Source of the DNA: Peromyscus leucopus
Lineage: Eukaryota; Chordata; Mammalia; Rodentia; Cricetidae
NCBI RefSeq assembly: GCF_004664715.2
Contig: NC_051071.1
Coordinates: 30,754,161 to 30,818,160 of the forward strand
Reading direction: 5' to 3'
Length of the DNA stretch: 64,000 nucleotides
Positions 1-64,000 of this stretch are shown in pieces. Within the stretch, counting starts at the first letter, position 1, and each line of letters starts with the position of its first letter. Made by a program: the position numbers and the translations under genes. Below the pieces are notes generated by a model. That model was not told where the DNA came from. It made no database searches and saw nothing but the letters and a program-made list of their open reading frames with translations.

Positions 1-1365
1 CTTTTTGTTTTCCCATATGAAGTTGAGTATTGTTCCTTTAAGGTCTGTAAAGAATTTTGTTGGAATTTTGTTGGGGATTGCTTTAAATCTGTAGATTGTT
101 TTTGGTAAGATGGTCATTTTTACTATGTTAATCCTGTTGATAAATGAGCATGGGAGATCTTTCCATCTTCTGATATCTTTTCCAATTTCTTTCCTCGAAG
201 GCTTGAGGTTCTTGTTATACAGGTCTTTCATTTGCTTGGTTAGAATTACTCCAAGATATTTTACATTGTCTGTGGCTATTGTGAAGGATATTGTTTCCCT
301 GATTTCTTTCTCAGCCCTTTTATCATTTGTATATAAGAAGGCTACATTTTTTTTTTTAGTTAATTTTGTATCCAGCTACTTCTCTAAAGATGTTATCAGT
401 TGTAGGAGTTCCCTAGTAGAATTTTTGGGGTCTTTTATGTATATTATCATGTCATCTGCAAATAGCAATACTTTGACTTCTTTTCCAATTTTTATCCCCC
501 TGATCTCCTTTTGTTGTCTTCTTTTTCTAGCTAGAACTTCAAGTACTATATTGAAAAGACATGAAGAGAGTGGGCAGCTTTGTCTTGTTACTGATTTTAG
601 TGGAATTGCTTTGAGTTCCTCTCCATTTAATTTGATGTTTGCTGTTGGCTTGATGTATATTGCTTTTATTATATTTAGGTATGTTACTTGTATCCCTGAC
701 CTCTCCAAGATTTTCTTATTCTGAAAGCATGTTCAATTTTGTCAAAAACTTTTCCAGCATTTACTGAGATGATGACCATCTGATTTTTTTCTTTCAGGTT
801 GTTTACTTGGTGGGTTACATTGACAAATTTTTATATGTTGAGCCACCCCTGCATCTCTGGGATGAAGCTTACTTGATCATAGCAGATGATCGTTTTGATG
901 TGTTCTTGGATTCAGTTTACCAGTATTTTATTCAGCATTTTTGCATCAATATTCATGAGGGAAATAGGTCTGTAATTTTCTTTCTTTGTTGAATCTGTGT
1001 GATTTTGGAATGTTCCCTCTATTTCTATTTTTGTGGAATAATTTGAGGAGTATTGGTATTAGCTCTTCTTTGAAAGTCTGGTAGAACTGTGCACTGAAAC
1101 CATTTGGCCCTGTGCTTTCCTGGTTGGGAGACATTTAATGATTGCTTTTATTTCCTAAGAGGTTATAGGTTTCTTTAAATTGTTTATCTGATCATGGTTT
1201 AATTTTGGTATGTGTTATCTGTCAAGAAATTTGTCCTTTCCTTCTAGATTTTCCAATTTTGTGAAGTATAGGTTTTTGATGTATGACCTAATGATTCTTG
1301 GGATTTTGTCAAAGTCTGTTGTTATGTCCCCCTTTTTGTTTCTGATTTTGCCTAATAGGTCTGTC
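1..1365 (-). mobile_element. L1 LINE fragment, antisense, ORF2 reverse transcriptase region (broken)
   Basis: Read on the minus strand, 708 down to 376 encodes an RT palm segment with the catalytic FADDMI box. It also has the surrounding L1 pattern ([21 protein letters not shown], then LEVLAR). Further right, 1134-946 encodes the upstream part of the same domain ([28 protein letters not shown]). These are well-known features of mammalian L1 ORF2. Frameshifts and stops separate the blocks, so it is dead. The window edge cuts off the 3' end. The endonuclease domain and ORF1 that should lie to the right are not present before the monomer tract begins. Confidence 0.9.
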
Positions 1366-1599
1366 ATTATATGTTACTTGGCTTTTTTCCTGTGTTTGTC
1401 TTTCTTAGATGGGTGTTTTTTCCTTGTTTTTTGTTTCCTTTCTTGTCTTCTTGCCTAAGTAGCCATGGGTTCTAGTGACTGATGAGTCTTCACACCCAGT
1501 AGGGTGTTTGGAATCTTGGGTCCATTATTCCAATCTGGCCTCTGTTAGAGCTGCTGAGGCTATTTTTTTTTTTTTTTTTGGCTGGTGTGGACGGCATGT

Positions 1600-2630
1600 G
1601 GGTCCATGGCCTCTGTTCTTCCAACTGGTGTGGACTGAGCCTATAGAGTCTGCTAGAGTTCTGGTCTGGCTTGTGTGGCCTGAGCCCATTCTGTCTGGTG
1701 TGATCTATGCTTCAGTGGCAGAAGCCTGCTGGGAATGATGGTTGGAGCTCAGCAGCAGCAGGGCCTGAGATGAGCTGGGATGGTGAGCTGGGATGACTTT
1801 GGTCTGAGGAAGATTCAAGGTGGACACAATGAGGGGATGAGGTTACAGTTCTGCTGCTAGGTGGGCCACTCACCTGTTCTGGCTGGTGTGGCCTGGACAT
1901 GTTTGGCTAAAGTCTTCTGGTTGGGAGGAAGACTTAGCTATGGGGGTGGGGATTAGCTGGGAGGTTGTGTGTTTGGGGACTGGTTGAAAGCAGCTGGCGT
2001 TTTCTCCAGTCCCCCTCAGACCTGCAGCCACTCAGACCCAAATAAACACACAGACGCTTTTATTATTTAAACTGTTTGGCCTAATGGCTCAGGCTTCTTG
2101 CTATCTAGTTCTTATATCTTAAATTAACCCATTTCTATTAATCTGTAAGTTGCCACGTGGCTTGTGGCTTACTGGTACCTTACATCTTGCTTCGCATGGC
2201 GGTGGCAGCTGGCAGCATCTCCTGACTCAGCCTTCCACCTCCCAGCATTTTCCTCTCTTTTTGTCCCACCTATACTTCCTGTCTGGCTACTGGCCAATCA
2301 GCATTTTATTTATCAACCAATCAGAGCAACACATTCACAGTATACAGAACATATCCACAGCAGTTGAAGGGGGCAGAATCCAGGTGGGGGTGCAGTTCAG
2401 CTGGTAGGCCTGTCACCCTTTCTGGCTAGTATGTTCTGTTCCTTAGTGGTGGAAGTCTGCTGGGACTGGGAGTAGGGTCAGGGATGCCCTGGGATGGCAT
2501 TGGGCTGGGGAAGGGTCACAGTGAAGATAATGGGAGGTATTTCAGTTCTGCTGCTCGGGGAGGGGTCACTCACCCTTTCTGGCTGGTGTGACCTGGGCCT
2601 GCTTGGTGGAAGTCTTCTTCTATGTCATTT
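1600..2630 (-). repeat. Tandem ~165-185 bp GC-rich monomers, probable L1 5' UTR monomers (antisense)
   Basis: Once the inserted LTR is removed, a unit recurs with starts near 1712, 1897, 2440 and 2605. Shared segments include TTCAGTTCTGCTGCT, CACTCACC, TTCTGGCTGGTGTG and GTGGAAGTCTGCTGGGA. Spacing is about 163 to 185 bp. Lying at the 5' side of an antisense L1, GC-rich and tandem, this fits rodent L1 promoter monomers. The family assignment is inference because the consensus was not compared. Copies are diverged by eye. The stretch 1366-1599, which includes a T18 run near 1562, is a junction of unknown origin. Confidence 0.6.
1989..2362 (-). mobile_element. Solo LTR of a class II (ERVK-like) endogenous retrovirus
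   Basis: The 374 bp element is flanked by perfect 6 bp direct repeats GTTGAA at 1983-1988 and 2363-2368. Read on the minus strand it begins TGCTGTGGATATG and has an AATAAAAGC polyadenylation-type signal near 2057-2066, followed by an R/U5-like tail. A 6 bp duplication is the rule for class II ERVs. No internal gag/pol sequence is present, so it is a solo LTR left by recombination. It interrupts the monomer tract and is therefore younger than that L1. I recognise the sequence as an abundant rodent LTR but cannot name the subfamily with certainty. The last bases (GCT rather than CA) are mutated. Confidence 0.8.
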
Positions 2631-3499
2631 CTAACAGCAATGATGAGCTGGAAAAGGTTGTAGATTTTATTTGATTTGGAAGTTTTAATAACATAATACC
2701 TTCTTTCCTGTTGTACAAATCTGTGTTTGTATGAAACTCTTTTGGGAGTGACATAAAAGAGCCCATCTGACAAGATAATGAAGGTTAGCTCTGTCGGAAT
2801 AAAAATTCCAGCTCACTGGGTTGTTCACAATTGAATACTGAGTCTTGGCTTCCTCCATGGCATCCCAGGGTCAGTATCTGTCTCTGCAAGTAAAAGTCAA
2901 TGACAACTTGCCTGCAAGGGGAAGATCCAATTGCAGCTTAAGAATGGAGATCAATACAACCATCGCAAGTAAACTTGTCTGACCTCGTCCTCTGTAAGAA
3001 GGAAAAGAATCAACAGGGCATGAAGAGTTGTCAGCATTTTCAGTTTTGGCAGGTGATAAAGGGAGAAACAGTTTATGCTGTCCTCATCCATCACTGGGCA
3101 TCAGTAAGATCATTAAGATTAGAGCTAAAGAGGTAGCACTTTATCTAATTCTCCTGCTGGACATCCAAGTACCAGTTCAGCTCAGCTTGGTTCAATCCAA
3201 TTCGCCATTAAGTACCAATATTGTGTATGCTCATGTTAGCTTTAAGAAAAGCCATCCTATGTTCATTTGGCTTATTTAATGTCATACTTTGCTGGGAACA
3301 AGAATGCATAGTTAGAAAGGTATATAGACACAGAAAATCTATTGTGATAGATGTTGAAGGAATCATTTGCATAAAAGTCCCGTGGATTTATTGTGGAGAG
3401 AAACTGCATGTTCCTCAAAGAAAGGTAATTTTTGAGTTTGGAAATTTTACAGGACAAATTGTTATTTACACATTGAGTATAAAAAAGGTTTAGTTTAAC
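2631..3499. other. Unassigned unique sequence
   Basis: No coding pattern, known repeat or RNA gene was recognised. Short open frames (up to 90 codons) have no recognisable domain and no codon bias. Confidence 0.5.
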
Positions 3500-3610
3500 T
3501 GAGCTTAACCATCACTTATTGAGACATACTATGGGATAGATGCCAAATGGGCACTGGCTTTAGAGAGGTGAAGGAAGCTTCATTGCTTTCCCTGGGAAGT
3601 TCACAGGTGT
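3500..3610 (-). mobile_element. Possible L2 LINE 3'-region fragment
   Basis: CACTTATTGAGACATACTAT, followed by a gapped ...CTGGCTTTAGAG... segment, resembles the antisense L2 3' end, whose consensus reads like TTATTGAGCACCTACTATGTGCC. It is very diverged, so this is a weak call. Confidence 0.35.
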
Positions 3611-4779
3611 TTAGTACATGGAAGAGGCAAAGACCTGAAGGAGATTTCTCCCTAGAAAAGAAAGGTGAGTATGTCAGGAGAGATCTTCCTTTGCAACATC
3701 ATTCAGCTTAATCTGCTTTAAAAGATCTTCTTTTGTTTGGCCATCTTTGTTATGTTTTACCCTCATAATGGCAGTGAAATATCTAGAAAGATGACAGGGA
3801 ACTGGAAATAAATAAGGACTTGTGCAAAGGCATGGCGTCCATCCCTCATACATAATATTTGTTCCTCAGAGAACTCCAGTCCAACTGGAAGGACTGATGT
3901 CATTACTCCTATGACTGCTATTTTCATTATCTTTACATTTTGGACTGATGCTATTTTGAGATTTTAATCGGCATGATTTCCTTACTTCCAAATAGTAATA
4001 ATGAAGACATAATTCATTTTGTGTCAAACTAGAAACAAAGGTTGCAGACAGGTGCTAGCTACATAAAAACAATTTACTCTGTTGTCGAAGTCTCCTGTTG
4101 CCAGATATTATGAGCAATGAAATATAACCAAAAGAGAGGTTGCAACTTTCAGAGAAGGAAACATGAGAGAGAATTGACTCAACCCAGAGCCCCGAGAGTT
4201 GGATTTGGCACTGTCTAAGTGCTTTTGTCACTGCTGAGGAGGGACCACCAAATGATAGTCTTTGGCCCACCACTCATCAATCTTGTAGGCTGGTGGGTGG
4301 TTCTCTGTGCCTGTGTGACAAGCTGTCACTCTCAGCATGCCCACACAGTGAGACAGCAGTGGATCGAGCCGAGCAGTTTACTTACAAAGTGCTAGCAACT
4401 GGAACTTGAGCCTCACAAATTCCCATTGAGCACTCCCAGCATCCTATAATGGTACCTAAAATTTGATTTGTGAAGCACACAGATGTTCAAAGATGACAGT
4501 TTTGCCCCTCATTGATCTCCGAGCAGTTATTCCTTCCCATGACAAGAAATAAACAAGATGGTGACGGCTCCTCAAGTTCTTGTACCAATTTCAACCTGAT
4601 ACTTCACCCTTACATCTGGAGACAGGGTTATTTCTGATGAACTCCTTGCTGTAAATATACCAATCAATTTTCCTTACAAATGATTTCTAATATGTAATTA
4701 TGAAATCAAGCTTTCCCATAAGCAAGCTGGCTCTTGACATAGAGTGATGGGGTGCACAGTAATATTTTAAATAAAGTAT
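3611..4779. other. Unassigned unique sequence
   Basis: AT-rich single-copy-looking DNA. No exon, repeat or RNA gene was recognised on either strand. Confidence 0.5.
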
Positions 4780-5400
4780 GATTGCACCACTATTTATTTT
4801 GAGGTCTAATCTTCAGGGTCGGGAGCTTATACATTGATGGCAGTTTAGAGATTAACAGCAGGCTAAATGTGAAATTCTGTGAGCCAATGCTTTGATATAA
4901 ACAAATGCATGAAAATAGCCTCCTGCTACTGTTTGCAAAGTCTGGCAGGGCTGCAGGGCTTTCTGCAAAGCAGAGGGTGCAAAATGGACTAGATTCATCA
5001 AATTCTAGTAGCGGTCTGTTAAAAAAATAATGCTTTTGTCTACAAATGGAAACTGCTAACAGCTTTCCCCGTCCACTGCAATCCTCTTTCCATCTGCTTG
5101 GGTTTTTATAATCGTGTCGCCTTTGGAAAATTACAACACGGAGCATATTCTCCCAGAGGTCTGTTATCTAGCTGAATATTCTGGGCTATGAAATGGTGAC
5201 AACAGTAGAAGGGTTTCTCTGCAGAAGTGTTACAACCACTGCATCCTAACGAGCCGCGCTGGTGCTGCAAGGCTCTGGCAGGAAGGGAGTATCAGATTGC
5301 ATCTGATCACAATTTAAAAAAAACGCTCACATACACTTGAATAGCCATGATCTATCAGTCGGAGCTCTTTGGTGTAACAGCTGCTTCTTTCTTCCCGTTT
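4780..5400. promoter_or_regulatory. Candidate conserved non-coding element
   Basis: This block has no recognisable repeat. It keeps several CpGs (GTGTCGCC, GAGCCGCGC, CAGTCGGAGC), which decay fast in neutral DNA. It is also dense in homeobox-like and TCF-like motifs: CTTTGAT, TTATAATCG, AATTTAAAAAAAACGC and an imperfect palindrome CAGATTGCATCTGAT near 5292. The 118-codon minus frame inside it (4790-5146) shows no known domain. Regulatory function is inference from composition; cross-species alignment would decide. Confidence 0.3.
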
Positions 5401-6559
5401 CCTTCATCTTTCCTTTCATTCTAGTCCCCCAAACCCATTTCCATACTAGAAATTCTCATCTAAGATATTATCCACTATGCTCAAGGTCATGAGGGACCAG
5501 GAAGGCTCCTCTAGTCTATGACCTGCTTCAAGAACAGCACAGTTCCTTTCTGTCTCCAGACACTTCTCAGGGAGGACTCTGATCATAATGAGTAATCATT
5601 ACTGTTGGTAAATGAATAAAAGGTGCTGTGTTCTTTCTATGCATCTTCATATTTATAAAATACCATGTGCTTTATACCTTTGCTGATGTCATCTTTACGG
5701 TGTTTGAGGAGGGGACAAGAGGTGCTATTGATTTGATGTGCCAGTTTAAGAAGGGGATAACTTTAGGTGACAAGGCAGGAGATTGATTAGGTAAATTGTG
5801 ACAAAATGAGACAGGTGTAATAGAGGCTTGGGGAGCCATTAGGAAGCAAAGTAGGTCCTATTCCTAGAGAAGAAAGAAGCTTGGGAGGGAAAGGTCTTTG
5901 ACTCCCAGCATAAGGAGTGCTGCAGCAAAACTGATGGTGAGTTTAAAGTTGGTAGACAGATGGGCCTCATGTTTTCTAGAAATGTCTCTGCCATTCTCAG
6001 ACTTTACTTAGCTGGGAGCTGCTAATGGTGTTAATGTGGTGATGGATTTGAGAAAGCAAAGCTAAGGCCCTTAGTCAGTTTCACTCTATCAAAATGGGAA
6101 GTCTGAGGCAGCATTCTTATGGCCACCGTGCCTTAATGTAAAGCCAGGAAATAGACACCAAGAAAGGTTAAGGAATATTCTCTGGGTCTTAAGCCCACTG
6201 CTCAGCAAATGTAGATGATGTTGGACTGCTAGGTTCTAACCCAAGGGATGCCTTTGCAGATACACTCGGGCTTTACTTGCACTCCTGAGTCCCTTTTCTC
6301 TTCTCTGGCTGCATGTGACTTGGATTGTTTGGTGAGGAAGTAGGGACATCAAAGCTGGGTTAGCCAAACACTTGGCAGGAGCAAGACAAGAGACATACAT
6401 GTGGTAGCTTTCACTCACGACAGATGGCAGGGTATGAGGCTGGGAGGAAAGTGTTAGAAGTGCTTGTCTAGGTTAGGAATATGCAAGAAATTCACTCCAG
6501 TGACATAAACATTCTATAAGTAAAGTTAAACAATTTGAGAATTAGAACATACTGCAAAC
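5401..6559. other. Unassigned unique sequence
   Basis: Nothing recognised beyond possible, very weak MIR-like words around 5630-5720. No coding evidence. Confidence 0.45.
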
Positions 6560-6680
6560 TCACATGAACTCCTGGAAGGTAGAGATGGCCTCACTATTTT
6601 CTTAGGGTTTGTTTCCAGAACCCTGACAGTGTTTGGCAGAATCATATGCCATAAATATTTGTCTTTGCTTGAATAAATAC
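6560..6680 (+). mobile_element. L2 LINE 3'-end fragment
   Basis: The order CTCCTGGAAGGTAGAGATGG ... ACAGTGTTTGGCA ... ATAAATATTTG ... TTGAATAAA matches the diagnostic 3' end of mammalian L2. That consensus runs from a 'clump' rich in GGCAG to AGTGCCTGGCA and then AATAAATATTTGTTGAATGA. It is diverged, as expected for an ancient element. Confidence 0.65.
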
Positions 6681-7219
6681 TAACTTTAACTTGGAGGGGA
6701 CCTCAGAGACCACCTCATATACCTTAGGAGACAAAGGGAACGGACATTGGATTATCATTAATGTCATCCTGTGGAGGATGTTGAGACCCAGAAGTCTCTA
6801 GATTTCTTACCAAGCACCTGTCCCCTTCCTTCCTTGAGCTATTTTTTAGGCTGAATGCTCTGGTCTACAATATGAAAGACCATGGGACACATTGATGTTG
6901 AATTTTTATAGAATATTTTGACCAAAGAAGATTTTATCTCTGCATTTTTTTCCTAAGCTAAATACCAATGTGGAGTGTAGGTTAAAGTCTAATTCATAGA
7001 TAAGAAATGAATAGGGAGAACAGTGAGTCACTTCATGAAGAACGGTGCCTGAATCCTGTATGAGAACACTCACATTTGGGAAGATCACAAGATACCTTAG
7101 CCACCACACAGTAGATACCAGAGAAGCAGAGGAAAATGGATATATATGCTAACTGTCTTTTTGTGGGTCTACCTATCTGTTTAATCAATAGCTATGAACA
7201 CCATGACTATGGCAGGCAT
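6681..7219. other. Unassigned unique sequence
   Basis: No repeat or coding signal recognised. Confidence 0.45.
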
Positions 7220-7790
7220 TGTGGCTATGTTTAGAAGATTATAGGAAAAAAAACATTATGGGGTAGACTATCTGGTAGGTTAGACAATTGTAAGTGCACA
7301 AACATAATAAATATTAGACGATTGGAAGTATTTTAAAGAGAAATACCTTGGGACATGGGAGATTGTAAAAGCCCTGTGGTAATGGATGAAATATGAGATG
7401 GTGAAAATTGGATAGACACAAAAAAACTACCTTGTTAAAAATATGAGGACCAAAGATATGTTGACAGGAGGTGGGTAGTGACAAAAGTCCAAAGTCCCTA
7501 GAGAAACTCTGTGTGTTTTAGGAGCAGAAGGAAAAAGTCTTCCCAGGGAGAGCCCAGTGTAGGGGGTTGATAGTAGGATCTGAGGTCAGGAAAGTAGATA
7601 GGGCTAGTTTCTCAGGACCATGTTTGAGTCTTATCTGAAGAATGTTTAGAAGGCATTAGAAGATTTTTAAGCAAACTGTGTCAGGATTTAATTTACACTA
7701 ACTAAAACCATGGAGACAGGAAGGCATGCATGGAAGCAAGAGGACTTAGTGAGTCTGTTATCAGCACTGGTTGGGGCTGAGCATGCTGCA
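7220..7790 (-). mobile_element. L2 LINE fragment, antisense
   Basis: It keeps the order of antisense L2 landmarks: GCACAAACATAATAAATATT, then AGGAGCAGAAGGAAAAAGTC, then AGGTCAGGAAAGTAGATAGGG, then AAGCAAACTGTGTCAGGATT, then CCATGGAGACAGGAAG. The purine-rich, GT-poor texture on the plus strand is also typical. Identity to consensus cannot be measured here. Confidence 0.6.
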
Positions 7791-8619
7791 AATAGGTAGG
7801 CAGACAACACAGAAGGATTCTGGGCATGTGTAAGGCAGACAGACCTGGGTTAAGGATATGACTTATTTAGGGGTTTACCAGGCTTGCAGTGTCTGGGGTG
7901 TAAGTGTGCATTGAGGAGCAGGGAGATATGTTAAGAAGAAAAAGTGACTTCTGCTTCCCAGATCTACTGAGAGATAACTTGAGAAAAAAGCCCACTTCCA
8001 TCTCTGTGACTTAGTGTCTTCTTCCATTTGGTGGCTCCTCTGGAACCCAGAGTGTGAGCATTTGATTGACATGCCTTGGTTCTGTAGCGTTGCCATGCTG
8101 GGCTTTGTCATAATGGTTTCAATAGCTCTAAGTGATGGAAAGATACTTATGAAAGTCAGAATAACAAATGTATCATGAAAATAGGCATAAGCTATCACCA
8201 AGTGTTGAAATCTTTTTCATAAGCCATAACAACCAAAGGTTGTTTCAGGAGACACCGGGTACGGCCATTTGGTTACTGCTTCTCTGTCCTTGTCAGAGCT
8301 CAATCTCCCTGGAATATTTGAAGTGAGGCTTCACTGTCTTGAACACAAAGAGCTTCCTTCTGCAGAAAACAGAAGAGGCCAAGATACGATGATTACCAAT
8401 TTGTGACTGTTTTCCATCTCTACCAGATGCCAGCCTATTCTTATTATATACTAGATGATGGTCTGGGCAAATTTTTTGGAGTGGTTCATGTAGTCTGCTT
8501 AACTATGATGTTGGGATATTATCTTCCCTATATGATGGAAAAGGTGAAGACTGAAGAGATTAATTAATGGTTCTAAGTCATCAGCCTTGCTAAAGAGGTT
8601 AAGACTGGGGTGGTTTCAG
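7791..8619. other. Unassigned unique sequence
   Basis: No repeat, exon or RNA gene recognised. The 108-codon minus frame at 7875-8201 has no recognisable domain. Confidence 0.45.
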
Positions 8620-8795
8620 GAAGCACAGTAGATTTCAGAGATCTGGACTTTACCACCTGCTCTTTAAGATGCTTAGTAGTCCTTCTCCACTGAGTTCCTC
8701 ATCTGTGAAATGGGAAAATATTCAGGGAGCAGCTGTGGACATTCAAATATTATGTCAAGTACCTGAAGCAATAAATGTTAGTTGTCTTCACACAT
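8620..8795 (+). mobile_element. MIR SINE
   Basis: The core-to-tail order is visible: GAGTTCCTCATCTGTGAAAT, then GGGAAAATA, then GTCAAGTACCTGAAGCAATA, then AATGTTAG. This is the classic MIR 'cctcatctgtaaaatggg' core and its 3' tail. Confidence 0.75.
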
Positions 8796-9369
<574 letters not shown>

Positions 9370-9397
9370 TTTCATGTTTATAAAAAGCTGGGGGAGA

Positions 9398-9560
9398 GCC
9401 GGGCGGTGGTGGTGCACACCTTTAATCCCAGCACTCGGGAGGCAGAGCCAGGCGGATCTCTGTGAGTTCGAGGCCAGCCTGGGCTACCAAGTGAGTTCCA
9501 GGAAAGGCACAAAGCTACAGAGAGAAACCCTGTCTCGAACCCCCCCCCCCAAAAAAAAAA
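9398..9560 (+). mobile_element. B1 SINE, young, cricetid-type
   Basis: This is a full-length 7SL-derived B1. It starts GCCGGGCGGTGGTGG, has TTTAATCCCAGCACTCGGGA and the B-box GTTCGAGGCC, and ends AGAAACCCTGTCTCGAA. The tail is C10 then A13. Target duplication AAAGCTGGGGGAGA is present at 9384-9397 and 9561-9574. The intact duplication and preserved CpGs indicate recent insertion. Confidence 0.97.
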
Positions 9561-9574
9561 AAAGCTGGGGGAGA

Positions 9575-10429
9575 AAGGAAAGGTTTTGAGCACACTTGGT
9601 CCAGCAAAGGGATCCATGGTAGAAGAGCTGAATGAGAGAGTTGTGAGAAGTAAAGCTAACTTCCATTTTTTAACAGTATATGAACAATCAAGCATTACTT
9701 AGTGGGTTCCTGGGTCTGCGTGAATTAGATTCAGTTGTACAAAGGCCATAGTTTATTCTTGCAGGCCCCATTTTATGATGAGTATCACATTCGTCTTTTT
9801 TTCTCTTTACTGAAAAGATAATACAATCCACTTACAATGTAATTTCAAAACCAAATCAATATATGCCCTCACCTAACAAAAGAAGAAATTAAAGCAAAGT
9901 AATTTAAGATAAAGTAATATAGGTAATATTTCAGTATGAGAGCATTCGTGTGACTTGAAAGATAATGAAGCAGTCATATGCTCACATCCAAGACAGGCTC
10001 AGTGGACAGGCCCGGGCTGCCTTGGAAGCTATTGACTAGGTGCCTGGGTTTCCCCCTAGTGGCTTTGCCTTCATGTGACTGCTGATCATACATTGGTTCA
10101 TCACATGGAAAATGTCTTCTCAAGAGCAAAACAGATGCTGTGAAGTTTTTGCTGTCTAGACCCTGGAGTCTCAAAGCCTCACCTCTGCTGCATTCTGCTG
10201 ACAAAAACAAGTCACAGGGGAGAGCAGCATATACAAGCCAGGAAGTGGGTGACACGTTGTTCCTCACTTTTTGAAGTAAAGAGTCACAATATCATGTTGC
10301 AAGGTGAGCATGTGGGATGTGAAATCATTGTTGCTGTTATGTAGGACCCTAAAGAGAAAAGAACTTTGTAAAAACAAACAATATAGTCATCTATTATGTC
10401 CTTGCTATGTCTCCCCACTAAGATGTTCA
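9575..10429. other. Unassigned unique sequence
   Basis: No repeat or coding region recognised. The 97-codon minus frame at 9974-10267 has no known domain. Confidence 0.45.
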
Positions 10430-10590
10430 TGTTATGTTAAGTGAAGCTTCTAGCCACTTTATATGGTAAGTAAAATTATTAACCCCAATTTACAAATAAA
10501 AAAACCAAAGCTAACGATGGTAAAGTAACATTGCCCTTTCATAAGGGACAGAGACAGAACTCAAATGCATCCTTTGGATACCCACACCTT
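10430..10590 (-). mobile_element. MIR SINE, antisense
   Basis: ACTTTATATGGTAAGTAAAA, then TTATTAACCCCAATTTACAA, then GGTAAAGTAACATTGCCC and GACAGAGACAGAACTCAAAT follow the reverse-complement MIR consensus in order. Confidence 0.75.
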
Positions 10591-11399
10591 TCCATGGGCC
10601 ATATAGATATAGCAGTCATATGGAGAGAACCATACCTTCTGAGTAGAATAATGGGATTGGCTTAAACATACAGATGGATCCAGTGATTAGATACAAAAGA
10701 TATCTAATATTGGTTATAGAACTATCATAGTTGTTGAATTGATGATTTTTGGTATATGGAGATACAGAACTGAGCCTGAGTGCTAGATATTGAATTTGCT
10801 TCCTCATAGTGGATCAGTTAAAAAGGTTCTGGTAATGGTGGAAATCTATATATTTCAGTGCCTGTAAGGTGTTCAGGTCTTTGCTTTTCCAGAATGTATA
10901 CAGTGCTGGAGGGCCAGACATTTGAAAGATGGTCACATCAGTTAGTTTTCACTTCAAGTGCCACAGATGATTACTGAATGACTTGAGAGACAGGAAAGAG
11001 GACAGCATCAGAGTGATGGATGTGGTGAAGTTCTTGGCTCAACCAACATGGGGACAGACCCTGCTAGGACTTCAACATGTTGAGATATGACCTCATATGA
11101 AGAGGATAGATTAAAAGACGTGTGCCCTTTTGATCATTGCTCAAAATTAAGCAAGAATAATCTTTCTGGGACTTGAGACACAAGTTCCAATTGCTATTGC
11201 ATACTTGATTTAGATAATACACTAGACTTTTGGAACTATCTCAGTCTCAGATGACCCTAGGCTCAGAATCTCTCAGATGCTTCTTATGAAGGCCAAGGAA
11301 AAGCTTTCATATCACAGTGTAGAAGCTGATTCCAACTTCTTTTCCCCACCTTTATCGTGGCCTTGTGTGAAATTTTTCTTCTGAAAAAATCTTAATAAT
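10591..11399. other. Unassigned unique sequence
   Basis: No feature recognised on either strand. Confidence 0.45.
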
Positions 11400-13300
11400 A
11401 TCACAGTGTAAGTGCTATCCATTCACTCATTCGTCTACTCAGTTAATGTTTCAGATGATTCACAGGAAATGATTCCAGGATTTGGCAATAGAATACTGAA
11501 CAAAAGACACAAAGTACTGAATCTCATGAAACATATATTGGTGAAACCAGATATACATATTTCATGTGAGATTATGTGGTAAGAAAGAAAATAAAGCCAA
11601 TGAAAATGGCATTGCAAAACTACTCTGAGGATGCCTCAGGTAACATTTGAGTATAGACCTGTATAGCAATGAGGAGAAGTCAACAGAGGATTTCAGGAAG
11701 AAGTGGTATCCAGGTATGGAGAGCACTGAGGGCAACATTCTGGAAGGAGAGATGTCCCTGGTGAACAAAGAACATTGAGGAAGCCTGCATTTCAGGGACA
11801 GAGTAAGAGAGGCATATATTGATGACAAATGGGGTCAGAGAGCAAGACAACCAGCCTAGGACACAACATCCTGTATGTGTGTGTGGACTGGGTCCAGAGT
11901 TCCAACTTTATTTGGAGTGAAGTGAGACCCTATTGAAAGTTTTGACCAGAGGAAAGAAATAATTTGGGTTATGTCTTTAAGAGGGCATTTTGGCTGTTAT
12001 GTGGCTTAGAGTGTAAGGGGGCAAGGGTGAAACTAGGGAGGCTGATTGATTCAAAGCTGTTGCCATTATTATTTAGGCAGCAGATAATGACATTTTGAAC
12101 TAGAAGGATAGTAGGGAAAGTTGTGAGAAACAGTCGCATTCTAGATATTTTTCATAGCTAAAGCCAACAAAATTTATTGACAAGTGAGGTATGGATAAAA
12201 GTGAAGGGATGACTTTAATGTGGTTAGCACAAGAAACTGGAAAAATGGATCTGCCACTTACTGACATAAGAAAGTGTCAAGGGCATGTTGGGAGAAGAAG
12301 TTTAGAAGCCCAGTTTTAAAACATGACATTTTAAATGTGTATGAAACATCTTGGAGATCTTAGGAAGTTTATATAGGAGTCTGGGATTCTGAAGGTATAT
12401 CTAATTAATGATGACAAGATTAGTGGTGAGTTTGACATTGTCAGCACACAAATGCTCTTTAACCCAGGGGATTATATGTGTTAAGTTAAATAAAATAACA
12501 TAAAAGATAACCAAGTTCAAGATTGGATTCTGAACATGCCAAGATTTAGTCAGGGACTGAAAAGGTATCAGCAAAGGAAAGTAAGCAATAGGAACAAGAA
12601 GTAAGTGGCGTTCTGAAGGGAGGAATTTCAAAAAGGAGGAGGTCCTTTACTGAAAAAAAGTTGATAGGTTGAGTCTCATGGGGCAGACGATTCAGAATGC
12701 AACATGAAGGCCATTAGTAGGCTTTTAGTGGAGGTAGTATTTTCTAAATCTTCCCAACCTATGCTAAAGAGATAGTGGGAAGAGAATGTAGGGGAAAGAA
12801 TACAGACCAGTCTTAGGGAGCATTTTACTTTTCTGTGAGACACATGAGGATGTAGCTGGAAACATTAAGGTAGAAGTTGTGTCTTATGTCTATACTGATT
12901 CTGCTGGTTGAGAGTAGAATGAGTAACTGGTGATGGAAGAAGTAAAAGGGGATTTATTGAACCAGTTTTCTTGATTTGGGGATAAGCTACAGCAGACACA
13001 TGAAGGAGTAATAGTAGATGAAAAATGTCCTTTCATTATTGTACATGAGGGAATGTCATATGGGTGATCCACAGATAAATATTTAGTGTGGAAACATGTG
13101 GAAGTTATCTTGTGCTTCTTGCTCTGTTGTCTTGGTGGATAGGATATAAGGTAATCAACTGAGAGAAAGGAGGCAAGGATAGGTAAATGAATATGAGGTG
13201 GTGTAGGAAGGTAGAACTAGTCAGGAGACTTTAAGAATTTTCTTAGGGACTTTGTGTTGTATTTAACAGCAGCACTGACAAATGTCTAAAGCTTAGTACT
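11400..13300 (-). mobile_element. Long L2 LINE fragment, antisense
   Basis: Starts at CATTCACTCATTCGTCTACT (the antisense L2 3' end) and runs in L2 order. Landmarks are AATACTGAACAAAAGACAC; GAAGTGAGACCCTATTGAAA; GAGGGCATTTTGGCTGTTAT; GGGGGCAAGGGTGAAACTAGG; then an antisense 3' UTR/ORF texture through 12,400-12,700 (AGAAGTAAGTGGCGTTCTGA). It is frame-broken throughout. The right limit is uncertain and similar texture continues to about 13,700. An unusually long surviving L2 for a rodent genome. Confidence 0.65.
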
Positions 13301-13699
13301 CCTATGTTTAAAATGAACCGATCCTCATGGTTGCATTTCCTCCACTTATATTTGCAAGCATGGAATGATGAAGAACTGGCTTCCTACATGGCTTACTTTT
13401 TCCTAGCAAGAATGAGGAAGACAAGGTTATGAATATGTGTAGAGGGTAGTCAAAATGATGGACTAGAAAGTTTTTGTTGAATACAAACCAAGGAGTTAGG
13501 GTAAGTGATAGTGAAGAAGTGAATTGGTGATACAGTGTAATCTGAAAGGGGCTGGAGAATAGCTGAATGTGGATACAGCAGGAGAGAGATGTATATGACA
13601 TTGGTATCACATATGCAACCATTAAAGTTGATGGTTCCGATGGGTTATAGAGCAGGGAAGTTTGGAATATGGTAGCAAAACAATGACACATTTATTGGA

Positions 13700-15124
13700 G
13701 GAGGAGAAGTCATGTAAGTCAGGACATTCATGAATCATGATATCCACATTGAAACCACCATCCTGAAACTACTTATGACTAACTAGGGTTAATTCTTGGA
13801 ACGGTGTAGGAACAGTGGAGATTCTCAGGGAACAGTACCTGTTATACAATGGCAATCAAACCACAGGTTGAGAGATATTTCTTATGGTTGAGGTAAAAAT
13901 TATTGATCCTAGTCTACAGTGGGCTGAGTGACAATTCTAATTTCCAAAAACCAGAGTCCAAAAGTTTATTTCTTTGGGTCTATTGCATAGTAATTTCTGT
14001 TTCCCTGCATCCAGTATGTAGTTAACTTCCCAGAGCCCAACAGGATAAATTCTCAGACCACCAACAAGTGTTTTCTCTCTAAAAATACTGTTCTATATAA
14101 TTAGGTCTTTAGAAAGAAGACAAACATGAGAAGGGGCTATTAGATAAAGAGATGACAAAACAGAGAAGACTCAATAGAATCGAGTTTTTCTGCACTGTTA
14201 TGCTAGCCCCTAGAGTTTAACATTGGGTTTTATTCTTGGAAACTGACCACCTCTTTAGAAATACTGAGTAATGTGAAAATACGATGCTGTATTTGCTTTG
14301 ATGAACGACTGGAGTTTGAATCCTTTGGGTGTGGTTTGTTTGGAAAGCAGAATGTATTTTTCCAAGCAATGTTACATATGGAAGTTAGGTTCCTAAGTAT
14401 GTCTGTTTAATAATTTGTTTTCACACAGTACAGATTATTATTTTTTTGTCTTAATAAATAGGACTGTATATATATGTGTGTATATATGTATATATATTAT
14501 AATACTGTAATAACTAGAGGGAGAGACTATCCCATTTTCCTTGGAGTTGATTTGGCTCAGAAAAGAGTAAATGCCACAAATATCTCTTCCCTTTGGGAAG
14601 AATTAGAATCCATGTCAAGATGTTAAAAATGATTCTTAGAATCAACCCAGTTTTGCATTCTCTCTGGCAATAGCACCTGAGTAAATGAGTGAAAGGAGAG
14701 GATAAGCTATACCAAAAGCCTATTAAAACAGGCTAAAGCATTGGTCCAAAGAGCATTCTAAAGTCAAGCTTCACTAGTAGTGAATCAGATACTGTTTCAA
14801 TTTTTGCTAAGCTTTAGAGTCTATTTCCCAAGAGACAAGAACCTTAGGAGAGAAGACAGTCATGTTTTGATATTGACAAACTACAACAGCGTGAGAGGAA
14901 GACGCACTTGAAGAGTACACATGCAGCCAGACCTTTCCACCAAAATCTATCAGGTGTCTCCATGCTTCTCACTGTGGGAGAGTTTCTCCACAGGGTAACA
15001 TCGTCTGTTCCCTCTAATTCTCTTCTACAACCTGTTCCTACCATGCATGATATGTTTTCCAAGTTGCTATATTGTGTAGCTTATTATCATTCTGCTTGTT
15101 TCTATGACCCATATATTCTCTGAT
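13700..15124. other. Unassigned unique sequence with a short (TA)n-rich stretch
   Basis: No exon or interspersed repeat recognised. An imperfect TA/TGTA stretch lies at 14465-14502. Confidence 0.45.
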
Positions 15125-15370
15125 GGAAGGCAGTGTAGCATGCAGGAATGTTATAACTCTAGGATTAGACAATCTGGTTTGAACTTATATTGACCTCTTA
15201 CTGGTTATGGAGTCTCAGGAAGCTTAATTGGCTTCTCAAGACTGTTTCCTTATATATGAAATAAAAGACAACAATGACTATCCTGCTATGTGGATTCAAT
15301 GTGCTCACCATGTGTATCTGACGCTATGTCTGGCACAGTTGTCCATATTATTCTTGATAATGAGTCCTCT
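15125..15370 (+). mobile_element. MIR SINE, nearly full length
   Basis: MIR landmarks occur in order: GGAAGGCAGTGTAGCATG at the 5' end, CTAGGATTAGACAATCTGGTTTG-like core entry, CTCTTACTGGTTATGG, GTTTCCTTATATATGAAAT and ATGTCTGGCACAGT near the 3' end. Confidence 0.7.
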
Positions 15371-16805
15371 TGCTAATTCTATGGAATAAGAGTGATGTAT
15401 CTTTTATAAAATTAGATGTCCAATGTACTGAGCCCCACAGCAAGGTACAGAGTTGAGATTCAAGTACAGTTTTGCCTTGGTGCCCTTACATTTCACTCTC
15501 TGCCTCCTCAACCAGGGACCTTCATGCTATGGGCAATGATAGAGGTGTTAACTGAGGGAGTCCATAAGTCCTTCCCTTATGTTCCTGAGAATGTTCCTGG
15601 CTATTTAGGAGGAGGTGATTCTATGGTCAAATGGCTAGCTTACTCTATAGTCCTTGGTCTTCTTGTGATAAAACTCTTTTTATAAAGTTTATGTAATTTT
15701 CTTTCTTACTGGAGATATCACTATGCTCCACTTAAAATGACTATTAAAGATTAGGAAAAATCATATTAAGTAAAATGCAAACTCCATGAATTTCAGCATG
15801 AGTATAGAAGATGACCAAAATAAGGACAACAGCAGCAGTAGCAGCAACAACAAAATGGCATAATGGTAATCAAATAGAGAAAAACATGAGTCATGAAGAC
15901 ACACTGTTTTCTGGTTGTTCTTTCAAACAATTAAAGATCACATAGAACTTGTGAAAAATAAAAATAAAAATTAGGCTGGTCTTGGGTCCCTTGTAAAAAG
16001 AAAGTGACAAAACAAACCTTCCAAGTTATATAGTTCTGGATAAGAGCAACTTTATCCTTATGTATTACGTATCCAGGACAAATCTTTTCACCAGCCAAAA
16101 ACAAATAGAGGAATTACTAGGGTTTCAGATGCTTCTTGGTTACAGGTAACTTTTTGATGAGAAACCCAGGATTGAGAATACCTTTTCTGTGAAAAGTTCA
16201 GAAAGTTGACCAGATCTCTCCCTCCAAAGATTAAACTGTCTTCCAAGAATTTATCTTACTTATATAAGAGAGAGATGGGGAGGCAAAATAATAAAGAAGG
16301 AATGAAAACTCTTGGTGGAAGCTATGAGATAGAGAGATGTACAAAGGGAGAAGAGAGGTTGACAGCAGGGTGGAGAAGAGGGGCCATCTATTATGAAGAA
16401 AAAGAAAATGTTGTGGTCTGGGTGGCTTCCAGCCAACTCAGCAGACTTTATTTGCTGTTTTCATCAGAAACTCTGGGGAAAGACATAATCATTTCTCAAC
16501 TGGAATTTGATTCATTTTTAGCTGTGTAGGTGGAAAATAACCTGAGATTGCTGTGTTGGTTTTAACTGGTCCAAGCACACTGCCTCTTCTCTACTGCAAC
16601 CATCTGCTGGCAATAAATCTGGACATGATTGTCCTGTAAGGGTGTGGGATGCTGCATTTCTTTCTTCAAGGTACTTCTACATATTTTGGCTTAGAAGGGC
16701 CCTGGAACTGAGAATGTGAGTTCACTCTAAGTACCATAGATTTCATGTAGATAGATACTTTTATACAGGACTGCATTAATATTAGAAACTTTGAGACTAT
16801 AATTT
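15371..16805. other. Unassigned unique sequence
   Basis: Includes a short CAG/CAA-type stretch at 15828-15856. Two open frames (15416-15685, 16206-16529) lack recognisable domains. No splice-bounded exon could be argued. Confidence 0.45.
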
Positions 16806-16851
16806 ATGTGTGCATGTGTGTGTGTGTATGTGTATGAGAGAGAGAGAGAGT

Positions 16852-16897
<46 letters not shown>
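16806..16897. repeat. Compound microsatellite (TG)n(GA)n
   Basis: Imperfect TG/TGTA followed by about 30 GA units with two TGAG interruptions. Confidence 0.97.
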
Positions 16898-16900
<3 letters not shown>

Positions 16901-17319
16901 GGCAAGACCCCCCCATCTCTGTGTCCGTAAGGTAACAGGGAAGTAACTAGGGAAATGAAGGGAAGACCTAGAAACCAGGTGGATGGCTTGAGTCCCAACC
17001 CACCAGGAGAGTGGACCTTCATCTCTGAGAGACCATAATATGAGTGTAATATATGGGGGAAACCACAGTGGAGTCTGGAGTCAACTTCAGCTGCACAGGT
17101 GAGAAGCTTTTGCTGTTGTGACTCAAACAGGTACAGACAAAGTAGGAAGTAGTTGACACATCAATATTGTATAAATTCACTTTCTGTTGCTCTAAGTGTG
17201 CATTGATAGACTGTGTAGCTGTTGTGTGACTTTTTCTGGAGATAATAGCAACTCTCCATTTGCCACAAATAAGATACCAAGCCAGACAAACAAACAATTC
17301 CACTCAAATTTGACTTGAT

Positions 17320-17620
17320 GAACCAAGGAGTTTATTGAGGTTATTTGAAGGAACACGAGTGAGAGGTTACATACAAGAACACAGATGAGAGAAAAGCAGG
17401 TGAACATCTCCCTCCCCCTAGCATGAGTGACAACTCATGAAAGTGGCATTCTGCTAGCCCCTTGTTCAACTTGCAGATAGCTCCACAAAAGAGCCCCCTC
17501 TCTCCTAGGAGTTGAGTATGGATTATATAATCTGGGGAAAGGCTTGCAAGTTGTGTAAATGTCCTGGGTTTCTTAGCCTTATATGCTTCCCACCCCCAAT
17601 CCCTGGAAGGAATATTCTAA
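17320..17620. mobile_element. Rodent interspersed repeat, copy A (LTR-like, unnamed)
   Basis: It starts GAGTTTATTGAGGTTA, with a repeated word (ACACGAGTGAGAGGTTAC, then ACACAGATGAGAG), then AGCATGAGTGACAACTCATG and GCAGATAGCTC. The same word order appears in two other places in this window (25336-25600 and 51770-52090), which supports a dispersed family. I associate it with a rodent RMER-like element but cannot name it. TTTATT at the left edge suggests a minus-strand orientation. Confidence 0.45.
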
Positions 17621-18394
17621 TTCTCAGGGAATAACTACACTCGAGTGGTAAATAACAAAAAGAAGTATGTTTGGTTAAGGCTGTGGAAATTGTCAAGTGT
17701 GGTGCTAACATCCGTGTAGCATCAGATGGAAACCTTCCACACAGTCCAAAAACGGCCATGACATCATAAAGTGAAGCAGAACAGGCTGTCTACCATGGGT
17801 CTCTCTTCCTTTTCTCAGAAGGCCATGAATTGCCATCTTGCATACTTAATCTGGATTCCCTCCCAAAGGCTCCACTTGGCCCTACCTCTTACTTCACAAT
17901 GGGAATTACATTTCATCATGGTTATTCACAAGTATAGAGTTTTGGTAGGGACATTTAAACCATAGAAAGTACTCAGTAAGTACTAATGTTATTTGTTCAT
18001 TTGGTGTCTACTTTCTTTCCTCTCTATGCTTCAGCTCTAGTTATTCTGATTCCTCTATCATCTCCTTTAAGTGTTTGGAGAGAAGCAACCGTGCTAAGCA
18101 GAAGAGCCCTTGTGCCTTAACAGCAGACTAGAGGAGAAGAGGGAGAGGGAACATGGCTCCCTCATTACACGTCTGAAGCTTCAGTTAGGATATTATACTT
18201 CTATGTGGCAGATCTGAGCTTTTGGTGATACTTTATGGGTCTTTCCATAAAATGTAAGTTTTTGGATACTTGAAGTGAAGATTTATTTTTTTTCCTATTA
18301 GAGAGGAAGATTGTTACATACAGAAGTCAGGGTGAAACTTACATACAGCTCACATGTATGCCAGAGGATGAATGTCTCCTAGAAATATCTTCCT
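17621..18394. other. Unassigned unique sequence
   Basis: No recognised repeat or coding region. Confidence 0.45.
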
Positions 18395-19144
18395 AGAAAT
18401 GAGAGAAAGAGTATATGGGAATGGCCAACCAATGACTGGTCCAACTATATACCCATGCCACGAGAGGGAGCCCACCACTGACACTGTTTGGAAGGCTAGG
18501 AACCAGAGGCTGGGTAGCCCCAAGACCTAGGATAGAACCAAACATGACAGGCAAAAAAGAAAAGAAAAAGAAAAAGTCAATGAAATGATCCATAATGATA
18601 CTACTATGCTTTACTATTAGACCAGAGATTAGCATAATCATCATCAGAGAGGCTTCATCCAGCAACTGATGGGAGCAGATGTAAAGAACCACAGTCAAAT
18701 ATTAGGTGGAGCTCAGGGAATCCTTCAGAAGAGGAGGAGGATTGTAGGAGCCAGAGGCATCGAGTGCACCAGAAGAAAATGGCCCACAGAATCAAATAAC
18801 CAGGGCTCATACGGGCTCACAGAAATGGAACCAACAATCAGGGAGCCTGTAAGAGTCTGACCTAGGTCCTCTGCATATACCTTATGGTTGTGTAGCTTGG
18901 TGTTCTTGTGGGACTCCTAACGGTAAGATCAGGGGCTGTCTCTGACTCTTTTGCCTGCTTGTGGAATCCTTTCCTCCTACTGAATTGCCTTGTCTAGCCT
19001 TAATATGAAGGGATGTGCCTAGTTTTATTGCAATTTGATATGCTATGTTTGGTTGATATCCCTGGGAGGTGGAGGAGGGCTGGAAGGAGAGGAGGAGGGG
19101 AAACTGAGGTCAGGATGTAATATATGAGGGAAAATAAAAAAAAA
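18395..19144 (+). mobile_element. L1 LINE 3' UTR, sense, with A-tail (5'-truncated)
   Basis: Landmarks of rodent L1 3' UTR appear in order: GGCCAACCAATGACTGGTCC, AGGTGGAGCTCAGGGAATCC, TTGTGTAGCTTGGTGTTCTT, GTAAGATCAGGGGCTGTCTC, TATGAAGGGATGTGCCTAG, TTGGTTGATATCCCTGGGAG and TGTAATATATGAGGGAAAAT, ending in A-rich tail 19130-19143. It contains no ORF2, so it is a severely 5'-truncated insertion. Confidence 0.85.
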
Positions 19145-19449
19145 GGCATAGGAGGTGTCTGTGGTGTGTGATGGAAATAGAAGATGTACAAAAGTCTCTC
19201 GGGAACTTGGCTGACTTCTTTCTTTGACCTGATGCTTACAACTTGTGCACTTAAAAAATTTGCAGCTAGTGTGCTGTGGATTGAGTCAAAGAAGTTCAAA
19301 TTTGTCACTATCAAAGTTCCTTACAAAAGACAGACATATATAAGACAAACACAGGTTAGTTTCTAAAGTCAGTTCCACTGTGAGATAAGGCAGCCTTTTT
19401 CTTCCTTTCACTGGATCAGTCCTATTTCATGCACTTCTTGTTTCTTCTT

Positions 19450-20545
19450 TACTTAATATCTCTTCTTTAGTTTATGATAATTTCATACATGTAAACAGTG
19501 TATCTTAATCATATCCACTCCAACTCCCCAATCTCATTTCCTCTAGGTACCTTTAACTTGTCCCTATCCCCCTTTAATATCCTCTCCTTTTTATTTTTTA
19601 TTTTTTGGTAACCATCTGAGTCCTTGTAGTTCTACTTGTTGGAATATTGGCTGATATTGTAGAACTGATTGTGTGTAGGTAACCATATCAGGTATGAATT
19701 CATGAGTGCAATGGTCATTTCATGTCCAGAAGACAGTATTCGATAGCAGCCATCCCCCTCCTCTGACTCTTACATTCTTTATATCCCCTCTTGAATGATG
19801 TTCCATGAGCCTTGTGGACATAGTCTCAGCATTTTGGTGGGCTATGGATCTCTACATTAGCTTCTGACCACTGCAGAGAGAAGCTTCTTTGGCCAAGGTT
19901 GAGGGCAGCACTAATCTATGTGTGTAAATATAAATACTTATAATGCAGTTTAACAACATGACTATTTAGTAAGACAACAGCAGTAAGTTTCCTGCCCTAC
20001 CCAGGGCCTATGACCTCTGTTCTCATTACCTCTTGACCAAGTTTAGAGTAGCTTGCATAAGTTTTCTCCTGTGAAGCAGACCCCAGACCCAGGCCTGAAG
20101 TGATTGGTTTCTCCCATAACCTTCTTGCCACTATTACCCCAGTGGCTCATCTTGCGTGGCATATTGGTTTTGTAGCATGCAGTCTTCATTGATGGCTTTT
20201 CTCCCCTAGAAGCTGGCATAGCATCTTATGGAGCTATGAAAGCTAGCCTGAAGGAGAGATATTTTCAATCAATTCCACATTTATTTCTTCATGTCCTAAA
20301 ATCAAAGTGTGTGGTGTCTTCAGCAAGCATTACCATCTAGTTATGATGGGCAACCAAGAGCAAAGGAAATGGTCTGTGATGTTTAGAAGGATACCAAGGC
20401 TTCCCTTACCAATAACTCTTAGGGAAGTATTCCATACTTGGCACTGTGGTTTCTATTTAATAGCCCTCATCTTCTGGGGGGAAGTACTATCCACTCATTC
20501 AGGGTACCCATGTTCAAACTCTTTTAAAATTATATTTTTGAATTA
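19450..20545 (-). mobile_element. L1-type (Lx-like) 3' region, antisense
   Basis: It begins TAATTTCATACATGTAAACA and continues with GTCATTTCATGTCCAGAAGA, GAAGCTTCTTTGGCCAAGG, GTGTGTGGTGTCTTCAGCAA, GGGCAACCAAGAGCAA and CACTCATTCAGGGTACCC. Landmarks line up in order with 63180-64000 and a short piece at 47365-47470 in this window. I recognise it as a common rodent L1-related repeat; orientation and subfamily are inferred. Confidence 0.6.
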
Positions 20546-20985
20546 ACTTATAATAGTGCATTTCCATAAGCCTTTAAAACAAGTCCTTAGTTTCTACCAA
20601 TATACTCCTCCTCTATCTATCCTCCTGTGGCATCCCTGCTTAAACCTTTACCCCAGTATTCCTCCCCTCTACTTTCATAACATATGTGTTCTACTATTCT
20701 CTCACCTCCTAATATCTCTTCCACTCCCCTTCTTGTGGGCAATTTCTAGCTCCCTGCATTCTACAGATATTCTAAATCAAGCACACAAGTCTAAATATTT
20801 AAAGCTATAGTCCACATACGAAAAAGAACATTCAACTCAGTGCAGCATTTTTCAGTTCTATCTATTTTCCTGCAGCTTTCCTAATTGCATTTTTATTTAC
20901 AGTGGAATAAAATTTCATTAAGTATATGTAACACATTTTCATTAATATTTGTTTAAACTATGAGAATAAGAAGATTCTCTGTTAC
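20546..20985 (-). mobile_element. L1 (Lx-like) 3' UTR, antisense, continuation
   Basis: CTTTCCTAATTGCATTTTTA, then TTTACAGTGGAATAAAATTT and AAGTATATGTAACACATTTT, is the antisense L1 motif for which the consensus reads like 'gaatagtattccattgtgtatatgtaccac'. It directly abuts the previous block and is probably the same insertion. Confidence 0.6.
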
Positions 20986-21097
20986 TTAAGACTGGTAATA
21001 TTTAAAAGTCATGGTCAAATTAATGAGGGTTGAGAAAATGAGCAATTACAGTTTCAACTTGACCAAATACCTTTGTATAAAACTGACAATTTGTGAT

Positions 21098-21225
21098 CAT
21101 CCACTCACCAACCCACCCACTCATAGACTCACTCATGTGTCCTCCTACCCACTTACCTACCTATTAATTTACACCCACACCCAATGTCCACCCATCTAAC
21201 CATACTCACCCACTAATTTCTGCAT
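21098..21225. repeat. Degenerate C/A-rich simple repeat (CCAY-like)
   Basis: Strand-asymmetric run of CCACTCACC/CCCACCCACT/CTACCCACTTACC units without a fixed period. It is low complexity and gives a spurious 62-codon frame. Confidence 0.6.
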
Positions 21226-21499
21226 GAAATAGTCCATCATTTTGCTCACTCATTCTTTATTCTTCCCTTCCTGGTTCCACCCACACTCAAGAGACTAATG
21301 TGCCTACCTATAGCCCGCAGATCCAGAGCACAGAGCTACAACTCTTGCTGATAGGCAAATGCATTTCCATTCCAATCTTCAGGGAGCTTGATGCCAATGA
21401 GATTTATAAAAACTAAATTATAACAAAATGGGAAATGATTTGATGAAGGCATATAGCAAGATACTGATTTCACAATGCTATGGATATTTAAACCAAAAT

Positions 21500-21640
21500 T
21501 AACCCAGGCTTGGTGGCTCATGAATATAATGCCAGTAGTCAGGATGTACAGGTAGGAATTCAAGGCCAGCTTGAATTACATATCAAGTTTCATGGCAGAC
21601 TGGGCTATTATACCCTGCTTCAAATCAAATAGTATATGTA
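21500..21640 (+). mobile_element. Old B1/PB1-like SINE
   Basis: AGGCTTGGTGGCTCATGAAT, then TAATGCCAGTAGTCAGGATG, AATTCAAGGCCAGCTTGAAT and ACCCTGCTTCAAATCAAA is the B1 order at high divergence. A microsatellite has grown from its tail. Confidence 0.7.
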
Positions 21641-21660
21641 TATGTATATGTATGTGTGTA

Positions 21661-21708
<48 letters not shown>
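21641..21708. repeat. Microsatellite (TATG)n then (TATC)n
   Basis: Six imperfect TATG-type units lead into twelve near-perfect TATC units, adjoining the tail of an old B1. Expansion from the SINE tail is the usual origin. Confidence 0.97.
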
Positions 21709-22565
21709 ATCTCATTATCTTCTAAATATCCCTCAACAGAATAGCATTTTCTATGATGTTCTCCATGGTTTTGTTAAGAACATGATCTCAGAACTTGGTT
21801 TACTAGCTATCTCATTGTAGAAGTTCCTTAACTCTTCCCTCACACACATTTAATATAGGACTGAAAATCCTTAGCTCATAGGATTACTGGGATTAAGTGA
21901 ATCAAGGCATTTATTCCTTAAGACCTTTTCTAATTTGGGGAAATGAACAAAAGCAGCTGTTGCTTTTCTATCAAGGACAGTTATGTTCAGGGAAGTTATT
22001 TTTAGGGGAAGTCGCAGAACTGCAGAGAAGTGGAGCTGGAAGTCTACCTCAGTGCTTTTTCTGTAACATTCTTTTTATTGCACCACAAAGCCTCATATAT
22101 TGACTTGAAAAGCTACTGTTGTTCCCCAAGTGTCATAGCTGCTGCCTGGTGCAGCTGGGCTGGCTGTAAACACAGCCAAATGACACAGGCTGCAGCACAA
22201 CCCAGTCACTACTATTTTGTCTTCATCTGCCACTCCATCTAAGGTCCCTAGGTATCAGGGTCAGTGACATGGGTCAGAAGACTGAGAGACACCAACTATA
22301 CATCTCAATCAGTTGTGCACAGTCACCTTCATCCAAGTCCTTATGGTAAATGTGTCTCCATAGGGTTTTGGAGAATTTGAAATTCAATTTACTTTAAAAA
22401 TGAAAACCAGCTTTAGTGTTCAAAAGCACTCAAGAGTCAGGTATTTTTGACTATACTCTGTTGAAAATATGGACAGGCTTCCTTGACTGATTGGCTCTTG
22501 TGTGAAGCTAGAGATGGAAGAGGAGTATTAGGATACAAGCAGCAGCTGCCACAGGAATACAGCAA
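21709..22565. other. Unassigned unique sequence
   Basis: No exon or repeat recognised. Two overlapping 68-70 codon frames lack domains. Confidence 0.45.
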
Positions 22566-22650
22566 TGTGAATATGGTTCAGAGGTAGAGTGCTTGCCTAG
22601 CACGCAGAAGGCCATGAGTCCTACCCCTAGCACTTGCAATAAATAAATAG
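22566..22650 (+). mobile_element. ID SINE (tRNA-Ala-derived)
   Basis: GGTTCAGAGGTAGAGTGCTT, then GCCTAGCACGCAGAAGGCC and ATGAGTCCTACCCCTAGCAC, follows the ID core with an A-box (GGTAGAGTGCTT) and a degenerate B-box. It has an AAATAAATA tail. Confidence 0.8.
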
Positions 22651-22815
22651 AAATATGTAGGGTATGTGGCTATAGAAGGGGTATGGGAGCCATGGAGCAG
22701 CATTAATTTATGTTTATGTTCATTGCTGCCATTGTTAGACCTGGGGTGGAAAGATGATACAGTTTTTAAGAGTTCCCAGGTAAGTGGGGAAAATACATAA
22801 TACATAATTATAGTG

Positions 22816-23117
22816 TACTGGAGAAATTATTTTGGCCACTCCACGTAGTTAAAAGGATATTTATTTAATGATGTAACTCACAAATTAAGTAATAGGTAGG
22901 TCGCAGGGTCTGGGGAAGGTGTATTGCAGTCCAGTGGTGTTCTCTGGAGCTCTGCTCAGTCAACCTCCACCGTTCAGCGTCCGAGAGAGCGCACAGAGAG
23001 AGCACTGGCCCATCCAGCTCTCGGGTCCCCTGGCCCCGCCTCATAGGCGTGACAGTTGCCAGAGTCTCAATGGGGGTTGGAACTTCCAGATCCAAGCTGC
23101 AATGGCTACCCACTACA
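22816..23117 (-). mobile_element. Solo LTR (tRNA-Lys-primed ERV family), reference copy
   Basis: The 302 bp element is flanked by perfect 6 bp duplications ATAGTG (22810-22815 and 23118-23123). On the minus strand it starts TGTAGTGGGTAGCCATTGC and has AATAAA near 22860-22865 followed by about 45 bp to the end. It is the same LTR family as the antisense part of 50562-50979 (shared GGCCACTCCA.GTAGTT, AGGTCGCAGGGTCTGGGGAA-like and GGGGTTGGAACTTCCAGATC segments). Unlike that element it has no tRNA sequence attached, so it is a plain solo LTR. Sequence between the ends is CpG-containing U3. Confidence 0.9.
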
Positions 23118-23279
23118 ATAGTGCAGTGTAATAGGGATGACATGACCTTGCACAGGAAGCTCAGAGGAAAAAAAGATTCATTCTGCATCTGGGAATACAA
23201 GGAGGTTTCAGTCAATAGATCTTATCCAAGCGGGGTTTAAAGAAGGATGCATTTTTCAAATAAACTTGAGGATGTGAGT

Positions 23280-23620
23280 TCTAAGCAGAATCTATAGTCT
23301 AACTGAAGACCTGCAATTATTTACAAAATCAATTCCATTTCAATTGTTTTCCGAAAGAGTTACACCAACTGACAACACTTAGTTTCTTCTTGACTTTGGC
23401 TAAACTAGTGGGTGTGAAGTGGTATCCTTGCTAAGGAAATTTATATTTCTTTAAACACTGATGACTTCAAGTATCTTTTCATATGTCCATTGAGGGCTTC
23501 TGTTTAAGTATAATATCCAGTTATAGTATTCACTTTTTCATTTGTATTCTCCATATTTTCTTACTGTTTTTTTGTAGAAAATTTCAATAACCCTTATTAT
23601 TTTGAAAATGTGGTCTCCTT
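23280..23620 (-). mobile_element. Old L1 3' end, antisense
   Basis: CAATTGTTTTCCGAAAGAGT (compare 'ctgttttccatagtggctg'), then GGGTGTGAAGTGGTATCC, then ACTTCAAGTATCTTTTCATA and TGTCCATTGAGGGCTTCTG, matches the antisense L1M 3' UTR order. Strongly diverged. Confidence 0.7.
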
Positions 23621-23999
23621 AATTCATTCCCATATAGTCTCATGCACATAGACACATGCATACTAATAGGTATGTAACTATATATACATATGGATATAAG
23701 AATCTACTGTAAAGATCTGGGATATAGGTCAAGGGCCAGGAAACACCATTCTCAAGACTCAGTAGAACTACTGAAATCATCAACTTACAATAACTGTAGT
23801 TGCCAGCACAGAGCTCACACATAATGGGCCTATTAACAATAGTCAAGGAAGAAGAAGGGGCTCATGGGACCCTATCTTTTACCTCTGAACATATGGCTAC
23901 TCTAGACTGTGGAAGACGGGGGAACCACTGTCTTGATTTGTGTGTGCACTGTTGAGTAAACAAGGCAGCAACAAAACTTCTTCTTCACATTGATGTAGC

Positions 24000-24600
24000 T
24001 GGTGGCTGAGAAAAAGAGAAGGCATTTAGACTGAACAGCTGAGAGATGGTGATGGCAATGGAGGTATGGAAGACTAGGGTGTGATGAGGGGAATCATCAA
24101 ACTTATGATACTTGTGAGTTACATACTCAGAGGTAGCTGTTGGTAGGCATGCAAGTCCTGAAGTTTGGTACTGGGTGGAGAGGTTGTCTGCCCCATAGAT
24201 ATATAATTTATATGGATTTGTGACTTTAGTCGGAAGACTTACATCAGAATATTTTATAAAGAATACTGAGTTTAGCGAGTTGTTAAGCAAGTATAAATGC
24301 CAGAGACAGTGAATGGTAGCAAACAATTCATGATATTTGGTGATAAAAGAAAAGGGAACAAAGACATAAGATGTAGCACTCTAGAGCTGGACGGGAGGCT
24401 GAAGAGTTTATTTTAATGTGAGACAGATATGCTTTGCAGAAGGAGTTGATAGATGACCATCCAAAAAACACACAAGGCAGAATGGAAAGCAAATTTAGAA
24501 AGCATTGCTTGAGCGGATGAGAAGAAAGGAATGCAGAGGGTGGTATTAATGGGAGGGTGAGGCATAAGCATGCCATTTTCTAACAGTGGCAGAAGGTGAA
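24000..24600 (-). mobile_element. L2 LINE fragment, antisense
   Basis: The plus strand has the G/A-rich antisense L2 texture. It includes GAGAGATGGTGATGGCAATGG-like and GCAGAAGGAGTTGATAGATG words, then GAGAAGAAAGGAATGCAGAG and TAATGGGAGGGTGAGG. The boundaries and family are inferred by texture and word order. Confidence 0.45.
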
Positions 24601-25335
24601 GATGTAATGTGACCTTTAAGTGTCAGGATTCAAGACTAGGTGATCTAGGTTCAGAATGGGCTTTCCTGTGACTACAAGTGACAGAAATTCATCTTATTTA
24701 GCTCCTTTGTTGTTGATATGGGAATGATTATCCCATATGGAGACTAAGAGATATATCAGAGCACTCATCACAGAGCTTAACAAACACAAGGTGATACAGT
24801 TTTAATCACTATAGATTTGCATGTTTAAATGGAAAGACAAATCTGTACATACTGTAGCTCTCAGTACTGGGCAGTAATGTGAAGTAATATGGTACTGGGA
24901 TAGGTTTGGAAGACTCTCAGTATTCAGAGGTGTTCTGGGATCATTGGAGAGGGGCCAAACACCAGCACTCAGCTCCCGTTGGCATGTGCATAGCAAGTGA
25001 AACTGCTTTCAACAGTAATGAGAGGACCAGCTCACTTTGCTGGTCAATGCAAACAAGTGAGATTGAGCCAAATCTCCAAATTCTCGGAATGGGCCATGGA
25101 AAGAATGTTAAGTTCCTTATAACCAGAAACTGAACTCCAAGTCCTCTGACGATGCATTTGTGGGAACAAATGTTGGTCCGTGTTGAAAGAAATTTCACGC
25201 TGGGTGGGAGTTAAGGGTGGGAGGCATTGGGGGCAGGTAGTTAACCATAACAACAAAGATGGCAACAACTAGGCCATTCTTCTTCCTTCCTTCTACAGTC
25301 CCAGTGACAAAATAAGGTTTGATTCCACCAAAGTT
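24601..25335. other. Unassigned unique sequence
   Basis: Possible very weak MIR words at 24655-24800. Otherwise nothing recognised. Confidence 0.4.
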
Positions 25336-25600
25336 CTCCAGGCTATACGTTTTTAGGATTACTTACATACCATGGGTGAGGGATTACGGCAGGAGTATGG
25401 GTGACCCTAAATCAACTGCAATGGGAGGTCTGCACCTAGCATGGATGATAGTCTCCCCATGGCTGTGCAGATGAAACCCCCTTTCCCTAGCCTTCTTAGC
25501 CTATATAATCTAGTCTCTCCATGAACTACTGAGGCCAGGTCAAATTAGGGCAGGATTGCAAACAACTAGTTTGGAGGAGTGGCTTGATGCTCACGTGACC
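25336..25600. mobile_element. Rodent interspersed repeat, copy B (same family as 17320-17620)
   Basis: GATTACTTACATACCATGGG followed by GGATTACGGCAGGAGTATGGG, then AGCATGGATGATAGTCTCC. The doubled 'tacttac.ggagcatgggtga' word and 'agcatgggtgacagctc' word are shared with 17320-17620 and 51770-52090. Confidence 0.4.
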
Positions 25601-26519
25601 TTTCTATGAAAAAAAAAATCAACAGTCAAGAACCTCAGCTGGCATGAACATTTGCAAGATGGTGTTTGTTTGCCCTGGAAGAAAGATTGGTACAGCAGGT
25701 AGGTTGTCCACTTGCAACATGGTACAGTTTATATTTTGCCCGACTGTTTTTGGATTTGAGTTGGCCTTTTCATTCTGGGCAGTCAGAAAGGGAAGAATTC
25801 CTTATTTGGAGTTATGTGGACATTTCCTCTGATGCAGTTTTTAAAGACATTACAGAGTTTGGGATAGAGGCAAGATGCCTGGGATTAGTTTCAGTTCTTT
25901 AACTGTCTAACTGTGTGGGTTTCTTGGCATCTGACAAGGAGGAGTTTGCCCTGAACAGCTGTTGGTTCCTTTTTGGTTCCAAGTTGTCTGTCCAGCCACC
26001 TGCAACACAGACTCACCAAGTAATTCATGTCTGAGAGATTTTTGATCTTGAAGACGTATGGAGGCAGGTTCAGTTTGCAGAGGAGGCTATCTGATACATT
26101 GATGTTAATAGTCATACTCTGCCCTAATTACTTATGGCTCTTTGCAGTTTCCAAAATAAACATTATCCTCCTGGCCAGATGCTGAAAGTACAATAAACAG
26201 CAAGACAGGGATGGCTCTATCTTCATAGACATTATTACCCTGTTTTCACTAAAGCAACCTCATAATGATCATCATTACACAATAGGGCAATCGGATATGC
26301 TTTGATACTTCACTGTTTTGTCTACACAATAATTCTAAACACCAAATAGGACATAGTTTGAAGGTTGTATTTTATTTACATTTGTATGCCTGATGTTCAG
26401 CCCAGTTCCTGTCATGTGCAATATATTCAGTGAGTATATAAATGAAACAGTCTCTGATAATTCTGAAAAGGTATAGATTAGATAATATACTTTTGGTTTT
26501 GTTTTATTTTCCAAGTGCT
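25601..26519. other. Unassigned unique sequence
   Basis: No coding or repeat evidence. Confidence 0.45.
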
Positions 26520-26583
26520 TTAGGATCCCAGAGCCTGGCACATACTAGGCAAAGACTCCATCACTGAGTTAATCCCCAGCCCT
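26520..26583 (-). mobile_element. ID-type SINE fragment, antisense
   Basis: CCTGGCACATACTAGGCAAA, then GACTCCATCACTGAGTTAAT and CCCCAGCCC, is the reverse complement of the ID/tRNA-derived core (A-box at the right). Confidence 0.65.
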
Positions 26584-26733
26584 AATTTCTGTTTTGATAC
26601 TTCAAGAGGAAAGGGCATATATACTAGTGATAAGGGATCAACATTTACTTAACATTTATTATGTGACTCCCATTGGATGGGTGCTTCAAATGCATTTGTT
26701 AATATGACTCATAAAAATGCTTTTAAAATTTAT

Positions 26734-26734
26734 G

Positions 26735-26796
<62 letters not shown>

Positions 26797-26800
26797 ATGT
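26734..26800. repeat. Microsatellite (TA)n(TG)n
   Basis: Ten TA units followed by about eighteen TG units, immediately before a B3 SINE. Confidence 0.97.
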
Positions 26801-26962
26801 ATTTTGCCTGCATGTATGTGAATAAACTGTGTGTGGCTGATGTTCATGGAGGGTGTTGGATTTCATGGAACTGAGTTACAAACAGTTGTAAGTCATCACG
26901 TGGAGGCAGATCTTTTCTAAGAGCAATAAGTGTTCTTAATTGCTGAACCATCTCTACAGCCC
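26801..26962 (+). mobile_element. B3 SINE (B2-related)
   Basis: TTTTGCCTGCATGTATGTGA, GTGTTGGATTTCATGGAACT, GAGTTACAAACAGTTGTAAG and TTGCTGAACCATCTCTACAG are B3 landmarks in order. Confidence 0.85.
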
Positions 26963-27043
26963 TTACTATGATTCTTTTAACTGCTTGTTTTGTTCTGATG
27001 AAAAACTAAGGTTTAGAGAGGGTGTTACCAAGGTCTTGATAGT

Positions 27044-27206
27044 TTTTTTTTTTGTTTTTGTTTTTCAAGATGGTTTCTCCATGTAGTGTTGGTGCCTGAC
27101 CTGCATCTCACTCTGTAGACTACGCTGGCCTCGAACTCATAGAGATCCATCTGTCTCTGCCTCCCGAGTGCTGGGATTAAAGGTGTTCGTCACCACTGCC
27201 CCAGCT
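27044..27206 (-). mobile_element. B1 SINE, antisense
   Basis: Starts with T11 (the A-tail), then AGATGGTTTCTCCATGTAG, GCTGGCCTCGAACTCATAGA and GAGTGCTGGGATTAAAGGTG: a complete reverse-complement B1. Confidence 0.92.
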
Positions 27207-27221
27207 AGTTTTTTTATTAAT

Positions 27222-28290
27222 TAATTTTTTTTCATTTATTTTACATTCTTACCACAGTTTCCCCTCCTTCCTCTCCTCCTGTTCTCCACATGCCTCTCAT
27301 CTACCTACCTACCCATCCAGTCCTCCTCCACTGTCTTCATTCAGGAAGGGGTAGGCCTCCCTTGGGATTGAACAAAGCATGGCACATCAAGTTGTGGCAG
27401 GACCAAGCTCCTCCCCCTGCATCAAGGCTCAGTGAGGAAATCCAGCATGGGGAACAGATTCCCAAAGGCCAGCTAAGCATGCCAGGAGTAGGTCATGATC
27501 TCACTGCTAGGAGCCTCACAGACCAAGCTACACAACTGTCACATACATGCAGAGGGCCTAGGTCGGTCCCATACAGGCTCCCTAAGTAGGTCCCATGAAG
27601 GCTCCCTAAGTCCAGAGCTCCCAGGATCCCAGGTCAACCTGACAGAATTTTTATATTTATTCTTCTCTCGTGTGTTACATTTCAACTGCAGTTTCCACTC
27701 CCTCTTCTCCTCCCAGACCCTTTCCCACACCTCCCCTCTCCCTCCAGTCCATTCCTCCTCTGTTTCCTTCAGCAAAGGGCAGGCCTCTCAAGGATACCAA
27801 TCAAACATGGCATATCAAGTTGCAGTAAGGCTAGACACCCTCCTCATGTTAAGGCTGGACAAGGCAACCCAGTAGGAGAAAAAGGGTCCTCAAATCAGGT
27901 CAAAGAGCCAGGAGCAGCCCCCCAATCCTACTGTTAGGAGTCCTACAAGAACATCAAGCTACACAACATACGTGTAGAGGACATAGGTCAGACTCATAGA
28001 GGCTCCCTGATTATTGGTTCCATCTCTGTGAGCCACTCTGAGCCCTGGTTAGTTCATTCTGTGGATTTTCTTGTGTCCTTGGCCCCTCTGGCTCCTCCAA
28101 CCAGGGCTCTTCCCCTTCAATCCTTCCTTCCCTTCTTCCACAGTATTCTTTGAGCTCCACATAATGTTTGGCTGTGGTTCTCTGCATTTTCTCCTATCAG
28201 TTGCTAGATGAAGCCTCCTTGGGTACCTAGGCTCCGAGGCTTTAAACCATGGCCTACCTGCATTAAAGGTTGTGATGATCACATTGTTTT
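27222..28290. mobile_element. Rodent LINE-related repeat containing a ~428 bp tandem duplication
   Basis: Two diverged copies of one unit lie head to tail, at about 27222-27640 and 27648-28015. Shared words include TCCTCCTCC.CTGT/TTCCTTCAG, GGGCAGGCCTC, ATGGCATATCAAGTTG, ACACAACAT.CATG.AGAGG and CATAGAGGCTCCCT. The repeated words GGC(A/C)TATCAAG start near 27381 and 27809. After the second unit comes GGTTCCATCTCTGTGAGCCA, then CCACATAATGTTTGGCTGTG, which I associate with rodent L1-lineage (Lx/HAL1-like) sequences. The open frames across it (up to 126 codons) show no domain. Confidence 0.6.
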
Positions 28291-29374
28291 GTTTTTATGT
28301 TTCTCACAGTTGCAGGAGTTACTGATATACTCACAAGTAAAATCTACAACCAGTGCTCTTATATAAATAAAGGCACTATGACAATTTGGGGACTTCTAGG
28401 TTCTGCCTGTCTAGCATCAATTTTACTATTTTATCACAGAGTTTCAGGAAGGTGATTGGCCATAATAGCCCCTAGCCCAATGATGGGACAAAAATGACAA
28501 GCTAGAGATAAAATAAATGCTATTTTGTATTATCCACAGTATTAATAATTACACAGCCATGATTCTTTGTATTAAGACACAAAGCACTTGCCCAGGTGTC
28601 AATATTCTGAAACGTAGACAAGGGAGGGACTAGTAAGGTTTCATAAATCACCCAGAATCTGCCTGCCAAAAGGTGGCCCAGCTGAGCCTGTTCTTTTGTC
28701 ACTTGTCCAGAGACATGCAGAGTAATGAGACATTCTCAGTTTAGAACAACCATGTGTGTATAAACTATAAACTAACCTGGCAGATAAATGGATTTATAGT
28801 TAGGGTCAAAATTGTAACAGCATAATTTCATAACAGCTCGCAATTTACTTTTCCTGCTGAAAAGGAAAAAAAAAAGTCCTTGTTCCTTGATTTCTTTGTG
28901 CTTGTCAGAAAACCCAGTTGTAGATTTCAGTTGTGAGTGGAGAATGGAATTCTCTTAGTTCGTTCCAATTTTCAGGGCATCACAAAAGAAGGAAAAGCTC
29001 TTCAGTCATTTGGAAATTGTAGTAAGTGGAACTCTGTGCCTGGATATTTGCAGGGGACCTAAGCAATTAAGGCTCTTTGATGTGTTTTGAAAAGAGACCC
29101 TCCTCACAAGCTGTCTCCCACAGAAACTGACAGTCAGCAGGGGCACTGGGAGGCATGCCTTGCTCTTCTTGCCCAAGGAGCTAAGACCCAGTTTCTCCCA
29201 CATAGTCCTTCTCTGGGAACCACACACCAAGGCTTCTGTGGGCTTCAGCAGCATTGTTTATTTTTGACTTCCTCCTCTTGGTGTGTCTTCTGTGTCCAAA
29301 GCATGACAGCGCCCCTGGAGTAGGCAGCTTGGTTTAAAAAGAAGCACACAGTGGATTTAGGAAATGAAACACCT
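28291..29374. other. Unassigned unique sequence
   Basis: No repeat recognised. Opposed 78-82 codon frames at 29006-29323 have no domain. Confidence 0.45.
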
Positions 29375-29515
29375 GGGTAGGCTGCTATCTGTAGGCTGTG
29401 TTCTTGCAAAAGTCATTATCACCAGCCCCTCATTTTTCATCCATGAAACAGAAATGAAGTCTTCCACACAGGGCCATGGGTAGAGTGTGACAATACATGT
29501 GAATGTACTTGTACA
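29375..29515 (+). mobile_element. MIR SINE
   Basis: CTGTGTTCTTGCAAAAGTCA, then CTCATTTTTCATCCATGAAA and GTGTGACAATACATGTGAAT are core and tail words in MIR order. Confidence 0.6.
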
Positions 29516-29534
29516 AAAACCCCACATCATTATT

Positions 29535-29665
29535 TACTTATTCTCTTTTATAAGTCTGATACAGGGGCTTCATAGCCTAGGGTATTCCTGAATTCATGAT
29601 CCTCTTGCCTCTACCTGTAGAGTGATGGGGATACAGGTGTGTGCCATACCTAGACCTGTCATTTT
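29535..29665 (-). mobile_element. Old B1/PB1 SINE, antisense
   Basis: GAATTCATGATCCTCTTGCC, then AGTGATGGGGATACAGGTGT and GTGCCATACCTAGACC, is a diverged antisense B1/PB1. Confidence 0.65.
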
Positions 29666-30139
29666 CTTACATTTATGGCTCTATTAAAATAATGTGGGAC
29701 AAGATGTTCTGTTAGGCTATAGACTACATGATCAATACTGCTGAAAGACTCATCACTAATCATGAGGAGAGTACCAGAAGCATAAAAGTTCAATAAATCA
29801 TGGCTTTCTTCCATTTCCCTATAATTTAGTATACTCTGCTAAAAAGTCAATGTTATTCATTCATAGACCCTCCACTTGATTTTATGTCTTAAGATGTTGG
29901 TCCACTTGATTTTCATTTTACGGCCTGGATCCACAACATCACATATACAACAAGAATGTTTGAAACTGTTTAAATTTAAATTATTTCTTGATATATTTTT
30001 GGCTACTTTCTTTGGATTCATAACAGACTGAATTATTTAAAATAAAGTTTTATGTCTTTAATAGATATTTGTGGAGTCAATGTCATTGTAAATTCACTTA
30101 TTGGATTCTAAGTTGGTCCCATGAGGGCTGGGCAATCAC
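29666..30139. other. Unassigned AT-rich sequence
   Basis: No feature recognised. Confidence 0.4.
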
Positions 30140-30490
30140 CAGTTGTGGCAGTCAACTTGATTGTGAAATAGACCCAGAAAATGAGTGAAGTATGCCTTTG
30201 GGGTTATCACTGAAGGTGTTCCCAGAGAGGATTGTCTAAGGGGCATTATCAGGGTCTGTCCTAAATGTAAGTGACACCATCTCACTGTTCCTCGGGGGAT
30301 TAAAAGGGAGAAGGAGAAATCTGGAGCACAGATTTCCACCTCTGCTGCACTGGTGTGAGGTACCCTTCTTTGCTGCAGCATCCTGCCAATGATGGACTGA
30401 ATCCCTTAGATCTGTGAGCCAAAATAAACCTTTCTTCTCTGAAGTCATTTTCCTCAGAGTTTTCATAGTGACAGGAAGCACGACTGGCAT
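30140..30490 (+). mobile_element. ERVL-MaLR LTR (MT type)
   Basis: GTGGCAGTCAACTTGATTG, then GCATTATCAGGGTCTGTCC, AATGATGGACTGAATCCCTT and the polyadenylation block AGCCAAAATAAACCTTTCTT. The order matches MT-type LTRs also seen at 48320 and 62705. Confidence 0.75.
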
Positions 30491-31116
30491 TTTCTCTTCA
30501 TTTCTCTTCTCCCTGTGGCTTGTCATTGGGTGGATGCTTGAAAGGCTTGCTGAACCACTTGGGGAAGGAAGGAGCCATGTAGTTCTGTTTTTTTCCTCTC
30601 TCTATGAAATCCTCTGAGAGAACTTGTGAAATAGCTGCTTTGGAAGGCAGAAAGATAGACTGCTTGTGTATACATGAAAAACAGAAGCAGAGAGGAGACG
30701 TGTGGAAGAATTTTAAAACAATGAAAATCATGTCCTATCATTCATGGAAAGCCACTATTGTCTCTCTTTCCTGTTGTGCACTTCAGGGTTGTCCTGAAAA
30801 GGCAAAGTGAGAGGCTACAGTTCCCTCAATGTTTGCTGACAGGTCAAGATAACACACAGACACACAGGGATGGAGATTAAGGCAGCAGAGATGAGTAAAT
30901 CTTTCTTCTTGGGCCCTCAATCCAGCCAGCCAGGCCATGGCTTGTCCCAGAATTCACTCACCAAAGATATCCTCTACACCATCTCTGAGAGGTTGATATG
31001 CCTGGGCCACTACAAAGTGTGAGCAGAAGTGAGTGAAGCTGGCAAAGGAATGTTTTCAGTGGTGGCTCCAGGAGGTGTGTGCAGTGATCTCATATATGGG
31101 TTAAATAGCACAGTGA
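30491..31116. other. Unassigned sequence
   Basis: The part from 30800, with 31298-31440 beyond the B1, could be an LTR split by that B1, but no duplication or terminal motif was found. Confidence 0.35.
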
Positions 31117-31250
31117 GCCAGGTGGTGGTGGTGCACACCTTTCATCTCAGCACTCGGGGAGCAGAGGGTGCATCTCTGTGAGTTTGAGGCCGGACTGGTC
31201 TACAAAGTGGGTCCAAGGATAGCCATGGATACCCAGAGAAACCCTGTATT
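31117..31250 (+). mobile_element. B1 SINE
   Basis: GCCAGGTGGTGGTGGTGCAC start, TTTCATCTCAGCACTCGGGG, GAGTTTGAGGCCGGACTGGT and CAGAGAAACCCTGTATTG. Moderately diverged. Confidence 0.92.
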
Positions 31251-31297
31251 GAAACAAACAAACAAACAAACAAACAAACAAACAAACAAACAAACAT
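31251..31297. repeat. Microsatellite (AAAC)n from the B1 tail
   Basis: Eleven AAAC units directly following the B1 body. Confidence 0.97.
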
Positions 31298-33109
31298 ATA
31301 TAAAATGAAGCTTCTTCCATGGGTTGTCAGTCAACCTATCAACCTTGTCCTGCTTGAGGCAATGCCCAGGGCCCAAGGGCCTCTGAAACTTCTATCTATT
31401 ACTTCTGGTAAATTAAAGAAATGGAGCTAAAGATACAAACTGTTTGCTGCAGTAATGTGTCTGGATCAGGCAAGTCTATGACTGGTGTCCCTGCCAGGAA
31501 ACACACAAGCTGGTGATGTTCTTATGTCTGTCTCCTCAGCTCCAACTGATGCAAAGCAACTCAGAGGACTGATGTGCCAAGTCTCCCTCCTTTTCCCTCC
31601 AGTTTCCATTTTGGGTTTATGTGCTCTTGGCATGAGGGCTGCCCAGCTGTAGTCCCTGCTTCTCAGGATCGCCGTAGGGAAGCTGTGATGATGGCTGGGT
31701 TGAAGAAGGGAAGTGGATCGCTTTCTGCACCTGCTCTGGCCCACACCAGGCATTTCTTCCTTCACCAACTTGACTGCAGCTGAGGGGCAAATGCACTATT
31801 TCTATTCTATGGTAGTGGGGCAGTTGGATTAGGTTTTATGTTCAGGAGGAGACTCATAGTTAACAGCAGTGTTTTATCTTGAGAAGACACAGCCTGGATC
31901 TCATTTCAAAACCAGCCATCTGTCACATCTATTATACTGGGCTCCTCAAATCAAAAGGACTACATGGACGGCATGAGTCTGAATTTCTAAATTCCCAAAG
32001 TATGTGGTTTTGAGAAGTTAATGTCTCTAATCTGTCTCTAAACCTCTGTGTCCTGTTTTATGGGATGAATAATGAAAGGATGATTCTATATACATATATG
32101 CATATGTGTGTATGTATGCAAGCATGTATCGACTCATCTATTTATCTATGTTGTCTGTTTTCTAAATCTTAATTCTAATCCCCTTATAGTTTCTGACCCT
32201 TGTAAGTGTGTAGAAATCTTAAAGTTTTCTAAAAATCACATTTTTTACAATGAGATGTTTATTATTTGGATTTGCCAACACTCTTGTTCTCCAAAGCATG
32301 TATGTGTGCAACTTCGTGTGCTTGTGCATTACCCTGTGTGTGTATGTTTGTGTGCTATACACAAACATTTGCTTATTTATCCAATATAAAATATATCTTA
32401 TAGTAAGCCAAGGAGGGAGATTTTGAATTAGAATAGGACTATAATCTTGCAATTCCAAATTAAATAATAAAGGAAGTAGGCAGATAAGGTAAACTACTAG
32501 ACAGAAAAGATAAGAGTGAAATGGACTAGATCTATTTTGTCTTAAAAAGAAAACAGCAGTTCTGTCTACAGAAAATCCAACTTAGATGGAATGAAGACTT
32601 GTCACATCTAAATTGTGTCCTCCAAATGCCATTCCCAAGGGTTGGGGACTTCTTTGAGAAGTAGGTATGGAGCAGGAAATGTTTTAGATGCTTCTGGAGC
32701 AGCTTGTTATATGTGAAAAAAGGGAAGCTATCAAGCCCTTGGGGTCATGTTTTAATGACTTAGGAACAATGAGAAGTTGCAGGAAATTTTAGCATCAAAG
32801 AAATAAAAGCTGAAATATATTGAAATATATCATATATGTTAAAAATCCTTGTGTTCATAATGATATTTAAAAAAAATATTCACTATTTCCTTTGGACAAT
32901 TCTAGAGCATCTATTAGTGAGAAACTTGGAAATAAAGGGAAAGATGAAACATCTTGTTTTTCCTAGACAAGTTATTCCTTGAGACAACCAAATGGTTGAA
33001 TGGAAACATTCTTCTTCATAAAAGCATGCCTGAGAGCAAATTAAGGAAGTGAATTTGAATTAGAATAGAGCCATAATATTTGAATTCCAAATTAATTTAT
33101 AAAGTCAGT
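31298..33109. other. Unassigned unique sequence
   Basis: No exon recognised. The 100-codon minus frame at 31466-31768 is without domain. The opposing 69-codon frame indicates chance openness. TG/TA-rich words at 32090-32130. Confidence 0.4.
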
Positions 33110-33245
33110 GGCAGGTGTTGTGATTTATGCCTACTATCCTAGCATTTGGGAAGCTGAGCCACAAGTTGGGACCAGCATGGGCTGTATGGTGAGTTCCAGG
33201 TTAGTCGGTTCTACAGAGTGAAACCTTGTATGAAGAAACAAAACA
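33110..33245 (+). mobile_element. Old B1-like SINE
   Basis: GGCAGGTGTTGTGATTTATG, then TACTATCCTAGCATTTGGGA, GGGCTGTATGGTGAGTTCCA and AGAGTGAAACCTTGTATGAA follow the B1 order. Confidence 0.75.
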
Positions 33246-33864
33246 AGCACATATAAGATGGTGACCAATGTCTTAGGTAAAATCCAGTGGGGATTTCTAT
33301 GAAGAGTTCTTGATTTGTTTGATCCCATGGAAATCCATCATATTAACAGAGGCAATCCTATATGAAAGAAAAGGAACTCAAATGTAATCTAACTGTTGAA
33401 CTGACCCTACAGTTTTCAGAAAATGTGAGAGGCAGAACACACAGAACACAATCCTGGGTATACATATGAGTACACTTTGAAAAATATATAATATGGGAAA
33501 TTCTAGCAAAATAGTTACATATTACTTCAACAAATATTTTATAAAGAAAAACAGAGGAGTCTAAGGAAGCACCTATAGATCTAAGGAGACTAAGAGACAT
33601 GTTAACCACTACAATAAGGAAATAAATGGGCTCTGATCAGAATGGATATTTTATAACACCATAAAGTTAGTGTTAGTTTTTTTTTTAGACATTTAATAGT
33701 ATTATGAAATTGTGTGTGTCCTTTGCAAAGAGAGTCACTCTGCTCTGTGATATAGTCACTGATAAATGGCTCATGAGCCAGTCAATAACCTCTCACTGAT
33801 GGAAAAAAGATTCAAGAACCATCACAAGCACAAAAAACAAAAGTACAATTATTTTCTATTTATT
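33246..33864. other. Unassigned AT-rich sequence
   Basis: No feature recognised. Confidence 0.4.
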
Positions 33865-34110
33865 ACCTTAGCTTTATTGAGATATAATTTATATGCTAGT
33901 TGATTCACCATTTTAAGCAGAGTATATTTTGAGGTACTTTGTTATTACATTCATAGAAATGTAAAGCCTCCACTGGTTTCTATCTTTAGAACTTTTTTTA
34001 ATCACCCAAAGGAAACTCTGTATCTATTTAGTATCACTCTCATTCATCCTTGTCAACCGTCAGCCATGTCAACCACCATCAACTAATTATAAATATTTTC
34101 TTTAAATAGA
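33865..34110 (-). mobile_element. Old L1 (L1M) 3' UTR, antisense
   Basis: AGCTTTATTGAGATATAATT, then TTCACCATTTTAAGCAGAGT, AATCACCCAAAGGAAACTCT and TCAACCACCATCAACTA are in the order of the antisense L1M 3' UTR. Confidence 0.8.
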
Positions 34111-35127
34111 TACTTACTGTGATACTTATATATTAATCAGAATGCCCAGGATATCAATATACTTGTTGGATTAAGGAATAGGAAAAAAAAAGAATGAGAC
34201 AGGGTTCACGATGTACTGATAACAGTTGAGAGCCGGAAACAGATGCGTGGGATTCCATGATATTAATCTTTCAACCCTTGTTCATGTTTGCATTTCCCCC
34301 AATCAATAAACAACTTTAAAATGAAACAAGAGCACATGTATCGCCATACCCTCTCTTTAGTGATTGTTACAAACTCTGTGTTCTCCCTTGAGCCTTCTTG
34401 TTCCTTTGTGCCAATTTTGGGCATTTGCAAGCAATGCATTTATGTAGGCTATAGAATTTGGTAGTCCAAATGGACAGACTCTAATTCTCAGCTTCTTGTT
34501 GCTCTAAATTCTTTCTGTTTTTTTTTTATTATTATTAGTTAAAAGCCAGAAGGTAGTCTTCAGTTTCATTCCAGGTCTTGCCCTACCCGAAAATAACCTC
34601 ACACACTTCCCAGAATTTATGGCCATTTATGAGACACCTGTCCACTTGGCCCGAGATAAGCAAGCATTCAACTGGATCTTTTGATCATTCATTATTTGAC
34701 ATTCCTTTGCATATAGACAAATAAGAATAACAAAAACAAACAGGCACAAAACAAAACAGTACTTAGACGCTATGCAATTTTGAAAAAACAAGTGAGACAT
34801 TTTAAGAACAGTAAAGAAGATATATTGTAGGAGACAATATATATGTTTCTGATATAATAATGTTAAGCTGCATGGAATGAATGGTAAGTCTCTGTTCTTC
34901 CCCATGTCCCAGCCATATCTTTAAAAGCAAAATCATAAAGATTGAGAAGGAGACTGGCTTTCCTCTAGGGCTGAACTATAATCAATCTCGGTCAGTGTGG
35001 AGGGCTTTAAAAGGAATAGCCACTTAGGAAAAGTGGATTAATTGTTTACATGGTAGAGTGACCAACAGTCACAATTTTTCCAGAACTGAAATCTCTTAGG
35101 GCAAGATTTAAAGCTAAAGACAGAGGC
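34111..35127. other. Unassigned unique sequence
   Basis: No feature recognised. T-rich run at 34520-34545. Confidence 0.4.
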
Positions 35128-35300
35128 CGGAAAACCACCTCAGCATTTAAGAACGCTTTTTGCTTCTCCAGAGGGCCCAAGCTGGGTGGGTCACAGCCAC
35201 TTTCAACTCTGCTCCAGGGGATCTGATGCTCTCTGCTGGCTTCTACAGGCACCCACATGCATGTGCCTGTGCTCATGCATGCACCCTGTGCACACAAAGA
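35128..35300 (+). mobile_element. B2/B3-type SINE
   Basis: CAGCATTTAAGAACGCTTTT, TGCTTCTCCAGAGGGCCC, CTGCTCCAGGGGATCTGATG and GGCACCCACATGCATGTGCC are B2-family landmarks. Confidence 0.8.
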
Positions 35301-35956
35301 ATAACTGGTCACCCAAAAATGAGACCAAAGAAACATTGCTTCAAAAAAATACAGGCCTAGTAAAATGAGTATAAACTGGAGGAAAATTTGTTATTATGGC
35401 AATGGGTACTAGTTCTTATGCAATTAATAACCTTTTCCATAGACAAAATTGGGTGGGAAATCATTTTACATTCAGAATTCTTGAACTTATAAAATCACCC
35501 TTCCTGGTTCTTTACATTAAAGCCAATATAATCCTAGGAAAACAATTTCCCAAAAACATTTGTCTAAGGCCTTACAGTTTCCAGATAACAATTTCAATAT
35601 TAAAATTCCTTTATAATTACCACTTTTGTTTTCCAAGAGAAGTAAGTGCATTAAAATACCTAAAGTCAATGGAAACAGCTTTCCTCTGAGTGGGCAAGCA
35701 CTAACGTATCACACAGCTTTGCCTGCTTCATACTGCATTTATTTTTAGTATTTCTCATTTTTAATTTAGGAAATTTTAAAATGGGGCTCCTGCTTTATAA
35801 GAGCACAATGGAGTTATACATTGCTAATTTATGCAAAAAGGAATGTTGGCTCATTTGCTCTTCTATCTAAAATTAAGAGAGACGGTCATTTTGTGTTTGA
35901 AGGACAGAGAGCATATTCCTTCTTCCTTTCCATAGGAATATAGAAAGTAGGAAAGG
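35301..35956. other. Unassigned unique sequence
   Basis: A 97-codon plus frame (35396-35689) has no domain. No repeat recognised. Confidence 0.4.
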
Positions 35957-36128
35957 GTCAGGTGTGATAGCACACATCTTTAATCCCAGCACTTGGGAGG
36001 CAGAGGCAGGTGGATTTCTATGAGTTCAAGGTCAGTCTGGTCTACATAGTGAGTTCCAAGATAGCCAGTACTCCATAGTGAGACTCTGTCTCAAAACACC
36101 AAACCCAAAACCAAAACGAAACAAAAAA
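35957..36128 (+). mobile_element. B1 SINE
   Basis: GGTCAGGTGTGATAGCACAC, TTTAATCCCAGCACTTGGGA, GAGTTCAAGGTCAGTCTGGT and GTGAGACTCTGTCTCAAAAC, then an A/C-rich tail. Confidence 0.93.
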
Positions 36129-36539
36129 GCATGTGTGTGTGGGGGTGGGGGGTGGGGAGGAGATTTGAATTTCAGAAACATGAATTATGATTAACATAGA
36201 ATCTGTAAAATTTATGTAGTCCATGAAATGGCTTATGGAGCTACCCTACTTTATTTAAAACTGGATTGGCATAAATGTGCATTATTTTTTGTCAGACTTT
36301 CCATAGCATCCACTAGATTATGAGGAAGACTTTATTAAATAATTACAATTGATGTTTTAGGCTGCTGAAGGGGAAAGATCAATGGTACTGCCATCCACTA
36401 ATATTTATGGGGATAAATATTAGGAAAACAGTGGAACTGCACTACTGTCTCAGAGTGCTGAAGAGCAAGAGGGGAGATCAGCAAAAGGATGTTCTCCAAG
36501 ACAGCCTGGTTGTCACTAGTGGGAGCATCGAGTTACTGT
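36129..36539. other. Unassigned sequence with a G-rich start
   Basis: A GGGGGTGGGGGGTGGGG stretch at 36139-36157 could form G-tetrads. Otherwise nothing recognised. Confidence 0.4.
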
Positions 36540-37440
36540 CAAAAGGCTTTGGATTCAGGCCTGGAGGAACTAGAATCAGACCAGGGGATGTTATGAGGAC
36601 TCTTGTGCCTCCTGTCAGCCATGGAGTTCATCCTGGTCATTTCTATGGGACAGTCTCTCATTGCAGCATTTCTGGTGTTCAGGATGGATTATCCCTGGTG
36701 CTACAGGGCTTTTCTACAAATGGTTTAGCGGCCATCCCTGGCCTTTCCTACCCATGAGATGCCAATAGAACTTCCACAGTCTTGATAAACAAACATATCT
36801 GTCAACATTTCTAAATGTGCCTTGGAAGGCAAAGTCTCCTCCAACCAGGAGTAAATGTTGGCGCAGACTTATGAGAGCCAACGACTTGCTGCTTTGCACA
36901 GGCCAAGCTGAAGGCAGCAGAAATTCTTCCTATGATACACGAAATTGTCTCCAGCAAAACCTTGTCTTTGTTCGCAGCAGCTGGGGTCTTGATTTCCCCA
37001 AGGTGACGTACACAGCTGCATCTGTAGGAGTCAGTTGGTTATCTGTCTACTCTGACAGGGCCCCTGGTGTGTTTGCGGGAGGTGCGTCTTTGACTCATCA
37101 AAGCACAGTGCATGCACAATTACATCTCTGCATTGTGCTTGCCAAAGCACGACAATCAGAACACTTTGATCCAAGGCTTGTTTTGTTCTGGTTGGTATCA
37201 GAAGTTCCTAACCTTAGATTGAGTGGTGAAATTGATTGTATATTCCATTTGCCACAAGCCTTCCGGCTTGTACATCTATTCTTTTCATTTTCTTGGCCCA
37301 CGTTCACAGGCAGCAGTCATATAATATCCTTCAAAGTGTTTTCCATTGTGACTAGGCTTTCCAGAGTAAATTTGGGAGGGGCAACTGCACTCTCAGCACC
37401 TCTACCTTGGAATGTTCAAATGGATAGGTCTTGAGCTAGA
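36540..37440. promoter_or_regulatory. Candidate conserved non-coding element, or chance open frame
   Basis: 900 bp free of recognised repeats in a repeat-rich neighbourhood. It includes dense short motifs such as CTTTGATCCAAGGC (TCF-like), TGACGTAC (CRE-like at about 37003), CTTGCCAAAGCACGAC and AGCCTTCCGGCTTG. A 205-codon open frame (36817-37434) runs through the block. Its translation has no known domain, no Kozak support was weighed, and the opposite strand is also partly open (37098-37307). Coding is therefore not claimed. Confidence 0.3.
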
Positions 37441-37759
37441 GCTGTTGAGTCTGGAGTTGAACTGCAGAAGAAGCCAAACTATCTGAGGGATCAAATGGAA
37501 AGGAATAATATAGAAGGCCAGCATGTAAAACCACTCAGTCAGGAGAAAGGTTTCCCTGAACAGAAGCACTAAAAGCAGATTCTAAAATTGGGATATGCAG
37601 CCACTGTGATACGGGTAGGGGGGATGGAGCAAGGAGAAGGCTTAGGACAGCAGCTACTGTGAAGCACGGTGGAACAAAAACTTGTGAGTATAAGCTACTA
37701 GCTGGGCATGGTACTCTGCATTCTCAGGAAGAATGTGTGGTGCAGGTTCTTCCATCTGG

Positions 37760-37880
37760 AAAGGAGGCAGAGAGGAGTTCAACTACTTGCTCAGCATCAC
37801 ACAACTGAGTGTAGAAGGGCCAGAAACAAAAGGGTGAGAATTCTGGCTGTCTGATGCCAGAGCTGGGCTGTGAGTCATTG
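37760..37880 (-). mobile_element. MIR SINE, antisense
   Basis: GAGTTCAACTACTTGCTCAG, then CATCACACAACTGAGTGTAG and GAATTCTGGCTGTCTGATGC match antisense MIR order. Confidence 0.65.
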
Positions 37881-38179
37881 AAGTCTGTGCCACTCTGAGA
37901 AATACACTGGTGAGTATTGAGTTGATTGTTATAATGTAAAGGATCAGGGAAAGATGGGTGAGGAAATTGTTTTAATATCCTCCCAGAGGTTAATTCATAG
38001 GAGAGAAAGAGGCTCATGATCAAAGCAACCTAAACTTAGCCAACAGTTGTTGGCTTTCAAAATTCCAAAGGATGACACAGCTTAAAAGCCCAAACCTTTG
38101 TATTCTGTTGATTGTTTAGCAAAGGATGCTTGAGTTTGATGAGCAGCAAAGTACCAAATATTGTATGATCTGAAGAGTT

Positions 38180-38640
38180 TCAGTATTCAGACTATTCCTG
38201 ATTATGATAGGTACATCTCCCTATGAGCAAACCTTTTCAATGTTTTGAAATGAAATGTCCTACTTTGTCTCCCATACCAATGTTTGCCTTAAGGTCTATC
38301 ATGTCTAACTTAAAATAGCACCCCAACTCTTGGTTACTGCTCGCATGGTATGTATATCTTACTGCTTACATGATATGTATGTCTTTTCCTCCAGGTTTTT
38401 CCCCATTAAAAATATTTTTACTTTATATGTCTAAGTGTTTTACCTACATGTATGTAAGTCCACCACAAGCATGCTCAGTGCCTGTGGATTTCAGAAGAGG
38501 ATATCCCATCCTTACAGATGATTATGATCTGCCAAGTGGGTGCTGGGACTGGAAGCTAGGTACTCCACTTTCTCAGTATGTGCTGAGCGATCTCTTTTGC
38601 CCCTTTCCTCCAGTTTTTAATTATATGACTTATTTGTGTA
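38180..38640 (-). mobile_element. Old L1 fragment, antisense, split by a B3
   Basis: AAATGTCCTACTTTGTCTCC, then GCCTTAAGGTCTATCATGTC, AAAATAGCACCCCAACTCTT and CGCATGGTATGTATATCTTA is the antisense ORF2 stretch whose counterpart also appears at 41610-41700. It resumes after the SINE with TATATGACTTATTTGTGTA. Confidence 0.65.
38398..38605 (+). mobile_element. B3 SINE
   Basis: TTTTACCTACATGTATGTAA, GTGCCTGTGGATTTCAGAAG, CAAGTGGGTGCTGGGACTGG and GCTGAGCGATCTCTTTTGCC in B3 order. Confidence 0.85.
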
Positions 38641-39801
38641 TTTTTTTTTATCTATTGAGCTTACCCCCATTGTCCTTTTCTCCTTTGTTTGTGTATGTGC
38701 TGAATTACACTTAATTTTGGAGTGTGAAGTTAATTCATATTCATAATATATTTCACTAATTCATGTTGAGTTACCCCTATGATTGACAGACTACATGTCC
38801 ACATTATATGGACAATTGTTGAATTTTAATAGTTTTCCATTGTCAGGATAATGGCACTAATGACTTCAGAAATGGAGTGGGAAGTACCCCTACTCCTACT
38901 TTGTGTGAGATTGGTGTTACTTCTTTTCTGAAAGGTTGAGTAAATTCACCAGTGAAATTCCCTGAATCTGGACTCCTCCCCATGACAAGAATGCTTTCAA
39001 TGGGGAGTGTCCTGCTTTATGAGATGCTCAAATGTTTTGATCTGTCTTTTGACTCATGTAAGGCTTAGTAGTACTTTTATATAAGATGTGGTCATTTGAC
39101 AGATTGATACATTTCACTCAAGGTGTCAACTTTGTCGTCGTGCATTATTACATTGTTTATAATCCATATGTTGTTCTGTGGTTATCTTTGTAATGTCCTG
39201 GGAACATTCTGTGATGTCTCACTTGATTCTTGTTATTTCTGACTTTCTTTTTGATCAATCACACTACAGGTTGATCATTTGTATTGATCTTTTAAAACGT
39301 TATGGTTGAAAAGGCTCCACGGTTTTATTGATTTTTCTTTCTTGTTTGCTTTTCATTTTATTGATTTAATGCTTTTTATTACTTCTTTGTACTTTGGGGT
39401 TCAGTTTTTATTGTTCTGTGTTCTCAGTGTGGATGTGAAGATAACAGATATTGGATATTTAAAGAATTGGTGATGCAAATGTTCAGTGCTGTAAAATTTC
39501 TTCTGAGCACTGTTTTATTTGTACATCATAAACTTTGATAGGGGATATTTTCTAATCTCCCTTGTCAATTTCTCTTTGAAACACAGTCTATTTTTGAAAT
39601 ATGTTGTTTTCTCAGATATTTGGGACTTTCCTAGTATCTTTTCATTTTATAATAGTTGGAGAGATGGATTGTATACTTTCTACCCTTTGAAATACTTTGA
39701 GATTTTCTTTATGGTCCAGACATGGTATATATTTAGTAGAGTTTCCAAGTGCACTTGGAGTCTCTCTGAATTATGCTCTTGTTTGGTTCTTGAGTGAGAA
39801 A

Positions 39802-40486
39802 TGTCCCCCATAGTCTTCCGTATTTGATGCCCAGTTGGTGGTACTGTTTGAGGAGATTTGGGTAGTGCAGCCTTGATTGAGGAAGTGTATCTGTTGGGGT
39901 AGGCTTTGAGATTAAAAACCTCACACTACTTCTAACTTGCTCTCTACTTCATGCTTGAATTTGAAGATGTGAGCGTTCAGCATCCTGTTCCTGCTGCCAT
40001 GCCTGCAATTTGCTACTATGCCTCCTGTGGGGATTCAAATGACAGTGGCCCCCATCGGCTCATATATTTGAATACTTGGTCTCTAGTTGGTGGAAATGTT
40101 TTGGAAGGATTAGGAAATGTGGCCTTGTTAGAGGAGTTGTGTCACTGGAGGGTGGACTTTGAGGTTTTAAAAGCTTTTGGCATTTCTAGTTAGCTCTCTT
40201 TGTCTCTGACTTGTGGGTCAAGATGCCTGCTCTCAGCCACTGTTCCCCATGATAGGTGATGGTCATGGACTCGAACCCTCTGAAACTGTAAGACCCAAAT
40301 AAACCTTTTCTTCTAAAAGTTGCCTTAGTCATGATGTCTTGACAGCAATATGAAAGTAACAAAGGCAACTCCCCACCAGGATGGATGATCATCCCTTTAG
40401 GACCACAAGCCAGAATAAATTCTTCCTTATACAAGTTGCCTTGGTTATAGTGTCTTATCACAGGAGCAGAAAAAAAATAACTCACA
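39802..40486 (+). mobile_element. MaLR LTR, outer copy split by a second LTR
   Basis: The left half starts TGTCCCCCATAGTCTTCC and has TGCCCAGTTGGTGGTACTG, GTAGGCTTTGAGATTA and CTGCTGCCATGCCTGC. The right half resumes at CACCAGGATGG, with CAAGCCAGAATAAATTCTTC and TTGGTTATAGTGTCTTATCA. The two halves join into one normal LTR once 40026-40367 is removed. Confidence 0.85.
40026..40367 (+). mobile_element. MaLR LTR, inner copy (nested)
   Basis: A whole 342 bp LTR: TGTGGGGATTCAAATGACAG start, TTGAATACTTGGTCTCTAGT, GTGGACTTTGAGGTTTTAAA, CCCAAATAAACCTTTTCTTC and GCCTTAGTCATGATGTCTTG near the end. Flanks CCTCC and ACTCC give a 5 bp duplication with one mismatch, as for ERVL elements. Confidence 0.85.
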
Positions 40487-40739
40487 TAATTGCTTTGATG
40501 AATCAATTAAACCAAATTGGAGGTAAGTGTTGTTAACTCTATAATCTTATTCTGTCTAATTTTTCAGCTACTAGGAGAGGAGTGTACACATTTCTAATCA
40601 TAATTGAAAATCTGTTAATTTCTTCTTTCATATTTATCAGTTTTTACTTCATGTGTTTTGTAACCTTTTATTGCTTTCTTATATATTTTGAATTATTAGC
40701 ATTTGATAAATTAGACTGCTTGTTAAGATAAAAATGTCT

Positions 40740-40855
40740 CTAGTACTTCAAGATCATCCTTGGCTACATAGTAAATACTAGTCTAGTCTGGGTTTTATAA
40801 CATCCTGTATCAAAAGTAAAACAGACAAACAAACAAAAAACAAAAAACAACTTCT
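40740..40855 (+). mobile_element. B1 3'-half fragment
   Basis: ACTTCAAGATCATCCTTGGC, then TACATAGTAAATACTAGTCT, CATCCTGTATCAAAAG and an AAAC-rich tail. Confidence 0.65.
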
Positions 40856-40871
40856 TTGTTACTAAAGCTAG

Positions 40872-41595
40872 TGTATTAGTTACTTTTCTGTTGCTGTGAT
40901 AAAACACTGTGACCAAGGTGTCTTAGTTAGGGTTTCTGTTACTGTCAATAGATATCACGACCATGGCAACTTTTATAAAGGAAAACATTTAATTGAGGTG
41001 GTGGCTTACAGTTTCAGAGGTTCAGTTCATTATCATCATGGTGGGGAGCATGGTGGCATGCAGGCAGATGCATGGAGGAGTAGCTGAGAGTTCTACATCC
41101 TGCAGGCAACAGGAAATCAATTGAGACAGTGGGCAGCAGGTATCCTGAGCATAGGAAACCTCAAAGATCCCCGCCCCCACAGTGACACATTTCCTCTAAC
41201 AAGGGCCATACCAACTCTAACAAAGCCACATCTTCCAGTAGTGCCACTCCCTTTGGGGGTCATTTTCTTTCAAACCACCATACAAGACAACTCATATAAG
41301 GAAGAGTTACTTTGGGCTATGGTTTTAGAGGGTTAAGAGTTCATTATGGCAGGAGAGATGGTAGTAAGTGGCAGGCATCATAGTAGCAACAGCTTACATT
41401 TTGAACCATGGACAGAAAGCAGAGAGAGCAAGTAGGAATGACCTGTAGCTTTTGAAACCTCAAACTCTGCCCTCCAGTGATATATTTACTCCAGGAAGGC
41501 CACATTTTCTAAATCTACCCAAATATTACCACTAATAGGGGCCAGTTGTTCAAACCTCTGAGCTTGTGGGGGACATTCTCATTCAATTCTCCACA
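40872..41595 (-). mobile_element. ORR1-type MaLR LTR, outer copy split by a related LTR
   Basis: The left piece TGTATTAGTTACTTTTCTGT...GTGACCAAGG and the right piece CAAGACAACTCATATAAGGA...GGGGGACATTCTCATTCAAT form one antisense ORR1-like LTR with 40919-41282 removed. The expected junction 'gaccaagacaactcat' is restored exactly. Confidence 0.85.
40919..41282 (-). mobile_element. ORR1-type MaLR LTR, inner copy (nested)
   Basis: TGTCTTAGTTAGGGTTTCTG start, CATTTAATTGAGGTGGTGGC, TTATCATCATGGTGGGGAGC and GGGGGTCATTTTCTTTCAAA near the end. Flanks CAAGG and CAAGA are a 5 bp duplication with one mismatch. Confidence 0.85.
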
Positions 41596-41774
41596 ACTAT
41601 GAATTTGTTCTAAAAAGTCTACCTTGATATGAATAAAGCCACTCTGGTGTTCTTATTATTAATATTTGCATAGTTCATTATTCTCTGTTCTTCCTATTTT
41701 ACAGTGTAAGACTCAATAATTTATTTCTATTTACTGCTAGTTTTTATTTATCTGTTTTTATTTATGTGCATATA

Positions 41775-41777
<3 letters not shown>

Positions 41778-41819
<42 letters not shown>
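41778..41819. repeat. Microsatellite (GT)n
   Basis: About 21 uninterrupted GT units. Confidence 0.97.
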
Positions 41820-41822
<3 letters not shown>

Positions 41823-41829
41823 TCTGTAT

Positions 41830-41985
41830 GTGTACTATGTGTGTGTGCAGGTACCTGCAGAAGTTAGGAGGGGATGCTGGATCCCATAGAACTGGGGTTG
41901 CAGGCAGTTGTGAGGTTCCACATAGGTGCTTGGAATCCAGCTGGTTCTCCTTTAAGAGCAGTAAGTGCTCTTATTTTAATTTTAG
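41830..41985 (+). mobile_element. B3 SINE
   Basis: GTTAGGAGGGGATGCTGGAT, CATAGAACTGGGGTTGCAGG, CAGTTGTGAGGTTCCACATA and AAGAGCAGTAAGTGCTCTTA. Confidence 0.85.
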
Positions 41986-42687
41986 GAGATTTACTTTTAA
42001 TAAAAAAAACTTCCCCACTGAGAGATGAACACTGAGGGCTGCTGGTTCTTTTCATTTCCATCTGAGCATATACCCCTGCTGCAGCCAAGATTCATTCCCA
42101 GTGGCCCAAACATGACTCCAGGACACAGAGGACACACAGGGAGAGTCCCTTGAGTGTTGTTTCCAGTTTCAAGGGCTAAAGCAAGAGAAAGTACTTTTGC
42201 TTGACTGTCCTGGCTTTGGTAAGATGGGTGTTAAAGACACTGCCAAGCATCCACTTGGTCCTGAATATCAAGCACTGTTAACTGTAGGTCACTACACCTG
42301 ACACAGCATAATTACCTCCTTCAAGGCCTTCATATCTCCATGTTCTTGTCCTTATCAACCATAGCCTGAAGGGCAGCTCTACTTCCTGCTTCTTGAGCCC
42401 CAGACACTATCAGGTTCTTTGCAAAGACATGGATGGGATGAGGGTGCTCATATTGCCCGAGATGGCTTTTGTGGTAAACATTGGCTTGCTGCCATCATTG
42501 GATATAATGCTGGGCTCCAAAGAGACTGGAGTACCCATCTTCTCTAACTGGGTCATCAAAACCAGGGTGTGGCTTCTGAAGGCCTTCTAGACCACTTGGG
42601 TATGCCCACCATATGTTAGCCCCACATACCACTTCTGTCTGCTTTCTAGAAATTACTAATGGTTTGTTTTCCATGTTTCCATCTTCT
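41986..42687. other. Unassigned unique sequence, possible decayed processed pseudogene
   Basis: Around 42090-42600 the DNA is GC-richer and exon-like in texture. A 65-codon plus frame ends at 42590, but neither strand gave a translation I can identify. No poly(A) tail or duplication was found. Confidence 0.25.
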
Positions 42688-42868
42688 ATTTTGCCTGTAT
42701 GTATATTTTGTATGACATGTGCATGATGGTGACATTAGAGGCCAGAAGAGGATGTCAGACCCCTAGAACTGGAGTTACAGATGGTGATGAGCCTCCATAT
42801 GCATGCTGGGAATAGAACCCAATCTTCTAGAAGAGCAACTGGTGTTCTGAACCAAGACTCCAGGCCTT
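42688..42868 (+). mobile_element. B3 SINE
   Basis: TTTTGCCTGTATGTATATTT, AGGCCAGAAGAGGATGTCAG, CCTAGAACTGGAGTTACAGA, GCATGCTGGGAATAGAACCC and AGAAGAGCAACTGGTGTTCT. Confidence 0.9.
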
Positions 42869-43089
42869 ACAGTACATTTAATAAGCTATATGATGTCCCA
42901 TTTTTCTTGATTTTTTTATAAATACTTTTGAAGAATTAGAACATAAGGAAAAGATCTTTTTCTTTACAGAGAGAGATCTTCCAAACTGACCTACCACTGC
43001 TCTGAGTGGACTCAAGTTTGCATGTGATATCATTTTCTTTTTTTCCCCTAGAACTTTCTTTAACCTTTCCCATATAGAAATCATTCATG

Positions 43090-43860
43090 ACTCAGCTCTC
43101 AGTATTTCTCTTATGTGAGAACATTTTTGAAAGCTGTTTTCACTGGATCCACAATGTCATTTTTCTTTCAGCACATTACAGCTGTCCCATTGTCTTTTGT
43201 CTTGTGCTTTTGGTGATGCGAACATCGCAGCCATTCTTATCTTTGTTTTCCTGAATGCAGTGTGGCTTTTCTACCTAGAGCTCCTTTGAAAAGTTTTCTC
43301 TGTGTTACTAAGTACTAGTAATTTTATCATGCATACCATGCTAATGTTTTGTTTTTAGTTTGCTTTGCACTCGAATTTTTGATTGTGTATATGGTTTTAA
43401 CCACATGTGGACGTCAGTCTTTATTTCTTTAAACATTTCTTCCTGTTTCTCCTTTTCTGACTCAAGTTGCATTTATATTAAATTGAAATGTGTTATGTTG
43501 TCTCTGCTGTACTGATGCTATCCCTGTGTCATTTCCCACATTATCCTTTTTCTTTCTGCTGAAGTTTTTGTGACATCTATTGTTATGTTTTCAGAACAAA
43601 TTTATCTTTTCCCATGTGATTTCTAATCTGTTAGTGCTTCTATGCAATATATGTGCATATTTATATAGATTATATTTATTTTCTGCTCTAGGAAACTCTT
43701 TGGAGTCTTTTTATCATTTAAATTTTTTTGCTTATCATGTTCAGAGGGTTTTGTAAATTCATTGACCTTATTCAGAATAGCTCCTTTAAAATGCTTGTTT
43801 ACTAATTCCACCATTGCTGACATTTCTGGGACAAAAGACATTACATTGTTTATGCATAAA
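43090..43860 (-). mobile_element. Old L1 (L1M) 3' region, antisense
   Basis: GCTGTCCCATTGTCTTTTGT, then TTTGGTGATGCGAACATCGC, TATTTCTTTAAACATTTCTT, TTCTTTCTGCTGAAGTTTTT and TCCTTTAAAATGCTTGTTTA are in the order of the antisense L1M 3' UTR. No open frame. Confidence 0.55.
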
Positions 43861-44947
43861 AATATCAGAGTAATCTACAGAAAACCTCGGTGTCAGTTGC
43901 TAGTACAGTAGGCTGTAAGTAGCAGAATGACAACAACATAAAGAAACAGGGGATTTGTTGTTTTATAAAAGTGTTAGGAGGCAAGCAGTTGCTGGTTCTG
44001 ATTCAATAGTCATTTAACATGAAGATTCTGATAATTACCTTTGTTGTTTCCCTTATAATGGTAACCCCATTGTTTTAAGAAAACTGCAAGTCTCTAGACA
44101 ACACAGCTATATCCTTTGTAGGTTTCTTGTAAGTTCAGTCTAGTTGCTTTCTGGACTGGGGTCACATGAATTTTTTTTTTTTTTTTGAGGGCAAGTTGAA
44201 TAAAATTCCCCTAGTTGATTTAGACTATTGAGAAGTCTTCTTGGACTCAGAGATGAATTGGGGCTTTAAGAGTAGGACCCTTGCTCTGTAGGTAAAATAT
44301 CCTTTAAAGAATGACTGTAGATCTTCATCAAATGGGAAATTTCATGAGCTGTCTTTCAGGACAGTCCAAAACAACCCATGTAACCTCTGATAGTTCCAGA
44401 TTTCATACAAGATGCTTACAAGAAAGTTATTAGATTCCTGCATGCTGTAGTTTGAGTGGTTCTGAAAACACATCAGGACAATGTGGTTGCTGGAAGTGAC
44501 TGGTCACAAACAAGGGTAGTAAGAATCATAGAAAATGGAAAACTGTATGGAAACTGCTAATCAAGCTGGAGGATCTTTTTTTTGTCTCAAAAATATTTCC
44601 TTCGAGTTATGTGACCCAGCCTATAAAAGTCTGTTTCTTTATTAAAAGTTAGACATAATGATACATTTGTTGCGGGAGGCTATTGGTCACCTGTAGTGTT
44701 GCTTCTTGTCCTGCTTGAAAGCAGGAAGCATGTCCCAGTGCCAGTCTACCAGCAGGGGTTCTCTAGGATTTAGATGTCAAGGCTGCTTGAAGCCTTTGGA
44801 AAAAAATGAAGGATATTGGAAAGCTTCTGTTTGTGCTTGCTGCAGCTACCAAGATTCCCAATTTTAAATGCTGAAGCTGAGAGTAAAAAAGATGTCATAT
44901 CATTAAAAAATAGCAAATTATACTGACTTAAAAATAGGTAACATAGG
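43861..44947. other. Unassigned unique sequence
   Basis: T16 run at 44171-44186. No repeat or exon recognised. Confidence 0.4.
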
Positions 44948-45140
44948 ACCAAGAGATTATTCAGCAATTAAGAACTCTCTCTGCTCTCCCAGAGGGCCTG
45001 GGTTCTGCTCCAGGCACTTTCATCTGGTAGATCATAACTGCCTCTAAGTCCAGATCCAGCAGCTCTGATGCTTCTTCTGGCCTCTGCAGGCACCCATATC
45101 CATGTGGCTTGCATGCAAACAGACTCATACATGCATGTTT
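44948..45140 (+). mobile_element. B2 SINE
   Basis: CAATTAAGAACTCTCTCTGC, TCTCCCAGAGGGCCTGGGTT, CTTCTTCTGGCCTCTGCAGG and GGCACCCATATCCATGTGGC are B2 landmarks. Confidence 0.85.
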
Positions 45141-45171
45141 AAAAGAAGGTAACATTTTAAACTTTAATAGT

Positions 45172-45175
<4 letters not shown>

Positions 45176-45219
<44 letters not shown>

Positions 45220-45500
45220 ATGTTTGTGTGTTTTACTGTGATGTGTATGTACATATGTGTTTGATGTGTGCATATATGATGTGCATATGGGTGTGTATAT
45301 ATGATGTATATATGTGTTCCTGTATAAAGTGTGCATGTATGATGTATATGTATGGTGTATATGTGTTTGGTATGTGTATATGGGGCACGCATGTATATTC
45401 TATGTATATGTATTTATGTGTGATATGCATGTATGAATGCATCCATTGTGTGTTTGTGTATATATATGTGTGCATGCATGATGTGTGTGTATGTGTGTAG
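45176..45500. repeat. (TG)n microsatellite grading into TG/TA-rich repeat
   Basis: About twenty TG units (45176-45216) followed by about 280 bp of imperfect TGATGTGTATATG-type units. The long opposing open frames (107 and 143 codons of Tyr/His/Thr or Cys/Val) are compositional artefacts. Confidence 0.95.
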
Positions 45501-45504
45501 CATG

Positions 45505-45622
45505 TGTAGAGATCAGAGGACAACTTTTCTGACTTGGTTTTCTCCTACCTTTTCAAAGGTTCTAAGGATCAAAATTAGGTCACCAGGCCAGTGACACAAG
45601 TATATTTTACCCACTGACCTTA
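45505..45622 (+). mobile_element. B3-type SINE fragment
   Basis: AGAGATCAGAGGACAACTTT, then GACTTGGTTTTCTCCTACCT and GATCAAAATTAGGTCACCAG, matches the B3 3' half. Confidence 0.75.
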
Positions 45623-45829
45623 AACTAAAATATTCTTTTAAACATGTTTTCCAAAATAATCAGATCTTGAAAATTGGATATTATTTTACATTTGTCCCAG
45701 TCTCTTCTAGTTTCATGGAGGGCTACAAGGTTGTCTGCCGTATTTCTGATTCAGTCTGTTTCACTGTCATGTGTTATGTTGGCTCTGGCTATTCTGATAA
45801 GCTTGGTGTATTCTCATGAAAAAATGAAA

Positions 45830-45883
45830 CACACACACATACACACATGCAGAAAAGAGAGAGCGAGAGAGCGAGAGAGCGAA

Positions 45884-45933
<50 letters not shown>
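45830..45933. repeat. Microsatellite (AC)n, GAGC variants, (GA)n
   Basis: Short AC run (45832-45847), then GAGCGAGA units, then about 22 GA units (45887-45933). Confidence 0.95.
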
Positions 45934-45934
<1 letters not shown>

Positions 45935-46434
45935 CTTGCATAAAGAAAATAGCTCTGCTGTTGTCCGTGCCCATGAAATATCCCTGGTGGTTCCCAGATC
46001 AGATGTGGAGAATTGTTAGTTGAGAAGTGAGTTGTTATGGGAAGGGTGCATCCAATCCATGTTTCAGTTTGGAACCATAGAGGGAGTTTCACTCTCAGCC
46101 TTCTAGGGCTGCCGTTAGGATTCTGTAAGTTTAGTTTAGTGCAGATTTTAATATTCAATCAGAGCTGATTATTGTTTCTGCTCAGTGATTGGACAGTGAG
46201 ATACTACTTGCCCACTTTTTCTTTGGAGTAGAAGTCACTTTTGGAATATTTTGTTCAAGAGCAGAGGAAGCAAACCTTTGCATTTATTGATAGAGCCCTG
46301 TCCTTGTCTCAATATTTATATAAAAATAACCCATTTGGGAAGTCATGCTGAATGCCAAGCATCCACATCACATAATGAGTCATTTTCTCTCCCATTCCTT
46401 CGCTGCACTCAGAACAAAGAGTAGGGGTTAGACA
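45934..46434. other. Unassigned unique sequence
   Basis: No feature recognised. Confidence 0.4.
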
Positions 46435-46560
46435 TGTTTATCAGCCCCATTTCACACACCAGGCAAGTAAGACTCTGAGGCTAAAAAACTTGTGCAAAGT
46501 CAGAATTTCCAGGGCAAACCTTTATCTCCTGACTCCACAGTCTGTGCCTTTGAAGTCTCC
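46435..46560 (-). mobile_element. MIR SINE, antisense
   Basis: TTTATCAGCCCCATTTCACA, AAGTAAGACTCTGAGGCTAA and AACTTGTGCAAAGTCAGAAT, then TCCTGACTCCACAGTCTGTG, in antisense MIR order. Confidence 0.75.
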
Positions 46561-46564
46561 TCCT

Positions 46565-46700
46565 TGCCTCTCAGTTCTGATTTTTTCGCATTAATATGCA
46601 TGCTGCGCACCTGCTCTTTGGGAGGCGGGCTTGCCTGCCTCAGCTTTTGAAGTTGGTGCTGGAACTTGTTTTTATTAAGGATGGAAAATTCACTGAATAG
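46565..46700. promoter_or_regulatory. Candidate conserved regulatory block
   Basis: It sits between a MIR and unique DNA. It combines an octamer-like ATTAATATGCATGC, GCGCACCTGC (E-box), GGGAGGCGGGC (GC box) and TTTTTATTAAGG. CpGs are retained. The call rests on motif density only. Confidence 0.25.
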
Positions 46701-47234
46701 ACAGATAGACAGGATGGCCTTTCCATTGCTTTGGAGATGAAAACTGCTGGGTAAGTGTAATTATCTGTGTGCTGGTAATTTGATCAAAGAAGCAATAACT
46801 ATGTAGAAATGACCCTCAGAAAATGGGATCTGAGAAAGGGGCAGTGGTCATCAACTTTGTGCCGGAAGACCTCAGGCTTATTCAAATTTTGATGTAGGAA
46901 GTTTCTGTGGGATGAGAAGAAAAGGTCTGCTTCAGATGTTAATAAATTCTGTAGCTGACCCCAATGTAGTAGGAGGCAGGCCAGCATGTGTAGTAAATTC
47001 AATATCATGAGCAGAAAAGTGAAGATGAACCCCTAGTGACTTCTGGGAGATCCTTTCAGGCAAGAAAGAGAGGGATGAAGGTAAAAAGCTAATAGTGCAT
47101 ATTAAGGGCTCTTCAGAATTCTTGGTTAAGGGGTCGTGCACCATTAAGAGTCTCAGAAGAGGCAGGCTAATGATGCTACCATCTAATGTGGACTGGGCTT
47201 GTTTTATACCAAACATTTCACATGTTTATTTTAA
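46701..47234. other. Unassigned unique sequence
   Basis: A 94-codon minus frame (46932-47216) and a 69-codon one lack domains. Confidence 0.4.
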
Positions 47235-47310
47235 AAACTGTGCATTGAACCCAGAGCCAGGTACATACTAGACAAGTGCTTTACCACTGACCTATACCCT
47301 CAAAGGTTTT
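47235..47310 (-). mobile_element. ID-type SINE fragment, antisense
   Basis: TTGAACCCAGAGCCAGGTAC, then ATACTAGACAAGTGCTTTAC and CACTGACCTATACCCTC is the antisense tRNA-derived ID core. Confidence 0.7.
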
Positions 47311-47364
47311 TGAATGCCTTGTGTCATTTAGTGTTCACAATAATCCCATGGAGGCTTTTGTTGT

Positions 47365-47470
47365 TGTAGTTGATTATTTTTTGAAAATTTCTTATGTGTA
47401 GACAATGTATTTTGGTCATATCCACTATCCTTCTGCAACTTCTCATGGGCATCCCAATATGTCTCCCTTT
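47365..47470 (-). mobile_element. L1-type (Lx-like) 3' fragment, antisense
   Basis: GAAAATTTCTTATGTGTAGA, then CAATGTATTTTGGTCATATC, is the same start as 19450 and 63200. Only about 100 bp are recognisable. Confidence 0.55.
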
Positions 47471-47579
47471 CAACTTTTTTCTTAATACAACCCATTGAAT
47501 TCCATTAGTGTGGTATGCTTGTACATGGGTATGCAGCCAGCCACTGTTTTACAATAAGAAGATGTAATTCAAGGATATC

Positions 47580-48099
47580 TGTAGCAGGAATCTTAAAAGT
47601 TCTTATTAATAAAATCAAACCCGAGGCCAGTTATTGGGGTCAATGCTGGTAGATCAGAGAGACAGAACAAGCCACAGATATCTCACCTTGCCAATTCCTC
47701 AGCTGGTCCTATTTCCTCAGACTGGAAGCTTCTGTGTCCTCATCCCAATGGCTCTCAGTTGAACTGCTGTTTAAAAGCCTGAATGCTTAACCAGCCAAAT
47801 GCTTAACCAGGCCAAAAGATGCTTCTAGTTTCTGGTCCTCACACCTTATATACCTTTCTGCTTTCTACCATCACTCCCTAGGATTAAAGGCTTGCTTCCT
47901 GGGATTAAAGGCATGAGTCACCATGCCTGGCTGTTTCCAATGTGGCCTTGAACTCACAGAGATCCCAGATGGATTTCTGCCTCTGGACTGCTAGGATTAA
48001 AGGTGTGTGCTATCACTGCCTAACTAGTGGCTTTTCTGTTCTCTGACCCCAGATAAGTTTATTAAGGTACACAATATTTTGGGGAGCAATACCACCACA
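47580..48099 (-). mobile_element. Solo LTR, class II ERV, with an embedded B1-like segment
   Basis: 520 bp, plus-strand ends TGTAGC...CACA, flanked by perfect 6 bp duplications GATATC (47574-47579 and 48100-48105). On the minus strand it begins TGTGGTGGTATTG, has a TATATAAGG TATA box near 47844-47852, and runs through R/U5 to CTGCTACA. A B1-like stretch (48025-47880, ATGGTGACTCATGCCTTTAA) lies in the U3 upstream of the TATA box, with a partly duplicated GGATTAAAGGC word at its end. I recognise this as a common rodent LTR that carries B1 in its U3. No internal region, so it is a solo LTR. Confidence 0.9.
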
Positions 48100-48105
48100 G
48101 ATATC

Positions 48106-48319
48106 AAATGATTTTTGCATGGTCATAGAGCTAATGAGTGGTACAGTAACCAAACCTAGTTCAAGAGATCTGTAGAGGGCAGCTTTGGGCAACATAATAC
48201 GGCATTAGAGACATCTATCAGAGGTCTTTGTATCTGTTAGAATGCTCATAGCTGTAACAAAAGTCCCACTCAATTTGAATTACATAATCCTGACATAAAA
48301 ATATAAGATACTTTCTGGC
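48106..48319. other. Unassigned unique sequence
   Basis: Nothing recognised. Confidence 0.4.
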
Positions 48320-48824
48320 CTGGCATGCTGTTTAGTTTTTTTCAGCCTGACACAAACCTAGACATACCTGGGAAGAAGGAACTTTACTTGAGAAAGCGCC
48401 TACAACAGTTCAGCCTATGTGCCAGTCAACAGGGCATTTTCTAGACTAATAATTTATGTAGGAGGCTGAGCCCACTGTGGGAGGTATCAACCCTGGGTAG
48501 GTGGTCCTTAGTCATGAGAAATATCAAGATGAGAATGCCATAAAAAGCATGGCTAGTAAGCATTGTTCCGTCATGATTTCTGCTTCAGTCTGCCTTCAGG
48601 TTTCCTGATTTGAGTTCTTGCTCTGACTTTATCCAGTGATAGATTTTGCATGATAAAATAAAACCTTTCAGCCGGGCGGTGGTGGCGCACGCCTTTAATC
48701 CCAGCACTCGGGAGGCAGAGCCAGGCGGATCTCTGTGAGTTCGAGGCCAGCCTGGGCTACCAAGTGAGTTCCAGGAAAAGGCGCAAAGCTACACAGAGAA
48801 ACCCTGTCTCGAAAAACCAAAAAC

Positions 48825-48889
<65 letters not shown>

Positions 48890-48955
48890 AAAAACCAAAA
48901 AAAAAAAAAAACCTTTCCTCTCCAGGTTGCTTTTGGTCATGAAATAGAACATAAG
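48320..48955 (+). mobile_element. ERVL-MaLR LTR (MT type), split by a young B1
   Basis: TGCTGTTTAGTTTTTTTCAG start, TACCTGGGAAGAAGGAACTT, CAACAGGGCATTTTCTAGAC and GCCCACTGTGGGAGGTATCA, then the poly(A) block GATAAAATAAAACCTTTC. The B1 at 48671 interrupts it. It resumes CCTCTCCAGGTTGCTTTTGG, TCATGAAATAGAAC. Confidence 0.8.
48671..48911 (+). mobile_element. B1 SINE, very young, with ~90 nt A-rich tail
   Basis: Full-length consensus-like B1: GCCGGGCGGTGGTGGCGCAC, CAGCACTCGGGAGGCAGAGC, GTTCGAGGCCAGCCTGGGCT and CCCTGTCTCGAAAAACC. The A-tail runs from 48812 to 48911 with only a few C interruptions. The target sequence AAAACCTTTC is duplicated at both sides (48660-48669 and from about 48908). It is inserted in the MT LTR poly(A) region. 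Confidence 0.97.
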
Positions 48956-49013
48956 ACAAAACACACAGGATTGTGGGATCTGCTTCTTTCTGAAATTCTC
49001 TTAGCTCTCTCTC

Positions 49014-49015
<2 letters not shown>

Positions 49016-49064
<49 letters not shown>

Positions 49065-49101
49065 GAGAGAGACAGAGAGAGAGACAGAGAGACAGAGACA
49101 G
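49016..49101. repeat. Microsatellite (TG)n then (GA)n/GACA
   Basis: About 22 TG units followed by GAGAGACA-type units. Confidence 0.97.
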
Positions 49102-49180
49102 TAATTTTCTCCCTGCTTTTTCTTTTAGTGATCAACTTTCTTCAAGGCTTATATATTCTTCAATGGTCATGAGGAAGGAA

Positions 49181-49231
<51 letters not shown>

Positions 49232-49240
49232 CAGTAGTAG
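49181..49240. repeat. Microsatellite (TAG)n
   Basis: Twenty TAG triplets with a single C interruption near the right end. Confidence 0.97.
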
Positions 49241-49280
49241 AGAAAGCCAGGAAATAGAGTGGAAAGGAAATACCTCAAGC

Positions 49281-49467
49281 CAGTGGTTCTCAACCTTCCT
49301 AATGTTATGACTCTTTAATACAATTCCTCATGATGTGGTGACCCCGAACCATAAAATTTCATGGTTGTTACTTCATAACTGTAATTTTGCTACTGTTATG
49401 AATCATAATGTAAATATCTGATATGTGAGCCCCAAAGAGATCATGACTTACAGGTTGAGAACCACTG
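49281..49467. mobile_element. URR1-type non-autonomous hAT DNA transposon, complete
   Basis: 187 bp with terminal inverted repeats CAGTGGTTCTCAACCTTCCT and its partner ending GGTTGAGAACCACTG. Inner words CATAACTGTAATTTTGCTAC and GAATCATAATGTAAATATCT match rodent URR1. Flanks CCTCAAGC and CCTAAGCA are compatible with a degraded 8 bp duplication. Carries no coding capacity. Confidence 0.92.
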
Positions 49468-50555
49468 CCTAAGCACTCTTATGGCCCTCGCTTAGGTAAT
49501 TGGCTAACAGCTCAGAACTTTAGGTGGTCAGGAGAGCATTGGGTGCCAGCTGGTGTAGGTTAATCAGAAGCTGAGGCTGAGGCTGGTGCTGGAGGAGTAG
49601 ACACTAGGTGGATGGGCTTTAGTATCAGCCATAGTCTACTAAGTGTCTTGAGCTATCTAAGCATCCCGCAGGTCCATTAGAGGCATGTGGGCATCATTGC
49701 TGTCTTTGTGAAATGAGTCAAGTGGCAACATGAAATGAGGATTATGAAGGACTCTTGTGAGTATGTACATCTATACACTGTGTATTTACTTGTAAAGTAA
49801 TTTGACACATATGTTAATATATGTAATACTTCTTAGGTTCTGAAAGGAATATGCCAGTCCTTCAGGGAAACCAAGTTTTTCTGAATGTATAAATTCTGAG
49901 ATGTTTTGTATGTGAATGAAATTTAAATTCACTGCCAAAGGACAGATTAAAATTTTGAGCAAGACTTCACATTCTTCCAAAGTAGCAATGTGCTACATTA
50001 GACTTTGTTATTTTGGTGTCTGCAGATAGCAACCCAGGGCATTTGATGAAAGCTGGTCTCTGAGAGAGTGACTTAGAGGAAGGAAGTGAGGTCCTGAATA
50101 GTCTTTTGAGTGGGGAGTGGAGTTCAAGCATAAGTTGCCAATAACTGTTTCTTCAGACATTTTTACCTAGGTCTAATAACAAGAGAGGATAGAATTTATT
50201 TGTTGAGAAGATTTGGAATTTATAATTTATTTGTGGAGAAGATAGTGGAGGTGGCTAGATATGGGGAAACAGCACAAACTTCCTTTGAGGTCTTACATGT
50301 TAGGCTCAAATTGCATATACTTTTCACATTCAATTCCTTGGAGAGCCCTTGTATGTTCTAATATAAGATAAGACTTTGCCACAATCTCTAAGTAAAATAG
50401 ATGGTGCAAGTGGCTGTGGCATGCTGAAAACAGTGGTTTAATATAGCCAGGCATGTGGGAAGGCTCTTTCGGCAATTTCCACAAGTTAGTTCATTTTTGA
50501 ACTATCACCTACTTTTCTGGGAATACTTTGTGTAAAGTTTAATATATCTGAGATA
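49468..50555. other. Unassigned unique sequence
   Basis: No exon or repeat recognised on either strand. Confidence 0.4.
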
Positions 50556-50561
50556 GACTAC

Positions 50562-50979
50562 TGTAGTGGGTAGCCGTTCCAGCTTTGATCTGGAAGTTCC
50601 AACCCCCAAAAAGCTCAGCCTGGCTAGCTCAGTCAGTAGAGCATGAGACTCTTAATCTCAGGGTTGTGGATTTGTGCCCCACGTTGGGCGCCAGATATTG
50701 GTGAAATTATTAAGGCCACTCCATGTAGTTGAAAGGGAGGTTTATTTTGTGGGGTAACTTACAAGTGAAGGGATAGGTAACAGGGTCTGGGAAAGGTGTG
50801 GCGCAGTCTTGCGGTGTTCTCTAGAGAACTTGGCTTGGTCTACCTCCACTGTCCGGGGCCCAGGGACCAAGAGAGCTGGCCCATCCAACTCTTGGCCCTG
50901 CCTTGTAGGTGCGACAGTTACCAAAGCCTCAATGGGGGTTGGAACTTCCAGATCAAAGCTGGAATGACTACCCTCTACA
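50562..50979 (-). mobile_element. Chimeric LTR/tRNA insertion with inverted U3 ends
   Basis: A 418 bp insertion flanked by perfect 6 bp duplications GACTAC (50556-50561 and 50980-50985). Plus-strand order is as follows. 50562-50608: LTR start in sense (TGTAGTGGGTAGCCGTTCC to the CCCCCA). 50609-50617: nine-base filler AAAAGCTCA. 50618-50693: complete tRNA-Lys(CUU) with CCA. 50694-50695: GA. 50696-50979: a whole 284 bp LTR in antisense. The antisense LTR has a poly(A) signal (TTTATT at 50741-50746) and ends at the same U3 terminus (CTCTACA). Read on minus, the LTR is followed by two bases and a PBS matching tRNA-Lys, as in a provirus, but the copy continues through the entire tRNA and then turns back into U3. 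Both termini are therefore U3 ends in opposite orientation. The family is shared with 22816-23117. Confidence 0.9.
50618..50693 (+). pseudogene. tRNA-Lys(CUU) copy, retrotransposed with 3' CCA (tRNA pseudogene)
   Basis: 76 nt with the cloverleaf in place: acceptor GCCTGGC pairing GTTGGGC, A-box TAGCTCAGTCAGTAG, anticodon arm TGAGA-CTCTTAA-TCTCA with anticodon CTT at 50651-50653, and T arm GTGGA-TTTGTGC-CCCAC. The 3' CCA (50691-50693) is encoded in the DNA. Nuclear eukaryotic tRNA genes lack CCA, so this is a copy of a mature tRNA. The T-loop/B-box is mutated from TTCGAGC to TTTGTGC, so it is probably not an active pol III gene. It sits exactly where the primer tRNA of the adjacent LTR would be. 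Confidence 0.92.
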
Positions 50980-51220
50980 GACTACCTTTAAAGCTAAATT
51001 TACCTTTTACCCTCACACCGAGCCCTATCATCTACTAATGATAAATTCCAAATCATAATAAACAATTTCTTGTCTTTATTAAAATTGACACAAAACAGTA
51101 AACTATTCTCTCTTAAGGGAATGATCTATTTTTTAATCCAGGAGGCACAGATTCAGAATAGTGGTTCTCAAGTCTTCTTTGTTGTTATGTGATGCAGTTT
51201 TTTTTTTTCTGGGGAGACAC

Positions 51221-51221
<1 letters not shown>

Positions 51222-51268
<47 letters not shown>
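51222..51268. repeat. Microsatellite (CA)n
   Basis: About 23 CA units, preceded by a T11 run (51199-51209). The AGTGGTTCTCAAGTCTTCTT just upstream at 51159 resembles the end of a URR1 element, but no partner end was seen. Confidence 0.96.
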
Positions 51269-51269
<1 letters not shown>

Positions 51270-51769
51270 CTACTCACCCAGATAGGGAACTGAAGACAGA
51301 CCAAAGTACACTACCAGCAAAGACTAACTTGGTAAACCAATGAGTTGCATTGGGTGAATGATTACTTAACAGGAGCAGAAATTTCTCAAAGACATTGGCT
51401 ATTTCCCCTCCTGAGGCTGACTATCAAAGTCCAACCAAAAACCCACTTTGGTTCACCTAATAACATGTCCAATTAAAATTAAACACTTCATCATAACACA
51501 GATTTTCCCCTTTATCTTTATAAACCACCACTTGCCTATGTGCCATGTGTGTCTCCCTTCTATCCAGAAGCAGTCCTTTATCCCTCTGGGACAAATACCC
51601 CTTCTCTCTTATCCCTTATCTCCTTTACTATTACATCCTAGCCTATTCTAACACACACCTTCCCTTTTGCTCGTCTTAAAAATTACACCTGCAATGTCAT
51701 TTGCTGCTCTTTTCTGCCTGAGTCCAAAGGCAGTCACTTTAACTTTTCTTCCCCACTTAACAAAGGATC
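51269..51769. other. Unassigned sequence
   Basis: Pyrimidine-rich unique DNA with no recognised feature. Confidence 0.4.
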
Positions 51770-52090
51770 TCTATGCGAAAACAGGTGTTTGGTTGTGATT
51801 TGTGCCTAATGTGGGGTCCAGGAGGGAGACCCCACTGTTTGGGGAGGCTCCTTCACACCACAGTATGGGTGACAGCTTGCTTCAACTGGAGAGCTGGAGC
51901 AAATGGCACAGCCATGCAGACAGCGCAGCTTGTTGGAGACTGTCCTTTCTGGGTTGCTCAGGTGTTCTGCATCTTTTCCAGGCCACTTGTTTGTCTTCAT
52001 TTCTTCTAGGCTGCTTGGCTGGTCTCTAAGCTAGTCTGGGCTCAGAGTCTTCTTTGCAGCTTGGTTTCTCAGTAGTCTTTATTGCCGTAG
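51770..52090. mobile_element. Rodent interspersed repeat, copy C (same family as 17320 and 25336)
   Basis: CACAGTATGGGTGACAGCTT, GCACAGCCATGCAGACAGC, CTTGTTGGAGACTGTCCTTT, then GTTGCTCAGG and GCAGCTTGGTTTCTCAGTAG. Words are shared with copies A and B. Confidence 0.45.
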
Positions 52091-52559
52091 TATTTTGGAG
52101 GGAAGAAGGCCCCTAGTGAATCTGGTCAGTTACATAGATTTTCTGAAGCTATTTGAGTTGTTATTTCCTGTCTTAATGAGCTTCCCTGCAGGATGGAATG
52201 TTTCAATCTTAGAAGAAGCTGCTAAACAATAACTTCCTGTGGAAATTACTTGCTGGAGTTTATAGGTTGTACGGTCCTGGCCACAACCTCAGGAGGTGTG
52301 TTTTAACAAGACTTAGGTGAGCTTAGAAATTGGTCTTTTACAATGGCACCAGATGATGGTGATGCCAGTGACTTCTGGGAAACTAATGGATGCTCACCTT
52401 TGGGGAAAAATAGATGTCCTATCTTTTAAATGATCTACAAATCTCCCTGCTCTTAAAGTTTTCTTTCTTTTTCTTTTTTCTTATAGGAGCTAAACTAGTA
52501 GATTGGCTTTTCCTTTCCTCCCTTCTTTCTTTTTCTCTATCAAGCAGAAGACATCAAAA
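52091..52559. other. Unassigned sequence
   Basis: Nothing recognised. Confidence 0.4.
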
Positions 52560-52740
52560 ATGCTGGCCACCACTCTACCATCATGGGCCAAGTACTGCTC
52601 TGCTGAGAGTGTATTACATTAAGTCATTTGATCCTCAGAGCAGCTCTATGCTTGGCAAGTGCTATATTTTACCCACTATATAGATGAGAAAACAGAGATT
52701 CATAGAGAAGTCTGTCACATGGTAATAAAAATGTTGATTT
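52560..52740 (-). mobile_element. MIR SINE, antisense
   Basis: GTATTACATTAAGTCATTTG, ATCCTCAGAGCAGCTCTATG, CCCACTATATAGATGAGAAA and CAGAGATTCATAGAGAAGTC are in antisense MIR order. Confidence 0.85.
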
Positions 52741-53349
52741 CTAGCCCAAGATGACTCACTTACACCTTAACCTCCAGGGACACCTTTTTATTCCATGATT
52801 TAGTGACCCAAGCATTAGGAGGCAGAGTTTAGTAACAGTTTTCTATTAGGGGCCAAATACCTGGCCATTTAGTCTCTGCAGTGACACTTAACCCCATCCC
52901 TGTGTCAAGGCAGAAAAAGACAGTACAGACATGGACAGAAGTGTTTCTGTTTCAGTGAAACATTGTTTACAAAAGCAGTTTGTCCACCCAGATCTAAATC
53001 AAGCAGGACTTGGAAGTCATGTGTCTAAGTCTTAGGACTGTCGGGATTCTGAATAAAGGCAAGCTGGTGGCAAAATCTCTATTTTCTTTCTTCACTGCTT
53101 ATGTCTATGACTGCTTTCCTTCCAGCATATTCTAGGTGAACTCTCCACTCTGTTTCATAGCTTGGATTTTCCTGCAACCTTTATCAAATTCATATCCCAG
53201 CTCTCAGAACTCAGATATTTCCTCAAAGCTAAACATGTGTCACATCTACTTCCTAAATGTTTCTCTACTTAGTGTTTACTCCCACTGAGCAGAACCCTCC
53301 ACATATATAGACACTGAAGGTACTCTACAAGCAGTTCCAACATGGCTCC
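52741..53349. other. Unassigned unique sequence
   Basis: Nothing recognised. Confidence 0.4.
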
Positions 53350-53660
53350 CTGGCTCATGCCCTTCAGTGCATCCCAAAATTTTTAGGATAAAGTCTGATC
53401 CTTGGTTGTTTTTAACTATTTTCTCTCTCCTGATGATTGCAGCTGGGATGGAATGCTCCAAAGTGCTCTGAACAAACTGTATTGTGCCAAGGTCTTTCCC
53501 TCACCTTTGTAACTGCATGGTGTTCAATACCAGTCACATGTGTGAGAATGTCACTCCTCTTCCTTTGCATTTTTCCGGAGCCCTGTTTCTTTATTTCAAA
53601 TGTTCTCAGGAAATCCAGTGTTTGTCATTTTCACAGCAGCTCAGTAACTTCTATATTTTA
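53350..53660 (+). mobile_element. L2 LINE 3'-region fragment
   Basis: CCAAAATTTTTAGGATAAAG (compare 'cccttaggataaagtcc'), GTCTGATCCTTGG, AAGGTCTTTCCCTCACCTTT and TGCATGGTGTTCAATACC follow L2 order. Confidence 0.55.
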
Positions 53661-54264
53661 ACATGGACAAGTCAGGATGTTAATTCGGTCAATTGGAGTC
53701 TCTTCCTCTTTCTCCTCCTAGGTGATCCTAATTATCAGGAAGGTGATGATGTATCTGTTTCCCACACATTGTGGCAGGATTCCTATTAATATGCAGCTCT
53801 TTTTTTTGGTGGCTGCTATCTTCTTTTGGAAATAAGATCTTGTAACCCTGTCCTTGATTCTGGTCCTAGGGTCTGAATGTTGTATGTCTTTTTCTCCAGC
53901 AGGTTGGATTTTGGTCTCTTTAAGACAGGGAATCTGTTCTGTGGTTAGTAATTTTTCCCTAGTTTTGGTTTCTGGTATACAGTCTATAATCTGCATTTTT
54001 CAAGAGATGCAGAGTGAAGCTTTTGAAATTCATGGAAATGTAATCAGCCAATCAAGTTTCTTTCTCTCTAGAAAAGTAGCTTTATAAGCCTGCAAATTTG
54101 ACTCTGATTATAAACTCTGTCTCCTGCCCTCAGATCTCATGAATGCAGAAGGTTTTTGCACCTGAGATATCTCAAATTATTACCACTCAGCATTTAGAGT
54201 ATGTCACCTCTTTTAATGAAGTCCAGTCAATGGGAGGCATATGTCAGTCTTCCATGATGTCATA

Positions 54265-54323
54265 GTGTTCCTATCAATATGACCATATATTGGCCTGTGT
54301 TCCTATCAATATGACCATATATT
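54265..54323 (+). repeat. 27 bp perfect direct repeat, 32 bp period
   Basis: The word GTGTTCCTATCAATATGACC plus ATATATT occurs at 54265-54291 and 54297-54323, separated by five bases. A local tandem duplication in otherwise unique DNA. Confidence 0.95.
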
Positions 54324-55339
54324 CTATGATGTGTCTCCATTTCCTTGCCATCTTCCAAGACAGTAAGATCATCTTGAAGGTAACTTAGTGCCTTTTAAAT
54401 TATTCACAGTTTTTGGTCTTAATATAGGGCTTCACATTTTGTAGTTGCTAAAAATGCCATTGTTTGTTGACTGGATAATTCATGCAGCCTCTTGCTCACC
54501 TCAGTGACATCTGTTTAGTATCTACTGAATTGTTAACTAGTTTTCAAGGATGTTTTGGTTCTTAAACTATTTATAAAGCCCATGAAGTCACTGACAATGT
54601 TAAACAACTTTATTTCCCTTAATACTCTGTGCAGAGCCAGGTAGATATAAAGATTCATTTAGCTTATAAATGAAATAGCTTCCCTTTTTAAAAAGAAAAT
54701 GAGTGCATGGAATTCACAGTAATTCTAGTTGGGTTCTTTGGGTAGGTCATGTGACTTTGCAACATCACACATCCTCACTGATATTCACTTATTAGATGTT
54801 GTCAAGCTACCCCAGTCTTAGGGCCATGTTTATTTTAAGCTATACCATTCTGTACTTTATGGTTTACTGGGGAGGGAGATTCAATAAGTCTTGAACAATG
54901 ATCATGGATTGCCTGTTTCCCACTAAGTGAGCTTTCGTATTGTACCCTGGCCTGCCAGGCCATACTGCCCATTTCCATGCCCCACTGATGCCACCTCTGG
55001 CCATAGAAATACAGTACAAAGAAAGCGTGGTAATCAGCCAACAGCTGTTGAGCTAACTGCCGTTTTTATTGGGAAGCTCCTTTCCTCAGAGTTCCCTGTA
55101 CTTTACATTGGATTCTGCTCTTGAAACTCATGCATTAAGAGAAAGAAATGGACACAGGGGTGGACAATGGTTATTGCTTCCTCCCAGGCTGCTGCTTCGT
55201 GTTTAAGCCTTGAGAATAAAATACCATTGATCAGTAATATAGGGGTACACAGGGTCTAAGAGTTTGGGGTAGATAAAGTCTACCTATTACTGGATGCCTA
55301 TGTGACCACTTTTTTTATAACTCTTGCTGCAATAGTTTG
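54324..55339. other. Unassigned unique sequence
   Basis: Nothing recognised. Opposing 65-68 codon frames at 54835-55124 lack domains. Confidence 0.4.
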
Positions 55340-55445
55340 TTGTTTTATCCCTCTCATTCAGAAAACAAGGAAACCAATTCAACACGGGTAAATACTGGGC
55401 ATGAAGTCACACAGCCAGGACATGGTAGATTGGAATCTGCCTCAA
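55340..55445 (-). mobile_element. MIR SINE fragment, antisense
   Basis: AAACAAGGAAACCAATTCAA, then GGGCATGAAGTCACACAGCC and GGACATGGTAGATTGGAATC are antisense MIR words. Confidence 0.65.
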
Positions 55446-56091
55446 AAAATGAATTCATTCATGCTTTTCCACTCCATTGTGCAATTCTCTGCCCTGGTAA
55501 TAATCCTCCATCTTTATTTAAACAACAGTGTGATTTTAGTGCACGTCCCCAGGAGTGCTTTAGGCTATCTCTAAGACTTTAGGCCACCAGAGTACTATTT
55601 AATGCAATGAAGCAGATATCTTTTCATACACATAATTTATTTGTAGCAAAGTTTTCCACTAGAGCACCCAAAATGAATTGGGCTAGTGTATTATTTTATA
55701 CTAATGATGTGGTTGGAACTTGGCATATTTAGTTTATGAAATTTCAGACTCCCATTTAAACCTTTGTTTGCTAGTAGATTTCAACTAATGTAACCTAATT
55801 AATTCTTCCTCATTTACACTCTTGTTCATTTATACACTCTCATTCATTTTACACATGAAGGGCATTTTGTTGAATTATTTAATGCCCACTATCTGTGATC
55901 TTCTCTTAAAGATGATTTCAAGTCCCTTTTTAGTGGAAGCAGAATGTTTTGACTTTATGATCTAGTCGTATATTGGTTGATGCTGCAACAATACCTGGGT
56001 TGAGGATTTAGTTCAAATGTCAGTGTTAGTGTTCTTGCTTAGCATGAACTTCTAGTTTCGAGCCTTGGTGCTATAAAACAGTGAACAGCAC
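55446..56091. other. Unassigned AT-rich unique sequence
   Basis: Nothing recognised. Confidence 0.4.
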
Positions 56092-56460
56092 CAGCGTTAG
56101 TTTTCCATCACTGTGATGTCTAACTTGGCATAAGCAACCTCTAAGGAGGGAAGATTTGTTTGGCTCATATTTTTGGAGTTTTCTGCCCATGGTTGCTTAG
56201 CCTAGTTACTGTGAGGTCTAGAGTGAGTAGGCACACCACTGCAGACATGAGTGGCAGAAGAAGCTGCCAACTTCATGGTGGCCAAGAAATGAAGAAAGAG
56301 AGAGGAGGAGGTACTCTGATTCCAGTTCAAAGGCACATCCTCTGTGAACTTACTTTTGGTGGGCCCCACCTATTAAAGTGGCATTATCTCTCAATAGTGC
56401 CACAAGCTGGTGATCAAACCTGTAGCACATGACTTTTGGGGGATATATAAAATCAAAATT
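56092..56460 (-). mobile_element. MaLR LTR, antisense
   Basis: GTTAGTTTTCCATCACTGTG, AATTT-like GGGAAGATTTGTTTGGCTCA, TTCATGGTGGCCAAGAAATG and GTGCCACAAGCTGGTGATCA match the antisense MT/ORR1 order. Confidence 0.75.
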
Positions 56461-56464
56461 ATAA

Positions 56465-56790
56465 CAGCATCTAAGACTAGGCTGTTTATAGTGAGTAGAA
56501 ATGTTTTTGTGCTTGGTTCTGGAGTTTGGCATCTGTACTGGTGAGTGCCCTCTTGCCATTTCATTCTGTGGTGGAAGATAACAGGTTAAAGAGGACAAGA
56601 GGGGAGAGCCAGAAGTTTTATTTTATTTTTGACAGCAAACGCACTCGTAATACCTGACTTCCTCCTGTGATACTGTCTCTAATCACCTTTCATTAGGACC
56701 TGCCTCCCAACATTGTTGCACTTGAGATCAAGTTTTCCTTATATGAACATTGGGGAATATTTAAGTCACAGTAGATGCCAAGTATAAATG
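56465..56790 (-). mobile_element. MaLR LTR (MLT1/MST-like), antisense, old
   Basis: CTAAGACTAGGCTGTTTATA, GTGCTTGGTTCTGGAGTTTG, CATTTCATTCTGTGGTGGAA and CACCTTTCATTAGGACCTGC, then CACTTGAGATCAAGTTTTCC. It abuts the previous LTR. Confidence 0.65.
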
Positions 56791-57289
56791 AACTTACAGC
56801 ACAGACAATCCCATCTTTAGGGTGAAGTCTTCCATTTAGGAAACTGAAGTCAGCTTCCAACCTTGGCAAATGCAATCTTTAACCTCTAATGCGGCTTCAT
56901 ATTGAAGCAATCCAGAGGGATAACAGGGCTCTAATGGAAATTGTCAACAAAATTGAAAAGAAGAAAAGAAGCCACATTTTAACATCCAGAACTTGAGAGG
57001 TCGCTAAGTACAAACAACACAGGCATAAAACTCCAGAAGGCTTCAAACAGCTTTAATCTGCTGGTGAATCTGTCCTTTGATAGAATGTAAAAATCTAAGC
57101 TGAAAAATGTGTGCCATGGGGTTTCAGTACACTAATTCCAAGATTGATTTTGCAACAGAACCTGAGCAGCATTCAAAACAGGCAACAGCAAGAAGGGAGC
57201 AGGAGACAAGAAAGGGAGATGAGGTGAGAGAGCACACGGGAAAGGAGGATTAAGATTGATGAGGAGGAGGATGGTGAGGTGGGAAAGGG
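56791..57289. other. Unassigned unique sequence
   Basis: Nothing recognised. Confidence 0.4.
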
Positions 57290-57475
57290 TGAGCCTTCTG
57301 TTTAGAGACTGAAGACTCAGGTTGAATCCTGGTATTAACATTTTATAAGGCTATGCAGATCCCTTGAACCAATTTGAAATTGTTTCCTTATATGTATAAT
57401 GGGAGGAAGGATTCTAAACTTCTGCTACAGGACTAATTGAAGTGGTTCCTGTAGGCAATATAAACATAGAAATTG
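57290..57475 (+). mobile_element. MIR SINE
   Basis: GACTCAGGTTGAATCCTGGT, CAGATCCCTTGAACCAATTT, TTTCCTTATATGTATAATGG and GACTAATTGAAGTGGTTCCT in MIR order. Confidence 0.8.
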
Positions 57476-57859
57476 CTAACCCATCTTCTGCTTGCAGCTC
57501 TTCTCTGACTGCTCCCATCCCTGCCCTTCCTTCTCCATGTTGATCTTCTGATCGAAGACAGTGTTCCAAAGTGAACTCTACTTCCATTTCTAAATCATAT
57601 CCCCTCCTATTGTCGTCTATTGTTTATTTCTGCCTCTATTTATTTAATCTGTTATTTATTTTGACATTCTTTTCAGGACACTTAAACTTCCCTTGACTCT
57701 CAAGTTGGGGTCTAACTACAATTATCTTTAGGTGTAAGGACAAATAGTTATAATGTAGTTGGGGATTATGCTGTTTTAGTAAGTGGTGGTTGTAGGTTCC
57801 ATGAGTTCACTAGCCCTGGGATAGTTGGTTATAGTCTTACCCAGCTTTGACTCCTGTGA
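57476..57859. other. Unassigned sequence
   Basis: Nothing recognised. Confidence 0.4.
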
Positions 57860-58490
57860 GCCATGATTATCAGCTTGACATGGTAACTCTATGGTTGTAG
57901 TAGTGGCATGCATACCTTGGCAGTAACCAAGAGTTCTCTAAATGATGGAAAGTCCTGGTCAACAAGAGGCACATCATGTCTTGTACTGTTTTATAGGGGC
58001 TCAGAGTTAAGAGTTTGTCTTCAGTCTCTAAAGAGACTTCAAGCTTTGTACTTTTGATTATGTTAAGAGCTGTTAAGATTATGGTGACTTTTAAATTTGG
58101 ACATAATGGATTTTGCATTATTAAATGGCCATGAGCAGATATGCCAGGAGTAGAATATTATAGTTCAGATGTAAACTATTCCTCTCAGACTCATGCTGTT
58201 TTGGGAGATATAGAACCTGTGGGAGGTGAGGCACCACAGGAAGAAGTCACTTATTTGACAGGCCTTGAATTTTAATGTTTCCTTCTGCTTCTTATTCAAT
58301 CTCTGCTTCTCAACCTGCCCAGATGTGAGCAAGCAGCTTCACATTCTTGCTGCCTCAGCAAGGAGCTTTTCTTGTAACCATGTATGTCTTACCACTGTGG
58401 GCTCGACCCTCAAACTGGAACCAAACTATACACTTCCTTCTTATTTACTTCTTGTCATCTGTATTGTCACAGTAATCAAGAAAGTTTAAA
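57860..58490 (+). mobile_element. MaLR: 3' internal remnant plus 3' LTR
   Basis: 58000-58140 has the MaLR internal 3' end words AAGAGCTGTTAAGATTATGG and GGCCATGAGCAGATATGCCA. The LTR follows from about 58160: ATGTAAACTATTCCTCTCAG, CTGTGGGAGGTGAGGC, GAAGTCACTTATTTGACAGG, CTCGACCCTCAAACTGGAAC and TATTGTCACAGTAATCAAGA. No coding capacity. Confidence 0.65.
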
Positions 58491-58867
58491 ACAGAATATG
58501 ACTTTCCCCTTCAAATTTAACTTTCTTAACATAGTAAATGACCATTTGCTTATATCTGAAACTACAGAATTATCCAGCCACCTTTTTCTGGCATTACATT
58601 TAACATAAACTCTTACTAATTCATCTTTTAAAAATTCTTGAGTTTACTCACTTACTTAGGTCTACTGATGTTCAGCTTGTCAGGGACACTGCCGTTTCTC
58701 ATCCATATAATGGTGCTGATTTCTGATTTTTTCCCCCAATTCTTATTCTCATGCCTGTGCTCCTCCTGATAATTAAAGGGACATCTCAAAATGCAAAGTG
58801 TCATGCCAGCCCCCAACTTGGAATCTTCCATTTGGACATCCAATGGCACTTAGTATATGTGTGTGCT
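58491..58867. other. Unassigned sequence
   Basis: Nothing recognised. Confidence 0.4.
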
Positions 58868-59275
58868 AAACTTTGGTGTTGTGACAATATATCTGACATA
58901 AAGAACTTGGAGGGAAACATGATATATGTTTTGGCTTATAATTTTCACTTGTTGGTTGGCTCCATTTCGACAAGAGTGTGGTGAAATAGGACATCATCAC
59001 AGTGGGAGTGTGTGACAGGAGAAGCTGCTCATCATATAAAATCCGGGAAGGAAGGGGACAGGAGACAAGGTATATCCTTTAAAGATCTACTTCTCCAACC
59101 TGGCCTTGTTTCCTAGTTTTCATCACCTCCCAATAGTGGAATCAGATTATGATTCCAGCAATGGAGTAATCCATTAATTAGATCAAGCAACCTCATGATC
59201 CATTTGCTTTTCAGTAGGACTACCAGCTTGGGACCAATCCTTTAGCATATTTTATACCTAAACCACAACAGTATA
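58868..59275 (-). mobile_element. MaLR LTR (ORR1-like), antisense
   Basis: GGTGTTGTGACAATATATCT, GGCTTATAATTTTCACTTG, CACCTCCCAATAGTGGAATC and ATTAATTAGATCAAGCAACC, then TAGCATATTTTATACCTAAA. Confidence 0.6.
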
Positions 59276-60231
59276 ATATCTAACATTTCTCTCACAGTCT
59301 GTGTGTAACTATACGATATGACCGAACTCACCTCACTCATCACTGACACTTTCACTTGCTGTCATTTGATTGTGCCATGGTGTCCTGGAGTTGATTATTT
59401 CTTTTTGCTACCAAGACCTGGTTGCTACAGAGAATTCAGAACTACGATGACAGAAAAACAGGAATTCTTTGGATGATAGTAATCTGAACTGTTGTAGAGA
59501 ATATTATTTTATGTGAGTCTCATAGGAGTTTTGGGGGGAATGAACATTTAACAAATGTGGACAAATAATGTTTTCAAGGGCTTTTGTTCATTTGTGCTAG
59601 GGTAGCAGAGCTGACAGGGAGATTAGATTTTATCTAATTCAACTTCTTCCTTTGGGGAAGAGGAGACAGTGGTTGGGGGAAGTAAAATGACTTGGGAACT
59701 TGCTGGTTTACATGCAATATAAATAGCTTTTTAAAATAGTTCTGAGTGGGTGAACCAACTTCACTTTTCTTATGCTAATGTGGTCTTTTCCTCTGCAAGT
59801 GCTCCCTTGCTTTATGATTTTTTTTTTGGGTGGGGTAGCTATCATTTGTATGTTTATCCTAGTTTAAGGAAGATTACTGTAAAAAAAAATCCGATTGAAT
59901 TTTTCTTTTCAGTAAGAAATTTTAGGTGTAGTAGCAGGCAGATGGAGGTAAGTGTCCAGAGACTCCACTTCTTGTACCTGAAAATCCAATTAAACAGAGG
60001 GTATCAAGAGAGGAAAGAAGGGACCAGGAAAAAGGGCACATCTGCCTTTGATTCTTATTTTTGCATGTGTTCTTACTGAATGTGAGTGCAGAGACTCAGG
60101 ATGTCTCTAAGCATTCTGCAGACACTTACTTGCATTTTTGCTTGTTTTGTTCTTTTGTCTCCTTGGTAAAAAAATCTCTGATTTCATTGCCTCCCCATAA
60201 TAGAAGCATCTGAAGGGCATGGACATATGTG

Positions 60232-60234
<3 letters not shown>
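59276..60234. other. Unassigned unique sequence
   Basis: A 109-codon plus frame (59750-60079) has no domain. Nothing else recognised. Confidence 0.4.
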
Positions 60235-60288
<54 letters not shown>

Positions 60289-60290
60289 AG
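60235..60290. repeat. Microsatellite (AC)n
   Basis: About 24 AC units with one AAAC interruption at the right. Confidence 0.97.
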
Positions 60291-60494
60291 GTATTGAAAG
60301 ACATTCATAATATCAGCGTGGTGTGAGCAAGAACCATCTTTGCTGTTTTTTATATGAGACTCTCTCCAGGCACCATTTGATTCATTTACATCTATTTTGA
60401 GGGGCACTGATTGAAGTGCTAAGCATTTTTCCAGGCTTTGACTGTCTAACAGTTTACCACTTTGGGCTTTTGGTAGTTTAGTTGAAGAAGACAG

Positions 60495-60640
60495 GTGAAC
60501 ACACAGCCTTCATTTACTATCTGTTTGATTGCAGGCAAAGCATTCATACCATCTGTGTCTTATTTTCCTTATCTATTAAAAGGGAGATGTTTTTCTTTAG
60601 GTTCTCTGTCCTGCAACCCTTAGGAGCTTTCATTCTGGAA
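60495..60640 (+). mobile_element. MIR SINE
   Basis: TTTACTATCTGTTTGATTGC, AGGCAAAGCATTCATACCAT and TTTTCCTTATCTATTAAAAG match the MIR core. Confidence 0.65.
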
Positions 60641-61249
60641 TATCTGTACACCTGTATATGAAAACAGACAAGAAATATAGTGATTCCTACCACTGGAGAG
60701 GGCAGGTTCACTTTCTGTCCAGTATGGCAAATATACCATCTTCTTCCTAGATATAGGTTGAAAGATTGCAGGTTGTCATAGTAAAAGACTGGAGTTTCTG
60801 AAGCTTGGGTTTCTCAGCTGTAAGGTTGATATTATGCCATTGACATTGTCTCTGTGGAGTGTAGGGAAGCAAAGAAAACTGACAGGAACTTGAGGCTCAT
60901 GATGACAAGTGTGCCATGGGAAATAGCACCCATGCTCCTGACACAGGAGCCTAGTGTCCTCTGGCAGCAACTGTGTGTGGTGAGCTGACTTGCTCTTTCG
61001 CAAGCAGTGAAAAATTCCAGACCTGTCACAGTTCTTGATGATATTACCATAATATTGTTCTAAGAACTGGGTGGGAGAATGGCATTGCACTTGTTAATTT
61101 ATCTGGAACTCTCCCTCCCCTTGTATACATCCTATTTATTCACCTGTTAATTATTTATTCACCTTCTCTGCTTTCTGCTCCATCTATCACCTTACAAGTG
61201 AGATTCATTTGCACTTTCCTTTTAAACAGTAGCTTCCTTGTACACTAGT
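60641..61249. other. Unassigned unique sequence
   Basis: The 104-codon minus frame at 60776-61090 and an overlapping 72-codon one are without domains. Confidence 0.4.
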
Positions 61250-61560
61250 CAGGTTCCTGCCAGAGAAGCAGAAGCAGTAGGACATGTGAATGGAGAGATA
61301 TATTGAGGATTGTATTATATAATTGTAGAGACTGGCCAGACAAATTGGAAACAAATTGAGTGGCCATTGGGAAGGGCAGGCTGGGGTTCATGGGCAGAAG
61401 GCTGATGATGTAGTTCAGAGTTTCTTCTTACACAGGGGAGCTACAGCTCCACTCTATGGCTTCCCCACTGATAGGTGCATTCACCAACGCTGTCTAGCAT
61501 AATCTAGATAAAGTCAACTGCCAGTGGAGTTCAGTCACATCTACAGTTATCATTCCAGTA
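61250..61560 (-). mobile_element. Old LTR fragment (ERVL/MaLR-like), antisense
   Basis: AGTCAGGTTCCTGCCAGAGA, then AGCAGAAGCAGTAGGACATG and GGAGAGATATATTGAGGATT, resembles a mammalian LTR start ('gggttgccagagaagcagaaccaataggag'). Subfamily not assigned. Confidence 0.5.
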
Positions 61561-61724
61561 ACTCCAAGGTTAGCGCTCCACTAAATATTAGGGATCTACA
61601 GCTTTGAGAAATTGATATATCAAAGGACTAGACACTTCAATGTGCCCTATTTATTGCCACTGACTTATTTCTGTTATTGTATCTATCAGACTCTCATTAA
61701 TTATTTTACTTATTATTCTCCTTT

Positions 61725-61840
61725 GATAATCTGGAAACTTTCCTAGGACAGAGAGTTTTGACTGTTCATTGTTAGATTTAATACATCTACAATAGTGCAT
61801 GACTTGTAGCTGTGTAAAATGAATTACTGAAGTGATTAGA
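61725..61840 (+). mobile_element. Possible L2 3'-end fragment
   Basis: CTTTCCTAGGACAGAGAGTT, then CATTGTTAGATTTAATACAT, AATAGTGCATGACTTG and AAAATGAATTACTGAA follow the L2 3' end loosely. Confidence 0.4.
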
Positions 61841-62704
61841 AGACAGCCTGATATGTGAGAATGAATTAAATTTTAGCTCTTGATATAATACATATGCATA
61901 TAATGTCAATGGAAAAAATTTCACTTAGGGATATCTTCACTCTCCCCCACACCGGACACCTTTTCAAAGGTACCATCTACCTCCAGCAGATATCCAGTTT
62001 TGCTAGTAGGTCTCCATGGGGCTACCACTCCTCTAACACAGTCCCCAGCCTTACCTGTGGACATCTTAATTCATCAGGTGTTTACACTGGATTGAATTTT
62101 TATTTTAAAGCGTGTGAAAGCTTCAGGCTATTCTTCCTGTATGCTTTTTTCATGTATTACTCTCCCAACTCTGAGTGTTCTTCCTGTGTCTGTGCTCATT
62201 GGCTTCTCTGTATTCTTTTTACACTCAGTTCAGGGGTTGATTCCTTTTCAGGGTCCTTTCTCTAAGATTGACCACCTTTTTGTGCCTGCATAGTGTTCTG
62301 TCTGCTCTATCCTAAAGCTTAACAGACTTTTCCATTAAGATGATCTATTCCATCTGTACTGTGATGAAACCCTCGAGGACAAGATGATACCATTCATCTC
62401 TGCATCTCAAGAGTGTAGGTGGTTCTGATTCAGACACATGCTTAGTAAATTTTAGCCCAAACCATGCCATTTGGTGATCACTCCCAAGTGATCCAGGATT
62501 AACTGCTTAGCTCAGCACCAGTGAAAGGCAGCATCTCTCAGCTCTCATCCTGCAGTAGTGTCTAGGGAATAGTTTGAAAGCTATTACAGAAACTCTGACT
62601 CAGTTTGTCTGACATAAGGCTTGAAAGTTGGCATATTTTTGAAGAGGTTCTCCAGTTAATCTTGATGTGCAGTCAGGACTGAGAGACATAACTTCCAGAA
62701 CTCT
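61841..62704. other. Unassigned unique sequence
   Basis: A 123-codon plus frame (61894-62265) has a hydrophobic C-terminal part but no recognisable family. It is probably a chance frame. Confidence 0.4.
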
Positions 62705-63040
62705 GAACTACTGTGATGGTTAAGAGGGATTGACAACAGAATTTAGAACTCCCAAGAAACAGGCTTGGACATATCTGTGAGGGATTATATAGATTAGGTT
62801 AACTAATAGGGAAGACCCTAAATGTGGTTGGCACCATCCTTTGGGCTGGGGTCCTGGTTAATGGAGTGGCAGCTTCAATCACCTTCTGCTTCTTGAGGGC
62901 AGATGCAATCCGATCAGCTGCCCCGTGTTCCCGCTGCCATGACTTCCTCATTATTTCCATAGAACTATAAACTGAAACAATTTCTCTTTCCATTAAGCTG
63001 CTTCTGTCAGATATTTTGTCTCAGCAATAAGTAGAGTAAC
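62705..63040 (+). mobile_element. ERVL-MaLR LTR (MT type)
   Basis: TGTGATGGTTAAGAGGGATT start, AACTCCCAAGAAACAGGCTT, GGGAAGACCCTAAATGTGG, CTGCTGCCA-like TTCCCGCTGCCATGACTTCC and the tail TTTTGTCTCAGCAATAAGTA. The canonical AATAAA site is degraded. Confidence 0.75.
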
Positions 63041-63179
63041 TAATAAAGTACCCCCAGGGGAGCAACATTCTTGAGAGCAGCCCTTCTAGGATGCTTGAGC
63101 AAGTGAGAGGGTTTATTAAGGTTTTATTTATTAATCTTGTTTATTTGTTTTTATTAAAAGCGACTTATTCAAAGAATCT

Positions 63180-64000
63180 TTCAACTATTTAAAATAATAA
63201 TTCAATTTTATTCTTTGAGAATTTCATACATGTGTGCAATTTATTTTGATTACATCAATATCTGATTTCCCTTTCGCCATTCTCTGGATCCCCCTCCCAA
63301 CACATGTCTCTCTCAAGTTCATGTCCTTTGCTCCTTCTTCTCCTTCTCCTTCTTCTTCTTCTTCTCCTTCTCCTTCTCCTCCTCCTTCTCCTTCTCCTCC
63401 TTTTTCTTCTTGTTCCTCTTCCTCCTCCTGCTCCTCTTCCTCTTACTCCTCCTCCTTCTCTTCCCCCTCCTGCTTCTCTTCCTTCATTTTATAATCCCCT
63501 GAGTCCAGTTCATGTTGCTAATATGCACATGGGCCTCTGGCCCCCAACTAGAGCATGGGCAATGTACCACTCACCACACCCCCAAAGAAAACTTACTCTT
63601 ACTGGAACACTCATGAGCTGTCATGTTAATAGCTCTTCCAATAGGGTGAGGCCATTGGAGTCCCTCTCATCCATGGAGGAGCTGTTACTTACTGGTTGAT
63701 CCTATCAGATCTTGCTCAGATAACCACAGCTGCTGTGACTTATGGTTTGAAAGACATTGACATTCCACAGCACTCCTCCATCTCTTGTATTCTTTTGGAC
63801 ACTCCTCCGTGATGTTCCCTGGCCTTTGTGAGGAGATGATATGGATGATTCCTTTAGGGGTGAGCATTAACAGTCACTTATTCTTAGCACTTTGGACAGT
63901 TATGGTTATTTGCATTAACTGCTGTTCACTGCACAAAAGAAGCTTCTCTGACCAAAGGCACTTTGACTACATAACCATTTATCAAAATAGCAACAGGACG
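63180..64000 (-). mobile_element. L1-type (Lx-like) 3' region, antisense, runs off the window
   Basis: GAGAATTTCATACATGTGTG, CCCCTGAGTCCAGTTCATGT, CACCCCCAAAGAAAACTTAC, CCACAGCTGCTGTGACTTAT, CCGTGATGTTCCCTGGCC and AAGAAGCTTCTCTGACCAAA. Landmarks line up in order with 19450-19920. Truncated only by the window edge. Confidence 0.65.
63337..63487. repeat. 150 bp polypyrimidine tract (CTT/CTC)n
   Basis: CTTCTTCTCCTTCTCCTTC-type triplets, almost purely C/T on the plus strand, lying inside the L1-type repeat. The Leu-rich and Ser/Pro-rich open frames over it (86 and 131 codons) are artefacts. Confidence 0.96.

Follow-up and report, generated by a model that had tools for sequence, protein, structure and literature searches.

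Within the 64,000-nucleotide stretch of Peromyscus leucopus DNA analyzed here (the window), an insertion of 418 bases at 50562-50979 is flanked by exact GACTAC repeats. It consists of a U3 tip in sense orientation, a short filler, tRNA-Lys(CUU) with its CCA, the dinucleotide GA, and an LTR in antisense orientation. The features of the insertion, and of one further LTR used for comparison, are as follows:

50556-50561, no strand: left target site duplication (TSD) GACTAC, an exact match to the right copy
50562-50608, plus strand: U3 tip of 47 bp, starting TGTAG, the left integrase-joined end; 44/47 positions agree with the inverted right terminus, and it matches the U3 ends of relatives
50609-50617, plus strand: 9-bp filler AAAAGCTCA at the template switch, by sequence reading
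50618-50693, plus strand: complete tRNA-Lys(CUU) cDNA, 76 nt including CCA (Rfam tRNA model, 48.2 bits), with T rather than A at position 58 by reading
50694-50695, minus strand: GA, the complement of the TC that separates U5 from the primer-binding site (PBS); the same 2 bases occur in 20/20 relatives and are absent from solo LTRs
50696-50979, minus strand: whole LTR of 284 bp, starting TATTGG and ending CTACA, the second U3 terminus, by sequence comparison
50980-50985, no strand: right target site duplication GACTAC, an exact match to the left copy
22816-23117, minus strand: diverged LTR related to the same group, for comparison only (75% identity to the window LTR), read as an ordinary solo LTR because ATAGTG flanks it on both sides and it carries no tRNA

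The Rfam model match covers 50618-50690 against a gathering score of 29, and the anticodon reads CTT; ARAGORN reported no tRNA anywhere in the window. A chance arrangement is excluded by three features in combination: an inverted repeat of 48 nt with 94% complementarity, the match to the full tRNA model, and a 6-bp duplication that is exact and sits at the edges where it is expected. A normal provirus has one U3 and one U5 end outside, whereas here U3 lies outside at both ends, with the GACTAC duplication exactly at the LTR termini. U3-R-U5 passes without a break into the complement of the entire tRNA and its CCA, and the T at position 58, which is m1A in the mature tRNA, is the trace that passage of m1A58 would leave. 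The TC between U5 and the PBS is removed by integrase from a normal end. By its sequence, the element is thus an integrase-type insertion of an endogenous retrovirus (ERV), with a full copy of its tRNA-Lys(CUU) primer, CCA included, continuous with U5. The original prediction had the order of the segments, the 9-bp filler, the full tRNA with CCA, the 2 bp and the antisense LTR right, and erred only in giving the U3 tip 46 bp instead of 47. Its proposal of ordinary integrase joining at two U3 ends is borne out by the agreement of the tips and the exact GACTAC duplications, as well as by 6-bp duplications at many sister loci. The end branch of the window LTR in a tree of LTRs is 0.089 changes per column (median 0.071), indicating that this copy is not recent.

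We searched the window's own assembly (one assembly, 2.475 Gb in 1840 contigs). The LTR yielded at least 85 matches, a lower bound since 40 of 6144 first-look candidates were scored, and from these we took as relatives the 20 best matches reaching into a tRNA, plus 19 others. Sequence of the tRNA stands directly before GA and the inverted U5 in all 20 best relatives and in two of the further 19 (L029 and L030). Four others (L031-L034) have the 18-nt PBS region followed by leader sequence, and 12 (L036-L047) are LTRs without tRNA, 8 of which have an exact 6-bp TSD by eye (L036, L037, L042-L047). A pattern for the tRNA 3' end (nt 51-76, 26 nt in all, 8 more than the 18-nt PBS covers) has 178 exact matches in the genome and 734 at up to 3 mismatches, behind several LTR families; the reversed pattern, at up to 3 mismatches in the same genome, has none. 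The exact 18-nt complement of the tRNA-Lys(CUU) PBS occurs 598 times, and 178/598 continue into the tRNA, a ratio that counts exact copies and leaves decayed copies of both kinds outside. The rule that only about 18 nt of the tRNA are ever copied therefore fails for these elements, and the 178 exact and 734 near-exact CCA-bearing 3' ends contradict the expectation of a rare event. Insertions bearing the tRNA are recurrent across this genome, and several LTR families are involved. The window element is therefore no one-off.

No recognized LTR follows the CCA in 8 of 70 loci from the pattern search, so that some of the CCA-bearing copies, a minority, may have arisen otherwise; the 734 matches are not all of one kind. 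These copies are:

A58: L063, L064, L068, L075, L106, L109
T58: L088, L094

L109 has a longer flanking repeat of LINE type.

Among the 178 exact copies, base 58 of the tRNA is T 135 times and A 26 times; 17 copies have G, and none has C. The 23 copies that are unselected for this base (the 20 best relatives, L029, L030 and the window) have T in 17, A in 5 and G in 1; their other non-CpG tRNA positions depart from the tRNA in at most 3 copies, with CpG decay as usual. The 70-locus pattern set comprises 30 first-cut matches and 40 of the 70 further matches listed, in list order, and is enriched for A58; its non-CpG change rate over tRNA nt 1-50 is 38/2428, and T58 is present there on both isodecoders (22 and 7 loci). 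Dropping the CCA requirement raises the number of T58 matches only from 135 to 138, so nearly all T58 copies are CCA-bearing. In tRNA-Lys(CUU) the base after position 58 is G59. PMC4787781 reports that m1A with G next to it is misread mostly as T or G, with little C; those data come from cDNA libraries, whereas the same signature appears here in germline insertions. T or G without C at position 58 is the fingerprint expected from a reverse transcriptase misreading m1A.

Copies with A58 carry more other tRNA changes than those with T58 (29/1319 versus 8/968, p=0.011), which suggests that the A58 class may be mixed. The letters A, B and C used here for LTR families were assigned from the U5 sequence. 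Base 58 is A in 11, T in 18 and G in 2 copies of family A, and A in 14 and T in 4 copies of family B (Fisher p=0.007, in a single unplanned comparison within an A58-enriched sample); perhaps the two families differ in their reverse transcriptase, or in how the tRNA was modified.

A tree of 43 LTRs places the tRNA-bearing ones among solo and proviral LTRs. The 23 tRNA-bearing LTRs need 12 changes on this tree, at least 3 by supported branches, and the tRNA label is no more clustered than shuffled labels (63/500 shuffles as low). A composite family that propagates would have common junctions in many copies, and here the junctions differ, except for one U3 spot in four family-B loci. The original prediction had offered a junction search as a choice between a one-off event and a propagating composite; searches of the window's own genome with the LTR and with the tRNA 3' end returned many copies, and neither description fits them.

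We classified 91 loci (the 20 best relatives, the 70 pattern-set loci and the window; L029 and L030 left out) from the LTR sequence present on the 5' side of the tRNA, over a distance of about 0.6-1.2 kb. In the inverted class the U3 ends lie outside; the direct class has the order 5'LTR-tRNA-internal or U5-3' end, so that, as in a normal provirus, a U3 end and a U5 end lie outside. LTR position assigns 35/91 loci:

Inverted, 17 loci: the window, L012, L013, L019, L058, L073, L074, L079, L089, L092, L097, L099, L100, L102, L104, L116, L117
Direct, or U5-tip by script, 18 loci: L054, L063, L066, L067, L076, L080, L082, L083, L086, L090, L091, L095, L105, L108, L109, L111, L112, L114

Two of the 18 direct loci are doubtful and were retained: L063, with no recognized LTR after the CCA, and L109, whose 'tip' lies within the longer flanking repeat. 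L091 and L109 were assigned by a 10-nt rule. The other 56 loci were left unassigned; 9 of them (L016, L022, L050, L055, L060, L077, L081, L085, L110) match the 3' internal sequence known from direct loci, leaving 47 with no such match or assignment. We dropped an interpretation of the loci without a visible second LTR as tRNA ends glued to host DNA, the left flanks being ERV internal sequence in at least 9. Two loci have unusual surroundings: L112 (G000:C3:141142878-141146141) holds two tRNA copies in tandem about 840 bases apart, in the order tRNA-LTR-internal-tRNA-LTR, and in L024 about 140 bases left of the tRNA equal the right flank at 84%, resembling a very long target duplication.

Of the 14 inverted loci open to the test, 8 have an exact 6-bp TSD where one is predicted, at offset 0 (L073, L079, L097, L100, L102, L104, L117 and the window element); of the 13 such direct loci, 10 do (L054, L067, L082, L083, L086, L090, L095, L108, L111, L114). 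The remaining 6 inverted and 3 direct testable loci have no exact TSD there; two of these nine, L012 and L076, agree at 5/6 bases. No countable TSD was found at the predicted place in L013, L019, L058, L089, L092, L105 or L112; the 6-mer match of L089 occurs at a shifted offset only and was left out of the count, and in L112 the test means little because a second tRNA precedes. Other scripts found an exact 6-mer at an LTR-like edge in L023 (GATCTC, then a possible 5-nt U3 tip), L027 and L053.

The sequences joined to the tRNA are diverse. The tRNA copy begins at nt 1 in 27/70 loci. The window element and L012 share their U3 break, at position 47, and show no microhomology there. In L013 the left arm is U3-R with a run of 17 A behind it, suggesting that the 3' end of a polyadenylated RNA was the acceptor, and the arms of L100 and L102 hold an LTR, the PBS region (of which L102 has lost part) and leader. 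Patches of other sequence separate U3 from the tRNA in L058, L079, L104 and L117; the patch of L104 is GC-rich, 236 bases long and without an LTR match, and may have been reverse-transcribed from a host RNA. A common U3 break is seen in four family-B loci (L073, L074, L092, L116), AAAGTT/GCCC, beyond which other copies of this U3 run GCCCTGGGG, GCCCGGGG or decayed forms; the spot reads GCCC[CGT..]GGGG in these copies and resembles the tRNA 5' end, GCCCGG. At the direct junctions, forward homology is 0-3 nt in the nine loci whose acceptor can be placed (a tenth, L082, is not placeable). In L086 and L108, which have exact TSDs, an LTR and internal sequence of family C are joined to an LTR of family A. 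The two arms are 99.7% identical in L089 and 100% identical in L100, indicating that the process went on until recently.

How could a primer tRNA be copied in full and end up between two U3 termini? It is very probable that plus-strand strong-stop DNA passed m1A58, missed its normal second transfer, jumped elsewhere and was then integrated. Plus-strand strong-stop DNA (U3-R-U5) would be copied past m1A58, usually with insertion of a wrong base, and would continue to the tRNA 5' end or part of the way. PMC13191261 describes m1A58 as the point where plus-strand strong-stop DNA ends, with full tRNA read-through as an alternative product; among its products P1-P5 only P2-P4 are active templates, P1 being the full tRNA copy. 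The over-extended strand would be unable to pair at the PBS, so that the second (PBS-PBS) transfer would fail and its 3' end would shift to a wrong template. The tRNA copy, base 58 and the TSDs can be read off the insertions themselves; the jump is deduced from its products. If the acceptor is minus-strand DNA, near the 3' LTR or within U5, the outcome would be a deleted provirus of the form 5'LTR-tRNA-3' part-3'LTR, as in the direct class. If, we infer, the acceptor is plus-sense viral sequence (inside U3, at R-poly(A), or in U5/leader with an ordinary first transfer), the inverted class would result: the strand, now a minus strand, would be extended across U3, and another plus strand, presumably primed from the polypurine tract (PPT) at the new U3, would place U3 ends on both outsides. 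Integrase would join either product alike. The window element would belong to the inverted class, having switched at U3 position 47 with a patch of 9 bp; its acceptor may be RNA or DNA. Autointegration, which had been offered as an alternative, is unnecessary as an explanation and may apply to single loci. The other half of that proposal, in which plus-strand strong-stop cDNA was extended over the whole tRNA before switching to a U3, is supported by the misreading fingerprint and by sister loci with other switch points.

Two further routes account for the junctions differently and may apply to the window element. Host repair may have ligated a tRNA-extended LTR molecule to other broken or incomplete viral DNA before integration. 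This route, which we regard as possible though unlikely, would suit the short homologies at the nine placeable direct junctions, the patches in the four loci named above and the inter-family chimaeras; it does not suit the four family-B breaks at one U3 spot resembling the tRNA 5' end, and it accounts for the tRNA copy in the same way, since read-through of m1A58 is still required. Alternatively, the 3' end of the tRNA-extended strand may have folded back onto its own U3 and copied to its own 5' end, giving a second tip without a second PPT priming. Such a snap-back is doubtful as a general explanation. The tip stops exactly at the U3 start, the two window tips agree at 44/47 positions and differ from L089 by 1 change (left) and 2 changes (right) by reading, and short tips recur in the window, in L012 and in the four family-B loci; a snap-back cannot, however, yield the poly(A) arm of L013 or the L100 and L102 arms, which extend past U5 and the PBS region and reach the leader. 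Short tips, that of the window element among them, may nevertheless have formed in this way.

A single tRNA-LTR element formed once and then multiplied would give hundreds of copies and supported neighboring pairs of tRNA-bearing LTRs in the tree, such as the window with L010, both of which are seen; we nevertheless hold it extremely unlikely, and reject a propagating composite family, because several LTR families, two isodecoders, and differing switch points and tRNA starts are involved and the copies form no single clade. A variant tRNA gene as the source of T58, in place of m1A, is very unlikely: only 3 of the 138 T58 23-mers lack CCA, T58 occurs on both isodecoders, G58 is also present, and loss of A58 would presumably break the B box of tRNA-Lys(CUU). 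An assembly artefact, or tRNA copies made by LINEs, would be in keeping with the few CCA-bearing copies that have no adjoining LTR and with the LINE-type repeat around L109; given the many loci, the exact 6-bp TSDs at LTR edges and a window element whose end is a U3 terminus and not a tail, we assign it a practically negligible probability. Read-through of m1A58 in strong-stop DNA followed by a jump remains the best explanation.

It is instructive to compare these insertions with known systems. Class II ERVs leave solo LTRs and deleted proviruses with 6-bp TSDs and a lysine tRNA PBS. The present insertions share the LTR ends, the TSD and the PBS, and differ in that the junction of the deletion or inversion contains a complete tRNA copy and, in the inverted class, U3 lies at both outer ends. 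The HIV-1 product P1 is alike in that plus-strand strong-stop DNA passes position 58 and is completed to the primer tRNA's 5' end; according to PMC13191261, P1 arises there with unmodified tRNA or a mutated methyltransferase and is inactive for transfer, whereas here we find germline-integrated descendants in which base 58 is misread. In titles and abstracts of the open-licence literature we found no description of integrated full-tRNA strong-stop DNA. Tailless retropseudogenes, which are reportedly LINE-made, may resemble the CCA copies without LTR (for example L109); the window element differs from them by its LTR ends and 6-bp TSD.

Two other primers were counted as well. For Lys(UUU), 19 exact PBS 18-mers, a small number, gave no read-through. 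For Phe, 182 exact PBS 18-mers gave none at up to 1 mismatch, a zero that is void, together with the Fisher value computed from it, because the Phe T-arm pattern matched no gene in the genome either. Many of the Phe 18-mers among the matches listed lie in tandem, often 38 bases apart.

The original prediction had also placed the element close to the origin of tRNA-derived SINEs, for which a strong-stop model exists; we found no paper on such an origin in the open-licence literature. The likeness lies in a tRNA joined to LTR-type cDNA. Tests for polymerase III boxes, a tail, a LINE-type TSD and clonal spread gave instead T58, a CTACA end, a 6-bp TSD and copies scattered in the tree. A58 lies in what we take to be the polymerase III B box, and because it is lost in the window and in most exact copies, and the element has a U3 terminus and a 6-bp TSD with no LINE-type tail, the link is weakened. 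That a window-type element is a SINE precursor is not supported in any evident way.

The m1A58 stop is held to make the second strand transfer work, and here its failure would be readable event by event in inherited DNA: which wrong base was inserted, how far the copy extended, and where the strand went next. Genome comparison could thus test primer-tRNA modification, the choice of transfer sites and the origin of deleted and palindromic proviruses, and tRNA-like matches beside LTRs would be explained as cDNA rather than genes. We consider it likely that this genome is a germline archive of one failure of reverse transcription, in which Lys(CUU)-primed ERVs of several families often pass m1A58 (the 178/598 above), mostly replacing A58 with T or G, and jumps to minus-strand DNA or plus-sense sequence give deleted, inverted and inter-family chimaeric insertions. 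If so, base 58 would be a fossil record of tRNA modification and reverse-transcriptase behaviour, one that may differ by family.
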